NCBI GenBank assembly: GCA_913063325.1
Contig: CAJXYE010000006.1
Coordinates: 1-64,000, forward strand
Reading direction: 5' to 3'
DNA: 64,000 nt
Source of the DNA: an uncultured Colwellia sp.
GTDB taxonomy: Bacteria > Pseudomonadota > Gammaproteobacteria > Enterobacterales > Alteromonadaceae
Every line of letters starts with the position of its first letter. Position 1 is the stretch's first letter. Shown here piece after piece: positions 1 to 64,000 of this stretch. The notes under the pieces are model-generated. The model was given only the letters and a program-made list of their open reading frames with translations. It was not told the DNA's origin and did not search any database. Position numbers and translations under genes: made by a program.

Positions 1-905
1 ATAGTGCCGGTGTTATCAATATTTGCCACATTAACGCCACTGGCATTGCCGCCCCAATTGATTAAGCGTTGCTTTAAATTGGCAATACATTCGGGATGAC
101 TATCACCAAAATGTTTGGTAGCCCATTTTAATAAAAAGGGGCCATCGGCATCGTTATTACCCGTTACAAAGTCAGTTTCTATTCCTTGACTAATATGTGA
201 CCATGCCCGTTCAAATAGTAATTCCATGGCATCTTTGGTCATTTTAAACATAGCGTCATTTTCAGCGTTACGTTTTCCTCGACCTGAATAATTTAAGTGA
301 GATAAATAGAATTTATCAACTTTGTTTTCTTCCATTAAATCGAGCATTGCGGGTAAGTCTTTATTATTGTCTTTCGTTAAACAAAGACGCATGCCAATTT
401 TTATTCCCGCTTCTTTACATAATTTAATCGCGTGCATTGAAGTTTTAAAGCTGCCTTTTTGACGGCGGAATTCATCGTGGAATTCTTCTAAACCATCAAT
501 ACTGATACCTACATATTGATAGTCAGACGCTTTTATTTTGTCGATATTTGACTCATCAATTAAAGTGCCATTCGTTGATAGGGCAACGTAAAAGCCTTTT
601 TCTTTGGCGTAAGCGGTAATTTCATAGATGTCAGGGCGCATTAGAGGTTCACCACCTGAAAGAATTAACACAGGTACGTGAGCAACTTTTAAATCATCAA
701 TGGTGGCTTTAACTTGTTCAGTTGTTAATTCATCTTTAAAGTCAATGTCTAAAGAAGTGGCATAACAATGCTTGCAGCGTAAATTACAACGGCGGATGAG
801 GTTCCAAATAACTACAGGACCGGGCATCTTTCTTGCCGCTTTTACTGGCTTAAATTCAGCCATGTCATCATGAAGTGTTTTTAATAACTGTGAAATTCTA
901 AACAT
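1..905 (-). CDS. nirJ: NirJ, heme d1 biosynthesis radical SAM protein (3' part outside window)
   Basis: This is a radical SAM enzyme of heme d1 synthesis; in the family it forms the two oxo groups by removing propionate side chains from 12,18-didecarboxysiroheme. I translated it from the ATG at 903-905. About 301 codons are present and the frame is still open at base 1, so the C-terminal end, which in this family carries a second Cys cluster, is missing. The radical SAM motif CNLRCKHC lies near residue 40, and an LSGGEPL motif follows about 40 residues later. It belongs to the nirCFDLGHJ series but is separated from nirH by a MITE-like element, so it may not share the operon transcript. A general SPASM protein is the alternative, but the context makes NirJ likely. 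Confidence 0.9.
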   Translation of the reverse strand, partial: MFRISQLLKTLHDDMAEFKPVKAARKMPGPVVIWNLIRRCNLRCKHCYATSLDIDFKDELTTEQVKATIDDLKVAHVPVLILSGGEPLMRPDIYEITAYAKEKGFYVALSTNGTLIDESNIDKIKASDYQYVGISIDGLEEFHDEFRRQKGSFKTSMHAIKLCKEAGIKIGMRLCLTKDNNKDLPAMLDLMEENKVDKFYLSHLNYSGRGKRNAENDAMFKMTKDAMELLFERAWSHISQGIETDFVTGNNDADGPFLLKWATKHFGDSHPECIANLKQRLINWGGNASGVNVANIDNTGT

Positions 906-911
906 AATTTT

Positions 912-1177
912 ATACCAATTCTATTAAATTTATTCTCAGCTCAGAGCTACTATTAGCGAGCTTAGAACAAGTGAAATTGATTAAATATAGTTATTCTATA
1001 TTTTACCAATTTTGCGAAGTAATCAGTTTGCTAATAAGCTCCCCAAGGGCGAGTTTAAAATGCTTATATGCTGCGTTTTTCATTTTGATAAGGGAAAAAC
1101 CATTACCTTTAATTAAAGCCTTGCCTCTAAGCCTTTTAATTCTCGCTGTGCGGGAAATAACTTAATAGACTTGGTAT
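912..1177. mobile_element. MITE-like element between nirH and nirJ
   Basis: A 266-bp AT-rich segment is bounded by near-perfect 16-bp inverted ends: ATACCAATTCTATTAA at 912-927 and TTAATAGACTTGGTAT at 1162-1177, matching at 15 of 16 positions. It fills almost the whole 313-bp gap between nirH and nirJ. It holds only a 64-codon open frame (971-1165), which I regard as repeat sequence and not a gene. I could not define a clear target-site duplication. The size, termini and lack of coding capacity fit a non-autonomous miniature element; copy number elsewhere in the genome is unknown. Confidence 0.65.
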
Positions 1178-1218
1178 TACATACCTTGCCCTAGGGCTTT
1201 GCTCTCGCTGCAATTAAT

Positions 1219-1761
1219 TTACTTTTTTAATCGCAAACCTGTTTTTTTCAGTATTGCTGTGCTGGTTAACATATCATTACTTTTGGTAATAATGTTTTGA
1301 CTTGAATCATGGTTGCGGGTGACCAAGACTTCTTTTAACAATTCTTTGATCTGGCCCCGATACTTGGCGATTGACTCTTCGGTTTTCCCATGCACCATAG
1401 CGAATAAATTGTAATTCCACTCAGGTAAAAAACGAGGTCTTAAATAACAGTGACTAACAAAAGGTAATTGGCCAACAGCATCTCCAAATTTTTCAGCTTG
1501 CTCATCATCAATATCCCATACGGTCATACCATTAAATTGATAGCCTAATTTATAGTGGTTCGGCACTGCGGCTATGCGCCTGATAATGCCGCGCTCTTGC
1601 ATGCTTTTAGTGAGGGAAAGTACTTGTTCAACACTGATGTTCATTTGTTCCGCAATGGCGTGATATGGCTCTTGAATGATAGGTAAGCCGTTTTGTGTCA
1701 ATAAAATATATTGTCTTTCTTGATCGGTCAGTTTGTCTTGTTCTTGAATGATTGATGACAT
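1219..1761 (-). CDS. nirH: NirH, siroheme decarboxylase subunit (Lrp/AsnC-like)
   Basis: This 180-residue protein is one of the Lrp/AsnC-like subunits that decarboxylate siroheme to didecarboxysiroheme in heme d1 synthesis. An N-terminal winged-helix part (LTDQERQYILLTQNGLPI) is followed by a ferredoxin-like part with HCYLRPRFLPEWNYNLF near residues 104-120, the signature of the NirL/NirH/AhbB branch. The family acts as paired subunits, and this protein would pair with NirG. It lies 86 bp downstream of nirG on the same strand. The NirH name rests on its position after nirG; by sequence alone NirL is hard to exclude. Confidence 0.88.
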   Translation of the reverse strand: MSSIIQEQDKLTDQERQYILLTQNGLPIIQEPYHAIAEQMNISVEQVLSLTKSMQERGIIRRIAAVPNHYKLGYQFNGMTVWDIDDEQAEKFGDAVGQLPFVSHCYLRPRFLPEWNYNLFAMVHGKTEESIAKYRGQIKELLKEVLVTRNHDSSQNIITKSNDMLTSTAILKKTGLRLKK

Positions 1762-1847
1762 AATGTAGACTCTTTTGTATGTGATATTTAAATAAACTGC
1801 TGTTGCTGAAAAATGTTTAACTATTAATTTCTCAATAAATAGTTTGG

Positions 1848-2360
1848 TTAAACAGGCAGGTATAGACTCACATAGAATTCTTTTAATTTGGGTACGTTTA
1901 GCACTTTTAATCCCGTTTTTCTTTCAATAGCTTGTACAACTTTATCAATTTCTTCAGTTGACTCTGTAGCGATTACAAACCACATATTAAAGTCATGATC
2001 ACGGCGGTAGTTATGGGCAATTTGCTCAAAACTATTAACTTGCTCAGTTACAAAATCAAAGTCAGCTTCAGGTACGGCTAAAGCTGCTAAGGTAAAAGCG
2101 CCACCTAAACTAGCTGCATCAAACATAGGACCAAAGCGAGTTAGTACTTTTTCACTGCGTAACTTGGTTAAACATGCTATTACGTCTTGTTCGGTACTTG
2201 ATATTTCTTTGGCAATTTGTGCAAAAGGGCGTTCACAAACAGGTAAGCCATGCTGCAATAGATTGATTAATTGCTTTTCTAGCGCCGAAAGTTCAACGGT
2301 TTGGCATTTTCGGCTTTTGCTCAAGTTTGTTGTCTTAGATGGACTGCTGCTGTTATCCAT
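1848..2360 (-). CDS. nirG: NirG, siroheme decarboxylase subunit (Lrp/AsnC-like)
   Basis: This 170-residue Lrp/AsnC-like subunit of siroheme decarboxylase acts in heme d1 synthesis. It carries HNYRRDHDFNMWFVIATE near residues 117-134, the signature of the NirD/NirG/AhbA branch. The N-terminal 25 residues are polar and Ser/Lys-rich. Its start overlaps the end of nirDL by 8 bp, which suggests coupled translation. The gene order nirDL-nirG-nirH supports the assignment. Confidence 0.88.
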   Translation of the reverse strand: MDNSSSPSKTTNLSKSRKCQTVELSALEKQLINLLQHGLPVCERPFAQIAKEISSTEQDVIACLTKLRSEKVLTRFGPMFDAASLGGAFTLAALAVPEADFDFVTEQVNSFEQIAHNYRRDHDFNMWFVIATESTEEIDKVVQAIERKTGLKVLNVPKLKEFYVSLYLPV

Positions 2361-3486
2361 GGGCTTGTCCTTGTTTTTTTATTTCGTTGCTATTGTCTTT
2401 TTTGCTGGCGTTGATTTTGCTAATTTTTGCTTTGCTGTAACGGGCCCCATGCTGTTTATAAGCTTTAAAGCTAAACAGCACATCTTTTTCAATGGACTCT
2501 AGGCCAAGTTGTTCGGTAATTTGACGTATTTGCTGCAGAACTAAGTTTCTATCGGTACCATGAATCATGCAAAATAGATTATACGGCCAATCAGGTAAGC
2601 GACGCGGCCTCTGATAACATAATGAAACGGGTGCACATTTAGCTAACTTCTGCGCTACTTTATCCATGTCGTCATTAGGAATATTCCACACAACCATGGC
2701 ATTAGCATCATAGCCAAGCTTCCTATGTTTAATCACTAATCCAAAGCGGCGGATCAAACCATCCTCTTGCCAATTAGCTATTTGCATCAGCACTTGCTGT
2801 TCGGTCAATGCAAGTTGCTTTGCAATAACTTGATAGGGAGATAAAGCTGTAGGTAGGCCTTTTTCAATAGCGCCACGTAAGGCTGCTTTTTCATAATTGT
2901 TCAGGTTGATCACGTCATCGTTGCATCCAGAAATTTTGCTCGACTGCTTTAACTGTTTATTCTCTTGACTGTAAAAAGGGCTTTCTACCCCAGTAACATT
3001 TATACTGAATGCTAAATCAATATGATATGAAGCTTCCATTGGCAAGACTAAAACAGGTAAACCAGTAAGTAATTCAATATTTACGATCGTACTTTTCAGC
3101 GCCACCATATCGCTAGCTGTGACCACGAACCAAAGGTTATAACTATGCTCTCTGCCGTAGTTATGGTTCACTTGATCAAATTGGTTAACAATACCTGCAA
3201 CTTTATCTAGATCTTTTTCTGGCACAGCAAGAGCCGCTAATGTGCTGGCACCTGCTTTTTTGTGATCAAAGACTGGGCCAACACGAGAAAGTACTTCTTG
3301 CTTGTTAAGATCGTCAATCGCATCAAATACTTCTTGCTCACTTGCGACGATATTTACTTGCGCAAGTTGTTCAGCAATCGTTTTATAAGGCTTACTGGTA
3401 AGTGGAAACCCTTTTTGGCTATTATTGATAATGTCTTGCTGTAGTTGTGAAATAATAGCGGTGTCTTTAGTCATGCTTTTAGTCAT
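2353..3486 (-). CDS. nirDL: NirDL, fused siroheme decarboxylase
   Basis: This 377-residue protein is two Lrp/AsnC-like subunits in one chain. The N-terminal half is NirD-like, with HNYGREHSYNLWF at residues 108-120. The C-terminal half is NirL-like, with CYQRPRRLPDWPYNLF at about 291-306 followed by CMIHG. A variable polar linker spans about residues 165-195. Fused NirDL proteins are known and decarboxylate siroheme. The start is 2 bp after the nirF stop, and the end overlaps nirG. A second in-frame ATG four codons in is an alternative start. Confidence 0.92.
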   Translation of the reverse strand: MTKSMTKDTAIISQLQQDIINNSQKGFPLTSKPYKTIAEQLAQVNIVASEQEVFDAIDDLNKQEVLSRVGPVFDHKKAGASTLAALAVPEKDLDKVAGIVNQFDQVNHNYGREHSYNLWFVVTASDMVALKSTIVNIELLTGLPVLVLPMEASYHIDLAFSINVTGVESPFYSQENKQLKQSSKISGCNDDVINLNNYEKAALRGAIEKGLPTALSPYQVIAKQLALTEQQVLMQIANWQEDGLIRRFGLVIKHRKLGYDANAMVVWNIPNDDMDKVAQKLAKCAPVSLCYQRPRRLPDWPYNLFCMIHGTDRNLVLQQIRQITEQLGLESIEKDVLFSFKAYKQHGARYSKAKISKINASKKDNSNEIKKQGQAHG

Positions 3487-3488
3487 AG

Positions 3489-4730
3489 TTACAAGCCTAT
3501 TTGGTGTGCGCGATTGGTGAAGAAAATACCGCTCGGGCTTGATGATTTAAGTGTTTTTTGTAATGTTTGTGTTTTGGTATCGTATATTTGAATTTCGTTG
3601 TTGTCGCGCACTGACATCCATACATGCTCGCCACGCGGCGTAAACTCCATATGTAAAACAGCAGGACCCGGTGTTAAGGTTTTTACTAACTCAAACGTTT
3701 CGGTATTAAATACTTGAATGGTATTGTTGTCAGGGTGTGCAAAGTTAACCCAGATTTGTCGGTTATCAGGTTGCGCCATTACAAATATTGGTTGGCTATG
3801 TGCAGGGATTGCAGTTACTTGCTTCCATGTTTTGGTATTTACCACTAATACTTTATGTTGACCGACTGCAGGCATAAACGCGTAATCGCCGGCAATTGCC
3901 CAGCCTTCTAGATGCGGCATTTTATAAACGGGTAGTTTCTGCTGACCTTTGCCGTAATTAGGTAAAATGCGTTTTACACCTTTTTCTAGGTGCCATAAAT
4001 CAACAAGCGCCATACCGTCTTCACCGAATAAACCCGCGATGTAGTAGCGACCATCAGGGCTGATTAAAGCGTCATAAGGGAATAAACCAATATCAGAAAA
4101 CTTGGTCAATTTTGGGGCTTTGTCTTGCTCAATTGTTGAAAAGTCAGCAATCCAAATTTCATTGCTATCAAATAAGCTAAAAACAAACTTGTTGTTTGGC
4201 GCATCAACTAAACCAACGACTTTAGAACGAACTGGGCTACCATCTTTATTTTTTGGCTTAGTCGTTAAAATAGAACTGTCGATTGTAGCAACGAGTTCAA
4301 GGGTTTCACTATTAAAGACTTTTACGCCACCAGGGGTGTAGTTTGATACCGCAACTAACTTGCCATCTTGGCTAATAGCACCACCAATACTGTTACCAGA
4401 CTGTAATACGCGTTTAGCTATCTTGTCTTTTAGGATGTCTATTTTAGTTAATCCACCATCACGTCCAAACACATAGGCATAGCGTTGATCACGTGAATAA
4501 ACAATAGATGCGTGAGATAAATCGCCTAAACCATCTATTTCTGCTAATACTTCTTGGTGGCTATGATTAACAATTTGCACTTGACCTGTGGCGCGTTCAA
4601 TAACAACACCCATATCTCCTGTGGCGCGAACTGGTATTTGGCTTACTTCATTTGGAGTGTAACTTGCGCAAGCGGCAATCACGCTAGATAGTATTGCCAC
4701 GCTTGCTAATTTTAATAAGGGTGTGTTCAT
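3489..4730 (-). CDS. nirF: NirF, heme d1 biosynthesis lipoprotein
   Basis: This 413-residue periplasmic beta-propeller protein of the cytochrome cd1 family lacks the heme c domain. In the family it acts late in heme d1 synthesis as dihydro-heme d1 dehydrogenase. The N-terminus is a lipoprotein signal with a Cys at residue 21 after a hydrophobic stretch (SSVIAACAS), so it is probably membrane anchored. The first propeller blade (VVIERATGQVQIVNH) parallels the matching part of NirS encoded nearby. It lies in the operon between nirC and nirDL. Confidence 0.93.
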   Translation of the reverse strand: MNTPLLKLASVAILSSVIAACASYTPNEVSQIPVRATGDMGVVIERATGQVQIVNHSHQEVLAEIDGLGDLSHASIVYSRDQRYAYVFGRDGGLTKIDILKDKIAKRVLQSGNSIGGAISQDGKLVAVSNYTPGGVKVFNSETLELVATIDSSILTTKPKNKDGSPVRSKVVGLVDAPNNKFVFSLFDSNEIWIADFSTIEQDKAPKLTKFSDIGLFPYDALISPDGRYYIAGLFGEDGMALVDLWHLEKGVKRILPNYGKGQQKLPVYKMPHLEGWAIAGDYAFMPAVGQHKVLVVNTKTWKQVTAIPAHSQPIFVMAQPDNRQIWVNFAHPDNNTIQVFNTETFELVKTLTPGPAVLHMEFTPRGEHVWMSVRDNNEIQIYDTKTQTLQKTLKSSSPSGIFFTNRAHQIGL

Positions 4731-4812
4731 CAGTTATCCTTTCATGGTGCTATATTATTGCTAATAGTCTTTGCTTTTATATTCAGTAAATATTCTGTCT
4801 TGACTACTTGAT

Positions 4813-5184
4813 TCACTTGTCTGTTATTTTTCCCGCTTTTAATTGTTGGGAAATCCACAAGGCTTCTTGTTCGGTTAAAAGTGTTTTCCATGGTGGCATT
4901 GCGGTACCAGCTCGGCCATGCAAAATAGTATGTTGTAAAAACAGTATTGATTTACCTTCAAGGTTTTCTGGTAACAAAGCGGGTCCTAAGCCGCCTTTTA
5001 AGGTCATGCCATGGCAAGAACCACAATCTTGTTTTACCGTATGGTTAAGCTCATCTTTACGTGCTTGAGATAACACTTCATCACTGGTGATTTCATTTGC
5101 ATAAGCAGCTGTTGTTACAAGAATAAGGCTGAATAAATAAGTAGCGAAAGCTAAGCCGGTTAAGGTAATTTTATTAGGACTCAT
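4813..5184 (-). CDS. nirC: NirC, periplasmic c-type cytochrome (c55X)
   Basis: This 123-residue mono-heme cytochrome has a signal peptide (hydrophobic residues about 10-28, ending in AYA). The heme site is CGSCH, followed by GMTLKGGLGPALLP and a later AMPPW segment that can supply the axial Met. In nir clusters this cytochrome takes part in electron transfer for heme d1 formation or NirS reduction. It is the first gene of the minus-strand heme d1 operon, and an FNR-like promoter lies about 100 bp upstream. Confidence 0.88.
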   Translation of the reverse strand: MSPNKITLTGLAFATYLFSLILVTTAAYANEITSDEVLSQARKDELNHTVKQDCGSCHGMTLKGGLGPALLPENLEGKSILFLQHTILHGRAGTAMPPWKTLLTEQEALWISQQLKAGKITDK

Positions 5185-5254
5185 TTTTTTTCCACTATGC
5201 TTTATTAAGTTGGCTTAACCTTATAACGGCTAGGGGATTAGTTTTTTGTCAAAG

Positions 5255-5300
5255 ATCATACTTTGATGAGGAAGTGCGGGGCTTTTTTGATTTAAATCAT
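5255..5300 (-). promoter_or_regulatory. Likely FNR/DNR-dependent promoter of nirCFDLGH
   Basis: The box TTGATTTAAATCAT at 5287-5300 matches the FNR/DNR consensus TTGAT-N4-ATCAA at 9 of 10 fixed positions. On the minus strand a TATGAT -10 element lies at 5260-5255. Taking the start point near 5250, the box is centred about 41-45 bp upstream, the usual class II activator position. This points to induction of heme d1 synthesis under low oxygen or by NO. Confidence 0.7.
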
Positions 5301-5361
5301 TTTATTCGAATTTATACGAATATTTGCTTGGTTTTTGCTCATTTTGAGCGAGTTGACTTTT

Positions 5362-5393
5362 ACTAAAAAAAAAGAGCTTCTAGGAAGCTCTTT
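5362..5393 (-). terminator. Rho-independent terminator after the hemerythrin gene
   Basis: A perfect 10-bp stem, AAAGAGCTTC at 5371-5380 and GAAGCTCTTT at 5384-5393, closes on a 3-base loop. Read on the minus strand it is followed by a run of T. It lies 36 bp after the hemerythrin stop codon and insulates the nirC promoter from that gene. Confidence 0.85.
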
Positions 5394-5428
5394 TGTGTGT
5401 TCATCTGTAAGGTGTCTGTAATTTAGTG

Positions 5429-5995
5429 TTAATAAATGCCTTTATTGTGTAGGTGTTCAGAATACTGTTTATCGGTACCATTGATATGATTTATCAACCA
5501 ATCCGATAAGAAACTTGCAATTTCCTCGAGCGCATCATGTCCTTTTTCATTGTATAGTTGTACAAATTTTTCAACTTGCTCAATCATCACTTTATGCTGC
5601 GCTTTGTGGGCAATTAAATCAGGGTAATCATTCTCTTCCATCATTTTTTCTTCACGTTCAAAATGATACTTGGTATAGCTAATTAATTCGTTCAATGCTT
5701 CTTTTTCAAAAGACTCACTCATCGCGTAGTCATAAGCGATACTGAAATTATTTAATAAGCTGATGAGCTTTTTATGATCATCATCAATGTGGGCGATACC
5801 AACGCTGTACTCTTCACGCCATTGCACTTGATTAGGATTAGACTTTTTCTTGTAAAGCACAGGAATAAGGATTAGCACTGCTATGAGGATCCAAGAAATG
5901 GGGTTCGTCATACTTGATAAAAAACCTAAAAAGATGGCTACAATAATTAAGCCGATGATAGCCGCATAAATAAATGACTTAGTGCGATTCTCCAT
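5429..5995 (-). CDS. Membrane-anchored bacteriohemerythrin
   Basis: This 188-residue protein has two hydrophobic segments at about residues 8-28 and 33-48, then a hemerythrin domain. All seven di-iron ligands are visible: H74, H111, E115, H130, H134, H170 and D175 (motifs DDDHKKL, HFEREE, HKAQH, HINGTD). Hemerythrins bind O2 and can bind NO. Its place beside nirS and an FNR-like box suggests a role in O2 or NO handling during nitrite respiration; this is inferred. The ATG has a good AGGGG ribosome site. Confidence 0.88.
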   Translation of the reverse strand: MENRTKSFIYAAIIGLIIVAIFLGFLSSMTNPISWILIAVLILIPVLYKKKSNPNQVQWREEYSVGIAHIDDDHKKLISLLNNFSIAYDYAMSESFEKEALNELISYTKYHFEREEKMMEENDYPDLIAHKAQHKVMIEQVEKFVQLYNEKGHDALEEIASFLSDWLINHINGTDKQYSEHLHNKGIY

Positions 5996-6102
5996 GAAAT
6001 ACCCCTAAAAAAAATATGGTTAAATGATTAATAACGTTGGCTGAATAGTAGCGCTTAATGCTGATGAACAAGTAGTTATTTTATAATTCAAAGCGCAATT
6101 TA

Positions 6103-6116
6103 TTGACCTTGATCAA
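6103..6116. promoter_or_regulatory. FNR/DNR-like box, hemerythrin side
   Basis: TTGACCTTGATCAA matches TTGAT-N4-ATCAA at 9 of 10 positions. It is 108 bp upstream of the hemerythrin start and 49 bp from the second box. An AT-rich minus-strand stretch at about 6076-6086 could supply the -10 element for the hemerythrin gene. It could also act on nirS from further upstream. Confidence 0.6.
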
Positions 6117-6151
6117 TTTGTTTATTCTTTAAAAGTTATTTTTTTTTAAAC

Positions 6152-6165
6152 TTGATCTGAATCAC
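6152..6165. promoter_or_regulatory. FNR/DNR-like box upstream of nirS
   Basis: TTGATCTGAATCAC matches the FNR/DNR consensus at 9 of 10 positions. It lies 261 bp upstream of the nirS start. A start point near 6200 would put it at about -41, with GATAGT or TATAGC at 6181-6193 as a weak -10. The nirS leader would then be over 200 bases long. Besides these boxes, I see no gene in the 430-bp gap 5996-6425. Confidence 0.65.
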
Positions 6166-6425
6166 ATTTTCAAAAGTGGATATAGCTGATAGTGCTGATA
6201 GTAATATTTAGTTACATAAATGACGCATCAACTTTTTACACCGTAGTGTGTAAACAAAATTTCCTGAAGATGCCTTTTTTATCAGGATTTCAGTCGATTG
6301 GCTCGAACTAGCTCCAATCAACTAAATGAATACGACTAAAAAGTTAAGCATAGGTAAAACATGGTTAGTTAACTTGTTTAACGCCTTTAATAATTAAAGA
6401 ATTTTTAATATCTGGAGAGTACCCA

Positions 6426-8054
6426 ATGAAAAAAGTAAAATATGGTCTTTCAGCACTTGGTTTAGCTATAGGCATGGCTGCTACTGGTGTTAGTATGTCA
6501 GTATCAGCTGCAGAGCCAACGTTATCTGAAGCTGATTTTGAAAAAGCTCAATTACATTACTTCCAACGTTGTGCTGGTTGTCATGGTGTTTTACGTAAAG
6601 GTGCAACGGGTAAAAACCTTGAGCCGAAAAACATGCTTAAAAAAGGTCAGAAGCGTTTAGAGAAAATCATTTCTCTAGGTACTGAAGGCGGCATGAACAA
6701 CTTTGATGATTTATTCAGCAAAAAAGAAATTGCTAACTTAGCAACCTTCATTCAAATGACTCCTCCAGTTCCACCGGAAATGTCTTTAGAGCAAATGCGT
6801 TCTCACACTAAAGAGTTTGTAGCTCCAAAAGATTACCCAACTAAGCCATTACATGGTTTAAACTGGAAAAACTTCTTTGTTGTAATCGAACGTGATGCAG
6901 GTACAGCGGCGATTGTTGATGGCGATACTAAGAAAGTTATTGCTCATATTGATACAGGTTACGCTGTACATGTAATCAAAGGTACAGAGCATCATAAAAT
7001 TGATCATGCAAAAGATGTTGGTCGTTTCTGGTACACCATTGGTCGTGACGGTAAAGTTAACAAAATCGATTTATGGCAAACACCTGATAAAATGTTAGTT
7101 GCTGAAACTAAAATGGCATATGACGCACGTGATATCGCGGTTTCTGGTGACGGAAAATACGTCATTGCTGGTGGTTACTGGCCTGCGCATTTTGTAATCA
7201 TGGATGCTGTCACGTTAAACCCACTTAAAGTTGTTTCTACTCGCGGTTACAATACTAAAGGTGAATTCATCAATGAAGCACGTGTAGCAGCAATTTACAC
7301 TTCACCGCTAACATCTTCATTTATCGTTGCCGTTAAAGAAACTGGTCAAATGTTACAAGTTGATTATACCGACATAGATAATTTAACCATTACAGCTATT
7401 GCCTCTTCAGAATTCTTACATGATGGTTTCTTCGACCCTTCAGGTCGTTACTTCCAAATTGCAGCTAATGCGTCAAACCAAATGGTTGTTGTTGATACTA
7501 TTGAACGTAAGTTAGAAGCAATTATTGACGTTGAAAGCTTGCCACATCCTGGTCCAGGCGCTAACTGGATTGATAAAAAATGTGGTCCTGTTGGCGGCAC
7601 AACTCACTTAGGTATGGGACTTGTTTCTGTATGGGGTAACGATCCAATCGGTCATCCGGCTCAAGCCTGGAAACTTTGTTATGAAGTTGAAACTGATGGT
7701 GCTGGTGCATTTATTCGTACTCACGAAACTTCACAATATGTTTGGGCTGATCAACTTAAGCACCCTGAGCCAGAAGTTCAACAGTCAGTGCAAGTATTTG
7801 ATAAAGATACTCACGAAATCGTCAAAACTATCCGTGTAACAACAGAGCCAGGTAAAGCGGCACTTCACATGGAATTCAATGATGACGGCACTGAAGTTTG
7901 GGTTTCTGTATGGAACCGTAAAGATGCGAAAAACCCAACAGGTGAAATCGTAGTATATGATGCCAAAACGCTTAAAGAGAAGCACCGCATCAAAGGTTTA
8001 ACTACCCCAACTGGTAAGTTCAATGTTCATAACCGTATGAACCACAAAACCTAA
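6426..8054 (+). CDS. nirS: NirS, cytochrome cd1 nitrite reductase
   Basis: This periplasmic enzyme reduces nitrite to nitric oxide in denitrification. The 542-residue protein has a signal peptide (residues 1 to about 29, VSA-AEP), a heme c domain with CAGCH at 49-53, and a long d1-binding beta-propeller beginning near WKNFFVVIERDAGTAAIVDG. Length and domain order match the family. A GGAGAG ribosome site precedes the ATG. It is transcribed away from the heme d1 operon. The presence of NirS without a copper enzyme defines the nitrite reductase type here. Confidence 0.97.
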   Translation: MKKVKYGLSALGLAIGMAATGVSMSVSAAEPTLSEADFEKAQLHYFQRCAGCHGVLRKGATGKNLEPKNMLKKGQKRLEKIISLGTEGGMNNFDDLFSKKEIANLATFIQMTPPVPPEMSLEQMRSHTKEFVAPKDYPTKPLHGLNWKNFFVVIERDAGTAAIVDGDTKKVIAHIDTGYAVHVIKGTEHHKIDHAKDVGRFWYTIGRDGKVNKIDLWQTPDKMLVAETKMAYDARDIAVSGDGKYVIAGGYWPAHFVIMDAVTLNPLKVVSTRGYNTKGEFINEARVAAIYTSPLTSSFIVAVKETGQMLQVDYTDIDNLTITAIASSEFLHDGFFDPSGRYFQIAANASNQMVVVDTIERKLEAIIDVESLPHPGPGANWIDKKCGPVGGTTHLGMGLVSVWGNDPIGHPAQAWKLCYEVETDGAGAFIRTHETSQYVWADQLKHPEPEVQQSVQVFDKDTHEIVKTIRVTTEPGKAALHMEFNDDGTEVWVSVWNRKDAKNPTGEIVVYDAKTLKEKHRIKGLTTPTGKFNVHNRMNHKT

Positions 8055-8072
8055 TTAACTTTACATCTTGTT

Positions 8073-8156
8073 GCTGAATCGTCCAATTTAGGCGTCAAGA
8101 GTACTCATTGACATGCGTTAACTCAGTGCTCTTTCCTTTAAATAAAACGATTCAGC
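8073..8156 (+). other. Long-range inverted repeat in the nirS 3' region
   Basis: GCTGAATCGT at 8073-8082 is exactly complementary to ACGATTCAGC at 8147-8156, with 64 bases between. It lies just after the nirS stop and could form a structured 3' region of the transcript. No T run follows, so it is not a classic terminator. The rest of the 463-bp gap 8055-8517 holds a weak terminator and short inverted repeats (for example CTTCCTT at 8412 with AAGGAAG at 8430) but no gene I can support. Confidence 0.35.
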
Positions 8157-8242
8157 TTAAAGCTGATTTGTTAATAATTAGCGACAAGGTTAACTACTTC
8201 GAAGTGAATATTTAAAACGCTTCGATACAAGGTTAAGTAATT

Positions 8243-8271
8243 AAAGGCATGGCTAATGCCGTGCCCTTTTT
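8243..8271 (+). terminator. Probable terminator downstream of nirS
   Basis: GGCATGGC at 8246-8253 pairs with GCCGTGCC at 8258-8265 (one G-T pair) across a TAAT loop and is followed by CTTTTT. It lies about 190 bp after nirS and 250 bp before the NirT-like gene, so the two may be separate transcripts. Confidence 0.6.
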
Positions 8272-8517
8272 ATGTACAGGATGTACGGTATGTCGCGGTG
8301 CTATGGATAGCAAAGAGCGTGTATTTTCATTTTAAACGATTAAATAGTGAAAATAAAAAGGGTTGTAATGAGTGTTTACCCATACATTACTACGCCTTAA
8401 AAGCATTGCAGCTTCCTTGATACATAAAGAAGGAAGGCAGTGGATAATAATTTCCCTAGCGTTTTATGGTTAAGGGAAGAGAGCTGAACTTATTAAGAGT
8501 CAATTCAAGAGTCTATT

Positions 8518-10323
8518 ATGGCAAATAACACTTTTTTAAAACCTAGCTTTTGGTCGCGCAGACTAATACTTGGTACTACCGTTTCTGGTGCGGTTATCTT
8601 TTTTATTGTCGGTATCGTTTTCTGGGGTGGTTTTAACACTGCTATGGAAGCAACCAATACCACAGAGTTTTGTATTGGTTGTCATGAAATGGAAGCCAAT
8701 GTTTACCAAGAATATAAACCATCTATTCACTTTTCTAACCGTACAGGGGTTAGAGCCGGTTGTCCTGACTGTCATGTTCCAAAACCTTGGATACATAAAG
8801 TGGTTCGAAAAATTCAAGCATCAAAAGAGGTTTTCTCTTGGTTAACAGGTAAGCTTGATACCAAAGAAAAATTCAATGAACATCGATTTGAATTGGCGCA
8901 AAGTGTTTGGCATGCGATGAAATCGACTGATTCAAGAGAATGTCGTAATTGTCATAACTTTGAATCAATGAACCCTGAGTTCCAAAAGCCACGTGCACGT
9001 AAACAGCATTTAAATGCTTTTGAAACAGGGCAAACCTGCATCGATTGTCATAAAGGTATTGCTCATAACGATGTGCGCGATAAACTTTCTGAGGAAGAGC
9101 TTGAAGAACTTGAAGCGCCCAACCCTGAGTATATTCGTGAGGTACCACAGGCTTACCGTGATGGCTTAGCTCGAGTTGAAGCAAAAGAAGCAGCAGCAAA
9201 AGCTGAACTTAAAGCAGAAAAAGTGGCCGAAAAAGCTAAGACTGAACAGAAGATTGCGGACGCAGTTGCTCAAGCATTAGCAAGTTCAGGAGCCAGCGCT
9301 GTTAAAGATAAAGGCACAACAGCATCTGCTGCTCCAACTGCAGCAAGTAGTATTAATGTTGATTGGACTAAAGCAAAGTCTACAGATATCGGTGTTTTCT
9401 ATCCTGGTACCGCATCTTTAGAGTGGATTTTAGGTCGTAAACATGGCGGAAAACGTGCCTTTACTAAAGGTGATCGCTGTATTGAATGTCACGGTGAAGA
9501 AATCGCCGATATTGGTAACAACATTGTTTCTGGTGAAAGTGAGAAAGACCTTGAGCCAAATGTTATCCCTGGTAAACGTGGTAGCTTTGATGTAACTATT
9601 GATGCTACGCATGATAGCGATAATCTTTATTTGAGATTTAGCTGGCCTGAAGGTGAACATGCTGCAGTACCCTTTGTAGAAGGTGGCAAAATGGACCCTG
9701 AGAATCCAATGAAAATTGCCTTTATGCTTGCTACTGATGATGTTGAATATGCTGATAGAGCCGGTTGTTGGGGAACGTGTCATGCAGATGCCAACTCTAT
9801 GCCATTTGCTCCAGATGCAGATACCTTAAAAGGTAGTGATTTAGCTAAACGTTTAGACTTTAACACTGTACCTGGTACGGGCGTAACTAAGTATCTTAAA
9901 GGATCTCGTACTAAGTTGGAGCTGAAAGGTCGGCGTGGTAAGGCACTTGGTGGCTGGGATAAGCTTAAAGACGAAGCTGATATCAAGGCTGCACAAGAAG
10001 CTAATCAATTTATGGATATTGTCCGTTATAAGTCGGGTACTAAAGAAGTAGAAGATGGCCAGATCTTAGCGCAGCGTGACATGCATAAAGGTGTTGGTGC
10101 TACGGTTGAAGCATCACTTAAAGGTGGTACTTGGTCAGTTATTATTAAGCGTAAGCTGAAATCTGACAGTGCTGGTGATGTAAGCATTGAAGCAGGTAAA
10201 GTATATAACTTTGGTTTTGCTATTCATGACGATTACTCAAGCGCCCGTTATCATCATGTATCATTTGGCTATAAACTAGCTCTTGATAATGCTGATGCAG
10301 AGATTAACGCTACTAAGCAATAG
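8518..10323 (+). CDS. NapC/NirT tetraheme cytochrome fused to an EB_dh-type heme domain
   Basis: This 601-residue protein has an N-terminal membrane anchor (about residues 16-38) and a NapC/NirT domain with four CXXCH sites at 52, 82, 142 and 174. In that family the domain passes electrons from quinol to periplasmic reductases. An Ala/Lys/Glu-rich linker, probably helical, spans about 215-275. A C-terminal part of about 320 residues resembles the heme-binding domain of ethylbenzene-dehydrogenase-like proteins and starts with a fifth CXXCH (CIECH, 321-325). It also has CWGTCH at 417-422, a CX3CH arrangement. NirT alone is near 200 residues, so this is a fusion. Lying directly after nirS, it is the likely electron donor to nitrite reduction; that is inferred. 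Confidence 0.85.
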   Translation: MANNTFLKPSFWSRRLILGTTVSGAVIFFIVGIVFWGGFNTAMEATNTTEFCIGCHEMEANVYQEYKPSIHFSNRTGVRAGCPDCHVPKPWIHKVVRKIQASKEVFSWLTGKLDTKEKFNEHRFELAQSVWHAMKSTDSRECRNCHNFESMNPEFQKPRARKQHLNAFETGQTCIDCHKGIAHNDVRDKLSEEELEELEAPNPEYIREVPQAYRDGLARVEAKEAAAKAELKAEKVAEKAKTEQKIADAVAQALASSGASAVKDKGTTASAAPTAASSINVDWTKAKSTDIGVFYPGTASLEWILGRKHGGKRAFTKGDRCIECHGEEIADIGNNIVSGESEKDLEPNVIPGKRGSFDVTIDATHDSDNLYLRFSWPEGEHAAVPFVEGGKMDPENPMKIAFMLATDDVEYADRAGCWGTCHADANSMPFAPDADTLKGSDLAKRLDFNTVPGTGVTKYLKGSRTKLELKGRRGKALGGWDKLKDEADIKAAQEANQFMDIVRYKSGTKEVEDGQILAQRDMHKGVGATVEASLKGGTWSVIIKRKLKSDSAGDVSIEAGKVYNFGFAIHDDYSSARYHHVSFGYKLALDNADAEINATKQ

Positions 10324-10345
10324 TTTGAGTTAACCTTGTTGATAC

Positions 10346-10391
10346 TAAGCCTCTTGCCCTTACTTGAAAAAGTAAAGCAAGGGGCTTTTTT
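10346..10391 (+). terminator. Terminator after the NirT fusion gene
   Basis: AGCCTCTTGC at 10348-10357 pairs with GCAAGGGGCT at 10377-10386 (one G-T pair), followed by TTTTT. It ends the plus-strand nitrite reductase region 24 bp after the stop codon. Confidence 0.8.
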
Positions 10392-10500
10392 ATGTGCTTA
10401 TCTTTATTAGCAATGACATCACTCTAGCAAGTGGTATAATTACTTTATTCCACCAGTTAACCCATATTCAGTTGGCACCTTAAGCCATCTAGGAAGCATA

Positions 10501-10914
10501 ATGACCGATAAAGATATTTATAAAAATAATCCGCTACATGGCACTAGCCTTGAGACAGTATTAACGACCTTAGTTAATCATTATAGCTTTGAAATTTTAG
10601 CCGCTTACATGAACTTAAACTGCTTTAAGCAAAATGCCAGTATTGAGTCGAGCATGAAGTTTTTGAAAAAAACATCATGGGCACAAGAAAAAGTAGAAGC
10701 ATTTTATATGTACCAATACCATAGTTTGCCTAAAGCTGATGATGCTAACTTTGAATTGCCGCCACGTGATCGTATTGTGCCATCAGGCTTAGAGCAAAGG
10801 CCACCAAAAGAATTGAGCTTAGATGATGCAGAAGAATTGCGTATCAAACAGGCTAAGAAAACTCGCGAACGCGCTGCGGCTTCAACTTCCGCTAACCCTT
10901 GGGGAAATAGGTAA
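10501..10914 (+). CDS. VF530 family DNA-binding protein (DUF2132)
   Basis: This small 137-residue protein has a VF530-type domain over residues 9-75 (NPLHGTSLETVLTTLVNHY, then KFLKKTSWAQEKVEAFYMY), a double-stranded-DNA-binding fold whose physiological role is unknown. The remaining 60 residues are a charged, probably disordered tail ending in NPWGNR. An AGGAAG ribosome site precedes the ATG. It stands alone between a terminator and a gap. Confidence 0.8.
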   Translation: MTDKDIYKNNPLHGTSLETVLTTLVNHYSFEILAAYMNLNCFKQNASIESSMKFLKKTSWAQEKVEAFYMYQYHSLPKADDANFELPPRDRIVPSGLEQRPPKELSLDDAEELRIKQAKKTRERAAASTSANPWGNR

Positions 10915-11031
10915 CTGCCAGCCAGTAATAGATAGTTAGCTGCTATGATTTCTTACACTTTGTGTATTGAATTATAGTGGCGTAGCGCATATTGTAATTA
11001 TCACTTAAAGTACTTATTGGTAAGGATACTT

Positions 11032-11202
11032 ATGAAAACTCTTCATAAATGGATAATTTTGTCTGCATTGTTATTCGCTGCAATTGCTTCATATAGTTAT
11101 GGATCTTCGCAGGGAGTCGTTGCCTTTATTCTCATTGGTATTATTTTTGAGCTTACTTTTTGGCTTAAACTCTTTAAGAAAAAATCACACACCGATAGTT
11201 AA
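11032..11202 (+). CDS. Small membrane protein, unknown
   Basis: This 56-residue peptide has two hydrophobic segments (WIILSALLFAAIASYSYG and VVAFILIGIIFELTFWL) and a basic end (KLFKKKSH). I chose the ATG at 11032, which follows TAAGGA, over a TTG 15 bp upstream. I do not recognise the family. Confidence 0.5.
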   Translation: MKTLHKWIILSALLFAAIASYSYGSSQGVVAFILIGIIFELTFWLKLFKKKSHTDS

Positions 11203-11298
11203 GATTAGATGTTATTGGGCAGGTACTAAAGAACCTGTTTAAACCGCCTTTCACAGCTTTAATTATTGTCCTTAAATAGTAGTTCCACTTGGTTAGTT

Positions 11299-11931
11299 AT
11301 GGATTTATTTTCTGCTTTGCTCGATGAGCCTATTAATATTTTACCTAGCGATGGTATAGTTAACTATTACGGCGAGATTATGCCACTTAGTGATAGTGAC
11401 TATTATTTTGAGCAGTTATTGAATACCGTTGCTTGGCGCTGCGATCAAGCTTTTGTGCTAGGTAAAATCATTGAAACGAAAAGAAAAGTAGCTTGGTGCG
11501 CTGATACCATTGATGGTAAACCGTTTTCTTATAGCTATTCAGGAGTCACTAGATACTCAATCCCGTTTACTAACGAGCTGTTAATACTCAAACAGTTAGT
11601 TGAGCAACATACTAATGAAACCTATAACTCATGCCTATTAAACCTTTATCACTCTGGTGAAGAGGGCATGGCCTGGCACAGTGATGGTGAGGCTGATTTG
11701 AAAGAGCATGGCGCTATTGCTTCACTCAGTTTTGGTGCAGAGCGAAAATTTGCCTTTAAACATAAGCTTTCTAAACAAGTTGTACCCTTGCAACTTAAAC
11801 CCGGCAGCTTGTTAGTAATGAAAGGCACTACCCAGCAACACTGGTTACACCGTTTACCTCCGACTAAAAAAGTATCTGAGCCCCGAATAAACCTCACCTT
11901 TAGGACAATCGATAAGCCTGAGCTTAAGTAA
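11299..11931 (+). CDS. alkB: AlkB-like 2-oxoglutarate/Fe(II) dioxygenase (DNA repair)
   Basis: This protein belongs to the AlkB family, which removes alkyl groups from DNA bases by oxidative demethylation. Iron ligands are visible in WHSDGE (H and D of HXD) and in the distal H of QQHWLHRL. The oxoglutarate-binding arginine is in PRINLTFR. The NLYHSGEEGMAWHSD core is typical of the ALKBH2-like bacterial branch. I chose the ATG giving MDLFSALL (210 residues), which matches the usual N-terminus; a TTG 33 bp upstream is possible. It appears monocistronic. Confidence 0.88.
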   Translation: MDLFSALLDEPINILPSDGIVNYYGEIMPLSDSDYYFEQLLNTVAWRCDQAFVLGKIIETKRKVAWCADTIDGKPFSYSYSGVTRYSIPFTNELLILKQLVEQHTNETYNSCLLNLYHSGEEGMAWHSDGEADLKEHGAIASLSFGAERKFAFKHKLSKQVVPLQLKPGSLLVMKGTTQQHWLHRLPPTKKVSEPRINLTFRTIDKPELK

Positions 11932-11990
11932 TTTAGTTTTACGAATACTTATTGTGGCTTAAAATATGCAAACTATTACTGTAACGAGTA

Positions 11991-12146
11991 TTGAAGATCA
12001 ACGAGTGTCAAAAAGCACATATCACGTTAATTAACGCTTATTCTTTATTCGCTATAGCCGATAAAGAGTTAAAGGGTGATCTTATATCACAAGCATTGTT
12101 AACTGAGTTTGTGCATCATATTAATGGTGAGCATTATGACTATTGA
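11991..12146 (+). CDS. Short hypothetical open frame
   Basis: An open frame of 51 codons from a TTG has protein-like composition (ITLINAYSLFAIADKELKGD, ending NGEHYDY). Its stop overlaps the ATG of the next small gene in the string ATGACTATTGA, an arrangement seen in coupled genes. There is no strong ribosome site and no family I recognise, so it may be the remnant of a longer gene. Confidence 0.3.
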   Translation: MKINECQKAHITLINAYSLFAIADKELKGDLISQALLTEFVHHINGEHYDY

Positions 12147-12318
12147 AAAGAAACGGCATTACCTGTTATACGGTAATCGTACGATAATTTATGTAGCAAG
12201 TCTGATTGGACTTTATTTTGATGTGAATATAGCTTATGTAATAGCCTTAACCCTTTGGTTATGGCTACCACAGTGTTTATTACTTGAATTGAATTTACTG
12301 AAAGCTATCAAACATTAG
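12136..12318 (+). CDS. Small membrane protein, unknown
   Basis: This 60-residue peptide from the ATG after GGTGAG has two hydrophobic stretches (IIYVASLIGLYF and IAYVIALTLWLWLPQCLLLE). It overlaps the end of the preceding short frame by 11 bases. No family is recognised. These two short frames are all I see in the 428-bp stretch between alkB and the next gene. Confidence 0.4.
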   Translation: MTIEKKRHYLLYGNRTIIYVASLIGLYFDVNIAYVIALTLWLWLPQCLLLELNLLKAIKH

Positions 12319-12359
12319 TTTTACTGCCAGTTGCAAAGTGCAAAGAAAAACGCAAATTG

Positions 12360-12935
12360 CTAGGCACTAAGGTGTACGTAAGATGCCGTACTTGGCATCA
12401 TTAAACTATTGTAAGCGTCAACTTGTTTATTAGCTAATGGTTGATTATTTACGCTTTTTACCGCCTCATTAATATTGGTAACTGAGCTTGCGGATAATGT
12501 ATCTATTCCTTCATGTTCACCATCAATACTAGGCAACTGACCTACACCATTTTTTATAGTCTGATGTAATTCATATAATTCAGCATAAGTGTTGGTTAAT
12601 GCTGACACTGCACTGCTATTTTCACTCGTCTTAATAGTACTTGATGATGTATCGTCATCAATACTGGTTTGTAAATAGATATCAAAGAGCTTTTGCTGTT
12701 GCTGATAATAAGACTGCATCAAATCAATATCTTTAGCTGTTTGGTAGTTTGATTTCACATTTCCAACCTGTTCAGCTATTTTGTCATCAGTACCTTGTTG
12801 CACTGTGTTCTTCTGCTCAGGTGTCAAAATATCGCTAAAGTTAGGACGTTGCTTTGGTTGAGGTATGGGAGGTGCAATCGGTTGAATAGTTTGAGTCGAT
12901 GTAGATATACCAGAAGAAGCTATTTGCATTGTCAT
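12360..12935 (-). CDS. Hypothetical protein with polar, low-complexity sequence
   Basis: This 191-residue protein has no recognised domain. The N-terminus (MTMQIASSGISTSTQTIQ) is Ser/Thr-rich, followed by a Pro-rich stretch (APPIPQPKQRP) and then Gln/Asp/Ser-rich sequence with a possible helix (YYQQQQKLFDIYLQ). No signal peptide or membrane segment is visible. I chose the ATG at 12933-12935 because AAGGTGG lies six bases upstream; a GTG nine bases earlier sits inside that ribosome site. It is convergent with the small plus-strand frames. Confidence 0.55.
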   Translation of the reverse strand: MTMQIASSGISTSTQTIQPIAPPIPQPKQRPNFSDILTPEQKNTVQQGTDDKIAEQVGNVKSNYQTAKDIDLMQSYYQQQQKLFDIYLQTSIDDDTSSSTIKTSENSSAVSALTNTYAELYELHQTIKNGVGQLPSIDGEHEGIDTLSASSVTNINEAVKSVNNQPLANKQVDAYNSLMMPSTASYVHLSA

Positions 12936-13182
12936 ATTAACCACCTTGCCTATTACTCGCTTAAGAAATTAAGCTTTACAAAATCAGAGATTGATTTGAT
13001 AGTGATAGGATAGTGAAAGTGGCGCTATTAAGTTGTTGTCGTTTGTAAACACTGTGAAACAACTTGTTGTTTGTATTTTGTACAGGAGAGGGGTGATTTT
13101 CTGGTGGGAGTTTTACAATGCTAGCGAGTTATTATTACCACTTACTAGCATTAGACAGACGCAGATATTTTCATCGGACTAG

Positions 13183-14598
13183 TTAATTTTGACTAGGGTC
13201 TAAATGTTCATACTCTGCTTTAATTTCAAGAATAACCTTTAGTCTTGCTTCTGCCATAGCCTCTTTAATCGCTAAGCCCTTTAATCCTTGCTCAACAAAG
13301 CTTTTTGCGGTGACTTCTCTGGCTGCTTTTGCTGCTGCTTGCAAGTATTGTTCTTGCGGGTAAGGGCGATTTTCAAAGCCTAAGCGCCCGAGAAAATCAG
13401 ATTTACATGCTATTAAAAAGTAATCAAACTCCTGGGGTTTTCGCCAAATATCCAGTTGATCAAACATCTTTAAAATAGTGCTGGCTTTAAGCTCAAAGGC
13501 TTTATGGCAGTGTAAGTGAAACTCACACACCTTTAAAGCAAGTTGTTTATAGTGGCTTGGTACTTTAAGTTGCTTACATATTTTCTCTACTAGGGGTAAA
13601 CCTGCTTTTTCATGACCTTTATGGCTAGGCCATAAATGATCAGAAGTGATGCCTTTACCTAAGTCATGGCATAGTGCAGCAAAACGGATCGCCGTTTTAC
13701 TGTCACCCTTGTTATCACTTTTATCATCAACACTACCTTCAGCACTGTCTTCAAAGAAAGCTTGTGTCAGTAATACTGATTGCTGTAGTACCATCATGGT
13801 ATGCACGCCGCTGCATATTTCAGGATGCCAAAGGGCTGGGTTTGGTATTCCCCATAACACAGCTAGCTCAGGCCATAATTCTTCTAAGGCTCCACATTGT
13901 TGTAATACTTGAAAAAAGACTTCAGGGTTGCCAGAATTAATATCAGAGTTAGCACCACCATCGGCTAGGCTTAATTGCATTTCTTGCCAAACACGTTCAG
14001 GTGTTAAACTTTTTAGCTCGCCGCTTTGACTAATTTCTTGCATAAGAGCAAGAGTTTCATCAGCAATGGTAAAACCATACTTATGATAGCGGGCTGCAAA
14101 ACGTGCTACGCGTAATACCCGTAAAGGATCTTCGATGAATGCGTCACTGACATGGCGTAAAATACGATCGTTAAGATCCTTTTGACCATGGTAGGGATCG
14201 ATAATTTGACCGTCATCATCCATTGCCATAGCGTTAACCGTGAGATCTCGACGTTTTAAATCTTCTTCAATGGTTACGTCAGGGGCGAAGTAACAGCTAA
14301 AGCCAGTATATCCTTGACCTTGTTTACGTTCAGTACGGGCAAGTGCGTATTCTGCTTTTGTCTTGGGGTGTAAAAAAACCGGGAAATCTTTGCCCACCTG
14401 CACAAAACCTAGCTTAAGCATTTCTTTAACACTACTACCAACCACTAAATAATCTTTGTCTTTAACCGCTCTGTTGAGTAGCTGATCACGTACAGCACCA
14501 CCGACTAGGTAAGTGTTAAGTTCGCTATTTTTATTTTCAGAGTTGCTGGTTGACAAGGTACGACCAAAATGAAGAGGAGATTGACTAAAGTGTATCAC
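13183..14598 (-). CDS. cca: CCA-adding tRNA nucleotidyltransferase with HD domain
   Basis: This enzyme adds and repairs the 3' CCA end of tRNAs. The nucleotidyltransferase core shows LVGGAVRDQLL, the catalytic DKDYLV, RRDLTVNAMAMD, and DPLRVLRVARFAARY. A C-terminal HD phosphohydrolase domain has CHDLGKG. The 471-residue length exceeds the usual 410 or so, partly from a 28-residue leader before the conserved YLVGG and a Ser/Asp-rich insert (DSAEGSVDDKSDNKG). The start is uncertain: the upstream codon is GTG with no clear ribosome site, and a TTG 14 codons in is an alternative. Confidence 0.95.
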   Translation of the reverse strand: MIHFSQSPLHFGRTLSTSNSENKNSELNTYLVGGAVRDQLLNRAVKDKDYLVVGSSVKEMLKLGFVQVGKDFPVFLHPKTKAEYALARTERKQGQGYTGFSCYFAPDVTIEEDLKRRDLTVNAMAMDDDGQIIDPYHGQKDLNDRILRHVSDAFIEDPLRVLRVARFAARYHKYGFTIADETLALMQEISQSGELKSLTPERVWQEMQLSLADGGANSDINSGNPEVFFQVLQQCGALEELWPELAVLWGIPNPALWHPEICSGVHTMMVLQQSVLLTQAFFEDSAEGSVDDKSDNKGDSKTAIRFAALCHDLGKGITSDHLWPSHKGHEKAGLPLVEKICKQLKVPSHYKQLALKVCEFHLHCHKAFELKASTILKMFDQLDIWRKPQEFDYFLIACKSDFLGRLGFENRPYPQEQYLQAAAKAAREVTAKSFVEQGLKGLAIKEAMAEARLKVILEIKAEYEHLDPSQN

Positions 14599-14721
14599 AA
14601 GGGAGTGAAAAATTCAGGGAGGTGAGGTTAGAATAAAGCAACATTGAATGCTGCTTATTCTAACTATGTCCTAACTTTTTCCTATTTAGCTGTTGCTAGA
14701 ATTGGTCATCAAAATAGGTGG

Positions 14722-16884
14722 TTAAAATTGATAGTTAACGCCAATATTAACCGTGGTACCTAAACCTTTAATGTTATAACCACCGTAGGTATAACCTTGC
14801 GATTTGGTTGGGTAATAATCTTGATTGAATAAGTTTTCAACACCAATAAAGGCTGACCAATCTTGTGCAAAGTCATAGTTACCACTTAAGTTAACGATTT
14901 GATAACTATCAATAGGACCTTGGTCACCTACATATTTTCCATCAACAGGTTCGAAGCGTTTACGATCACCAACATATAGGTAGTTAACCGCGACACTGAT
15001 ATCATTATTTGGATTCCAGTTAAGATTGATAGTCGCCTTTGGCGGACTAATTTGCTTAGCACCTAAATAAACATCAGCCTCAGTGTTTTTACCTTCAACC
15101 CAGCTGTATGTGGCATTTACCGCCCAAGCATCATTGATGGTGTAATTAATTAACGCTTCATAACCGTAAATTTCTTGTGGTGCACGTACCGGCATATAAA
15201 CACCAGTTACTTCATTGAACTTATTTGTTGTGCCTAGCTCGGAAGTACTGAAATAAGTCGCGAACTCAAAGTGTACCTGCTCGAAATCAGAACTAAAACC
15301 TAGTTCATAATTGTCGATCACAGAAGCTTCTGTTCGGATAAGTGAAATATCAGTAACGGTTGCGGTACGTAATAAGCGACCTGTGTCAGAAATGTCAGCG
15401 CCTTGTGAGTAACTAATAAAAGGACTAAACAGTGGCAGGGCATTATATTTAACGCCGATATTATAAGTTGTCGCTTTATAATTTAAGGTATCGCCAGTGA
15501 CATTAACAGGGACGGAGCATTGGTCAATTTTCTTACATAACTTCAAGGTACTGTAATCATTAACGGTGAGATCAATATCTTCTTGTCTAACACCTAACTT
15601 AATCACTAAATCATCATTATAAATTAGCTTGGTTTGCAAAAATCCGGCGAGGTTTTCCATATCCATTTCAGGTACCCAAACTCTGCCATCAACCATGGGT
15701 TGTGAGGTAACATCATTGAGGGCATCGATACCGTAAATGAAAGTAGTTTCAAGTGAGTCACCATTATCAAAACTAAAATCAACTTGACTGTTTAATGTGA
15801 CTCTTAAACCTGTTTTTTCGGAGTTGATTAACGATTGTCCGCCGGTATAACCTTCATCTAAATTTGCTAAAGTTGGTGAATAAAAGAAAATATTTTCAAC
15901 ATCTTGTTTATAAAGGTCAACCATCAACCCTGTTTGCGAAAAGATTTCATCATCGACATATTTAAGCATCATATTGTGGTTGGTTGGGCCTTGCGGCACA
16001 CCGAGTACTGATTGACCAGGAGCGAGAGGCATGGCTTGAGTTTTTTCACCAATATTAATATTGCCAACTTTATCTATTAAATCTACATCTTGTTTTGATT
16101 GATAATAGTTATAGGTGAACTGTAATGATTTTTCGTCGTCAAAGTGATAACCCACTTTGGCAAAATAATCTTGCATTACTGCATCGGATAGGCCGTATTT
16201 TAAACCTAAAATATCACCGTCAGCATCGCGTTGTAGGCCATTTTCTTCATAGCTGGCGTTAAAAACATAGCTGAAGTTGTTTACCTCACCGTTAATACCA
16301 CCTTCATAACGTTGACCAACAGAGTCTTCTACTTCTACCGCACTAAAGCGGCTTGAAATGCTGGCGTGGCCGCTTAGCGCTTTATCATTATTAGCGCTTT
16401 TGGTGATGTAGTTAATAATACCGCCGGCAGCACCATTACCGTAAATAGAGGTTGCGCCCTTAATCACTTCAATACGCTCAATAACACTCGCATCTAGGGT
16501 CCTGATACCCAGTGAGCCATTACGTAATGGCGTAGATTGTGGTACGCCATCAATCATCACTAAGGGAGCTCGTCCTCGCAGGGTTTGACCTGAGTTACTT
16601 GCTGTACCGGTACTTGGCGCCATACCTGGGACTAAATTTGCTAATAAACTTTGTATCTCAGAGGAGACCTTTAGTTGTGCAGCAATTTGCTTTTGGGTGA
16701 TTATGGTGATGGAGGCTGGAACTTCATCTATGCTTTCAGCAATACGACTTCCAGTAACTATGATACGTTCAATATCTTGTTCTTTCGATTCTTGCTGAAC
16801 TTGACCAGCAGTTGATTGGAGTTCTTGGCTGTGTACTTGGCCGCTTATGACCATTGCCAATAATGTAAGGGATGTTTTTAGCAC
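14722..16884 (-). CDS. TonB-dependent siderophore receptor
   Basis: This 720-residue outer-membrane receptor has a signal peptide (MLKTSLTLLAMVISGQVHS), a TonB-box-like IERIIVTGSR, and a plug domain with GQTLRGR, VMIDGVP and IERIEVIKGATSIYGNGAAGG. A 22-strand-type barrel follows, ending in aromatic F (NIGVNYQF). The plug resembles hydroxamate-type siderophore receptors such as IutA, though the ligand cannot be set from sequence alone. A Fur-like site covers its promoter, so iron repression is expected. No siderophore synthesis genes lie nearby. Confidence 0.9.
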   Translation of the reverse strand: MLKTSLTLLAMVISGQVHSQELQSTAGQVQQESKEQDIERIIVTGSRIAESIDEVPASITIITQKQIAAQLKVSSEIQSLLANLVPGMAPSTGTASNSGQTLRGRAPLVMIDGVPQSTPLRNGSLGIRTLDASVIERIEVIKGATSIYGNGAAGGIINYITKSANNDKALSGHASISSRFSAVEVEDSVGQRYEGGINGEVNNFSYVFNASYEENGLQRDADGDILGLKYGLSDAVMQDYFAKVGYHFDDEKSLQFTYNYYQSKQDVDLIDKVGNINIGEKTQAMPLAPGQSVLGVPQGPTNHNMMLKYVDDEIFSQTGLMVDLYKQDVENIFFYSPTLANLDEGYTGGQSLINSEKTGLRVTLNSQVDFSFDNGDSLETTFIYGIDALNDVTSQPMVDGRVWVPEMDMENLAGFLQTKLIYNDDLVIKLGVRQEDIDLTVNDYSTLKLCKKIDQCSVPVNVTGDTLNYKATTYNIGVKYNALPLFSPFISYSQGADISDTGRLLRTATVTDISLIRTEASVIDNYELGFSSDFEQVHFEFATYFSTSELGTTNKFNEVTGVYMPVRAPQEIYGYEALINYTINDAWAVNATYSWVEGKNTEADVYLGAKQISPPKATINLNWNPNNDISVAVNYLYVGDRKRFEPVDGKYVGDQGPIDSYQIVNLSGNYDFAQDWSAFIGVENLFNQDYYPTKSQGYTYGGYNIKGLGTTVNIGVNYQF

Positions 16885-16928
16885 CGTTTATTCCTTCTAA
16901 GTATTTTAGGTAAATTATTAATCGCGTA

Positions 16929-16953
16929 AATAGTAATGATAATGGTTACTATT
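16929..16953. promoter_or_regulatory. Fur-box-like operator
   Basis: AATAGTAA at 16929-16936 and TTACTATT at 16946-16953 form a perfect 8-bp inverted repeat around TGATAATGG. The centre resembles the Fur consensus core ATGATAAT. It lies 45 bp upstream of the TonB-dependent receptor start and so probably controls it. Confidence 0.65.
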
Positions 16954-17055
16954 TGCAATATATTGTTACGCATTTACTCTAAATCATCTAACTCTTTGAC
17001 ATCCATCAAACAAGGGGGTAATTTTGTACTCTGTTTTTTCTGCACAGCTCCCGTT

Positions 17056-18732
17056 ATGTACCGCAATTTTTTTTCGCTAAGTGAATTACCTTTTTCAATA
17101 TCTCCAGATCCAAAATATTTATTTATGAGTGATAGGCACAGGGAAGCACTGGCACATTTAACCTATGGTTTAGGTGAGGTAGGTGGCTTCGCCTTATTAA
17201 CAGGAGAAGTGGGAACGGGAAAGACAACAATAAGTCGTTGTTTAATGGAGCAGTTACCCATTAATACTCAAGCGGCTTTTATCTTAAATCCGACGCTGTC
17301 GAGTAAAGAGCTTTTAGCTACCTTGTGTGATGAGTTAAAGATCCGTTACCGAAAAACAGATGCCAGCTTAAAAAGCTTAACCGATAAAATTTCAGAAAAA
17401 TTACTGAAAAATCATGAAAATGACATTAATACGTTATTAATTATTGATGAGGCTCAGCACTTACAACCGGAAGTGTTAGAGCAATTACGCTTACTGACCA
17501 ATTTAGAGACCAATACTAAAAAATTATTACAGGTAATTTTAATTGGTCAGCCTGAATTACAGCAATTATTACAACGCCGTGATTTACGTCAATTAGCACA
17601 GCGTATAACCGCTCGATATCACTTAATGCCGTTAACAAAACCAGAATTAAGCCAGTACATTCACCATCGATTAACAGTTGCTGATTGTACGCGAGCAATA
17701 TTTGATAAAAGTGCATTAGCTAAAATTCATCAACTCTCTCAAGGGATCCCAAGGTTAACCAACTTGCTTTGTCATAGTGCCTTGATGCTCGCGTATAATC
17801 AAAATGATAGTGTGGTAAATAAGAAAACGGTTATTTTGGCAGCGGAGCGTGCATTAGGATCTGACATTATAGTTAAATCAGATAAAGATCGCTTTAGCAC
17901 TATTCTAATGAGTACTACTGCAATTAGCTTGACGGCTTTTGTTGCCCTAGCTAGTTTCTGGTGGGGACAAAATCAAACCTCTACAAGTCAAGAGAAAGTC
18001 AATGTTTCGCAACTAGCTGTAGCGAGTAAGGCCTTACCTCAACTTAAAGTAGATAATACTCTAGCTGTAAAATTGCTAGGTGAATTAACCGATTTACCCG
18101 AAGTCGAGCGAGACAATAACTCGCTAACAAAAACTAGCGAAACTTCATCTGCTATTCCCGTGGATAATAAAGAAACCGTTTTAGCTAATAGCAAAACTAT
18201 ATTGGACAATATCCCAGAAAAACCAGTTACTGAGGTAATAAATACTGAGGTAATAAAAACCGATAAACAAATTGTTGTCAGTGCCAATAAACCTGCCCAG
18301 AAAACAAATTTACAGCAAAACTATCAAGTGACTGAAATGGCAGGTGTGTCGGATGATCTATTAGCGCGTTTTCAAGCAGCAATAGAAGAAACTCAGGATG
18401 ATAAGACATTTGATTGGCAACCAAGTGACTCCCAATCAGCGAGTAGCCATTCAAGTAGTACTAGTTCACAGTTTACTGATAGTAATGAACAGAATCAGAT
18501 CCCCTCTCTTACTCAAATGTCACAGCAGTTGCAAAACGCGATTCCAGCGCTTAACTTTGAACAACATATTTATGCCTCAGATGGTCAAGGTTGGGTAAAT
18601 GTTAATGGTAGAGATCGGTATGAAGGGGATACTATTGGTGACAACTTGATTGTAGAAAAGATATTACCTCAGCAAGTTATTTTATCCTTTCAAGGTGAAA
18701 AATTCAGTTTACCTGCATTGACTAACTGGTAG
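17056..18732 (+). CDS. ExeA-type AAA ATPase fused to a GspB-like C-terminal domain
   Basis: This 558-residue inner-membrane protein is probably linked to type II secretion, where ExeA/GspA and ExeB/GspB help assemble the secretin in the cell wall. The N-terminus MYRNFFSLSELPFSISPDP is typical of ExeA and sets the start at 17056; the open frame upstream is not conserved-looking. Walker A is GEVGTGKTT, Walker B LLIIDEAQHL. A membrane segment lies near residues 290-308 (TAISLTAFVALASFWWG), followed by a long polar linker. The last 55 residues (GWVNVNGRDRYEGDTI to ILSFQGEKFSLPAL) match the GspB periplasmic domain. The two are separate genes in Aeromonas. Confidence 0.8.
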   Translation: MYRNFFSLSELPFSISPDPKYLFMSDRHREALAHLTYGLGEVGGFALLTGEVGTGKTTISRCLMEQLPINTQAAFILNPTLSSKELLATLCDELKIRYRKTDASLKSLTDKISEKLLKNHENDINTLLIIDEAQHLQPEVLEQLRLLTNLETNTKKLLQVILIGQPELQQLLQRRDLRQLAQRITARYHLMPLTKPELSQYIHHRLTVADCTRAIFDKSALAKIHQLSQGIPRLTNLLCHSALMLAYNQNDSVVNKKTVILAAERALGSDIIVKSDKDRFSTILMSTTAISLTAFVALASFWWGQNQTSTSQEKVNVSQLAVASKALPQLKVDNTLAVKLLGELTDLPEVERDNNSLTKTSETSSAIPVDNKETVLANSKTILDNIPEKPVTEVINTEVIKTDKQIVVSANKPAQKTNLQQNYQVTEMAGVSDDLLARFQAAIEETQDDKTFDWQPSDSQSASSHSSSTSSQFTDSNEQNQIPSLTQMSQQLQNAIPALNFEQHIYASDGQGWVNVNGRDRYEGDTIGDNLIVEKILPQQVILSFQGEKFSLPALTNW

Positions 18733-18920
18733 TTATTCGTCTGATTTATGTTTAATTTAAACTGTTGTTATAGCAGTGATGTTATCATTGCTAATCAATT
18801 AATAAATATACGAAATTTTTTATAATTGTTAGAATGAATATCGTATATTATTCGCAAATATTTAAAACCTAACTAAGCTTATATCTAATGCATTTTGTTA
18901 TTAATAAGTTAGGATCGTAA

Positions 18921-20956
18921 ATGGAAATCAAACGTCAATCGATTGCCACGCAAATTAATTTAATTTTGGGGTTAATTTCCGTCGTTATTTTAGTTTTCTC
19001 TGTCACCATCATTTACCTCAGTTCCCAAATAAGTAGCGCCACAGAACGTGTTGCAGGTTACGACTTGCCTGAAGCATTAAACTCACTCGCTATGTTAGAA
19101 GAGTTAGGGGATATGAACTCAAATTTACTTGAGTACTTATTAGGTGAAGAAGAAGAGCAACAAGAATACTTTGGTAATTATGATGAATTTCTTCGTTTCA
19201 GGGAGTTAATTCCAACAGACATCAAGGAACACAATACTATTGAGCGAGTGGTACGCTTAGTTGAGGGCCATAGAGAAAAAGCCATTTCACAAGTCTTTGG
19301 GATTTATTACCCTACAAAAGAAAGACGTGCAGCTAATCAAATTAATGATCTGATAAAAAATGTCGGTATTCCATTAGAAGCGCTATTGGATGAGATGAAA
19401 GAAGAGGAAATTGCTGATGTCGGCTCATCAAACAATCCTCAAGATGTTATTGATGATGACTTGCCCGGCGTGAGATTTTATTTAGAGTTGACGGATGAAG
19501 CCGGAGATATGTTGGCGGATTTAAACCGTTTTGTATTAGCCGATAGCGATGCGAAACGTGCCTTTTTTGAAAATGCCTTACAATTCGAAACTTATTTAGC
19601 TCAGCTAAAACCCTTAGAGCAAAAGCCACAAGAGATTATTCGCATTAATGAAATTGAAAGGCTCTTTAATGAATTAAAAGCGGGCGGTGCAACTATTTTT
19701 GAGCAGTACCAAACACAAAATAAAATTTCAGCGACAAAAGCTATTGATAACCTAGAGCATCAAACCTTTAAAGAGGCCGAACAACTTCTAGACAACTTAT
19801 CTGATAACGCTCGTTTAGAAGTTAAAACATCAATGGATAATCTTTCTCGTATTTCAAATAATATTTCCTTAGTGTTACTGATTTCGACCCTACTTATTAT
19901 TGGCTTAGTCATTAGCATGATTATTAATACCAGGCGAACTATTTTCACCCCGTTAGCTCAAGTGACAAATACAATTGAAAAGCTGCGCAAAGGGGATAGA
20001 GATTTTGAGCTTTCCTCCTTTAATCGTAATGATGAACTCACTGATGTTTTATCAAACTTACAGAAGTTTCAAGTGGAACTTTCTGAATTAGATGAGTTGA
20101 GAAGTAATGAGCAAATAATTCAATCCCAATTGTTAACTGAACGTGATAATGCCAATCAATCTTTTAAGCAATTAAAAGATACCCAATCCAAATTGATTGC
20201 CACAGAAAAAATTGCATCATTAGGTACACTCGTTGCGGGTGTTGCTCACGAAGTTAATACACCGCTTGGGGTAAGTGTCACTATGGCAAGTACCCTTTCA
20301 TCTAATTTAGCTAGCTTTTTAGTCGATGTTAAATCAGGTGTTTTGAGTCGCTCAAAATTGGAAAGTTTTGAACGTGAATCTGTGCAGACCTTAGAGTTGC
20401 TGGAAAGTTCACTTCAGCACACAGCACAGCTTATTCATAGTTTTAAACAGGTTGCCGTTGACCAAACAAGCAGTAAACGCAGAGAGTTTAATTTACTTGA
20501 TACCTTGAATGAAATTACACAAACCTTGCACCATAAAATTAAACGCACCAATATTATTATTTAATAGAAGGGCCTGAAGATATCTACTTAGATAGTTTTC
20601 CTGGTCCTTTAGGGTAAGTCATCACTAATTTATTTAATAATGCCATGTTACATGGCTTTGATGGTAAACAAGAGGGAGCCATTAAAATCCGCTTTAACTT
20701 ACTGGGTGATGAGGTTCGAATACTCTTTAGTGATGATGGTGTTGGCGTGAAAGAAGAGAGTTTAAAAAAATTATTTGACCCTTTTTATACGACTAAGCTA
20801 GGTAAAGGCGGATCCGGTTTAGGACTAAATATTGTGCATAGTATTATCACTAATTTAATGGGCGGAGACATACATGTTGAAAGCCGTATTGGGACCACGT
20901 TTGAAATTAAGCTACCTTTAGTCGCACAGCATAAGAAGGATAATAACCATGAGTGA
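18921..20956 (+). pseudogene. Membrane histidine kinase, broken by a frameshift and a stop codon
   Basis: The first 547 codons encode a transmembrane segment (about residues 12-31), a periplasmic helical sensor, a second transmembrane segment (about 313-333), a HAMP-like region, and an H-box (VAGVAHEVNTPLG). The frame stops at 20562-20564. The same protein resumes in another frame from 20564 (IEGPEDIYLDSF), meets a TAA at 20615 where a Gln codon is expected, and then runs on as a normal ATPase domain (DDGVGV, FDPFYTT, GSGLGL) to 20956. A single lost base plus a nonsense change explains this. The kinase cannot be made whole unless these are sequence errors. It overlaps the next gene by 8 bp. 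Confidence 0.85.
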
Positions 20957-23159
20957 TTTTATTTTAAAGCTTGTTGATGATGACGAAGAAGTAGACGTTG
21001 TTAATAGTCAATGTTGGAAAGTAGCGATTATTGACGATGAAGCGTCAGTCCACGATGTTACTAAATTAGCTTTATCCAATACAACAATTCAAGGAAAAAA
21101 ATTAGAATTTATCCATGCATATACGGGTGAGGAAGGTTTTACTTTATTACAAAATAATCCTGATTGTGCGGTGGTATTGCTTGATGTAGTAATGGAGTCG
21201 TCAGATGCGGGTCTTCTTTTAGCTCAACGTATACGCACTGAACTTAAACAAGCAAATTTACAAATTATTTTACGAACAGGTCAGCCAGGTTATGCCCCAG
21301 AAGAAGATATTATTTCTAAATATGAGATTAATGACTACAAAACTAAAAGTGAATTAACACGAGACAAACTTTTTACTTCTTTAGCTACTTCAATTCGTTC
21401 GTACAGTCATTTACAGGCTTTAGAGGGGAGCAAGGAAGGTTTAAAGAATGTAATCAACGCCTCGGCAACATTAATGAAAGAGCGCTCTATTAATGAGTTT
21501 GCCAGTGGTGTATTACAGCAAATCAATGCGTTATTTCATCTATCAGCCCAAGGCATATTTTGTGTATCACAAAAGCCACTACAGGGGCCTAATGATTTTG
21601 CCAGTAATAAGAGCAATGCGTTTTTAGTTGTCGCAACCACACAAGCGTATGAATATATGTATGGTAAAGATATTAGTGATGTTTCTGCTACTGTCGCTTC
21701 AACTATTGCCCAAAAAGCATTGTCACAAAAAGAGCATGTGCTAGAGAATAATTTTACTGCATTGTATTTAAGTACACCTTCACAATGGCAAGGGGTCGTA
21801 GTAATAGAGGGAGGCTTGAACTTATCGGATGTAGATGAAGAGCTCTTAAAAGTGTTTTGTCTCAATATTGCCGTAGGTTTGGAAAATGCTAAATTCTTTA
21901 GTCACCTAAATCGCTCCGCTTATTACGACTCAGTAACTGATTTATTCAATCGTGAAGGCTTAGTACAGTTTTCAGGGTTTATCAAAAAACAAGCAAAGAG
22001 CACTATAAGTTTATACATCATTGATATTGATTACTTCCATGATATTACAGATAGCTTAGGTTTTGAGTTTGCTAATGATGTTTTAGTAGCGATGACCTCT
22101 ATCTTGAAACGAATATTCCATAAGAATGCAAGTATTGCTCGTTTACATTCGGATGTTTTTGCTGTTTTAGTTGCTGATTCTCAATTGTCATTAAAAAGCC
22201 TAATTAATGAGTGTTCACGGCCCTTTATACTTGAAGGTAACTCTATGCGCTTAGGTGTATCATTAGGGGAGGCTCACACTGATACTGAAGAAGATGGCTT
22301 TGATATAGAAAAGTTATTTAGACACGCTAAAATGGCTTTAAAAGTAGCAAAAGAAAGTAAACGTGGTATGGCACAAGCTTTTGAGCCTCAATTTGAAAAA
22401 GATACCCAGAGTCGGCGCACCGTTTTAGCTGAGTTTAGAAACGCCTTAATTCAACAAGAGCTTTTTCTTATGTTGCAACCTAAAGCCTCCATGTCTACTG
22501 GTGAGGTAGTCGGTTATGAGGCATTGGTTCGTTGGCAACACCCTGAAAAAGGTCTAATACCTCCCAATGCTTTTATTCCTATTGTTGAGCAAGCAGGCTT
22601 GTATTTTGAGCTTGATATGTATGTATTTAGAAGTTCGCTCAATATCATTAAGCAATATCCACAAATAAACAAGCCTATTTCGGTTAATATTTCAGCTAAC
22701 TCATTGCATCACCATGAGTTTATAGACGAGCTCAAAGTAATTATTAAAGAAGAAAATGCTGACTTAACTAATATTGAGCTAGAGATCACTGAGAATGCCT
22801 TAGTGAGAAGTGATATGGCAATTCAGCACTTAAATGCATTAAAAGCTTTAGGTTTCACGTTATGTCTTGATGACTTTGGCGCTGGGTATTCTTCATTAGC
22901 CTATTTAGTTAAATTGCCGCTAGATGTCATTAAAATAGATCGCGCTTTTATAAGTTATATCACAGAAGATAAAAACTCATTAGTGTTATTAAAAGGCATG
23001 TTACAAATCTGTAATGACTTAAATAAGAAGGTGGTACTCGAAGGGGTTGAAACCCAAGAGCAAGTTGATTTATTAACACAATATGATGTTGATGTAGCCC
23101 AAGGATTCTTCTACTTTCGACCTATGCCCATTGACGAAATATTGTTAAAAGCGCTGTAA
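20949..23159 (+). CDS. Response regulator with DUF3369, GGDEF-like and EAL domains
   Basis: This 736-residue protein would be the partner of the upstream kinase. A receiver domain occupies about residues 20-150, with IIDDE and the phosphoacceptor in VLLDVVM. A DUF3369 sensor-like region follows, to about 310. The GGDEF-like domain has HSDVF in place of the catalytic motif, so it should not make c-di-GMP. The EAL domain keeps YEALVRW, ITENALV, LDDFGAGYSS, IKID and EGVET, so c-di-GMP hydrolysis is likely. It starts inside the end of the kinase gene. With the kinase broken, it may be orphaned or phosphorylated by another kinase. Confidence 0.88.
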   Translation: MSDFILKLVDDDEEVDVVNSQCWKVAIIDDEASVHDVTKLALSNTTIQGKKLEFIHAYTGEEGFTLLQNNPDCAVVLLDVVMESSDAGLLLAQRIRTELKQANLQIILRTGQPGYAPEEDIISKYEINDYKTKSELTRDKLFTSLATSIRSYSHLQALEGSKEGLKNVINASATLMKERSINEFASGVLQQINALFHLSAQGIFCVSQKPLQGPNDFASNKSNAFLVVATTQAYEYMYGKDISDVSATVASTIAQKALSQKEHVLENNFTALYLSTPSQWQGVVVIEGGLNLSDVDEELLKVFCLNIAVGLENAKFFSHLNRSAYYDSVTDLFNREGLVQFSGFIKKQAKSTISLYIIDIDYFHDITDSLGFEFANDVLVAMTSILKRIFHKNASIARLHSDVFAVLVADSQLSLKSLINECSRPFILEGNSMRLGVSLGEAHTDTEEDGFDIEKLFRHAKMALKVAKESKRGMAQAFEPQFEKDTQSRRTVLAEFRNALIQQELFLMLQPKASMSTGEVVGYEALVRWQHPEKGLIPPNAFIPIVEQAGLYFELDMYVFRSSLNIIKQYPQINKPISVNISANSLHHHEFIDELKVIIKEENADLTNIELEITENALVRSDMAIQHLNALKALGFTLCLDDFGAGYSSLAYLVKLPLDVIKIDRAFISYITEDKNSLVLLKGMLQICNDLNKKVVLEGVETQEQVDLLTQYDVDVAQGFFYFRPMPIDEILLKAL

Positions 23160-23185
23160 CTTAGTCGTAATACATTTGTATCCCC

Positions 23186-23225
23186 AAAAAAAAGCCCCGA
23201 TAAGTTACAACTTATCGGGGCTTTT
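23186..23225. terminator. Bidirectional terminator
   Basis: AGCCCCGATAAG at 23193-23204 and CTTATCGGGGCT at 23211-23222 form a perfect 12-bp stem with a 6-base loop, flanked by A on one side and T on the other. It serves both the EAL regulator gene and leuD, which converge here. Confidence 0.9.
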
Positions 23226-23270
23226 AGTAACTCAAAATACTACTTTAATGAGTTATTATTAAAATCATCG

Positions 23271-23867
23271 TTATTGCCAAGCAGGCATTTTCTCTTCAAA
23301 GGCTTTGATTGTATCAAGTTTATCTAAAGTCCAACCTACACTATCAACACCATTTTCTAAGCTGTATTGCTGAAATTCACTTAAAGAAAATTTGAAAGAA
23401 AGCTCGCCACAAGTAACCACATTATTTGGCAAGTCAACAGTGAGTGTTAGTTGTGCATCTGGCGCTAATTTAAATAACTGCTCAACTTCAGCTTCACTTA
23501 ATTTAATCGGTAATAGACCAACGTTGATGCAGTTACCATAAAAAATATCAGCAAAGCTAGATGCTATGATGACCTTAAAACCGTATTCTTGCAGAGCCCA
23601 AGGTGCATGTTCGCGACTTGAACCACAACCGAAGTTTTCACCGGCTAATAAAATGCTAGCTTCTTTATATTCCGACTTGTTAATAACAAAGTCAGGATTT
23701 ATTTGTGTACCCGCGTGGTCAAGGTAGCGGCTATCGTGAAATAAATGCACGCCAAAACCTACGCGTTCAGTTTTTTGTAAAAACTGTTTTGGGATGATTT
23801 GATCGGTATCGACGTTTGCAACATCTAATGGCACAACCAAACCTGTATGTGTATTAAATTTTTCCAT
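23271..23867 (-). CDS. leuD: Isopropylmalate isomerase small subunit
   Basis: This is the small subunit of the enzyme that turns 2-isopropylmalate into 3-isopropylmalate in leucine synthesis. The 198-residue protein has the family features [11 protein letters not shown] near residue 20 and [16 protein letters not shown] in the centre. I chose the ATG at 23867 because AGGAA lies six bases upstream; a TTG two codons earlier is unlikely. It is the last gene of leuABCD, 138 bp after leuC. Confidence 0.97.
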
Positions 23868-24005
23868 TTTCAATTCCTAAAAAATTTTAAGTAGCGATTC
23901 CTCTTGAAGCTATTTCATGTAATTAACAGGAAATAGCACGGAGTTGACGCTAGTCAATGAGTACTATTGACACCTTAATTGCTTTAAATAGCAAGAAGGT
24001 AATTG

Positions 24006-25421
24006 TTACGCGTTTAAGTCGACAAAGTGACCTGTAATTGCTGCAGCTGCTGCCATTTCAGGGCTAACTAAGTGAGTACGACTACCACGCCCTTGACGAC
24101 CTTCGAAGTTACGGTTACTCGTTGATGCACAGCGATCACCTTCTTCTAAAACATCATCGTTCATGCCTAAACACATTGAACAACCCGGTAAGCGCCATTC
24201 AAAACCTGCATCGATAAATATCTTATCTAGGCCTTCACTTTCCGCTTGCTCTTTAACACGGTAAGAGCCAGGTACTATGATAGCGTCAACATTTGCCACT
24301 ACTTTCTGTCCTTCATACTTTTGAACAACACCAGCAGCGGCGCGTAAATCTTCAATACGTGAGTTAGTACAAGAGCCAATAAATACCTTGTTAACTTGAA
24401 TATCAGTCATTTTAGTACCGGCAGTTAAATCCATGTACTTCAGTGCATTAATACAAGAGTCTTTCTCAACTGGATCACTGAAATCTTCCGGTGAAGGCAC
24501 AATGCCATCAACACTGATAACTTGTCCTGGGTTTGTACCCCAAGTGACTTGTGCTTTAATATCTTTTGCTTCAAGCGTTATGACCGCGTCAAAAACTGCA
24601 TCAGTATCTGATTTCAAGTTTTTCCAATCAGCAACCGCTTGGGCAAATACGTCACCTTTAGGTGAGTATTCTTTACCTTCAATATAATCAAAAGTGGTTT
24701 GGTCAGGTGCAATTAAACCGGCTTTGGCGCCAAATTCAATACTCATGTTACAAACTGTCATGCGCTCTTCCATACTAAGCGCTTCGACTGCTTCGCCGCA
24801 ATATTCAACCACATAACCCGTTGCACCAGCGCTACCTGTTTTTCCGATAATCGCTAAGATAATATCTTTAGCGCTAATACCAGCACCAACGTTACCTTTA
24901 ACTTCAATTTTCATGGTTTTTGCTTTGTTTTGACGTAAGGTTTGCGTAGCAAAAACATGTTCTACTTCAGAGGTACCAATACCAAAAGCAAGAGCACCAA
25001 AAGCGCCATGAGTAGCGGTATGTGAGTCACCACAAACGATAATAGTACCGGGTAAAGTCAAGCCCAGCTCAGGCCCAATAACATGAGCGATACCTTGGTT
25101 TTTATGGCCCATATCAAAAAGTTCGATGCCAAAGTCTTTACAGTTTATTGCTAACGCACGTAATTGATTAGCAGCGCCTTCACCGGCAGCATCAATTTTT
25201 ATTGAACGTGTTGAAATATTATGATCCATGGTAGCAATAGTACGTTCAGGATGGCGTACTGGGCGATTATGAAATCGTAAGTTGGCAAAAGCTTGTGGAG
25301 AAGTCACTTCATGAATTAAATGACGGTCAACATAAAGTAATGGAGTCTCACCTTTAGCTTCTTCAACTAAATGGTTTTGCCATAATTTTTCATACATGGT
25401 CTTAGGACTTGAATTGTTCAT
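24006..25421 (-). CDS. leuC: Isopropylmalate isomerase large subunit
   Basis: This Fe-S dehydratase subunit acts with LeuD in leucine synthesis. The 4Fe-4S ligands appear in FIGSCTNSR and PGCSMCLG, and other family motifs include [21 protein letters not shown] and [14 protein letters not shown] chose the start [14 protein letters not shown], one base after the leuB stop, which gives 471 residues (about 466 is usual). The longer open frame upstream would overlap leuB. Confidence 0.96.
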
Positions 25422-25422
25422 C

Positions 25423-26511
<1,089 letters not shown>

Positions 26512-26577
26512 TTATTATTTCTCTTTAAATTTTAAATTCTTTTTAACGAATATTTCGCTATTACTTATTAACAGTGA

Positions 26578-28158
26578 CTAAGCTTGTTTTGCTGACTTTA
26601 AATCGGCAATGGTCATTGCTCTGTGTATACTATTAAGACCATTAATTAGTGCTTGCCCTGAGGCTTCAATAACATCAGTTTCTAAACCGTAGCCATGGAA
26701 ATTTCTGCCTTGCCAAGTAATCACTAAATCGGCTTGACCTAAACCATCTTCACCAGAGCCTTTATTTGATATTTTGTAATCACTGACTTCAAATTCGATA
26801 TCAACACTTTGTTTGATTGCTTGGTAAAGGGCATCAACAGGACCATTACCTGTGGCAGCATGCACCTTAGTATTTTCTTTTCCTTGCTCTTTATTGCCCG
26901 AGATAAGCTTGATGCTAGCAGTAGCGAAGTCGCCATCACCACATTGCACATTAATAGTGTCTAGTTGATAGAAATCTTTTAAGTCTTTCTGTTTTAACTT
27001 AAAGACTAAAGCCTCTAAATCATCATCAAAAACCTGACCTTTTTTATCTGCTAACATGATGAAATCAGCATATAACTCTTCAATATCGTAATCGCTTTCT
27101 TGATAACCCAAGCTTTCCATTCGGTGTTTGATTACATGACGACCACTGCGAGAAGTCAGGTTTAATTTAGTTTTTGCAATGCCGACACTTTCTGGTGTCA
27201 TGATTTCATAAGTATTACTAGCTTTTAACATGCCATCTTGATGAATACCTGATGAGTGACTAAAAGCATTACCGCCGACAATGGCTTTGTTTAATTGCAC
27301 TGGCATATTACATACTGTGCTAACTAATTTAGAAACCCGTGCTATTTCTTGATGGTTGATATTAGTTTTTACACCTAACAATGCTTGACGTGTTTGCATT
27401 ATCATGGCTACTTCTTCTAACGAGCAATTACCTGCACGCTCGCCAATACCGTTGATGGTACATTCAATTTGACGTGCGCCGGCTTGAACAGCTGCCATTG
27501 AGTTTGCTACGGCTAAACCTAAATCGTTATGACAATGCACTGAAATAATTGCTTGATCGATATTTGGTACACGATTAAATAAGTCAGTAATAATACCTTG
27601 GAATTCAAACGGCATGGTATAACCAACAGTATCAGGAATATTCACTGTGGTAGCACCGGCTTTAATGGCGCTTTCAACCATGCGACATAAATTATCAATG
27701 GGTGTACGACCAGCATCCTCGCAAGAGAACTCAACATCATCAGTGTACTTTCGGGCATGTTTAACCGCATGAATTGCCATAGCTTCTACATCGCTAAACT
27801 CTTTACGTAACTTTTGCTGTACGTGAACATCAGATGTTGAAATAAAAGTATGTATACGAAATTGATCGGCCACTTTTAGTGCCTGTCCACAAGCATCAAT
27901 ATCGGCTTCTACAGCGCGTGCTAAACCACATACTCGGGCATTTTTAACGGTGCGGGCAATTTGCTGAACAGATTCAAAATCACCAGGTGATGATACTGGG
28001 AAACCAACCTCCATTACATCAACACCAAGGCGCTCAATGGCTAGGGCTATTTGAAGTTTTTCATGTACAGATAAGCTGGCATTTAATGCTTGCTCACCAT
28101 CACGTAAGGTGGTGTCAAAAATTATAACTTGGTCATTTTTTACTTGTGGCTTGCTCAT
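26578..28158 (-). CDS. leuA: 2-isopropylmalate synthase
   Basis: This enzyme condenses acetyl-CoA with 2-oxoisovalerate in the first committed step of leucine synthesis. The 526-residue protein has an N-terminal TIM barrel ([51 protein letters not shown]) and a C-terminal LeuA dimer domain that binds leucine for feedback inhibition. It starts 61 bp after the attenuator. Confidence 0.97.
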
Positions 28159-28218
28159 ATTTTTCTATCCTATAAATCTTGTGTCTGCTTAAAAATTAGC
28201 ACTATTAACTGCGGACAT

Positions 28219-28246
28219 AAAAAAACCCGCGATTGTTAGCGCGGGC
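28219..28246 (-). terminator. leu operon attenuator terminator
   Basis: On the minus strand, CCCGCG (28245-28240) pairs with CGCGGG (28231-28226) around an 8-base loop and is followed by a run of seven T. It lies between the leader peptide and leuA, as expected for transcription attenuation. Confidence 0.85.
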
Positions 28247-28302
28247 TTTATTTGATTTCTACTTAGTTTTCAATGTATAAACTGTTGAAGAAGCAACAAA
28301 AC

Positions 28303-28365
28303 CTAGCCGCGCACGATGAGTGCGAGGAGGAGGTTAGTTTTAATATGCTTAATCAATTTAGTCAT
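28303..28365 (-). CDS. leuL: leu operon leader peptide
   Basis: This 20-residue leader peptide (MTKLIKHIKTNLLLALIVRG) contains four Leu residues in five (LLLAL), all read from the CTC codon. A rarely used codon family makes ribosome stalling sensitive to charged leucyl-tRNA. It precedes the attenuator hairpin by 57 bases. This small gene explains the 384-bp gap upstream of leuA. Confidence 0.88.
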   Translation of the reverse strand: MTKLIKHIKTNLLLALIVRG

Positions 28366-28449
28366 GTTGGTTTCATTATTAGAATTTGTTTAAAAATACG
28401 GAAAAAGCTAATAAATATTCTTTTTAAGTGAAAAGTATTCAATACACTA

Positions 28450-28479
28450 TTAATAGCGCATTTGCTTGATAAGTGTCAA
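28450..28479 (-). promoter_or_regulatory. Probable leu operon promoter
   Basis: On the minus strand TTGACA (28479-28474) and TATTAA (28455-28450) are separated by 18 bp, a reasonable sigma-70 match. It lies about 85 bp upstream of the leader peptide. Confidence 0.5.
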
Positions 28480-28542
28480 TGGCTAAAATGTAATATGATA
28501 GTTAATAATTAAAGGTTTAGCTTAACTCACCTTACTTTAGTT

Positions 28543-30168
28543 TTACCAAATACAGCTATGTTGAATTTGTTTTTGGTTACCTTTAAGATACCTTCTTGTT
28601 TTTCCTAAGCTTAAATAAACGTCGAAAACAGATCCGACATCTAAATAGGTATTGTCGGGGTATTTTTCTGTAAGTTTGTAAATTAACATATTACTTAAAA
28701 TTCCAGCGCAAAATATAAAAACTTCATCTTTAACATTATTTGTTTCTATATAAGCTTCTATCGCAGGTAAGGTTTTTTCTAAGTCATCTGCCCACGCATT
28801 CATACCAACGCCGAAGTGCTTTTTAATCTTAAAGGGGAGATGTTTCAAAACTGCTTTTTCAAAACAAATAAGATTTAGCGTTCTTTCTTGTAAGGCAGGC
28901 GTGGTCACATTTAAGAAGTGATCGTAATTTGCATTAATGAATACTGATGCCCAAGTGAGTTGTTGCTCAGGTAGTCCTGATAAATCTATTATTGAGTCGG
29001 TATATTCATCACCGACACAACAACGGCCAGGGAAACCAACAAAGTATTGTGGGCTATTATAAGAAAGTGACTTACACAATATATCTCGATTATATTCATG
29101 TTTTTCATTCCCAGGGGTATAGAAAAAGCGAGATGTTTTAATGCTTTCACCCTTAACTATTTTCATCTCGCCATCGCCAAACCTTACAATAGAAAAATTT
29201 TCACGAGAGAGGATTTTATCAGTAAAGAAAAATAGCTCTTCATTAAAACTTTGGTGTCCTTTATCTGTATTGAGCTGGTCTACTCCGCTAATGACTAAAG
29301 GAGTATCAGCTTCAAGTTTTTTGATTGCGTTTAATTTGCTTTGAAACAGCTCAAAGGAAAACTCCTTTCTGCTAAGAGGCAAGGAGTAGTGTTTATCAGT
29401 GGACCATGATTCTTGATTTAGCTCAGAATATGCAAGCACATAAGCATTAGTATTAAGCTCTTTATTCGCAAAATAACATAACATTACTTCAGGAGAACAG
29501 TTGTAGTCTTTAAAACTAAAAATAGCCATCGATAGCTTACAAAATAGCGCTTTGGGAAAAAACATGGCATCTTGAACAAAGTCTACATGCTGATTTTTAT
29601 CTAATGCAATACCATCCCAACCAATTTTTTTAGTGGTTAGGTTTTGTTGCTTATTAGTTTTAATTGTACCGCTAGCGCCGTAGATGCCTGGTTGAGTTTC
29701 AAACTGATCAATACAATTGGCTAACCACTCTTTAGATGGCCTCATAAAGCTTTCAATCCAAACAACATACTCTGTGGTGATTAATTGCGTTAAGGCTGCT
29801 TTATCCCATCCTAAGAAGTTTGCATTGTTTACCCAAACGACATCCGCTGAACTGGAATGGTCAAAAAATGATTTATGCTCGTCTGTTTGGCACACCACCC
29901 AAATAGCTAAGGGCTTAACTGTTTGCTTTTGTAAAGACTCAATTAAAATTGTCGTAGTTTCAGTATCTGAATTCGCAGAAATAATGACAGTCGTTGAACC
30001 ACTTGCTTGAGTAAGGTTAATTGTTCCTTGCTGCTCAAATGTCAGCTGGTTTTTGTTATCAAGGTTAGACTCTCTATCCTTATCTTTCGATGAATAACCA
30101 AAATAGAACAAACTCATCACGTTGATTTGGAACCATACTTTAACGGACTGTTTTAAATTTAATTTCAT
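28543..30168 (-). CDS. GT2-like and GT-D-type (DUF1792-like) two-domain glycosyltransferase
   Basis: This 541-residue protein appears to join two parts. Residues about 50-260 resemble a family 2 glycosyltransferase fold (LIESLQKQTVKPLAIWVVC) but I do not see a clear DXD. Residues about 310-535 resemble GT-D enzymes of the DUF1792 type: IVRFGDGEMKIVKGES, then FCAGILSNMLIYKL and YLDVGSVFDVYL near the end. In that family RFGDGE is part of the active site. The protein probably transfers sugars in surface polysaccharide synthesis. A ribosome site AAGGAT precedes the ATG. It is the last gene of the minus-strand polysaccharide set. Confidence 0.65.
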   Translation of the reverse strand: MKLNLKQSVKVWFQINVMSLFYFGYSSKDKDRESNLDNKNQLTFEQQGTINLTQASGSTTVIISANSDTETTTILIESLQKQTVKPLAIWVVCQTDEHKSFFDHSSSADVVWVNNANFLGWDKAALTQLITTEYVVWIESFMRPSKEWLANCIDQFETQPGIYGASGTIKTNKQQNLTTKKIGWDGIALDKNQHVDFVQDAMFFPKALFCKLSMAIFSFKDYNCSPEVMLCYFANKELNTNAYVLAYSELNQESWSTDKHYSLPLSRKEFSFELFQSKLNAIKKLEADTPLVISGVDQLNTDKGHQSFNEELFFFTDKILSRENFSIVRFGDGEMKIVKGESIKTSRFFYTPGNEKHEYNRDILCKSLSYNSPQYFVGFPGRCCVGDEYTDSIIDLSGLPEQQLTWASVFINANYDHFLNVTTPALQERTLNLICFEKAVLKHLPFKIKKHFGVGMNAWADDLEKTLPAIEAYIETNNVKDEVFIFCAGILSNMLIYKLTEKYPDNTYLDVGSVFDVYLSLGKTRRYLKGNQKQIQHSCIW

Positions 30169-30258
30169 TAGAGATCCTTATTCAAACTTTGTATTGAATA
30201 TTTTTAAACTATTATTTTAATTAATGCATGTCATTTAGCTGTAAACAATAAATCTATT

Positions 30259-32214
30259 TTAAATTGGAGACAGTAAAGATATCACTTTTTTTGCGCCTTC
30301 AATACTTAAGTGATTATTATCAAAATACATCGACTTATCTGATAGAACGGCTGCACAGCCTGATGGTTGGCACAGTATATCTGCAGGCTTAATCGCTGTT
30401 AGATTTTGACCATAAGCTAGGCCATTTAAACGTTCTAATATAAATTTATTGCGATTGAGGTAATAATCTAGACTCGTTGTATTCTCGATATCATAACTGT
30501 AACCACCACCAAATAATGAAAAAGGTGTGAGTACGGTATTAATATCATCTGGAATTTCTGGAATGGGGTATACGATGACAACATGCTTGTTATGCGCAAG
30601 TAGCGTATCGATTAGCATTTTATAACCGGACCAGTATAAATTCTCGGCATCAGTAGATGAAAGCTCATTATACGCCTCTGTAAACCTATGATTGGCAATT
30701 AAGTTAGGGATGTTAGGGTAGATATCATCATGCTCACCAAATAAAAAGGCGCTAGCTCTAAAACTGACCATTACATTGGTGATGTCCTTTCTAGTGATTA
30801 AGTAATCTAATGATTCCCTAATCCATGAATCACAACCTGTTTTTATTACTTCAAAATTTAATGCTGGGGCGCAGCCGCTAAAAGTGAGGTGTAATAATCC
30901 TTCATTGTTTATGGCTAACTTTTCTGAAAAAGCATAACTGAGTTCAACCAATTGGCTATCGCCAAACATTGCCCATGTAGTATTTGGATTAGGATAACGA
31001 CAAGCCGCTTTTGGTTTTAAGTAATTAGCACCACTTGTATGGCACTTAGCTTTATAAGGACTTGATTCAATGCTTGCTTCATAAGGGTTACTAAAGCGGT
31101 CAGGAAAACCTTTAGTTAATAAAATTGTGCCTGCCATTAGTATCAAGATAGCCATTGCTTGAGCGCTTATTTTGAAAGTATTAAGTTTTAATAGCTTCTT
31201 ATTCTTTCTAAAAGGCGTTTCAACTAATTTATAGCTTAAAAAAGCTAATAAGAATGTCAAAGCGATGGCTAATAAAAAGTGTAGGTGGCTAGGCTCGCCA
31301 AATGTCTTCATACGTAAAAAAGCAAAGATGGGTTGGTGCCATAAATACAGGGAATAAGAAATCAAACCAACAGAGACAAATATTGGTAACGAAAGCAGTT
31401 TACCCGTGAGGTTATTAGGTGTTGCACAAGTGATAACTAAACATGCCCCTAACACAGGTAACAAGGTATAAAGACTTGGGAAGGGCGTATTAGCATCGAA
31501 CAGGAAAAATGAGCTAACAATACAAAGGATACCTATTGTCGATAATATACTTTTAGTCGTTGATGATATGTTTTTTTTGTCTAAATGAAACAAAGCTATC
31601 AAGGAGCCTGAGAATAGTTCCCATGCACGTGAAAAAATCAGGTAGAAGTTGGCTTCGGTCTGTCCTAAAAATGTTAGATATTGTGCTGTAGCTAAGGAGA
31701 GTACGGTTAATGCAATTAAAACGATTTTTAATCGAACTTTATTTTTGAAGAAAAAAGCAAGTAATAGTGGGAAGAACAAATAATATTGCTCTTCAATTGC
31801 TAAGCTCCATGTGTGTAACAAAGGCTTTTGTTCGGCCGCAGTTGAGAAATAGTCACTGACAACGTAAAAGTGTATGTTTGAAGTAAAGGTAACAACAGAT
31901 AAGACACTATTGGCGTAAGACTTTAACAGCTCTGTCGGCATTATCAGTACGGCGACAAGTGTGGTAACTGTTATGACTAAAAATAAAGCGGGTAATATCC
32001 TTTTTGCTCGTCTTTGGTAGAATTTCTTTAAACAAAAACTATCGGTTTCAAGCTCTTTTAATAGGATACAGGTGATCAGGTAACCACTGATGACGAAAAA
32101 TATATCAACGCCGGTATAACCACCAGAAAACCCAAATAGACCAGCATGAAAAAAAATAACGGGGATCACTGCAAGGGCTCTTAAGCCGTCTATTTCTCTG
32201 CGATAGGCTAACAA
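30259..32214 (-). CDS. OafA/YrhL-type acyltransferase with SGNH domain
   Basis: This 651-residue integral membrane protein probably O-acetylates a surface polysaccharide. The acyltransferase-3 part has about ten hydrophobic segments and starts with REIDGLRALAVIPVIFFHAG and FVISGYLIT. The C-terminal SGNH-type domain shows the catalytic Ser in WAMFGDSQ and the DNNHLSIEGA box. The start is a TTG two bases after the stop of the preceding gene, with GAGAAG as ribosome site, so translation is probably coupled. Confidence 0.9.
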   Translation of the reverse strand: MLAYRREIDGLRALAVIPVIFFHAGLFGFSGGYTGVDIFFVISGYLITCILLKELETDSFCLKKFYQRRAKRILPALFLVITVTTLVAVLIMPTELLKSYANSVLSVVTFTSNIHFYVVSDYFSTAAEQKPLLHTWSLAIEEQYYLFFPLLLAFFFKNKVRLKIVLIALTVLSLATAQYLTFLGQTEANFYLIFSRAWELFSGSLIALFHLDKKNISSTTKSILSTIGILCIVSSFFLFDANTPFPSLYTLLPVLGACLVITCATPNNLTGKLLSLPIFVSVGLISYSLYLWHQPIFAFLRMKTFGEPSHLHFLLAIALTFLLAFLSYKLVETPFRKNKKLLKLNTFKISAQAMAILILMAGTILLTKGFPDRFSNPYEASIESSPYKAKCHTSGANYLKPKAACRYPNPNTTWAMFGDSQLVELSYAFSEKLAINNEGLLHLTFSGCAPALNFEVIKTGCDSWIRESLDYLITRKDITNVMVSFRASAFLFGEHDDIYPNIPNLIANHRFTEAYNELSSTDAENLYWSGYKMLIDTLLAHNKHVVIVYPIPEIPDDINTVLTPFSLFGGGYSYDIENTTSLDYYLNRNKFILERLNGLAYGQNLTAIKPADILCQPSGCAAVLSDKSMYFDNNHLSIEGAKKVISLLSPI

Positions 32215-32215
32215 A

Positions 32216-33145
32216 TTACTTCTCTTTAGGTAAACTGAAATCGCTATGAGATTTTACAACCTGCCAGCCGTTTTTGGTATGACTGTCAACAATCTCACTG
32301 CGGGTGTTTTTATGATCTTTAGTTTTGTAAGTTGCCACATTAAGACGACCAACAATTTTACCGAAATCTGGTCGGCAACTCCAAAGAGATTGGTCATTTT
32401 CAGGGTGTGGTGGCACCATGGTTTTAATACCACCATGCTTTAATGCCATATAACTTAGGTGAATATCTTCGCCGTTGTCCCATGAAACAGGCTCTTCCCG
32501 CCACATATAATTTACATGCGCTTTATTCATGAACCAAGCATGGCCAACTAGGTCAACTTGAACCGTAGAGTCGTAATGGTTTCCGTTCCAGCCAGCTTTA
32601 TGCTTACTCGAATAGCCGCCTTCTGTCGGTAATAAAACGCCTGAGCCACCTAAAATGGCATCATGACCAGATTCTATTGTCTGTAAACAGTTTTCAAACC
32701 AACGTGGTTGCGGCAATATATCATCATCAAAAAAGGCGACATATTTAGTGCGAACTAAATTTGCTAAGGCAAAACGTCCCCAGAAAAGAAAGTTACTATT
32801 TGAAGCGACAACACGGTCAGCAAGTTTTGACATATCACGTAATTCGACATCGCTTCGATTTGACCACACCCAAATTTCGGTTGGAGGAACCGTTTGTGCG
32901 CGTAGTGCTTCAATTTGCTGTTCGAGATATTCAGAACGCTTATAAGCAGTGAGTATTACCGTAATACCTTCATTGCTTGGTGATGGCATGGGGGTAGCAT
33001 CACGGTTAAAGCTTACTGTGTCTGGTGCGGCTGCTATTTTTTGCTTTATATAACCTGAAAATTTTATACGCCAAAAACCAACGATACGGGTATTAACCCA
33101 CCACTTTATTTTTTGAGATAAGGTTTTTTTTTGTTTTAAAGACAT
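32216..33145 (-). CDS. Family 2 glycosyltransferase
   Basis: This 309-residue GT-A enzyme has GITVILTAYKRSEYLEQQIE as nucleotide-binding start and a metal-binding FFDDDILPQPRW. The later DLVGHAWF and SWDNGEDIHLSY regions fit acceptor and catalytic-base positions. The N-terminal 50 residues are basic and may sit at the membrane. Its N-terminal domain resembles that of the two-domain enzyme two genes downstream. The substrate is unknown. Confidence 0.85.
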   Translation of the reverse strand: MSLKQKKTLSQKIKWWVNTRIVGFWRIKFSGYIKQKIAAAPDTVSFNRDATPMPSPSNEGITVILTAYKRSEYLEQQIEALRAQTVPPTEIWVWSNRSDVELRDMSKLADRVVASNSNFLFWGRFALANLVRTKYVAFFDDDILPQPRWFENCLQTIESGHDAILGGSGVLLPTEGGYSSKHKAGWNGNHYDSTVQVDLVGHAWFMNKAHVNYMWREEPVSWDNGEDIHLSYMALKHGGIKTMVPPHPENDQSLWSCRPDFGKIVGRLNVATYKTKDHKNTRSEIVDSHTKNGWQVVKSHSDFSLPKEK

Positions 33146-33204
33146 AAGGGGTATCCAATAAAAGTTTCGACTTAGCTACTCAATTAAGTCTTTTTTGCTT
33201 GTTG

Positions 33205-34320
33205 TTATTTATACAAGGCATTTAAAATTTTCATACACGCTTTACCATCTCCATAAGGATTATGAGCAATGCTCATACTTTGGTAGGTATGTTCGTTATC
33301 CATTAATTCAGTAATATTGTCGGTTATTGTCTTAACATCGGTACCCACTAACTTTACAGTGCCGGCAGATACCGCCTCAGGACGTTCGGTCGTACTTCTC
33401 ATCACAAGTACAGGTTTGCCAAGGGAAGGAGCTTCCTCTTGAATTCCACCTGAATCAGTTAAGATAATATGCGCTTGTGTCATTAAATAAATAAAAGGTA
33501 AATATTCTTGTGGCTCGATAAGGAATATATTGTCTATACCTTGCAATAAACGATTTACCGGCTCTCTAACATTAGGGTTTAAATGCATTGGGTAAAGTAT
33601 TTGCGCATCAGGATAGCGCTTTGCTGTTAATGCGAGGGCTTGACATATATTTTCAAAACCGCCGCCAAAACTTTCGCGACGATGGCCCGTGACTAAAATC
33701 AATTTTTTAGACTTGTCTAACATAGTAAATTTAGCCGCTAATTTTGCCTCTAATTCACTATCTTGTTTGATTTTATCTTGAACCATTAAGAGTGCATCAA
33801 TAACGGTATTACCTGTTACTGTGATACTTTCTGCTGAGTAATTCTCTATCAATAGGTTTTCTTTAGAGGTTTCAGTAGGCGCAAAGTGGTACTTGGTTAA
33901 TGCACCCGTTAATTTGCGATTCCCTTCCTCTGGCCAAGGTGAATATATATTGTTTGTACGTAAACCCGCCTCAACATGACCTACAGATATTTGTTCATAA
34001 TATGCTGCTAACGTAGCAGCAAACGTAGTTGCGGTATCACCGTGTACAAGTACAACATCTGGCTTGAACTCGTTTAAAACAGGTTTTAAGTTTAATAAAA
34101 TTCTTGCAGTCACGTCATTTAACGTCTGACCAGCCTTCATAAGGTTTAAATCATAATCGGGTGTTATTTTGAATAAGTCGAGAACTTGATCAAGCATTTC
34201 TCTGTGCTGTGCTGTAACACAAACCTGTGACTCAAAGCGTGGATCAGCTGATAAAGCATGAACGAGTGGCGCCATTTTAATTGCTTCTGGACGAGTGCCA
34301 AATACAGTTAATACTTTCAT
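33205..34320 (-). CDS. wecB: UDP-N-acetylglucosamine 2-epimerase (non-hydrolysing)
   Basis: This enzyme interconverts UDP-GlcNAc and UDP-ManNAc, a sugar donor for surface polysaccharides. The 371-residue protein has [56 protein letters not shown] and [15 protein letters not shown], all typical. No wecC dehydrogenase is in the window, so how ManNAc is used is unclear. Confidence 0.95.
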
Positions 34321-34332
34321 TTTTTTACTCTC

Positions 34333-35226
34333 TTATTCTTGTAAACGTCTAATTTTGCTGCGAACTCTCGATACGTTAGAATCTTTGGTATAACGACCTT
34401 TTTGAACGTGACGGATTTGGAATACGCCATCAATAGCTAATGGAATGCCTTCACTGGAGATTAACCACTTAAAAGCGGTATCTTCATAGGTTTTACGCCA
34501 GCGATCATCTTCTGTTTGAAACATTTTTAGTTTTTCACAATAACCGATTGCGCGAGCAACATCACCGTGAACAACTTGAAAAGCGCCTTTTGCTTTATCA
34601 CGTGAATGCAAACTAAAACCGTCAGCATTAATATCGACTATTTGAGGTTCGCTATCTTGACGTAACATAGGATCGTCTTGCGCTAACATTTCTGTGGTTC
34701 GTTCTTGCTGAGGGTAATACAAGCACTCTTGCTTACCTTGCAATTGTTCAGCTAAGGAATCTAAGCAGTTTTCATGAAAAATAATGTCGCAGTCGGTAAA
34801 CCATAACCAATCGGCATTCGTGGCACGTGCAGCCATATTTCTACCGATGCCACGTCTAAACAATTTACCTTTAGACAGAGCTTGGAAATTCCAAGTGATG
34901 TTTTCAACCTTTTTTGTATTGAAAAAATCTATAACAGCTTGGCTTTTAGTATCTTCTTTAGCGTAAAAAACAGTAACAGTAAGGGCACATTTGGTGGGCG
35001 GGAAATTAACAAAAGAGCTCAACTGATAGGTGAGCATATTAGAATATCCCCAACAGTGGCTAACAATTTCTAGTTGGAAGAAACCATCGACAGCTTGGCG
35101 GTCTTTTAGTGCAGGAAGTGGCGCTCTAAACCAAGAAACAGGTAATATTCGGGTAATAACTAGACGGAAGAAGTGAATGGCATAGGTATTATACCAGCGA
35201 GGCGCGTAAGTTTTGGTCGTTTTCAT
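34333..35226 (-). CDS. Glycosyltransferase, GT-A fold (GT2/galactosyltransferase-like)
   Basis: This 297-residue protein has a GT-A-like order: RRGIGRNMAARATNADWLWF before a metal-binding TDCDIIF, and a C-terminal FQTEDDRWRKTYEDTAFKW region that fits the acceptor side. It starts 12 bp before wecB in transcription order. The sugar and acceptor are unknown. Confidence 0.75.
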   Translation of the reverse strand: MKTTKTYAPRWYNTYAIHFFRLVITRILPVSWFRAPLPALKDRQAVDGFFQLEIVSHCWGYSNMLTYQLSSFVNFPPTKCALTVTVFYAKEDTKSQAVIDFFNTKKVENITWNFQALSKGKLFRRGIGRNMAARATNADWLWFTDCDIIFHENCLDSLAEQLQGKQECLYYPQQERTTEMLAQDDPMLRQDSEPQIVDINADGFSLHSRDKAKGAFQVVHGDVARAIGYCEKLKMFQTEDDRWRKTYEDTAFKWLISSEGIPLAIDGVFQIRHVQKGRYTKDSNVSRVRSKIRRLQE

Positions 35227-35366
35227 TGGCTGTTCGCTTCTTGTTATATATTTTAATTATCGAATGATGAAGTATATCATCATTTATATTCTTTTTAATT
35301 AGCTGTTAATTATTATTTACTTAGCAGGTTGAACGCAGTAATTAACAGTAAATACATTCAAAACTA

Positions 35367-36926
35367 TTAAAAGCGATATTCCCATTTTATATAAGCATCA
35401 AATTCGGTGCCATCTTCATTTTCTACTTCATCACTTAATGCATTATTATTGTTAGCAAACGTTGAGTTGGTCACTATCATGCCAAGGGTAAAGCGAGAAT
35501 CAAGGGCGATGAATTTATATTGGCCATCAAATTGTAAAACTTCTTCGGCGACTTTAGAAACAGGGTTGCCTAGGTTGATATCGTCAGGATATTTATCAAT
35601 ATTATCAGTGTTTAGCTGTACTTTTCTAAATTTCAATTGCCAACTATTACCAGCCGTTGTTTGAATTAAAAAGGTTGCAACTAGGCTTTGTGCATCATTA
35701 TCATAAGTTGAGCCGATAGTACGGCGATAATGACGATACCCTGATTCATAGATACTATGTTCATAATAACAATTCAAATTAGTCGAATCCCTGCCTCCAC
35801 AAGACACCTGTGTATCTGTGTATTCTAAATTGGCCATGATACGTTGATTAAATAGGGTAAAACGCGTTTCAAAACCAAATAAATCAGCTTTATCGGTAAT
35901 TAAGCCACCATCAGGTGAATCTTCACCTACTCTTTGACCATAGAGTGCATACGGTACATCAAAAAACGTATCTGACCAGCGAGCATCAAAACCAGCTATA
36001 TGGTTTCCATATTGAGTAAGGTTGCTTGGATCGCAAGTAGGCTCACCGTTAGCACACTCTTGACCTCCGGTAATAGCTTTAAAAAAATCACCAACTGAGC
36101 TAGGTTGACCATCTCCGGCCCATTGAAGTGACCAAGAAGCGCCAAGCTCTAAACCTCGAAGGGGACGGAATGTTCCACGAGTACTCCACATCAAAGCATT
36201 AGGTACCTCGCGGCTTTCTTCTAATTGCGCCATTTGTGTGGTTAGTGTCCATGGCCCGACCCAGCTTAACCAAGGCGTTTCAAAAGCTGCAGAGTTATCA
36301 CGGGTGATTGATATAGCAGGTAATGGCCTTGAGTTCGTTGTCATGATTAAATTAGTATCTATACCTGGCCCCCACCAACGCTCAATGGCTCCTGCACTTA
36401 ATACCCAGTTACCTAATTTGTAGGCTAAATAACTACCGTCAAGGTTTGCATCGCTACCTTGGTTTAATTCTGGATTGTCATCTAAGCCAATTCGATAATT
36501 AACTTGTAACTTACCTGCTAAATTGCCAACAAAAAATTCATCAGATAATTCAATGTTACCTTGGTCGAAATTATCATTACCATAACTAGTAAATCGATTA
36601 GCGCTACTAGCTAAATAAATGGTTTTTTTAGTGGTGTTTTGCTTAGTCGATGCATATTTAAAGCTAAACCTAACATGCTCAAGCGCTTGACGTTGCTCAT
36701 CATTAAGTAAATAGGTCTTAGCTGACATCAAGTCATCTTTAATGGCATTCCACATTAATGGATATGTCGTTACTGGCGCGGTAATAACGCCAATATCTGC
36801 AAGTAGCTGAATGTCACTTCTTAAAGCAAGATCATTAGGTTCAACCCAAGGAGCGGCAACACTTTGGTTGAAAAGGGTAGTTAAAATAAAGACGAAAAAA
36901 GCGGCCAAATGAGGCTTTAAGAACAT
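35367..36926 (-). CDS. Wzi-type capsule assembly outer-membrane protein
   Basis: This 519-residue protein has a signal peptide ending near NQSVAAPW and then a pattern of alternating strands ending in WEYRF, as for an outer-membrane barrel. The start of the mature part (WVEPNDLALRSDIQLLADIG) and PLMWNAI, plus WWGPGIDTNLIMTTNSRPLPAISI, are typical of the Wzi family, which helps hold capsule at the surface. It heads the minus-strand polysaccharide set and supports capsule as its product. Confidence 0.88.
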   Translation of the reverse strand: MFLKPHLAAFFVFILTTLFNQSVAAPWVEPNDLALRSDIQLLADIGVITAPVTTYPLMWNAIKDDLMSAKTYLLNDEQRQALEHVRFSFKYASTKQNTTKKTIYLASSANRFTSYGNDNFDQGNIELSDEFFVGNLAGKLQVNYRIGLDDNPELNQGSDANLDGSYLAYKLGNWVLSAGAIERWWGPGIDTNLIMTTNSRPLPAISITRDNSAAFETPWLSWVGPWTLTTQMAQLEESREVPNALMWSTRGTFRPLRGLELGASWSLQWAGDGQPSSVGDFFKAITGGQECANGEPTCDPSNLTQYGNHIAGFDARWSDTFFDVPYALYGQRVGEDSPDGGLITDKADLFGFETRFTLFNQRIMANLEYTDTQVSCGGRDSTNLNCYYEHSIYESGYRHYRRTIGSTYDNDAQSLVATFLIQTTAGNSWQLKFRKVQLNTDNIDKYPDDINLGNPVSKVAEEVLQFDGQYKFIALDSRFTLGMIVTNSTFANNNNALSDEVENEDGTEFDAYIKWEYRF

Positions 36927-37134
36927 TAAAACTTCCTAAAAAATTGCAGTTAAATAGGCAGAGAGAGACTGCGGGGAAAAAATTGTGGAGATTGTAGCAG
37001 TATTGGCTTATTAACTCATCTACTGTTTGATTCAGATAACAAAAAAAAACAGTAATAGGTGTTAGATGACTCATATGTTTTCAGGTAAAATGCTTGTTAT
37101 TACTTATCACCTACTTTTTAGGTATTGTGCTTTA

Positions 37135-38244
37135 ATGGAACCTAACAGCGTACTATTTATTCCTGTTTCTTCACCGTCTGGTATTGGAGAATACATGCGC
37201 TCTATGATTATTGCTAAAGCACTTCTCTTTCGCTGGCCCAATATCAACATACACTTTATTTTAAATGAACAGGTTTTTTATTTAAACGATTGTCCTTATA
37301 CGGTTCATACCTGCAAAGGGTCACCAACAAAACATGCATCAAGAGTAAATGATATTATTGGAGAAGTAACTCCTGATTTAATCATTTTTGATGCATCGGG
37401 AAGGGCAAAAAACTTTAAAAAAGCAAAAGAGGTAGGAGCAAAGGTCGCTTTCATCTCTCAGCATAACAAAAAGCGAAGTCGTGGTTTAAAACTGAATCGT
37501 TTATTACATACTGATATTCATTGGGTGGCTCAACCTGACTACAGTATAAAACCAATTAGCTATTGGCAGCGAGCCAAGCTTGCATTATTTAATAAAAAAA
37601 CACCAAAAAATATTGGCCCTGTTTTTGAGCTGATCAGCACTGAAGATCAAGAGTCTCTCTTAAGAGGTTATGGTTTAATTAAAGACCATTACTTTGTTTT
37701 TAATGCTGGCTCTGGCGGACATAAAATTGCAGACTCATTTGCCGCAGATATTTATTATCAAGCAGCAAAAGCGTTTTATCAACAATCGCTTGCACGTGAT
37801 ATTAAGATGAAATTTATTGTTATCTTTGGTAGTAACTATCCAAATAATCTGCCTGAAGATAAGGATATCATCACCTTAAAAAATATTGAAAATAAAGATT
37901 TTATTACTTTATTATCGAACGCGAAAGGTTGTGTGGTCAGTGCCGGTGATACCTTACTGCAATGTATTGCTTTGCATAAAATTTGCGTAGCAGCACCAGT
38001 ATCGCCGGATCAGCCTGCGCGTTTAAAGTTATGTCATCATAATAATTTAGTACTATGTGCTGCATCTACTCCTGATAGTTTAGTTCAACAAGCCCTATTA
38101 ATTTTCGATGATGAAATGAGCCAAATGCTGGTGAATAATATGGAAAAGCAAGCACCAGTGAAAGCGTTAGAGGTCATTGTCGATGATATCGCTTTGCTTT
38201 TTTATTCGGTTAAAGATACTTGTACTCAGGATGTGAGTAAATGA
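37135..38244 (+). CDS. Putative GT-B-fold glycosyltransferase
   Basis: This protein of about 369 residues has a MurG-like layout: an N-terminal VSSPSGIGEYMRSMIIAKALL and a C-terminal VVSAGDTLLQCIALHKICVAAP, the latter like the donor-binding part of GT-B enzymes. I chose the start MEPNSVLFIP; ATGs at 37066 and 37090 are possible. It overlaps the next gene by 4 bp (ATGA) and is divergent from wzi. The substrate is unknown. Confidence 0.6.
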   Translation: MEPNSVLFIPVSSPSGIGEYMRSMIIAKALLFRWPNINIHFILNEQVFYLNDCPYTVHTCKGSPTKHASRVNDIIGEVTPDLIIFDASGRAKNFKKAKEVGAKVAFISQHNKKRSRGLKLNRLLHTDIHWVAQPDYSIKPISYWQRAKLALFNKKTPKNIGPVFELISTEDQESLLRGYGLIKDHYFVFNAGSGGHKIADSFAADIYYQAAKAFYQQSLARDIKMKFIVIFGSNYPNNLPEDKDIITLKNIENKDFITLLSNAKGCVVSAGDTLLQCIALHKICVAAPVSPDQPARLKLCHHNNLVLCAASTPDSLVQQALLIFDDEMSQMLVNNMEKQAPVKALEVIVDDIALLFYSVKDTCTQDVSK

Positions 38245-39329
38245 AAAATATCGCCATAGTAATAGATAGCTTAACTGGTGGGGGCGCAGAGCGAGTGATG
38301 ATTAGCTTAGCGACTGAATTAGTCTGCCAAGGGCATAATCTCACTATTTTATCATTAAGTAATCGTTGTGATTATGCTATCCCAGATGGCATTAAAGTCT
38401 GTTACTTATTTGATCATAAAGCTTCAAAAGTAGATCGGTTTTGGCAGATAAACACAAGCGTGATAAAACTAGAAGCGTGGTTTGCTGAATATCAATTGCA
38501 GTCGAGTGCTTTTGATTTAATTTTATCTAATCTAGATCGTAGTAATAACTTACTAGCTAGAAGCAATATTTCCTCTGTTTACTATATTATCCATAACAGT
38601 GTTGAAGAAGAGTTGAAACGACAAAAAAAACTAGGTCCGTTTGCTTATTGGTATTTACTTAATGCGAAAAAAAATCTCTCTGATGAAAACTTAATATCAG
38701 TGTCAAAAGGAATTGAAAGGGAAGTGACTGAAGGCGGAATAATACAACCTAAGACTATTCGTACCATCTATAACCCTTTTGATATTGAAGATATTCTACA
38801 AAAGTCATTGATTGGAAATAGTTCTATACCAACCGAGCCCTACATAATTCATGTTGGTAGGTTAGCAAAGCAAAAACGACATGACATTTTATTTTCGGCA
38901 TTGGCTCTGATCACAACAGACGTTAAGCTAGTATTATTGTGTAATAAACCTGATAAAGCGCTTAAATTAGCTGAGAAATATGGGGTGGCAAAGCGTCTTA
39001 TTTTACCCGGCTTTCAAGCCAACCCATATAACTGGATAAAAAGAGCAGAAGCTCTAGTGCTTAGCTCAGATTATGAAGGCTTGCCTACCGTATTATTAGA
39101 GGCCTTGGCTGTTAATACAAAAGTAGTAAGTACTGACTGTCCACATGGACCTGATGAAATATTAACGGGCCCATTAAGTGATTTTTTAGTAGCAAGACGA
39201 GACCCAAAAGCATTAGCAGAGGCGATTGATAAGGTATTAAAAAGTGACCTTAAGTTAAGTGAAGCAGATATTCTCAGTAAGGTTCCAGCAAGTGAAATTG
39301 CTCAACAATATTTAAACTTGGCAGATTAG
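38241..39329 (+). CDS. Family 4 glycosyltransferase
   Basis: This 362-residue GT-B enzyme has IVIDSLTGGGAERVMISLA at the N-terminus, IIHVGRLAKQKRHD in the middle, and the donor-binding SSDYEGLPTVLLEALAVNT with the EX7E pattern. It overlaps the preceding gene by 4 bp and is the last gene of the polysaccharide cluster on this strand. Confidence 0.92.
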   Translation: MKNIAIVIDSLTGGGAERVMISLATELVCQGHNLTILSLSNRCDYAIPDGIKVCYLFDHKASKVDRFWQINTSVIKLEAWFAEYQLQSSAFDLILSNLDRSNNLLARSNISSVYYIIHNSVEEELKRQKKLGPFAYWYLLNAKKNLSDENLISVSKGIEREVTEGGIIQPKTIRTIYNPFDIEDILQKSLIGNSSIPTEPYIIHVGRLAKQKRHDILFSALALITTDVKLVLLCNKPDKALKLAEKYGVAKRLILPGFQANPYNWIKRAEALVLSSDYEGLPTVLLEALAVNTKVVSTDCPHGPDEILTGPLSDFLVARRDPKALAEAIDKVLKSDLKLSEADILSKVPASEIAQQYLNLAD

Positions 39330-39352
39330 AAGGCATTAACTGATTAGTTAGT

Positions 39353-39380
39353 AGTACCTCAAATTGAGTTTTGAGGTACT
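39353..39380. terminator. Hairpin between convergent genes
   Basis: AGTACCTCAAA at 39353-39363 and TTTGAGGTACT at 39370-39380 form a perfect 11-bp stem. It lies between the GT4 gene and ygiM. No clear T run follows in either direction, so terminator function is likely but unproven. Confidence 0.5.
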
Positions 39381-39397
39381 TAAAGCAGGTTATTAAT

Positions 39398-40003
39398 TTA
39401 TGACCAGCTTTCCATTGAACCACGACGGCGAGCAAAGAATCTTGGTAAGATTAAGCCTAAGATTAACCCTATACCCAATACTAATGCGCCAGTGAAAAAC
39501 CATTGTTTTTTAATATCAGTATCTTGATCTTTTATTTTTGCTTGTGTTTGTACTAAGGTATCGGTTAATTTTTTAAGCTCAATTGATAGTTCTTTTTTAT
39601 CATTAGTTAATAAATTAACTTTGCTCTTTAAGTCATTTACTTCACCATCGAGCTGACTAGTAAAGTTACTACTAGTCGATATTTCTTCATTGAGCTTATC
39701 AACAACAAATCGAAGTCCTGCTTGAGTGGTTACATATTTACTTTCAACCCAAGTAGCGCGTTCTTTATTATCTATTATTTCACTGTAACCATTATCTACT
39801 TCGCCAGTAATCTTAATCTCAGAGCCAGCGACAACAGTGCCTAGAATTCTAAAGTTAGTACCAGGGCCAGCATGCATATATATGAATAATTCATCAGAGA
39901 TATAGCCCTGCTTATAATTGTTTTCTGCAGCTTGAACTGATAAAGAAAGCGAGCTAGATAAAGTAATAGCAATAAAAGCTATGACATTAATAACGTTATT
40001 CAT
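39398..40003 (-). CDS. ygiM: YgiM-type SH3-domain membrane protein
   Basis: This 201-residue protein has a signal sequence, a bacterial SH3 domain (YISDELFIYMHAGPGTNFRI to WVESKYV, about residues 35-95), a coiled coil (about 105-165), and one C-terminal membrane segment followed by a basic tail RFFARRRGS. The layout is that of YgiM. In E. coli ygiM is beside cca; here cca is about 25 kb away and ygiM is divergent from ygiF. The function is not established; a cell-wall role is likely. Confidence 0.85.
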   Translation of the reverse strand: MNNVINVIAFIAITLSSSLSLSVQAAENNYKQGYISDELFIYMHAGPGTNFRILGTVVAGSEIKITGEVDNGYSEIIDNKERATWVESKYVTTQAGLRFVVDKLNEEISTSSNFTSQLDGEVNDLKSKVNLLTNDKKELSIELKKLTDTLVQTQAKIKDQDTDIKKQWFFTGALVLGIGLILGLILPRFFARRRGSMESWS

Positions 40004-40331
40004 AGAAAAACCAATGTAGTAAATATATCAAGGAAGACAAGATATTATGTGTTTGGTGCTGTGATGGCAAGCTAAGAATGACATCATTACTCACAAAGGT
40101 TATCTTATAACTAGAGAAAATTTAACTTTTGTTATTTGGCTATATGTAAGTCGCTTTACAACACACGAGTAAAACCTTCGTAGCACAGGGATTTTTTTCA
40201 TGGTACAGGGCTTGTTACAGGTCCTATTCTATATATATTTCAAGTAAAAATAAGCGGACAGTCCTATTGGCATATTGATGTACTAACGGTATGCTTGTCG
40301 ATGATAAGTAAAATGACTTAATTAGGGCATA
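40004..40331. other. Intergenic region between ygiM and ygiF
   Basis: This 328-bp AT-rich divergent region should carry promoters for both genes. I see no gene, RNA or convincing operator. A short direct repeat (GTCCTATT near 40211 and 40262) is the only visible pattern. Confidence 0.4.
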
Positions 40332-41948
40332 ATGGTTACAGAAATTGAATTAAAGTACTCCCTGCTTGAAAACCATGAATTGGTTACCTCAGAGCAGATT
40401 AAGACAAAGGTAAGTGAGCTACTTTCAGAGCATAAATTAACCTTTGCTCACCAAGAGAAGCAATTGAGTAATCACTATTTCGATACTCCTGATCTGGCCC
40501 TACGCAAAAGTAGAGTTGCTTTACGTACCCGAGGTACTAAATGTTTCGGTGAAAATGAGAACTTTGAACAAACGGTGAAGACTTCAGGAACCATCATTGC
40601 AGGTTTGCATCAAAGGCCTGAATATAATGTCGACATAGATGACGAAAAACCTATTGTTGCTTTATTTCCTCATACTGTTTGGCAGCCCCAAACTAATATT
40701 AAGCAATTACAGCAACAGATTGTGGAACTATTCTCTACCAATTTTACTCGTCATACCTGGCTTGTTAATGTAGACAATGCTCAAGTCGAAATCGCTTTTG
40801 ATTGTGGTGAAATTGCTTGTCAGAATTATGCGGATAAACCGCGAATTTATGAGATCGAGTTAGAGCTAGTTAGTGGTGATACTCAAGCATTATTTGTGTT
40901 AACTAAGCTTTTATTTAGTCAATTATTGTTACGACCGGGACAGTTAACAAAAGCTGCTCGGGGTTATGCTTTATATCATGAGAGTACTACATCAGGGTCT
41001 GATGTAGATGTTAAAGTAGCTAATGAGAGTGCTATTGTTGAGCAAATATCCCTTTCGATGATTGAGATACCAAAAGACAGCCGACTAGATAATGCTTTCA
41101 CCCATGGCATAGAGTACTCTCTAACTCAATTACAACTCTGTGTTGACCGCTATGTTGATGCTAGCTCAGTAGAGCGGTTAAATAAACTTAATAAAGTAAG
41201 CGAATTCCTTGTTCTACTTAGGCAAGGTTTTTGGCTCTTTAATGAAATATTAACAGATGATGAAATAGCGCTGCGCGCTGAGCTTAGCTACTTTATTAGA
41301 ACAATCACATGGGTCGACAATGCTCGTTATATTCAATCATTGACTAGCAAAAAAAGCTCATATCAAAAAGAAACCTCGGTTAATCAAGAGTTAATAACCA
41401 AATTGCAATTGACTCAAATTCGCTATCCTAGTGAATCAAAAGTATTAGCGTTATTACATAGCGAGCGTTTTAACAACCTACAAGTAAATTTACTATCTTT
41501 ATTACTTAAAAGGCATAGTGGTAATACATCAACAGTTTGTAATTATCCTTCGTTAGTTGATTTTGCCGCTAATCATTTAAACAATAGCACTAAAGCAATA
41601 TGTTATGAGCTAAGTCAATTGAAACAACCACAGTGTTCATTGCCTATTGAGCGGTATTTAACTGCGCATGGTTTATTGATTAGGGCACTGGTAACTTCAA
41701 GTTGGTTTAGTTGTTTGTTTACGGAACCACAAAGCGACCAGATTAAGCGATTCAATATGCCTTGGCTGGATATTAAGCAAGGTATTAGTGAGTTGCAATC
41801 GTTGACTATATTACAGCAACAACTAGTGCACTTACCCAAGCCAGAAACAAAACTAGCGCTATGGTTAACTAATAAAAGTGAAAACTTAATTACAGCGCTC
41901 GAACAATCCAAATCAAAAGCACTCACAATGAAACCCTATTGGTCATAG
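40332..41948 (+). CDS. ygiF: CYTH-CHAD protein, inorganic triphosphatase (YgiF-like)
   Basis: This 538-residue protein has an N-terminal CYTH domain that begins TEIELKYSL (the ExExK metal and phosphate motif), with HYFDTPDLALRKSRVALRTR and YEIELELVSG. A C-terminal helical CHAD domain with scattered His and Arg follows. E. coli YgiF hydrolyses inorganic triphosphate. In E. coli it is next to glnE; here glnE is about 8 kb away, after the yjf-type locus. Its end overlaps the open frame of the next gene, and I set that start after it. Confidence 0.9.
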   Translation: MVTEIELKYSLLENHELVTSEQIKTKVSELLSEHKLTFAHQEKQLSNHYFDTPDLALRKSRVALRTRGTKCFGENENFEQTVKTSGTIIAGLHQRPEYNVDIDDEKPIVALFPHTVWQPQTNIKQLQQQIVELFSTNFTRHTWLVNVDNAQVEIAFDCGEIACQNYADKPRIYEIELELVSGDTQALFVLTKLLFSQLLLRPGQLTKAARGYALYHESTTSGSDVDVKVANESAIVEQISLSMIEIPKDSRLDNAFTHGIEYSLTQLQLCVDRYVDASSVERLNKLNKVSEFLVLLRQGFWLFNEILTDDEIALRAELSYFIRTITWVDNARYIQSLTSKKSSYQKETSVNQELITKLQLTQIRYPSESKVLALLHSERFNNLQVNLLSLLLKRHSGNTSTVCNYPSLVDFAANHLNNSTKAICYELSQLKQPQCSLPIERYLTAHGLLIRALVTSSWFSCLFTEPQSDQIKRFNMPWLDIKQGISELQSLTILQQQLVHLPKPETKLALWLTNKSENLITALEQSKSKALTMKPYWS

Positions 41949-41953
41949 TCATC

Positions 41954-42865
41954 ATGAACCTGAATAAAATACTACTCTCTACTTTATTAACGCTTTTTAT
42001 CTTACTGGGCATGTGTACGCCTTTAATGGCGAGTGTTTATGATATGGGAGGGCTGAATAAAAGACTTATTGGTGAGCCTAAGAGGCATACCATTGTTAAA
42101 GGAGATTCTTTCCAGCAAATCGCAGAGCAATACGATGTTGGTTTTTTAGCATTACTTGCCGCTAATCCGAAGCATGCCCCATCTTTACTTAAAATTGGCG
42201 CTGAGATAATTATTCCTAATCAAATGATATTACCCTTTATTACGCGAACAGGAATAGTCATAAACCTACCTGAATTACGATTGTATTACTTTTCTCCCGA
42301 GGAAAATAAAGTACATGTATTTCCTGTGGGGATTGGTCGACAAGGGTTGTCGACACCGTTAACTAGTACAGTGATAAGTGAAAAAAGAAAAGACCCTATC
42401 TGGCGACCAACGCAAGAAATGCAAGACCGTCACTTTGCTGAACATGGTAAATATTTGGCTAAGGAAGTTGCTGCAGGCCCAAATAATCCTTTTGGAAAAT
42501 ATGCATTACGGTTAGGGACTAGTGAATACTTAATCCATGGGTCTAACAAACGTTTTGGTATTGGTATGCGTGCTAGCTCAGGTTGCATTCGGTTGTATGA
42601 TGATGATATTAAGTGGCTTTATGATAATGTACCTGTTAATACAGGGGTGAGAGTTGTTAATCAACCAGTAAAGATGTCATATGAAAATGGTGATAAACAA
42701 CTAATAGAAATACATCAACCGCTAACAGATATTGAAGAAACTCAAGGTAATGTAATCGTTACTAAAGCGATGCAGCGATTTGTTGGTACTGACCGTGAAT
42801 ATTGGCGCCAGCTACTACCCATTATTGAAAAGCCACAGGGCTTAGTTATTGAGTTGATGAAGTAG
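41954..42865 (+). CDS. LysM-containing L,D-transpeptidase (ErfK/YbiS family)
   Basis: This 303-residue periplasmic enzyme has a signal peptide (LLSTLLTLFILLGMCTPLMA), a LysM domain (HTIVKGDSFQQIAEQYDVG), and a YkuD catalytic domain with LIHGSNKRFGIGMRASSGCIRLY carrying the catalytic His and Cys. Such enzymes cross-link peptidoglycan or attach Lpp to it. I chose the ATG at 41954. It is convergent with an Lpp-like gene, its likely substrate, which is broken. Confidence 0.92.
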   Translation: MNLNKILLSTLLTLFILLGMCTPLMASVYDMGGLNKRLIGEPKRHTIVKGDSFQQIAEQYDVGFLALLAANPKHAPSLLKIGAEIIIPNQMILPFITRTGIVINLPELRLYYFSPEENKVHVFPVGIGRQGLSTPLTSTVISEKRKDPIWRPTQEMQDRHFAEHGKYLAKEVAAGPNNPFGKYALRLGTSEYLIHGSNKRFGIGMRASSGCIRLYDDDIKWLYDNVPVNTGVRVVNQPVKMSYENGDKQLIEIHQPLTDIEETQGNVIVTKAMQRFVGTDREYWRQLLPIIEKPQGLVIELMK

Positions 42866-42909
42866 GTTAAATAGTTTGGAATATAAAATATCTAATATCC
42901 GGCTAAATA

Positions 42910-43123
42910 TTATTTCTTATATGAAGCTACAACATTATCTATACGTGCATTGGCGGCATTAGCTGCTTGGACATCCGCTGCTGTAGATTCTTGCTGTGTT
43001 TTTAAATCAGCAACTTGAGTTGATAAGGCATCAACCATATTGGTTAATGAGGTAATATTTGCATCAACTTTATCAGTATTAGCACAGGCCGTGAGTGCTA
43101 GTAGCTGTTATTTTTTTTAACAT
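42910..43123 (-). pseudogene. lpp: Lpp-like murein lipoprotein gene, frameshifted in the signal peptide
   Basis: On the minus strand, ATG at 43123-43121 begins MLKKIT but the frame ends after 14 codons. The next frame reads LLALTACANTDKVDANITSL, a lipobox with Cys, and goes on through heptad-type sequence (MVDALSTQVADLKTQQEST) to a C-terminal SYKK, the lysine type that is joined to peptidoglycan. The total of 214 bp is one more than a multiple of three, and no start codon is available in the second frame before the lipobox. It therefore looks inactivated by a one-base insertion (or two-base loss). This is the only content of the 371-bp gap 42866-43236. Confidence 0.8.
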
Positions 43124-43236
43124 AGTGATATCCCAAGTGACGTTATTATTTCCCTTAATTCTTTGCAAGTATGGCACAAAAAATAACCTTAGAAAGTGTT
43201 GCACTTTGATAATAGCTGTTGATATCACGGTTAATT

Positions 43237-43566
43237 TTAAGCGTTTGGGCCAGATGTTATGTGAGCAATTAAGTCATCCATAAGCTTCTTTTTAATTTCT
43301 AGTTGATCATCAGCGTGTAATTGATATTTCTCTGCAAGAATCTGATAGTCACTTGGCGCTAAGCTAACAGTTAAACGAGGACGTTTAGGTCTTTTGTTAA
43401 TGGGTAGACCTAAAATATCACGGATTTGATCTGACGGACTTAAACCTGCGTCGAGTGCTTGTTTTCGAATAGAGAGCTGGATTTTTTCGTCCATATCAAA
43501 AGCAACTTGCACAGCTTTAATCGCTTTAACTGAGGATTGCCATTTCTCGGGGATTTTTCTCGCCAT
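43237..43566 (-). CDS. Small ribbon-helix-helix-like protein, possible regulator
   Basis: This 109-residue basic protein may be DNA-binding: a short strand-like VQVAFDMDEKIQLSIRKQAL and LSPSDQIRDILGL resemble ribbon-helix-helix folds, and a second RPRLTVSLAPSDYQILAEKY is similar. It is the last gene of the yjfI-yjfJ-yjfK transcription direction, 51 bp after yjfK. It could bind the palindromes in this locus, but that is speculation. Confidence 0.5.
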   Translation of the reverse strand: MARKIPEKWQSSVKAIKAVQVAFDMDEKIQLSIRKQALDAGLSPSDQIRDILGLPINKRPKRPRLTVSLAPSDYQILAEKYQLHADDQLEIKKKLMDDLIAHITSGPNA

Positions 43567-43617
43567 AATCGTTTCCGAATTTGTAGTTTGAGTATTCGTT
43601 GTGGAATACTTTTGTGA

Positions 43618-44259
43618 TTAACTTGCGGGGTACATATCAGTGATATCACTAAGTGGTCTAAATAAAGTTAAGCAGACTTCAGTATCGCCATCTTGCCAAA
43701 CCTCTACATCAACACCTTTACTCTGATCTTCATTATACAGGCTATATAATTCAAATTGCTCACCGCTATCTTTGCCTTCATAGGCCGATAGTTTTTCACT
43801 GCGGTGATCTTTACGATGAAAAAAGCCAACTTTAGCGAAGACACTTTGCTGATATTGCTCGCTACTCCACATACTGGTGATTGCAGAGTCAGATTTCTTA
43901 TCTAGAAAGGCTTCTCCTGGCTCATCAAATATCTCGGAAAAACGGTCTAAATCAAATAAAGCCTCAACATCTTCATGTTGAATTTTTAATGATAATTTAA
44001 GCTCAGTGACATCATCAACTTCCAATGATAAAAATATTTCTAGGGCGTTAGTACCAAGCAGAGCCCATTCAGTCTGTACCTTATGTTCAAACTCATAACT
44101 ATTAACAGCTTTAACTTGAAAATCTTGGCCACGTAATGACTCAGGTAAAGCAAAACTATCGGTTAAAACAATAATATCGCCTACCAATAATTGATCAACG
44201 TGCGTTAATTTTCTTGGCTCGTTAGATGACTTATTAAATATCTTTTTAAAAAAACTCAT
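43618..44259 (-). CDS. yjfK: YjfK-like DUF2491 protein
   Basis: This 213-residue protein starts MSFFKKIFNKSS and shows features I associate with the DUF2491/YjfK family (VDQLLVGDIIVLTDSF and a central EVDDVTELKLSLKI). It is soluble by appearance and its function is unknown. In other genomes it occurs with a PspA-like protein and DUF350, as here. Gap to yjfJ is 136 bp. Confidence 0.8.
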   Translation of the reverse strand: MSFFKKIFNKSSNEPRKLTHVDQLLVGDIIVLTDSFALPESLRGQDFQVKAVNSYEFEHKVQTEWALLGTNALEIFLSLEVDDVTELKLSLKIQHEDVEALFDLDRFSEIFDEPGEAFLDKKSDSAITSMWSSEQYQQSVFAKVGFFHRKDHRSEKLSAYEGKDSGEQFELYSLYNEDQSKGVDVEVWQDGDTEVCLTLFRPLSDITDMYPAS

Positions 44260-44395
44260 AGAATTACCTAAAGTAGAACAGGCACTGGCTTAATACAACT
44301 TTACTAAGTTGATATAAAACAGTGCCTGAGAGCTTATTTTACTCTGTAAGCGTTCAGTTATAAGCCCGTTAATTAGTTAGCAGGCTTAACTCTGA

Positions 44396-45085
44396 TTACT
44401 TTTGTTTTGCTTTTAAACGTTCTAATACTGAATTAGCACTATTGTCTTGCGAACCAATACCAGCAGCTTTTAATTGTGCTTGCAATGAAGAGTCTGAGTC
44501 TTCAGAGTCAAGTAATTCAGCTGCCTTCATTTTGTCATCAAACTTTTGTTGCTTAGCTTTAATGCGCTCTAATGAATCTTTTGCACTTAATAACTTAGAA
44601 TTGCTTGATGAAAAATTGTCGGTAATGGCTGACGTGGCTTTTTGCACACTTTCAGTAGTTTTAACCATAGAAAGTTGACGTTTATGCTCAGCAACTTGAC
44701 GTTCACTTTTCTTAACTAATTCTTTTAAACGATCAGCGCTACCACTGAAACTATCGTGGGCTTGTTGCTGGTCAGCTAAAGTACCTTCTAAAGTAGCAAT
44801 TTTTTCGGCTACAGCTAGTGCCAATGTTTCGTCACCTTTTTCAAGGGCTTGTGCTACATAACCTTCATGTTCTGTAATTTCACGCGTTAAACGATCAATC
44901 TCACGTTTTGCAGCCATTTGCTCTGCCATAACGCCAGTTAAATCACGTTTTGCTTTGGTCAGATGATTTCCTGCATCACGAATTTCTTGTTCAAAAATAC
45001 GGGTAGCATTCGCATCAATTATTGCTTCACCAGCTTCTGATGCACCGCCGCGAATTGCGGTCATAATTTTTTTAAATATACTCAT
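44396..45085 (-). CDS. yjfJ: PspA/IM30 family protein (YjfJ-like)
   Basis: This 229-residue, mostly helical coiled-coil protein begins MSIFKKIMTAIRGGASEAGE, an amphipathic membrane-binding helix like that of PspA. PspA-type proteins protect the inner membrane under stress. I chose MSIFKK because GGAG lies seven bases upstream; the frame open further upstream is not used. It lies between yjfI and yjfK. It differs from true PspA in context: no pspBC or pspF is present. Confidence 0.87.
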   Translation of the reverse strand: MSIFKKIMTAIRGGASEAGEAIIDANATRIFEQEIRDAGNHLTKAKRDLTGVMAEQMAAKREIDRLTREITEHEGYVAQALEKGDETLALAVAEKIATLEGTLADQQQAHDSFSGSADRLKELVKKSERQVAEHKRQLSMVKTTESVQKATSAITDNFSSSNSKLLSAKDSLERIKAKQQKFDDKMKAAELLDSEDSDSSLQAQLKAAGIGSQDNSANSVLERLKAKQK

Positions 45086-45153
45086 TATTAACTCCACTTA
45101 TTCCTAATTAGGATTATTAAATGACGCTTAATTAGTTGTTAAACTTAAATCAA

Positions 45154-45567
45154 CTAAAGTAAGTAATCACTCATATCATCAATCACTTCGATGGCATTGT
45201 TGCTTAATACTGCTAATTCATGTTCGACATCATCAAAACTTGAACTAATAGATAAAGCGCCAAAGACTACATATTTATCACCAATTTTTGAGAATGATGA
45301 CAAGGGCATAGGGATATTCATTTCTAACATGCTTTCATGCATCATGTTAATACATTCAGGCTTAACTTCTTCTGTTCCCCATAAGTAGCTGATGCAAATA
45401 ATTTGATCTTCTGTTACCGAAACAAATACCGGTAACTCTTCACGGCCCAAAATACTAATTTGCAGGACGTCAACTTCGCCAGATATGGGTTGGCAATCAA
45501 AGCTCATTCCTGTGTCTGAATTATCTGCCAAGCTATTTAAGTGATCGGCTATAGTATGAATATTCAT
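45154..45567 (-). CDS. yjfI: YjfI-like DUF2170 protein
   Basis: This 137-residue acidic soluble protein (MNIHTIADHLNSLAD, then LPVFVSVTEDQIICISYLW, PMPLSSFSKIGDKYVVFGAL) belongs to DUF2170, whose function is not known. It heads the yjfI-J-K-RHH direction and has a strong GGAAGGA ribosome site. Two palindromes and a promoter lie upstream. Confidence 0.8.
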   Translation of the reverse strand: MNIHTIADHLNSLADNSDTGMSFDCQPISGEVDVLQISILGREELPVFVSVTEDQIICISYLWGTEEVKPECINMMHESMLEMNIPMPLSSFSKIGDKYVVFGALSISSSFDDVEHELAVLSNNAIEVIDDMSDYLL

Positions 45568-45606
45568 GTATTTCCTATCCTTCCTTTCTTTAGTGGTAAA
45601 GTAGAT

Positions 45607-45619
45607 GACATATTATGTC
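45607..45619. promoter_or_regulatory. Palindromic operator, site 1 of the yjfI promoter
   Basis: GACATATTATGTC is a perfect palindrome with 6-bp half sites around one base. It lies 40 bp upstream of yjfI and just downstream of the predicted start point, a typical repressor site. The same 13 bases occur at 45643 and 49684. Confidence 0.6.
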
Positions 45620-45629
45620 GTCTGAGTTA

Positions 45630-45660
45630 AATTTAGCAGCTTGACATATTATGTCAAGCT
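45630..45660 (-). promoter_or_regulatory. yjfI promoter with overlapping palindromic operator, site 2
   Basis: The palindrome has 11-bp half sites (AGCTTGACATA at 45638-45648) around one T, ending at 45660, and contains GACATATTATGTC at 45643-45655. On the minus strand its TTGACA (45657-45652) makes a good -35, with TAAATT (45635-45630) as -10 after 16 bp. A protein bound here would block RNA polymerase. Centre spacing to site 1 is 36 bp. Confidence 0.55.
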
Positions 45661-45694
45661 GTTTTTATAAACTAATTGTACAATTTTAAAAAAT

Positions 45695-45750
45695 AGTGCT
45701 TATTCCATTACTGAGTAAGTGCTTATTCCATTACTGAGTAAGTGCTTATT
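45695..45750 (+). repeat. 23-bp tandem repeat, 2.4 copies
   Basis: The unit AGTGCTTATTCCATTACTG plus AGTA starts at 45695, again at 45718, and partly at 45741. It lies between the end of the aminopropyltransferase-like gene and the yjfI promoter. Its function is unknown; it could vary in length between strains. Confidence 0.7.
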
Positions 45751-45793
45751 TACTCCTATTTACACAAGGGCTATTAACATTTAATTCAAGTAC

Positions 45794-47545
45794 TTAATGT
45801 AAGTCTTGCTGATCTTGCCAAGCTTTTTGATGTAATTGATAAATGGTATGGCTGCCTAATATATTAATGCCAATACTCTCTTTGTTTTGATAAAAATCAT
45901 TAGGGAAAATAAAAGCAGCCTTTAATATAGCTAAATTTAACCATTGATGCGCTATTGGAAGCTTAGTTAGTTTGTTTAATCTTGTTAATGGGCTAGCGCC
46001 GCTCTTAGAAGCAATTGTCCATCCCCATTCGCCAAAACTTGGCACATTATCGTGGTATTGCTGCACATGTGGAAAGTTAGCTGCTGCTAAGGTATTGCCT
46101 ATCGCAATAAATGAGTCTTTCGCGTGATAAGGACTTGTTGATTGAATAGCGATTAAACCATCGCCAGACAGTAACAAATTAAGTCGAGCGTAAAAGTTGA
46201 CTGAATAGAGCTTATTAAGATCAGGGTGGCTTGGATCGGGAAGATCCACAATAATAGCATCGAAAACTTGGCGTTCTTTTAATAATTGATTAATAGCAAT
46301 AAAAGCATCGGCGGCAACAATAGTGACACGTTCGTCCTGCAAACTTTGCTTATTGAGATGTAGAATTTGACGCGCTAAACGCGGGTTTACTAAGTTTTTT
46401 GGTTGCTTAAATATATCTATCAATTCACCATCTAAATCGATTAAGGTCACGTTTTTAGGCTCGTACCTTAAAACATCCCGTAAGGCTAAGCCGTCACCAC
46501 CGCCAATAATTAAAATATTGTCATGCCTTGCTGAGCCAGTCATAACAGGGGCTACCAGGTAATCATGATAAATATGTTCATCAATGGATGAAAATTGTAA
46601 TCGACCGTTCAAGTAGAAATTGATTATATTATCTTGCTCAAGTCCCATATGACGCTCAGTAAATGTTAATTGTTGATAACGGGTTTTATCGGTGTGAACA
46701 ACTTTATCAAGATAGAGAAGGCTATTCATTTGATTAAGCCACTGATTTCCATAGTTAAACATTAAAACAATGATGAGGGCTAAAACACAATGTAAAGCGA
46801 CAAAGGTTTTACGCCAGGTAAGTTGCTTCCAGTACCGTAAAATAAAAAAAGCACCGGCAATAAGGTTTAAACTGGCAGTGAGTGCTGCGGCTTTACTGAT
46901 ATCGATACTTAACAAAAAAACAACCCAAATTGCCGCACCAATACCTGCGCCAACATAATCGGCACCATAGATGGTGCCCAAATTATTTTCCAGGTGTTGC
47001 TGGTGAATATGTTCCCTAATGCGAGCAATTAAAGGGATCTCCATACCAATAAAGAAGCCTAAAACAACGCCGAAAAAGTAAGGGCTATTAAATGCGAGCC
47101 AGCTTAATTGCTGAAATAGTCCACCTGTGGGTTTCATATCGGGTGGAAGGGAGAGCATATCAGCTATTAGTTGTGGAAATATTTGCGTTATAGCGATTAA
47201 GCCGCCAATAATTAAAATGGCACAACTGCCAATCAAGGCAATAATAAGCTCAAGCCAAACAAAGCCATTAAAAGCACAACGAACATTTCTGGCAGCAAAA
47301 GCACCCAAACCCATCGAAACTATCATTAAACCGATCATGGTGTAGATGGTACTTTCCATAACCCCTAAAACCCGACCGGCATAATGAGATAATAAATACT
47401 CATAAATGAGACCACAGCCAGCAAGTACAGCCATAGTTAATATGAGTAAAATATCATCAAGTAGGTGAGGCTGTCCTTTAGGTAAAGAGTCTTGAGGTAA
47501 AGGCTTTTGAAGCAAAGGGTCTTGAGATAAAGTGTTTTGTGGCAT
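45794..47545 (-). CDS. Membrane-bound spermidine-synthase-like protein
   Basis: This 583-residue protein has an N-terminal membrane part with about seven hydrophobic segments (residues 25-270) and a C-terminal spermidine/spermine-synthase-like Rossmann domain with ILIIGGGDGLALRDVL, TLIDLDGELIDIFK and DAIIVDLPDPSHPDLNKLYS. Related proteins are aminopropyltransferases. It may add an aminopropyl group to an unknown acceptor at the membrane. The N-terminal 20 residues are Gln/Pro-rich with short repeats (QDPLLQKPLPQDSLPK). It follows the DUF350 gene on the same strand. Confidence 0.82.
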   Translation of the reverse strand: MPQNTLSQDPLLQKPLPQDSLPKGQPHLLDDILLILTMAVLAGCGLIYEYLLSHYAGRVLGVMESTIYTMIGLMIVSMGLGAFAARNVRCAFNGFVWLELIIALIGSCAILIIGGLIAITQIFPQLIADMLSLPPDMKPTGGLFQQLSWLAFNSPYFFGVVLGFFIGMEIPLIARIREHIHQQHLENNLGTIYGADYVGAGIGAAIWVVFLLSIDISKAAALTASLNLIAGAFFILRYWKQLTWRKTFVALHCVLALIIVLMFNYGNQWLNQMNSLLYLDKVVHTDKTRYQQLTFTERHMGLEQDNIINFYLNGRLQFSSIDEHIYHDYLVAPVMTGSARHDNILIIGGGDGLALRDVLRYEPKNVTLIDLDGELIDIFKQPKNLVNPRLARQILHLNKQSLQDERVTIVAADAFIAINQLLKERQVFDAIIVDLPDPSHPDLNKLYSVNFYARLNLLLSGDGLIAIQSTSPYHAKDSFIAIGNTLAAANFPHVQQYHDNVPSFGEWGWTIASKSGASPLTRLNKLTKLPIAHQWLNLAILKAAFIFPNDFYQNKESIGINILGSHTIYQLHQKAWQDQQDLH

Positions 47546-47665
47546 AGTGGCTAGTATTAGATACTTAGTGATTCTTGAGGAAAGGGTTTAATTAACGTGT
47601 GATGTGCGTTTTGTTAATAGTGACTGCCTGCGTGAAAAACACAGGCAGTAAATTTTAGTGACGAG

Positions 47666-48568
47666 TTATGCCATTAAGGCTGTCAATATTAATGCGATAG
47701 CAATACTGGTTGCCATCTCAATACTGGCAACACCAATGTTATGCTGTTGATCTACTTCTTCAACTAAGTTAATTCCCCAAAGTACGATACGTTTAGCTAC
47801 AGCAGTAAGTAGAGCAACAAGTAAGGTCATTACGATACCAAAAATTAACCAGCCTAATAAGTTAACGACTAATGTCTCAGGGCTATACGTTAGGAAGTGA
47901 CTGGCGGCAGTAACCGCTAAAGCTGTGCTGATCACTTGGCCGCTATAACGAATAGCTAAAGCAAGTTGACCATTACTTAAGGCTTCTTGTAAGCAGTCTT
48001 CTTGGTTATTTTTAGCATATTGCTGTTCACGAAGTCGAGTAACAATAACTAACATGGTTTGAGCAACAATAAAGCCACTGGTGATCGCGATAAAGGTACT
48101 CAAATCTAGTCCGTCTACCCAAAGTAAGACAGCACGAATGATTATCGCTGTTGCAATAGCACCTGCAGCATCAATAATGCCAATAGTAAGGTTTTGTTCA
48201 ATGATAAGTGCATTTTTATCTATGTGTTGCAGAGCAACTTTATCATGGATAATACGACCTACTTTAATCAGTATCAAACCATAACCGCCGTATGCCAACA
48301 TACCAATAGCTTCCATGGCATAGCTACTTGCTGCTTCGCCGGTAATGGCACCGGTAAGTACAATGCCTAGCGCGAATACGCTACCGGCAACACTGATACC
48401 AAAAGCAAAATTATCTTCTTTGGCGAGTTCCTCGGTACTATTTACCTTGGCAGTAATGCCTGAAAGGAAGCGCATAGCCCCTAATAACAATATGGCTATA
48501 GATATATCAATGGCCAAATAAACCAGTAAGTCTTGATTAACACCTGCGAGTGCGATGAATGAGTTCAT
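47666..48568 (-). CDS. yjfL: DUF350 membrane protein (YjfL-like)
   Basis: This 300-residue integral membrane protein has about eight hydrophobic segments and two DUF350-type repeats (first with NFAFGISVAGSVFALGIVL, a second half with LSNGQLALAIRYSGQVIST). Function is unknown. It is found with PspA-like, DUF2491 and aminopropyltransferase genes, which suggests a membrane-stress role. It lies 42 bp after the lipoprotein gene. Confidence 0.85.
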   Translation of the reverse strand: MNSFIALAGVNQDLLVYLAIDISIAILLLGAMRFLSGITAKVNSTEELAKEDNFAFGISVAGSVFALGIVLTGAITGEAASSYAMEAIGMLAYGGYGLILIKVGRIIHDKVALQHIDKNALIIEQNLTIGIIDAAGAIATAIIIRAVLLWVDGLDLSTFIAITSGFIVAQTMLVIVTRLREQQYAKNNQEDCLQEALSNGQLALAIRYSGQVISTALAVTAASHFLTYSPETLVVNLLGWLIFGIVMTLLVALLTAVAKRIVLWGINLVEEVDQQHNIGVASIEMATSIAIALILTALMA

Positions 48569-48610
48569 AATTTTACTGTTCCTATTCTTTTTTTATAGTC
48601 GACTTATTCA

Positions 48611-49600
48611 TTACTTCCCGCGTCTAAAGCCGCGTGATGTATTGGTTTTTGAGTTTCTAAAACTAGAGTTCTTACTCTTAGGTTTACTGGCATAACTACT
48701 TTTTTTAACACTATTGGTGCGAAAGCGATTAGCACTCGTTTGAGCTGTTCTGCTCTGGCTAGATAAACTTGAAGAGCCTGCTCGGTTTTTACTATAAGGA
48801 CTGGTAAACTTTTGCCCGCGATTACTAAAAGATTTTTTAGTACGAGTATCAAGCGAAGTTTGTTTTTTTAATTGGCCAGGCGAGCTGTAGCGTGTTCTAC
48901 CGTAGTCATTGTAATAACTATAATTCCGATTTCTTCCCCAGTCGCTGTAAGAAGTACGTCGACCAAACATATCACCCATCATTGAGTACATGCCATACCA
49001 GGCCCAAAAAGACATGCCATTACTACCTGTTTGCCAGTTACCGTAACCGGGGTTACCAATTAACTGCTCACCAGTACCAAAATCTTGAGCATTGTTGGCT
49101 TGTTGGCTTTGTGATTTTGATAACGAATTAATGCGAGGTAGCTGTCCATCTGACATATCAGCTAATACATTAAGTGGATCACTTAATGCGTCAGAATAAA
49201 GTACAGGGTCTGCGGCTTGGTAAATATTTAGTAATTCATTATAACGCGCCTGAGAAGACTCAAACATTTGTGGCTGAGTTTTGACGGTATTAATTCTATC
49301 TAATAGCGCCTTATACATAGGACCATTAGTCGAAGCGTCTTTGCGAAACTCATTAATTAGCGGCGTTAAGCTGGCTTTATTAACTGCTACTTTATCTGCA
49401 TATTGGTTAATTAAGCTGGCATTACGAATTTGGCCATTATTTAAAGCATCACCTAACTGTGTAACTCTTTGCTCAGTAATAGGTAATTGCTGTTCGATTT
49501 GCTCTTTTACAGGATCGCCACAGCCAACTAAACTAAGCGTAGTAATTATGATCAAGAGTAATAAAAAAGGTGTTTTTAGTAAGCGCATTTCTGCCATCAT
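48611..49600 (-). CDS. Lipoprotein with basic Ser/Arg/Lys-rich tail, unknown
   Basis: This 329-residue protein has a lipoprotein signal (LLLLIIITTLSLVGCGD). The middle is helical. From about residue 195 the sequence turns Trp/Tyr/Gly-rich (WAWYGMYSMMGDMFGRR) and the last 100 residues are dense in Ser, Arg, Lys and Asn (for example SSRTAQTSANRFRTNS). I do not recognise a family. GAGGAG abuts the first of three nearby ATGs, so translation may start at the second or third codon instead. It probably heads an operon with DUF350 and the aminopropyltransferase-like gene. Confidence 0.7.
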   Translation of the reverse strand: MMAEMRLLKTPFLLLLIIITTLSLVGCGDPVKEQIEQQLPITEQRVTQLGDALNNGQIRNASLINQYADKVAVNKASLTPLINEFRKDASTNGPMYKALLDRINTVKTQPQMFESSQARYNELLNIYQAADPVLYSDALSDPLNVLADMSDGQLPRINSLSKSQSQQANNAQDFGTGEQLIGNPGYGNWQTGSNGMSFWAWYGMYSMMGDMFGRRTSYSDWGRNRNYSYYNDYGRTRYSSPGQLKKQTSLDTRTKKSFSNRGQKFTSPYSKNRAGSSSLSSQSRTAQTSANRFRTNSVKKSSYASKPKSKNSSFRNSKTNTSRGFRRGK

Positions 49601-49683
49601 CTCCTCAAAAATGCTATGTTATCGAAATAAATAAATTAATATTAGCGACTAAGCATAGACAATTGTCAATTAATACCATTAAC

Positions 49684-49696
49684 GACATATTATGTC
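49684..49696. promoter_or_regulatory. Palindromic operator, site 3
   Basis: GACATATTATGTC is identical to the two sites upstream of yjfI. It lies 84 bp upstream of the lipoprotein start. A minus-strand TTGACA at 49669-49664 and TAATAT at 49644-49639 are a possible promoter, with the site just upstream. A further palindrome GACAATTGTC (49658-49667) overlaps that -35. Confidence 0.55.
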
Positions 49697-49889
49697 TATA
49701 GAAACGCTTGTTTATATCATTTGTATTAATTAAAGTTTCAGAGTTTAATGATAATAAATTTTCAAGAACAAGGCGCTTGATTGAGCAATAGCTGGCTATT
49801 GGGATTGAAAGCAACGATGTTATTGGATATTTAGAGCATTTCAAAATGATGACTTAGTTAGTGCAATTGATATTACATAAGGAATACTT

Positions 49890-52748
49890 GTGACATTATC
49901 TCTTTCTCCTCTCCTATTGCAGCAACAAAAAACTAGCTGGCAACATTTTATTGATCAACATGCTCAGGCTTGTAATGACTTGTCTCAAGATCAAATTGAA
50001 TTATTTAAACAAGCGATAACGCTGAGTGATTTCATCTTAAAAAGTGCTTTGCAAGCACCTGAACTCGTTATAGAGCTTTTTAGACTACCTAGCAAAGAAG
50101 TGTTACCCGATTATAGAAATCTTCTGAGTGAGCAATTATCCCTCTGTACTAATGAAGCTCAGCTACACCGTACGCTTCGACGTTTTCGATTACAACAAAT
50201 GGTGAAGATAGCAATTGATGACTTATTATTAGATATCAGTCTCGATGTTTCATTGGCGAGGTTATCATCATTAGCCGATGAGCTTATTTTATCTAGTTTA
50301 CAATGGTTAACTGATTTTTGTCAGAAAAAATGGGGTACTCCTACCAATGAGCAAGGTGAAAATCAGGTTCTATTGGTTTATGGCATGGGGAAGCTCGGCG
50401 GTAAAGAGTTAAACTTCTCCTCTGATATAGATTTAATTTTTACTTATCCCGAAAGTGGTGAAACTCATGGCTGTCGCCGTAGTATTGATAACCAGCAATT
50501 TTTCACACGCTTAGCACAAAAACTCATTGCTTCACTACACCAAGTCACTTGTGATGGTTTTGTCTATCGTGTCGATATGCGATTACGTCCTTTTGGTGAC
50601 AGTGGGCCACTTGTTTTAACGTTTAATGCCATGGAAGATTATTACCAAGAACAAGGGCGTGATTGGGAGCGTTATGCCATGTTGAAAGCGAGAGTTATTG
50701 GTGAATCTAAATACCATGAACAGCTATCAAGTATGCTCAGACCTTTTGTTTATCGTCGTTACATTGATTTTAGTGTTATTGATAGCTTACGACGTATGAA
50801 AATGATGATTGCGCAAGAGGTTCGCCGCAAGCAATTAATCAATAACATCAAACTTGGCGCAGGCGGTATTCGCGAAATTGAATTTATTGTCCAAGTGTTC
50901 CAGCTCATTCGAGGTGGTCGGGTAAAAGAGCTTCAGCAACGCAGTTTATTAACTGTTTTGCCAAAACTGGTTGAGTCTGGTGAAATTAATGAAGCGAATA
51001 AACAAGTGTTAGAAAACGCGTATCGTTTTTTACGTCGAGTAGAAAATATAATTCAGGCATTAGCCGATAAGCAAACGCAAACATTACCTGATAGTGAACT
51101 TGACCAACAGCGGGTAATAGCTGTGCTAGGCATTGAAACCTGGCCTGAATTTTTAGCTATATTAGCCGAACATATGAATAACGTTCACCAAGAGTTTGAT
51201 TTACTCATTGGGCTCGATAGCCCTAATCATCAAGCGGCAGATGAACATTGGGTTACGCTTTGGCATAATCGTTGGAGTGATGAAGAATCTATCGCATGGT
51301 TAGACCAAGAAGCCCTTGCTTGGCAAAGTAGCAAGGTGTGGCAGATACTGCATGATTTTCGAGAGGACACGGGGAAACGTAGTTTAGGTAACAGAGGCCG
51401 CCAGGTATTAGATAAATTAATTCCATTACTTTTATGCCGATTACAAAAGAATGAAATGGCTGAACAGGTTCTAGCAAGAGTATTGCAAGTCTTTAGTAAA
51501 ATAGTGACACGTACCGCTTACTTAGAGCTACTTTTTGAAAATGAAGGGGCGTTAAAGCAACTTATTCATTTATGCCAAGCCAGTAGTTGGGTGACCGACT
51601 ATATTGCTAAATATCCAATTTTACTTGATGAGCTTATTGATCCCAAGTTACTGCATAACCCGCCACAACTTTCGTCTTATGCGCTAGAGTTGCGTGAACG
51701 TATGTTAAGGATCCCAGAGGAAGATCTTGAAGCACAAATGGAAGCACTTCGTCAGTTTAAACAATCTCAACAATTACGCATTGCTGCAGCTGAAATTGCC
51801 GATGTCTTACCGGTAGCAAAAATAAGTGAACATTTAACCTCTTTAGCAGAGGCCATTTTATCAGAAGTGATAAACCTTGCTTGGCAGCAAGTTAGTGATC
51901 GCTTTGGTGTGCCTACAATCTGTTTAGGTCACGGCAAGGAAAAAGGCTTTGGTGTTATTGCTTACGGTAAAACGGGCGGTGTTGAACTTGGATACAGCTC
52001 TGATTTAGATTTAGTTTTTGTTCATCAAAGTGAGTCCGATGAAGTGACAACAGGTAAGGCTGACGGTAGTAAGGTAATAGCTGCAAGTCAGTTTTATATG
52101 AAATTAGCTCAACGTATTATGCACATTTTTAACACCCGTATGAATAGTGGAATTTTATATGAGTTAGATATGCGCTTGAGACCATCAGGTAACTCAGGTT
52201 TGTTAGTGGTACATTTAAATACCTTTGCCAATTATCAGCATGAAGATGCATGGACTTGGGAGCATCAAGCGCTAGTAAGAGCTCGAATGATTTTTGGTAA
52301 TGTAGAGCTTCACAAAGAGTTTGTTACTATTCGACAAGACGTTTTATCAAGGCCTAGAGAATTCTTAACACTAAAAAGTGACATTGTTAGCATGCGGGAA
52401 AAAATGCGTAGTCACCTTGATAAATCAGACGAATCTCATTTAGATATTAAGCAAGGTAAAGGCGGATTAGTTGATATTGAGTTTCTGGCTCAGTTTTTAG
52501 TACTTGCTCATGCAAAAGAGTACAGTGAATTGATGAATTATTGTGATAATTTAGGTATTTTTAAAAGCTTACTTAAGTTGAATTTATTAGAGAAGGCAGA
52601 GCAGCAGCAATTGAGCCATATGTATCAAAAGCTAAGAGCGTTAGGTCATCAAGCTACAATGCAAAATGCAGGACAATTAATCAATAAATCAACCATTACC
52701 GGGCAAGTTGCGATTAGTGAAATTTGGCAAAAACGGCTAGTTGATTAG
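49890..52748 (+). CDS. glnE: Glutamine synthetase adenylyltransferase/deadenylyltransferase
   Basis: This 952-residue bifunctional enzyme attaches and removes AMP on glutamine synthetase in response to nitrogen status. Each half has a nucleotidyltransferase core: VYGMGKLGGKELNFSSDIDLIFTYP with DMRLRPFGDSGPLV, and VIAYGKTGGVELGYSSDLDLVFVH with DMRLRPSGNSGLLV. I chose the GTG start, which has AAGGAA four bases upstream. Length matches the family. Confidence 0.96.
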   Translation: MTLSLSPLLLQQQKTSWQHFIDQHAQACNDLSQDQIELFKQAITLSDFILKSALQAPELVIELFRLPSKEVLPDYRNLLSEQLSLCTNEAQLHRTLRRFRLQQMVKIAIDDLLLDISLDVSLARLSSLADELILSSLQWLTDFCQKKWGTPTNEQGENQVLLVYGMGKLGGKELNFSSDIDLIFTYPESGETHGCRRSIDNQQFFTRLAQKLIASLHQVTCDGFVYRVDMRLRPFGDSGPLVLTFNAMEDYYQEQGRDWERYAMLKARVIGESKYHEQLSSMLRPFVYRRYIDFSVIDSLRRMKMMIAQEVRRKQLINNIKLGAGGIREIEFIVQVFQLIRGGRVKELQQRSLLTVLPKLVESGEINEANKQVLENAYRFLRRVENIIQALADKQTQTLPDSELDQQRVIAVLGIETWPEFLAILAEHMNNVHQEFDLLIGLDSPNHQAADEHWVTLWHNRWSDEESIAWLDQEALAWQSSKVWQILHDFREDTGKRSLGNRGRQVLDKLIPLLLCRLQKNEMAEQVLARVLQVFSKIVTRTAYLELLFENEGALKQLIHLCQASSWVTDYIAKYPILLDELIDPKLLHNPPQLSSYALELRERMLRIPEEDLEAQMEALRQFKQSQQLRIAAAEIADVLPVAKISEHLTSLAEAILSEVINLAWQQVSDRFGVPTICLGHGKEKGFGVIAYGKTGGVELGYSSDLDLVFVHQSESDEVTTGKADGSKVIAASQFYMKLAQRIMHIFNTRMNSGILYELDMRLRPSGNSGLLVVHLNTFANYQHEDAWTWEHQALVRARMIFGNVELHKEFVTIRQDVLSRPREFLTLKSDIVSMREKMRSHLDKSDESHLDIKQGKGGLVDIEFLAQFLVLAHAKEYSELMNYCDNLGIFKSLLKLNLLEKAEQQQLSHMYQKLRALGHQATMQNAGQLINKSTITGQVAISEIWQKRLVD

Positions 52749-52783
52749 TAAAGTTGATTAATAGGAATGATGAATCAACTCTA

Positions 52784-53482
52784 TTAATACTGGTTAGCGC
52801 TAGCAAGTAGAATACACTCCTCATCTAAGAAAGCTTGAGGGGCACTCTCAATCACTACAATGGCCCGTTGACGATTACAAAAGAATATTGAAAGGCCGGA
52901 TTCAAAGTGCCCCTCTATGGCTTTAGCTACTTGAAAGGTGGTTTTTAATATATCCTTTTCAATTCTAAACGGATCTTTCACTACATAATCACGGTTTAAC
53001 CACCAAATTAAGTCGATACCGTCCTTTTCAGTATACTCAGCAAGCTTCTGATTGAGGGTTTCACCACGCCTAAAAGGTCTTGATTCAATACTGCCTTGCC
53101 AATTTCTTTTATAAGGGCGAACAACCATTCCTCTGGCTTGTAATAACTTAACTAAATCACCTTTTGGATCAGGAAGGTAAACAATGTTATTACGAACTTT
53201 AGGACCTTTTCCATCCATATCGCCATGTAAATTAGCATAGAATTTTGATAAGCCAACTGCCGCGGCATTAGTTGAGCTTCTACCTTGTTGATATTCTGAA
53301 GGTTTTTTTTCAGGTTTTTGCGTGCTTGAGTCAGTAACAGCTTCAGTGCCTTGTATTGAACTATCATCAACTTTTCCTAATGAGCCATCAAGAGAAAGCA
53401 AAAAGTCTTGGTTAGCAAAAAATGCCCAAGCAAGTACAGTAAGAAAAAGACCTAAGATAAGGTTACGCAGCCAAAAGTTCAT
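52784..53482 (-). CDS. Hypothetical membrane-anchored protein
   Basis: This 232-residue protein has one N-terminal membrane segment (NLILGLFLTVLAWAFFA), a polar Ser/Glu/Lys linker (about residues 40-72), and a C-terminal part of about 150 residues with alternating strands and helices (LVKLLQARGMVVRPYKRN, GIDLIWWLNRDYVVKDPF). No family is recognised. It is convergent with glnE; a weak 8-bp hairpin (52752-52780) lies between them. Confidence 0.55.
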   Translation of the reverse strand: MNFWLRNLILGLFLTVLAWAFFANQDFLLSLDGSLGKVDDSSIQGTEAVTDSSTQKPEKKPSEYQQGRSSTNAAAVGLSKFYANLHGDMDGKGPKVRNNIVYLPDPKGDLVKLLQARGMVVRPYKRNWQGSIESRPFRRGETLNQKLAEYTEKDGIDLIWWLNRDYVVKDPFRIEKDILKTTFQVAKAIEGHFESGLSIFFCNRQRAIVVIESAPQAFLDEECILLASANQY

Positions 53483-53684
53483 TGGTTAATCAATACCTTT
53501 GTTTTATAGCCGTCACTAAGTGTGATGGGTATATTATGTTAAAAAAGTTAATATTAACTTACTTTACGCAAAGAATAATAATTATACAAATTTTCTCTGG
53601 ATAACGTATTTTGATGAAAATGTGGGCGGATAAAAGAACAGCCTATAGATGTTATCCTTTTATCACTATGGCATAGCCCTTCAA

Positions 53685-54623
53685 CTATTTGTACAGAGAA
53701 GCATCTTCAGGGTTTGGTCTTGTCTTAAAGCGACGGTGTAGCCACATATATTGCTCGGGCTGTACGAGAATCGCTTTCTCCAATTCTTGGTTGATTTTGA
53801 TCAGATCTTGCTCATCATTATCGGTTGGGAAGTTTTCCAACGGGGCAGAGACCTCAAGCGTGTAACCGCTATCGTCGCTATTTCTACGTGGGATCATCAT
53901 CACAGTTTTGGTGTTTTTCTTACGGGAAAAAATAAGCGTACCCGTTGTTGTCGCTGTTTCTTTTACCGCAAAAAAAGGAACAAATAAGCTTTTATTACGG
54001 CCATAATCCTGATCAGGTAAATAGGCACAAGCCTCTTTTTGATGTAAGGCTTTGAGTAAACCTTTCACATCACGTTTTCCTACCATATATTTATTAGAAC
54101 GTGCTCTACCTCTATGCTGGAAAAACTCCATTAATGGATTATTATGAGGACGATAGAATGCAACTAAAGGATTACTGATCCCTGCGCCTCGTGCACACAT
54201 TTCTAAACTTAAATTATGCATGGATAAGACAAGTACACCATTACCTTCTGCTTGTGCCGAAGAAATATGGTGAGCGCCAGTGACTTTTACTTTTCTAGTT
54301 ACACGCCAGTTTGGCCACCACCAACCCATACCTGTTTCAAATAAGGCTATGCCGGTATTCTCAAAGTTTTTCTTTAAAATACTTTGTAGTTCATCTTCAT
54401 TTTTTTCAGGAAAGCACAATCTTAAATTTGTTTGCGCAACATGCTTTCGTTTTGAAGCAAGTTTAAATATTAATCGGCCTAAAGTACGGCCCATAGCTAA
54501 TTGTAATTTAAAGGGTAACCAGGAAATACTGTACAGGATAAAAACACCAAGCCAAGTTAACCAGTACTTGGGTAATAAAAAAGACAACTTAAAGTTGGGC
54601 TGTAACACTTTATTCTTGCTCAA
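53685..54623 (-). CDS. Lipid A lauroyl-type acyltransferase (LpxL family)
   Basis: This 312-residue inner-membrane enzyme adds a secondary acyl chain to lipid A. The N-terminal membrane segment (YWLTWLGVFILYSISWLPF) is followed by the HX4E catalytic motif (MHNLSLEM) and family regions VAFYRPHNNPLMEF, LPDQDYGRNKSLFVPFF, and YMWLHRRFKTRP. The start is a TTG. LpxL and LpxM cannot be told apart by sight alone; the first is the more likely. Confidence 0.9.
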   Translation of the reverse strand: MSKNKVLQPNFKLSFLLPKYWLTWLGVFILYSISWLPFKLQLAMGRTLGRLIFKLASKRKHVAQTNLRLCFPEKNEDELQSILKKNFENTGIALFETGMGWWWPNWRVTRKVKVTGAHHISSAQAEGNGVLVLSMHNLSLEMCARGAGISNPLVAFYRPHNNPLMEFFQHRGRARSNKYMVGKRDVKGLLKALHQKEACAYLPDQDYGRNKSLFVPFFAVKETATTTGTLIFSRKKNTKTVMMIPRRNSDDSGYTLEVSAPLENFPTDNDEQDLIKINQELEKAILVQPEQYMWLHRRFKTRPNPEDASLYK

Positions 54624-54771
54624 TGTATTTTCTCATCTGACCTTATTTTAACTATGCTTGATTATACGCAAGTTAGTTTGTTTTGGGCAATGAAGTTATT
54701 TACGACATTAGCCCGTTTTTGCAGTAGAATGGCGGCCATAAGATTAATAATTGGTATTTTGAGACTTTTTG

Positions 54772-55866
54772 ATGGATGCAGTGGTTGACCAAGAAATAAG
54801 TAATAGAGAAATAGAACTTATTATTGGAAATTCAAAACGGAATTTTTCAGGTATTACCTCAACAATGTTGCAAGTAGTATCTTATCAAAGGCATATGATT
54901 CCATTGCGCGTCATGGGGAGAAATAACTTAACTGATACCAACTTAGCGATTAGTTTTTGGCAAGTGGTAAAAATGTGTCAATCGCCTTTATCTAATGGGA
55001 AATTTCGTATTTTTCATGCTCGCCGTGTAGATGAAATGATCCAAGGCATAATATTAAAGTACCTTTTTAGAGCTAAAATAAAACTCGTGTTTAGCTCTGC
55101 CGCGCAGCGTAAAAGGGCCCGATTTACTTGTTGGCTAACAAGACGTATGGATGCGGTTATTGCTATGTGTAGAGCTTCAGCTAACTATTTAGATAACCCG
55201 CCAAGTACCATCATTTATCATGGTGTTAATACTGATGTTTATGCGTCGAGTGAAGATAAACAACAAACATGGCAAGCGCTTGACTTATTAAGGTCAACCC
55301 AGCCAAAAGGTAAGCACGGTATTGCCATTCTTGGTCGGGTGAGAAAACAAAAAGGTGTGCACCTCTTTGTACAAAGCTGTATTGCCTTATTAAACGACTA
55401 TCCTGATTATACCGCTGTTATTGTCGGAGGAGTTGCCTCCAAGCATGAAAAATTTACTCAAGCCTTACGCGATAATATTGCTCAGGCAGGACTGTCTGAT
55501 CGTATTATTTTTGTAGGAGAGCAAGACTTTGCTGATATTCCAAAAATATTTAGTAGTTTATCTCTTGTTGTCGCGCTAAGTGAAAATGAAGGTTTCGGCT
55601 TAACTATTCTTGAAGCTATGAGTAGCGGTGCAGCAGTACTTGCTAGCGAAGCTGGCGCATGGCCTGAAGTTATTCGTCAAGGAATTGATGGCTACGTTGT
55701 ACCGGTAAATGATTTAGCGGCAGTAAAAGATAAAATGGCAATGTTACTAAGTGACGAAGCTAAGCTTGCTCAAATGGGGCAATCAGGCCGGGAGCGAGTT
55801 GAGCAACATTACTCTGTTAAAAGAGAAGCGACAGAGTTAACCCACTTTCTTAAAACGCTAGTCTAA
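54772..55866 (+). CDS. Family 4 glycosyltransferase, probable LPS core type
   Basis: This 364-residue GT-B enzyme has IIYHGVNTDVYASSEDKQ, AILGRVRKQKGVHLFVQSC, and the donor-binding ALSENEGFGLTILEAMSSG. The N-terminal region (SNREIELIIGNSKRNFSGIT) resembles LPS core glycosyltransferases. I chose ATG at 54772 over a TTG one codon earlier. It is divergent from the lipid A acyltransferase, which supports an LPS role; the acceptor is unknown. Confidence 0.85.
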   Translation: MDAVVDQEISNREIELIIGNSKRNFSGITSTMLQVVSYQRHMIPLRVMGRNNLTDTNLAISFWQVVKMCQSPLSNGKFRIFHARRVDEMIQGIILKYLFRAKIKLVFSSAAQRKRARFTCWLTRRMDAVIAMCRASANYLDNPPSTIIYHGVNTDVYASSEDKQQTWQALDLLRSTQPKGKHGIAILGRVRKQKGVHLFVQSCIALLNDYPDYTAVIVGGVASKHEKFTQALRDNIAQAGLSDRIIFVGEQDFADIPKIFSSLSLVVALSENEGFGLTILEAMSSGAAVLASEAGAWPEVIRQGIDGYVVPVNDLAAVKDKMAMLLSDEAKLAQMGQSGRERVEQHYSVKREATELTHFLKTLV

Positions 55867-55868
55867 TC

Positions 55869-55901
55869 TATACCCAAGCATCTTCAAGTTACTTGGATAT
55901 A
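55869..55901. repeat. Short palindromic intergenic repeat
   Basis: TATACCCAAG at 55869-55878 and CTTGGATATA at 55892-55901 form an imperfect inverted repeat (9 of 10) around CATCTTCAAGTTA. It resembles interspersed palindromes I associate with Vibrio and Alteromonadales genomes; copy number cannot be judged from this window. Confidence 0.45.
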
Positions 55902-55954
55902 ACCCCCTTTAGTCGCTTTTATAGCATAGCGCTACAGTGATAAAATTAGATACA

Positions 55955-55990
55955 AAAAAGCCCTAAACGATAGCTCGCTTAGGGCTTTTT
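55955..55990. terminator. Bidirectional terminator between GT4 gene and tolC
   Basis: AAAAAGCCCTAA at 55955-55966 and TTAGGGCTTTTT at 55979-55990 form a 12-bp stem with a 12-base loop, with A and T runs at the two ends. It serves two converging genes. Confidence 0.88.
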
Positions 55991-56017
55991 TAATGTATTA
56001 ATGAGTGATAAGTCAGA

Positions 56018-57379
56018 TTAGTTAGTGACTACCATTAAACCTGAATTAATCGCACTGATATCTTCATCAGTAATCGTACCTGCAGCACGTTTCAACTTTA
56101 AAACGTTTTGAATATAAGCATAACGTGTTGATGACAAGTTACGCTTAGCATTATACAAGTTACGTGTACTATCTAATACATCAACTATGGTACGAGTACC
56201 TACTTCAAAACCAGCTTCAGTTGCTTCTAGTGCTTTTTGGGCACTCAGTACTGATTGTTCAAAAGCTTTAATCGCTGAAATTGCGGCAATTACTGTGTTG
56301 TAAGCATTTCGAGTGGTACGAACCACACCACGATGTGTTAACGATAAGTCTTGGCTGGCCAGTACAAAGTTACTTTGTGCTTTACGTACTGAACTTTGAA
56401 TCGCACCACCAGAATAAATTGGAACATTTAACTGCACACCAAGTGAGTAACCATTTACACCAGGTGCATCAATTGTAGGAAAGCTGTCAAAGGTTGATTC
56501 ATCATCTTTACCGCTGTAGTTAGCTGCAAAATCCAATGTAGGGTAATGACCAGAGCGAGCAATATCGATATTATCTTGCGCAATATCAATACCTACCTTA
56601 GCGGTAATTAAATCTAGGTTTTTAGCTTCAGCAGTTACTTGCCACTCATCAGCGCTATTTGGTACTGGAGTACTCGTACTAAAACGCTCAGTGTTTAATA
56701 CGCTTACATTTTTAGGGTAAGTATTGGTGATTACTCGTAATTCTTCTTCCGCTTGGTAGATAGCGTTTTCTGCTCTTATTTGTTCGGTAACCGCATTATC
56801 AAATTCAGCTTGTGCTTCATATACATCAGTAATTGCGGTTAAACCAACGGAAAATCGTTGCTTAGTTTGTTCAAGTTGACGCGCAATTGCTTCTTTCTCA
56901 GCTATGGCAAAAACTAAATCATCTTTAGAGCTCAGCAAGTCAAAATAAGCTTGAGTGACGCGGGTAATTAAATCTTGCTTAGCAACCTGATAGGTTAAAT
57001 CACTTTGATGTGCTGCTTTTTCGGCATTACCTAAACGCAACCAGCTATCGTGATGATAAAGCTGCATATTTAAATTTGCGCCATAAGTTAAACTAGAAAA
57101 CTCAGATGTACCTACATAAGCAGGGGCGTCATCAGGGGTTTGGTAAGATTCTTGTTCGCCAGCATTATAACCACCAGAAAGGTTAATTTGAGGTAATAAA
57201 GTTGCTCGGGCTTGCTCGATATCTTCTTTTACTATCATAAACTGAGCTTGTGATTTAAGAACCACAGGATCGTTTAATAAAGCTTGTTGATATACTGTCA
57301 GTAAATCATCAGCTTGGGCGTGTGTGCTGCCAATGGCTGCCGTTATCGCTATAATTAGTGTGCTTAGTGTTTTATTCAT
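56018..57379 (-). CDS. tolC: TolC-type outer-membrane efflux channel
   Basis: This 453-residue protein has a signal peptide (TAAIGSTHAQA-DD) and two repeat halves typical of TolC: LLTVYQQALLNDPVV, LLPQINLSGGYNAG, RFSVGLTAITDVYEAQAEFDNA, and a matching AGFEVGTRTIVDVLDSTRNLYNA. TolC forms the outer-membrane exit duct for drug efflux and type I secretion. It is divergent from nudF, the same order as in enterics, which supports the identity. Confidence 0.95.
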   Translation of the reverse strand: MNKTLSTLIIAITAAIGSTHAQADDLLTVYQQALLNDPVVLKSQAQFMIVKEDIEQARATLLPQINLSGGYNAGEQESYQTPDDAPAYVGTSEFSSLTYGANLNMQLYHHDSWLRLGNAEKAAHQSDLTYQVAKQDLITRVTQAYFDLLSSKDDLVFAIAEKEAIARQLEQTKQRFSVGLTAITDVYEAQAEFDNAVTEQIRAENAIYQAEEELRVITNTYPKNVSVLNTERFSTSTPVPNSADEWQVTAEAKNLDLITAKVGIDIAQDNIDIARSGHYPTLDFAANYSGKDDESTFDSFPTIDAPGVNGYSLGVQLNVPIYSGGAIQSSVRKAQSNFVLASQDLSLTHRGVVRTTRNAYNTVIAAISAIKAFEQSVLSAQKALEATEAGFEVGTRTIVDVLDSTRNLYNAKRNLSSTRYAYIQNVLKLKRAAGTITDEDISAINSGLMVVTN

Positions 57380-57580
57380 GAGTAGGAAATTCCTTGGGTA
57401 TTATACCAATGTCATTAAATTACTGTTCACAATAAGAACATAAGTTAATGTAGTTGATATTACTCTTGTTCTTTATTTATTGATGTTCGCTGGTAGGGTA
57501 TCCTACATGGATTTTTAAATTAACCAAATAAAATAACTGTTTACTAGTGTAACAAATTATTTTATTGAAAAGAGGTGCGA

Positions 57581-58222
57581 ATGGAAAGTCATAATAATAA
57601 GCCGTTATCTATGTTGAAATTTAATAATGAACAAGTGGCTGTGCACTCCGTTGTTAATCGGTATCAGGGCTTTTTTAAAATGAATGAATACTCATTACAA
57701 CATAAGCTTTTTTCAGGCAAGTACAGTGAGATTATTACACGAGAAATTTTCGAACGTGGTGATGCTGTGGTTGTCATGCCTTACGACGCAAAATTAGATA
57801 AAGTGTTATTGATAGAGCAATTTAGACCAGGCGCGCTAAGAGGAGATGATAGCCCTTGGTTATTAGAATTCATAGCCGGCATGTTTGATGAGAATGAAAG
57901 TCCCACAGAGGTAGCGATTAGAGAGGCAAAAGAGGAAGCTGATCTCATTCTTTGTAAAAGTGATTTACAGCCTATTATGCAATATCTTTCTAGTCCTGGG
58001 GGCATGAGCGAATGCATTCACCTGTATTTAGGGTATTTTGACAGTACTAAAGTAAATGATGGCGCTATTCATGGCTTGCCTGAAGAGAATGAAGATATTT
58101 TGTTACACCTTGTCAGTCGTCATCAGGCTATGGAGTTATTAGCTCAAGGTAAAATCACTAACGCAGCAACTATTATAGGGTTACAATGGTTGGCAATGAA
58201 CTATCAGTCATTACCTAGTTAA
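57581..58222 (+). CDS. nudF: ADP-ribose pyrophosphatase (Nudix)
   Basis: This 213-residue Nudix hydrolase cleaves ADP-ribose to AMP and ribose 5-phosphate. Conserved parts include LLIEQFRPGAL and the Nudix box GMFDENESPTEVAIREAKEE. The residue after EEA is Asp where most members have Gly. The ATG at 57581 follows AGAGG. It starts the nudF-yqiB-cpdA-yqiA-parE series. Confidence 0.92.
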   Translation: MESHNNKPLSMLKFNNEQVAVHSVVNRYQGFFKMNEYSLQHKLFSGKYSEIITREIFERGDAVVVMPYDAKLDKVLLIEQFRPGALRGDDSPWLLEFIAGMFDENESPTEVAIREAKEEADLILCKSDLQPIMQYLSSPGGMSECIHLYLGYFDSTKVNDGAIHGLPEENEDILLHLVSRHQAMELLAQGKITNAATIIGLQWLAMNYQSLPS

Positions 58223-58257
58223 ACTATTACAGCTAAAATGACGGTTAAGAGGTACCC

Positions 58258-58752
58258 ATGAGTTTTTTTCCTAACAGAGCATTGGCTAATGCGACTAAAC
58301 AAAACTATCAACCTAACTTAGTTAGCTTGATGACTCTGTGTGCTAACAATTATATGTTGCTGCTAAAAGTATTAGCGAGTAAAACAGCACTTGGGGAATC
58401 ACGTCATTTTTTTATAAGTGACTTTCTTTCTTATAATGTAACGATAAAAGAAGTGACTCGATATACCTCTGTGGTTAGTTTTGAACAAGAAGTATTAAGT
58501 ACTTCCTTTAAGAATGTTCCTGGTATTGTTGCTAGCGCACTTCACCCTCGTATGACTATTCGCTTGTATCATGATGCGAGAATGGCAGAAGTCCTTTCCA
58601 CGCAAGACATCAGACAGGTAAAACCACGCTATAGTTATCCAAATAGTCAAATGCACCAACAAGATGAAAAACAGCAAACTAACCAGTTTTTAAATGAATG
58701 GCTACATTTATGTTTGCGCTTAGGGCAAGTGAATGTTGACTTACCTTCCTAA
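58258..58752 (+). CDS. yqiB: YqiB-like DUF1249 protein
   Basis: This 164-residue protein between nudF and cpdA has features of DUF1249 (NYMLLLKVL near the N-terminus, MTIRLYHDARMAEVLS, and EKQQTNQFLNEWLHLCLRLG). Function is not established. The identity rests mainly on gene order and these short motifs. Confidence 0.87.
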   Translation: MSFFPNRALANATKQNYQPNLVSLMTLCANNYMLLLKVLASKTALGESRHFFISDFLSYNVTIKEVTRYTSVVSFEQEVLSTSFKNVPGIVASALHPRMTIRLYHDARMAEVLSTQDIRQVKPRYSYPNSQMHQQDEKQQTNQFLNEWLHLCLRLGQVNVDLPS

Positions 58753-58770
58753 TGTATGAGCTGTTAACTG

Positions 58771-59607
58771 ATGAGTTTAACTGATAAAGACCACTTAAAT
58801 AACAAGCCTGTCGTCTTGGCACAAATAACTGATAGCCATTTATTTTCATCTCCAACAGGCTTACATCACGGTCATAATGTACTTGAAAATCTTAAAAAGG
58901 TTTTGTTAAGTCTTTGTGACAATTTAGAAATTGACTTGATCGTTTTTACTGGTGATCTAACCCAAGATCATACAGAGCAATCCTATCAAAACTTTGTTGA
59001 CTGTGTGCATGCATGTAATGTTACTGTGCCTATTTATTATTTGGCAGGTAATCATGATGAACCAGAGTTATTAGATAAGTACTTTGCCGGTTCACCGTTT
59101 TTACCGAATAAAGACATTTCCATTTCCCACTGGCAAGTTCAACTGCTTGATAGCAAAAGTGCGACACCTGCAGGTTATGTTAGGCAACAAGCATTAGTAC
59201 AATTGAAAACGGTCATTGATCAAAGTAAACATCAATTACTTATGATGCATCATCATCCTATTGATGTGGGATACTTTATTGATAAACACGGTTTACAAAA
59301 CAAGGCTGATTTTTGGCATGTTATTAATGAATATAGCAATATAAAAGCGATCGCTTGTGGTCATGTGCATGGTGCTATGCAGTTAACAAATCCCTTAGCC
59401 AGGCAAGTATGCAAACTTTCGAAAAAAACGTTAAGAACAAAATCAAGCAAGGAGCCTGAGATAGTAACATTATATACTTGTCCTGCTACATCCATTCAAT
59501 TTGATCCCAATGTTGATGGTGTCGCAGCTTTAGCTAAAGGGCCTGGATATAGACTTTTTTATTTACATGCAGATGGGCAGTTAACCACGGATGTTGTTGC
59601 TTTATAA
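58771..59607 (+). CDS. cpdA: 3',5'-cyclic AMP phosphodiesterase CpdA
   Basis: This 278-residue metallophosphoesterase hydrolyses cAMP in E. coli. The five metal-binding motifs are present: LAQITDSHL, FTGDLTQD, LAGNHDEPE, MMHHHPID and CGHVHGAM. It lies 18 bp after yqiB in the conserved series. Confidence 0.93.
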   Translation: MSLTDKDHLNNKPVVLAQITDSHLFSSPTGLHHGHNVLENLKKVLLSLCDNLEIDLIVFTGDLTQDHTEQSYQNFVDCVHACNVTVPIYYLAGNHDEPELLDKYFAGSPFLPNKDISISHWQVQLLDSKSATPAGYVRQQALVQLKTVIDQSKHQLLMMHHHPIDVGYFIDKHGLQNKADFWHVINEYSNIKAIACGHVHGAMQLTNPLARQVCKLSKKTLRTKSSKEPEIVTLYTCPATSIQFDPNVDGVAALAKGPGYRLFYLHADGQLTTDVVAL

Positions 59608-59647
59608 ACCCTAGCGCTAATTATAGCTTTTTAACTTAAAAAGATTA

Positions 59648-60244
59648 ATGATGAAAAAAAAAGTTATCTATATTCATGGTTTTAACTCTTCACCACTGTC
59701 GTTGAAAGCTGAACAAACCCGTAAATACTTAAGGAAGTACTATCCTGACATTGAATTCTTCTGTCCGCAACTTGCTACAACACCAGCCCATGCTATTGCT
59801 CAACTAGAGCAACTTATTGAAAAGCATTGTGAAAATAGTCAATGTTATTTAATTGGATCTTCATTAGGGGGGTATTTTGCTAGCTATCTCTCTGATAAAT
59901 ATAACTTCTTATCGGTGTTAGTGAATCCGGCAATAAAACCTTATGAGCTAATGCATGATTATATGGGCGAGCAAGTAAACCCATATACAGAGGAAGTGTA
60001 TCAAGTGACTAAAGAGCACATACAGCAATTAAGGGCGCTAGAGCATACCGGCCCAACAATTCATTGCCAGCAAAAAAATAATTACCTAGTTATGGTACAA
60101 ACAGGTGACGAAGTGTTAAATTACCAACAAGCTGTGGAAAAATATCAACATTGTCGACTAATAGTACAAGAAGGGGGCGATCATAGCTTTATCGGTTTTG
60201 ATAAGTGCTTAGCCACAATTTTTGACTTTTTAAAACTTGATTAA
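59648..60244 (+). CDS. yqiA: YqiA-type esterase
   Basis: This 198-residue alpha/beta hydrolase has YIHGFNSSPLSLKA at the N-terminus, the nucleophile Ser in IGSSLGGYFA, the Asp in QTGDEVLNY, and the His in GGDHSFIGF. E. coli YqiA is an esterase. Two adjacent ATGs give one residue of uncertainty. It precedes parE. Confidence 0.92.
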   Translation: MMKKKVIYIHGFNSSPLSLKAEQTRKYLRKYYPDIEFFCPQLATTPAHAIAQLEQLIEKHCENSQCYLIGSSLGGYFASYLSDKYNFLSVLVNPAIKPYELMHDYMGEQVNPYTEEVYQVTKEHIQQLRALEHTGPTIHCQQKNNYLVMVQTGDEVLNYQQAVEKYQHCRLIVQEGGDHSFIGFDKCLATIFDFLKLD

Positions 60245-60330
60245 CCACAATGAAATTAGCCATATCTAATATGTCATTGCTAATACGAAAAATACTTAAG
60301 CCTTTTAACCGTGATTAAAATGAGTTTCAA

Positions 60331-62223
60331 ATGACTGACCAATACAACGCCGACTCCATTGAAGTACTTAGTGGCTTAGATCCGGTACGCCATCGTCCTG
60401 GTATGTATACCGACACTTCTCGTCCAAATCATATTGGGCAAGAAGTCATCGATAACTCTGTCGATGAAGCACTTGCCGGACATGCACAAAATATCATTGT
60501 CACTTTAGATAAAGACCAATCGTTAGAAATAATTGATGACGGCCGAGGCATGCCTACCGATATTCACCCTGAAGAAGGGGTTTCTGGCGTTGAACTTATT
60601 TTTTGTAAGTTGCATGCTGGAGGTAAGTTTTCCAATAAAAACTATCAATTTTCAGGTGGTTTACATGGTGTTGGTATTTCAGTCGTCAATGCTTTATCTA
60701 CCCGTGTTGATGTGAGTGTTAGACGAGACAGTAAAGTTTATGAAATGGCCTTTGAACATGGCTATAAAGTTGAAGAGCTAAGAGAAACAGGTACGGTTGG
60801 TAAGCGGAATACTGGTACGCGGGTAAAGTTTTGGCCAGATCCAAAATACTTTGACAGTGCTAAGTTTTCGGCTCGCCGGTTAGTGCATTTACTTAAAGCT
60901 AAGGCAGTATTATGCCCAGGCTTAACGATTAAGTTCCATGACAAAAATGAAGATAAAAAATATGAATGGTGTTATGAAGCCGGTCTGACAGATTACTTAA
61001 TCGATTCCGTAAAAGATTATGTTTCTTTACCAGAACAGCCTTTTGTTGGCAGTTTTACTTCACAACACGAAGCGGCTGAATGGGCTGTTACTTGGTTAAC
61101 TGAAGGCGGTGAAAGCGTAGGCGAGAGTTATGTCAATTTAATTCCTACAGTTTCTGGTGGTACTCATGTTAATGGTATGCGCCAAGGCTTGCTTGAGTCG
61201 ATGCGAGAATTTTGTGAATTCCGCAATATTTTACCACGCGGGGTAAAATTAACGCCTGACGATATTTGGGATAAATGTAGTTATATCTTATCTATTAAGA
61301 TGCAAGACCCACAATTTGCAGGGCAAACCAAAGAGCGTTTATCTTCACGTCAATGTGCGGCTTTTGTTAGTGGTGTGGTAAAAGATTCTTTTAGTTTGTG
61401 GCTAAACGAGCACACAGACAAAGCAGAATTACTGGCAGAGTTTTGTCTCAGTAATGCACAAAAAAGAATGCGAGCTAGTAAAAAAGTAGTACGTAAAAAA
61501 ATCACCTCTGGCCCAGCATTACCTGGAAAATTAACCGATTGTGGCAGCCAAGATTTAGCGAGAACAGAACTGTTTTTAGTAGAAGGCGACTCTGCTGGCG
61601 GTAGTGCCAAACAAGCACGAGATCGTGAATTTCAAGCCATCATGCCACTGCGAGGTAAAATTCTAAATACTTGGGAAGTCGACTCAGGTCAAATCCTTGC
61701 TTCACAAGAAGTACATGATATCTCCGTTGCATTAGGTATCGACCCCGATTCAGATGATTTATCTGAATTACGTTACGGAAAAATTTGTATCTTAGCGGAT
61801 GCCGATTCTGACGGGCTACATATTGCCACCTTATTATGCGCTTTATTTACTCAGCACTTTTTACCTTTAGTACAAGCGGGTCATGTTTATGTTGCTATGC
61901 CACCTTTATATCGAATTGATATCGGTAAAGAAGTTTATTACGCTCTAGACGAAGCGGAAAAAGATGGCATATTAGATAGAATTGAAGCCGAGAAAAAGCG
62001 TGGCAAAGTGAACGTACAGCGCTTTAAGGGCTTGGGCGAAATGAACCCGCCGCAGTTACGTGAAACTACCATGGATCCTAATACGCGTCGTTTAGTCCAG
62101 TTAACGGCTCTCGAAGATGAGCATAGTGAAACGATGGAATTGATGGATATGTTGTTATCGAAAAAACGCAGCCCTGATAGGAAAGAGTGGTTACAAAGCA
62201 AAGGTAATCTGGCTATAACATAA
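60331..62223 (+). CDS. parE: DNA topoisomerase IV subunit B
   Basis: This 630-residue ATPase subunit acts with ParC in decatenation of daughter chromosomes. The GHKL region shows GMYTDTSRPNHIGQEVIDNS, IIDDGRGMP and SGGLHGVGISVVNAL. The TOPRIM region has LVEGDSAGGSAKQARDR and ILADADSDGLHI. The C-terminus contains QRFKGLGEMNPPQLRETTMD. parC is not in the window. Confidence 0.97.
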   Translation: MTDQYNADSIEVLSGLDPVRHRPGMYTDTSRPNHIGQEVIDNSVDEALAGHAQNIIVTLDKDQSLEIIDDGRGMPTDIHPEEGVSGVELIFCKLHAGGKFSNKNYQFSGGLHGVGISVVNALSTRVDVSVRRDSKVYEMAFEHGYKVEELRETGTVGKRNTGTRVKFWPDPKYFDSAKFSARRLVHLLKAKAVLCPGLTIKFHDKNEDKKYEWCYEAGLTDYLIDSVKDYVSLPEQPFVGSFTSQHEAAEWAVTWLTEGGESVGESYVNLIPTVSGGTHVNGMRQGLLESMREFCEFRNILPRGVKLTPDDIWDKCSYILSIKMQDPQFAGQTKERLSSRQCAAFVSGVVKDSFSLWLNEHTDKAELLAEFCLSNAQKRMRASKKVVRKKITSGPALPGKLTDCGSQDLARTELFLVEGDSAGGSAKQARDREFQAIMPLRGKILNTWEVDSGQILASQEVHDISVALGIDPDSDDLSELRYGKICILADADSDGLHIATLLCALFTQHFLPLVQAGHVYVAMPPLYRIDIGKEVYYALDEAEKDGILDRIEAEKKRGKVNVQRFKGLGEMNPPQLRETTMDPNTRRLVQLTALEDEHSETMELMDMLLSKKRSPDRKEWLQSKGNLAIT

Positions 62224-62279
62224 GTGTAATTTTTACATGAGTTTGTTTTAAGTTATCAATCAATAATTAGGGAATGAAT

Positions 62280-62654
62280 ATGAATACAGAGCATATACCA
62301 GGATATTTGGCTGGCGCTGACAGTGATCCTTTAATGATCGTTATGGCTGTTATTCTTATCGCGATGATATTAATTGCAGGTGTTTTATACTTTAAGTTGC
62401 ACGCGATACCTGAGCATATCGCTCATGGAAAAAATCATACCCAGATACAACTGATTGCAATATTAACTATTTTAGCTTTATTTACTCATAATAATATTTT
62501 TTGGATTGCAGCATTAGTGTTAGCTGTGGTTGAATTACCTGACTTCTTAGCTCCTTTAAAATCAATTGCTAAGTCTTTAGAGACTATTGCAGCAAGTAAA
62601 AAAGTTAGAGTAGAGCCCAATACTGATGAAGATGTTATTAAGGAGAACAGTTAA
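62280..62654 (+). CDS. Small inner-membrane protein, partner of HlyD-like protein
   Basis: This 124-residue protein has two or three hydrophobic segments (MIVMAVILIAMILIAGVLYF, QLIAILTILALFTH, IFWIAALVLAVVEL) and a polar tail. I chose the ATG at 62280, six bases after AGGGA; an ATG six bases earlier abuts that site. It ends directly before an HlyD-type gene (the stop is followed at once by its ATG). Small membrane partners of HlyD-like proteins, such as YiaW for YiaV, occur elsewhere; identity with that family is not certain. Confidence 0.6.
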   Translation: MNTEHIPGYLAGADSDPLMIVMAVILIAMILIAGVLYFKLHAIPEHIAHGKNHTQIQLIAILTILALFTHNNIFWIAALVLAVVELPDFLAPLKSIAKSLETIAASKKVRVEPNTDEDVIKENS

Positions 62655-63896
62655 ATGTTAGAAATTTTACTGTGTTCCCTTATCACTATATTGCCAGATT
62701 ATTTATTTAGAAAATATCGTCAGGGTAAAGTCTGGGGAAAAGAAATTACCTTCTTCACCATGTGGTATGAGCTGCGCTGGGGAATAACTGCTTGCGCTAT
62801 TTTAGCGATATCCTTAGTGACTTTAATTTTTTATTACCACCCATCAACAACTAACGCTACGCCCATGTTTCGTACTGTATCGATAATGCCAGAGAAAAGT
62901 GGCCGGGTGCAGCATGTGTTTGTGAAAAACCATCAAATAGTTAAAGTCGGCACACCGCTACTTAGCATGTATGATGAATCTCAAATAGAGGCTATTGAAA
63001 GTGCCAAAGCACAAGTTAGGCAAGTTGAAGCTGAGTTTGTTACTGCTTACGCCCAACATGCGGTGGCCATAAGCCTTGTCGAAAGGGATAAAAGTACCTA
63101 CCAGCGTTCTCTACATGAATATGAACGTAAAAGGAATCTTGCTTCCCAAGGAGGCAATATAATCAGCGAAAGTGAAGTTGAAAAACTGGCTGATACCGTC
63201 GCAATGAAAAAGGCTTCTTTGTCGGCTTCTCTTGCTAATCAAGCAGCAGCTCAAGGAGTCTTAGATACTATACTACCGGCTAAAAAAGCCAGCGCTATGG
63301 AAACCTTAGATAAAGCCAACGTTGAACAAGGAAAACGTACACTCTATGCCCATATTGAAGGAGAGCTACAACAATTTTCTCTGCAACCTGGGGACTTTAT
63401 AAATCCTATGATCCGTTCGGCTGGTGTGATTGTCCCCTCTAGCGGTGAGGCATCAGGCAGAGAGGCAGTGCAAGCGGGCTTTAACCAATTAACCGCCGGT
63501 GTAATCAAGGTGGGAACTTTTGCAGAAATTACCTGTATGTCCAAGCCTTTCACTATCATAGCTATGAGAGTGGCCAGTGTGCAGAGTGTTATTGCGACAG
63601 GACAAATAAGAGCCGTTGAAACTTTATTGGATATACAAGAAAGGGCAAAACCAGGCACACTTACGGTTAAGTTAGTGCCTTTATATGAAGGCGGGCTTGA
63701 TGGCGTCATACCTGGAACAAAATGTATTGCCAATGCCTATAGCTATCATCATGAATTAATTAACAGTGGCACACTGAGTACTACTGAGTCTATCTACTTA
63801 CATATGGTTGATGCAGTGGGTATTGTTCATGCTATTATCTTGCGTATGCAAGCGTTATTACTACCCGTTAAAGGACTCGTCTTTTCAGGACAATAG
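62655..63896 (+). CDS. HlyD-family periplasmic adaptor (membrane fusion protein)
   Basis: This 413-residue protein has a membrane segment near residues 37-57 (TACAILAISLVTLIFYYH), a biotinyl-lipoyl-like half (GRVQHVFVKNHQIVKVGTPLL), a long coiled coil (ESAKAQVRQVEAEF to LANQAAAQG), and a second lipoyl-like half (LQQFSLQPGDFINPM). Such proteins link an inner-membrane pump to an outer-membrane channel. No transporter follows in the window. The last 104 bases of the window (63897-64000) show no gene. Confidence 0.85.
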   Translation: MLEILLCSLITILPDYLFRKYRQGKVWGKEITFFTMWYELRWGITACAILAISLVTLIFYYHPSTTNATPMFRTVSIMPEKSGRVQHVFVKNHQIVKVGTPLLSMYDESQIEAIESAKAQVRQVEAEFVTAYAQHAVAISLVERDKSTYQRSLHEYERKRNLASQGGNIISESEVEKLADTVAMKKASLSASLANQAAAQGVLDTILPAKKASAMETLDKANVEQGKRTLYAHIEGELQQFSLQPGDFINPMIRSAGVIVPSSGEASGREAVQAGFNQLTAGVIKVGTFAEITCMSKPFTIIAMRVASVQSVIATGQIRAVETLLDIQERAKPGTLTVKLVPLYEGGLDGVIPGTKCIANAYSYHHELINSGTLSTTESIYLHMVDAVGIVHAIILRMQALLLPVKGLVFSGQ

Positions 63897-64000
63897 TGTT
63901 CTATCTAAGTAATTAATAACTAAGTTGTAATTACCTGTTTACTGACATCAAACTGTCATACATATGTAATAAAATGAAATTAGGAAATCCTCTTGAGAGA

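Follow-up and report, generated by a model that had tools for sequence, protein, structure and literature searches.

The palindrome GACATA-W-TATGTC is likely the operator of a small RHH-like protein encoded beside it, which would repress its own operon plus genes for inner-membrane maintenance. Computation yielded the palindrome itself, its placement in promoters, the genes that follow it and its joint occurrence with the RHH gene, and from these we infer binding and repression by the RHH protein.

The window is a 64-kb stretch of DNA from an uncultured Colwellia sp. Seven minus-strand genes in 43237-49600 form two sets, and the DUF2170 and PspA genes of the first set adjoin. The features of the locus are as follows.

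43237-43566, minus strand: RHH-like protein of 109 aa, encoded at the end of the DUF2170-PspA set; candidate regulator without a Pfam match
43618-44259, minus strand: DUF4178-type protein (E 0.00097, sub-threshold; position kept in relatives)
44396-45082, minus strand: PspA/IM30 family protein, YjfJ-like (E 2.6e-38)
45154-45567, minus strand: DUF2170 protein, YjfI/BacA-like (E 7.7e-38)
45607-45619, unstranded: candidate operator site 2, beginning near +5 of the transcript inferred for the DUF2170 set (exact match; pairing kept in relatives)
45630-45635, minus strand: inferred -10 box TAAATT, with a 16-bp spacer to the -35 box (read from the sequence; relatives computed alike)
45643-45655, unstranded: candidate operator site 1, overlapping the -35 box TTGACA (45652-45657, minus strand; exact match)
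45794-47545, minus strand: membrane-fused aminopropyltransferase, spermidine-synthase-like (NF002956, 606 bits, cut-off 472)
47666-48568, minus strand: DUF350 membrane protein, YjfL-like (E 6.1e-32, two stretches)
48611-49600, minus strand: lipoprotein-like protein whose gene opens the DUF350 set; without a Pfam family (position kept in relatives)
49684-49696, unstranded: candidate operator before the lipoprotein-DUF350-aminopropyltransferase set (exact match; 74/80 relatives)

The third gene of the first set (43618-44259) had been labelled yjfK in an earlier note on this DNA. The label is not supported, as a Pfam scan gave no DUF2491 (YjfK) match for this gene or for the rest of the operon, and its protein instead reaches 19.7 bits against the DUF4178 model, below the cut-off of 25 (E 0.00097). 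In the aminopropyltransferase, the spermidine synthase domain spans residues 323-517 of 583, preceded by N-terminal membrane segments that were identified by eye, and DUF350 is encoded alongside. The protein clears the cut-off of NCBIfam NF002956 (606 bits versus 472), and its alignment to the solved spermidine synthases 1iy9 and 7xif keeps the GGGDG/GGG(D/E)G motif, the DE..YH stretch and the VD/D..DP motif region, whose residues presumably have the decarboxylated-AdoMet and catalytic roles assigned to them in spermidine synthases. Judged from this alignment, the membrane-fused enzyme looks catalytically competent, and the aminopropyl reaction that was first proposed for the locus is possible.

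Distribution of the palindrome

The sequence GACATATTATGTC has a 6-1-6 architecture with the consensus GACATA-W-TATGTC. It occurs in the window at 45607-45619, 45643-45655 and 49684-49696, with no further exact copy in the 64 kb; the earlier note had placed it before both gene sets and nowhere else in the window, and its coordinates were exact. Among the 29 distinct perfect 6-1-6 palindromes in the window (31 occurrences), it is the only one that recurs. A first-order Markov model predicts 0.0034 copies per 64 kb (any centre) and about 0.17 per genome (A/T centre), compared with 3 observed in the window and 4 in the genome. In the draft genome searched (4.88 Mb, 126 contigs, 87.6% complete), the fourth exact copy lies 97 bp upstream of a band-7/SPFH gene, so that 4/4 copies precede PspA-operon, DUF350-operon or band-7 genes, and the reversed-pattern control has 0 matches. 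The refuting case named in the earlier note, a palindrome frequent in the genome and unlinked to these genes, was not observed. Allowing up to two mismatches gives 106 matches in the genome versus 91 for the control, which is no usable excess, and allowing up to three gives 29 matches in the window versus 22.7 expected. Because the excess is lost once mismatches are allowed, only exact or lineage-specific forms of the palindrome are informative.

The RHH protein finds its best named matches in Colwellia. Out of 289 relatives, we examined the loci of the best 80, all of them named and mostly Colwelliaceae. All 80 carry a palindrome pair before DUF2170, 35-39 bp apart, which lies within 300 bp of the gene in 79 loci and at 318-354 bp in the other (L226), and 74 of the 80 also carry the palindrome upstream of the lipoprotein gene. 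These loci hold 234 sites in 1.55 Mb, all before DUF2170 or the lipoprotein gene and none elsewhere. In 20 loci around RHH homologues from the wider order, an exact pair precedes DUF2170 in 13 and a single copy in 2, and there is no exact copy in 5, some of which have altered forms of the palindrome; a site precedes the lipoprotein gene in 8 of the 11 order loci in which that gene was found. Eleven RHH-positive genomes of the class sample belong to other families, and 9 of them have a DUF2170 match within the stretch examined, with exact palindromes upstream in 7 and a CCCATAATATGTC-type variant in 2. The spacing in these other-family genomes is often only 15-18 bp. Two RHH-positive class genomes (G526 and G576) have neither the site nor a DUF2170 match within the stretch examined. 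The single regulon suggested by the earlier note is strongly supported across genomes, and it extends beyond the window locus.

The presence of the palindrome tracks that of the RHH gene. The order sample comprises 295 genomes, with the RHH gene in 91, the exact palindrome in 82 and DUF2170 in 126. The exact palindrome is found in 69/91 RHH-positive versus 13/204 RHH-negative genomes (Fisher 3e-34, with kinship ignored; p-values here are only illustrative because the genomes are related), corresponding to 311 versus 17 copies. Among the 369 genomes of the class sample, 9/13 RHH-positive ones have it versus 4/356 RHH-negative ones, or 7/11 versus 4/356 when the window's own family is removed. 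The 22 RHH-positive order genomes that have no exact copy comprise 21 from a single genus (f11/g24) and one other, G250. By coordinates, all 22 RHH-positive genomes of f11/g24 have the variant GACATTWAATGTC directly before DUF2170; this variant occurs somewhere in 48 of the 273 remaining order genomes. Two of the 13 palindrome-bearing RHH-negative genomes have more than one copy, G083 with 2 and G111 with 4. G111 is 88% complete, and its genus includes RHH-positive genomes.

Two simple explanations for this distribution were rejected. Chance origin of the palindrome is at odds with its copy numbers relative to expectation, its conservation at the locus and its co-occurrence with the RHH gene. 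The presence of DUF2170 and PspA does not determine that of the palindrome, since only 3/35 order genomes that have DUF2170 and lack the RHH gene carry it.

Promoter geometry and the candidate repressor

We analyzed 39 DUF2170 upstream regions (15 from one genus), 36 of which have the site under a slightly loosened pattern. The first site overlaps a -35 box TTGACA in 32/36 of these promoters, with a -10-like box 15-18 bp after it. The second site starts between +2 and +8 of the inferred transcription start in 30/33, with extremes of -4 and +8. The inferred promoter in the window has its -35 box at 45657-45652, its -10 box at 45635-45630 and site 2 from about +5. From their sequences, the DUF2170 promoters look sigma-70-like, and with one site over the -35 box and another shortly after the inferred start, the sites are placed as those of a repressor would be. 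At 51 other sites, which were picked by hand, TTGACA is present in 22, compared with about 4.6 expected.

Pfam gave no match for the RHH-like protein, and a comparison with PDB sequences gave no usable one. A strand-helix-helix pattern is predicted to appear in the protein twice. Two structure models have mean pLDDT values of 78 and 77 and pTM values of 0.44 and 0.37, which indicates good local but not global confidence, and the wider alignment used in the second run did not raise it. Foldseek's most probable neighbours for the first model are the RHH proteins NikA (0.91), CopG (0.66), FitA (0.63) and Rv0298 (0.60), with E-values from 0.88. The list for the second model, in which all matches are weak, contains helix-turn-helix proteins, single-chain Arc, AvtR and F-plasmid relaxosome chains that we take to be TraY. 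Helix-turn-helix proteins are interspersed with the RHH matches or placed higher (E at least 0.88). An RHH fold is weakly supported by these models, and the 109-aa protein is probably a tandem RHH repressor with two motifs per chain. No sensor domain is evident in the protein, so the signal would have to come via a partner. The RHH gene has DUF2170 and a PspA-like gene as neighbours even in short loci.

Wider regulon and rival readings

To describe sites beyond this operon we took 91 further loci with 100 palindromes from 31 genomes, with genomes and sites chosen rather than exhaustive. For 48 of the 100 sites, the gene that follows within 350 bp is from a family reached by sites of two or more genera. 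These families are HtpX (17 sites from 6 genera, all outside the window's family), NfeD (8 sites, 3 genera), NhaA (7 sites, 5 genera), band-7 (6 sites, 5 genera), YqiJ (2 sites, 2 genera) and Tim44-like (2 sites, 2 genera), along with some divergent or unnamed neighbours. The other 52 sites have no cross-genus target. They include M16 peptidase and AIM24 genes that recur within one genus (4 sites each), PspA genes (L129, L189 and L194), unassigned genes and 3 sites in RHH-negative genomes. Three PspA matches are found in 11 of 12 scanned Colwelliaceae genomes, the third being weak in the window's own genome, and in five of the scanned genomes the palindrome lies, by coordinates, 166-484 bp before the third PspA gene.

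Six sites in five Colwelliaceae genomes lie 70-73 bp before near-perfect sigma-54 promoters, which serve genes for small periplasmic proteins and, in L129, a PspA gene. A sigma-54 score of at least 10/12 is reached by 6/200 site-and-strand stretches versus 37/3000 random ones, a weak excess. The constant offset of 70-73 bp is more striking than the score.

In the mechanism we favor, the RHH protein, whose gene closes the DUF2170-PspA-DUF4178-RHH operon, would bind the palindrome over the -35 box and again shortly after the start, and thereby turn its own operon off. Its control would extend to the lipoprotein-DUF350-aminopropyltransferase set and, in a lineage-dependent way, to band-7/SPFH, NfeD, YqiJ, HtpX, NhaA, AIM24, M16 protease and further PspA genes. 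We speculate that the DUF2170 and PspA proteins of the same operon could relay membrane stress and so lift the repression. A broader reading, to which we give somewhat less than an even chance, is that this is a dedicated gammaproteobacterial response to inner-membrane stress apart from PspF, Cpx, Rcs and sigma-E. The tandem-RHH repressor would sense damage via DUF2170/PspA and release membrane proteases, SPFH/NfeD scaffolds, extra PspA, a sodium-proton antiporter and the aminopropyltransferase-DUF350 module.

The sigma-54-linked sites are not accounted for by plain -35 occlusion, and they bear on two other readings. PspF, the sigma-54 activator, has sites at about the same distance from sigma-54 promoters as these six palindromes, one of which precedes a PspA gene. 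This raises the idea that the palindrome is a PspF enhancer site and that the genes form an ordinary Psp regulon, which we regard as very improbable. PspF above its family cut-off is missing in 9/30 scanned RHH-positive genomes that bear the palindrome, whereas it is present in 8/8 scanned RHH-negative genomes, just one of which has the palindrome, in a single copy. Moreover, 10 pspF loci have no palindrome within two mismatches, and the DUF2170 promoters resemble sigma-70 promoters. On the distribution of PspF and the result at the pspF loci, PspF was rejected as the binder; another protein of the NtrC family could still bind the palindrome. Sites about 100 bp upstream of sigma-54 promoters, and the lack of TTGACA at several HtpX sites, would also suit an RHH protein that acts as an activator, or as activator or repressor depending on position. 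We find this quite unlikely, as a protein on the -35 box, covered in 32/36 DUF2170 promoters, and on the start region, covered by the second site, would hinder polymerase.

It is also conceivable, if unlikely, that the palindrome is recognized by a different transcription factor whose presence simply coincides with that of the RHH gene, since the 109-aa protein is assigned to RHH by its predicted fold pattern. Against this, the RHH gene is the sole DNA-binding-like gene seen in the operon, including the short loci L060 and L054, and its presence follows the site in both genome samples. Repression by the RHH protein is the reading we retain.

Relation to known membrane systems

Taken together, these comparisons of sequence point to a membrane-stress control circuit in many gammaproteobacteria, with the palindrome most likely read by the adjacent small repressor. 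One operator and one candidate regulator would thereby link the little-characterized membrane genes for DUF2170, DUF4178, DUF350, a membrane aminopropyltransferase, SPFH/NfeD and AIM24, which suggests PspF-independent control of PspA-type membrane repair. A search of open-licence PMC papers found no report of the operator or regulon, and the palindrome string appeared only in an unrelated plant paper.

The operon itself has been described. In the sections of Ravi et al. (2024; PMC11237479) that deal with it, the group comprises DUF2170-PspA, a membrane spermidine synthase, DUF350, a lipoprotein and DUF4178, sometimes with an RHH gene (example AAN56744-AAN56747). The window locus has a corresponding gene set, in which the DUF4178-type member falls below its family cut-off and the lipoprotein-like one is without a Pfam family, and RHH is the last gene in some of theirs. 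As presented there, this operon forms a group separate from the one with ATP-grasp enzymes, so that the earlier note's remark on the usual company of an ATP-grasp enzyme is inapplicable; at this locus, none of the seven scanned operon proteins belongs to that family. The main text of the paper does not contain 'palindrom', 'operator' or 'HtpX'. Both the operon and its RHH gene are already in print, and the regulator's target and the regulon seem new relative to that work.

The 109-aa protein resembles the tandem or single RHH regulators TraY, AvtR, single-chain Arc, NikA, CopG and FitA in its predicted strand-helix-helix pattern, which here apparently occurs twice, but differs in that the structural matches are weak and no RHH sequence match is found in Pfam or the PDB. 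The bac operon of Pseudomonas aeruginosa, whose partner proteins build up in a mutant of the DUF2170 gene bacA, likewise has DUF2170 (BacA) followed by a PspA-like protein (BacB). Unlike the window locus, it has a sigma-54 site proposed before bacA and, in the account of the operon given there, no spermidine synthase in or around it (PMC10948618). In Escherichia coli, yjfIJKL is described as up-regulated in heat-adapted strains and linked to heat tolerance, and shares DUF2170 and PspA-type genes with the window (PMC12492005). It includes YjfK, whereas no DUF2491 protein is found here. The classical Psp system (PspF, sigma-54 and pspABC) has in common with the window locus a PspA-based protection of the inner membrane. 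However, the promoters here are sigma-70-like, the operator is of repressor type, and the palindrome is independent of the presence of PspF. The locus is apparently a PspA-type membrane-maintenance system placed under a different, repressor-based control.

Gene neighbourhood of the operon

The window operon adjoins a gene that we take to be glnE-like, and a neighbour of the same presumed identity is found at two distant loci from relatives' genomes, L054 and L060.

Presumed glnE-like gene adjoining the operon
Window, 49890-52748
L054, 5881-8748
L060, 1806-4637

Because this neighbour is common to all three, the operon neighbourhood may be old. Within the window, a 23-bp tandem repeat (45696-45751) lies between the two gene sets, and two copies and a partial third can be made out by eye. 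Also by eye, the minus strand at 42915-43125 resembles a small murein-lipoprotein-type gene, putatively with its frame broken near the start.

RHH proteins and variant operators

In the genus f11/g24, the operator takes a variant form, and the first predicted strand of the RHH protein reads VQI, whereas most others have VQV.

Variant operator in genus f11/g24 (loci L059, L061, L195-L206, L211)
Site 1, GACATATAATGNC
Site 2, GACATTWAATGTC

In one genome the intact RHH match is flanked by another, incomplete one (G207:C79:51098-51208), which contains two stops and is apparently a remnant.

Operator spacing and sigma-54 promoters

At six loci from other families (L329-L331, L335, L337 and L340), the two operators are spaced only 15-18 bp apart, and TTGACA falls at or near the operator junction or the first site. 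At L115, L120, L122, L126 and L129, near-perfect sigma-54 promoters lie 70-73 bp downstream of the palindrome, ahead of small periplasmic-protein genes and one PspA gene. With the palindrome placed ahead of such promoters, cross-talk with PspF, the sigma-54 activator of the classical Psp system, is possible.
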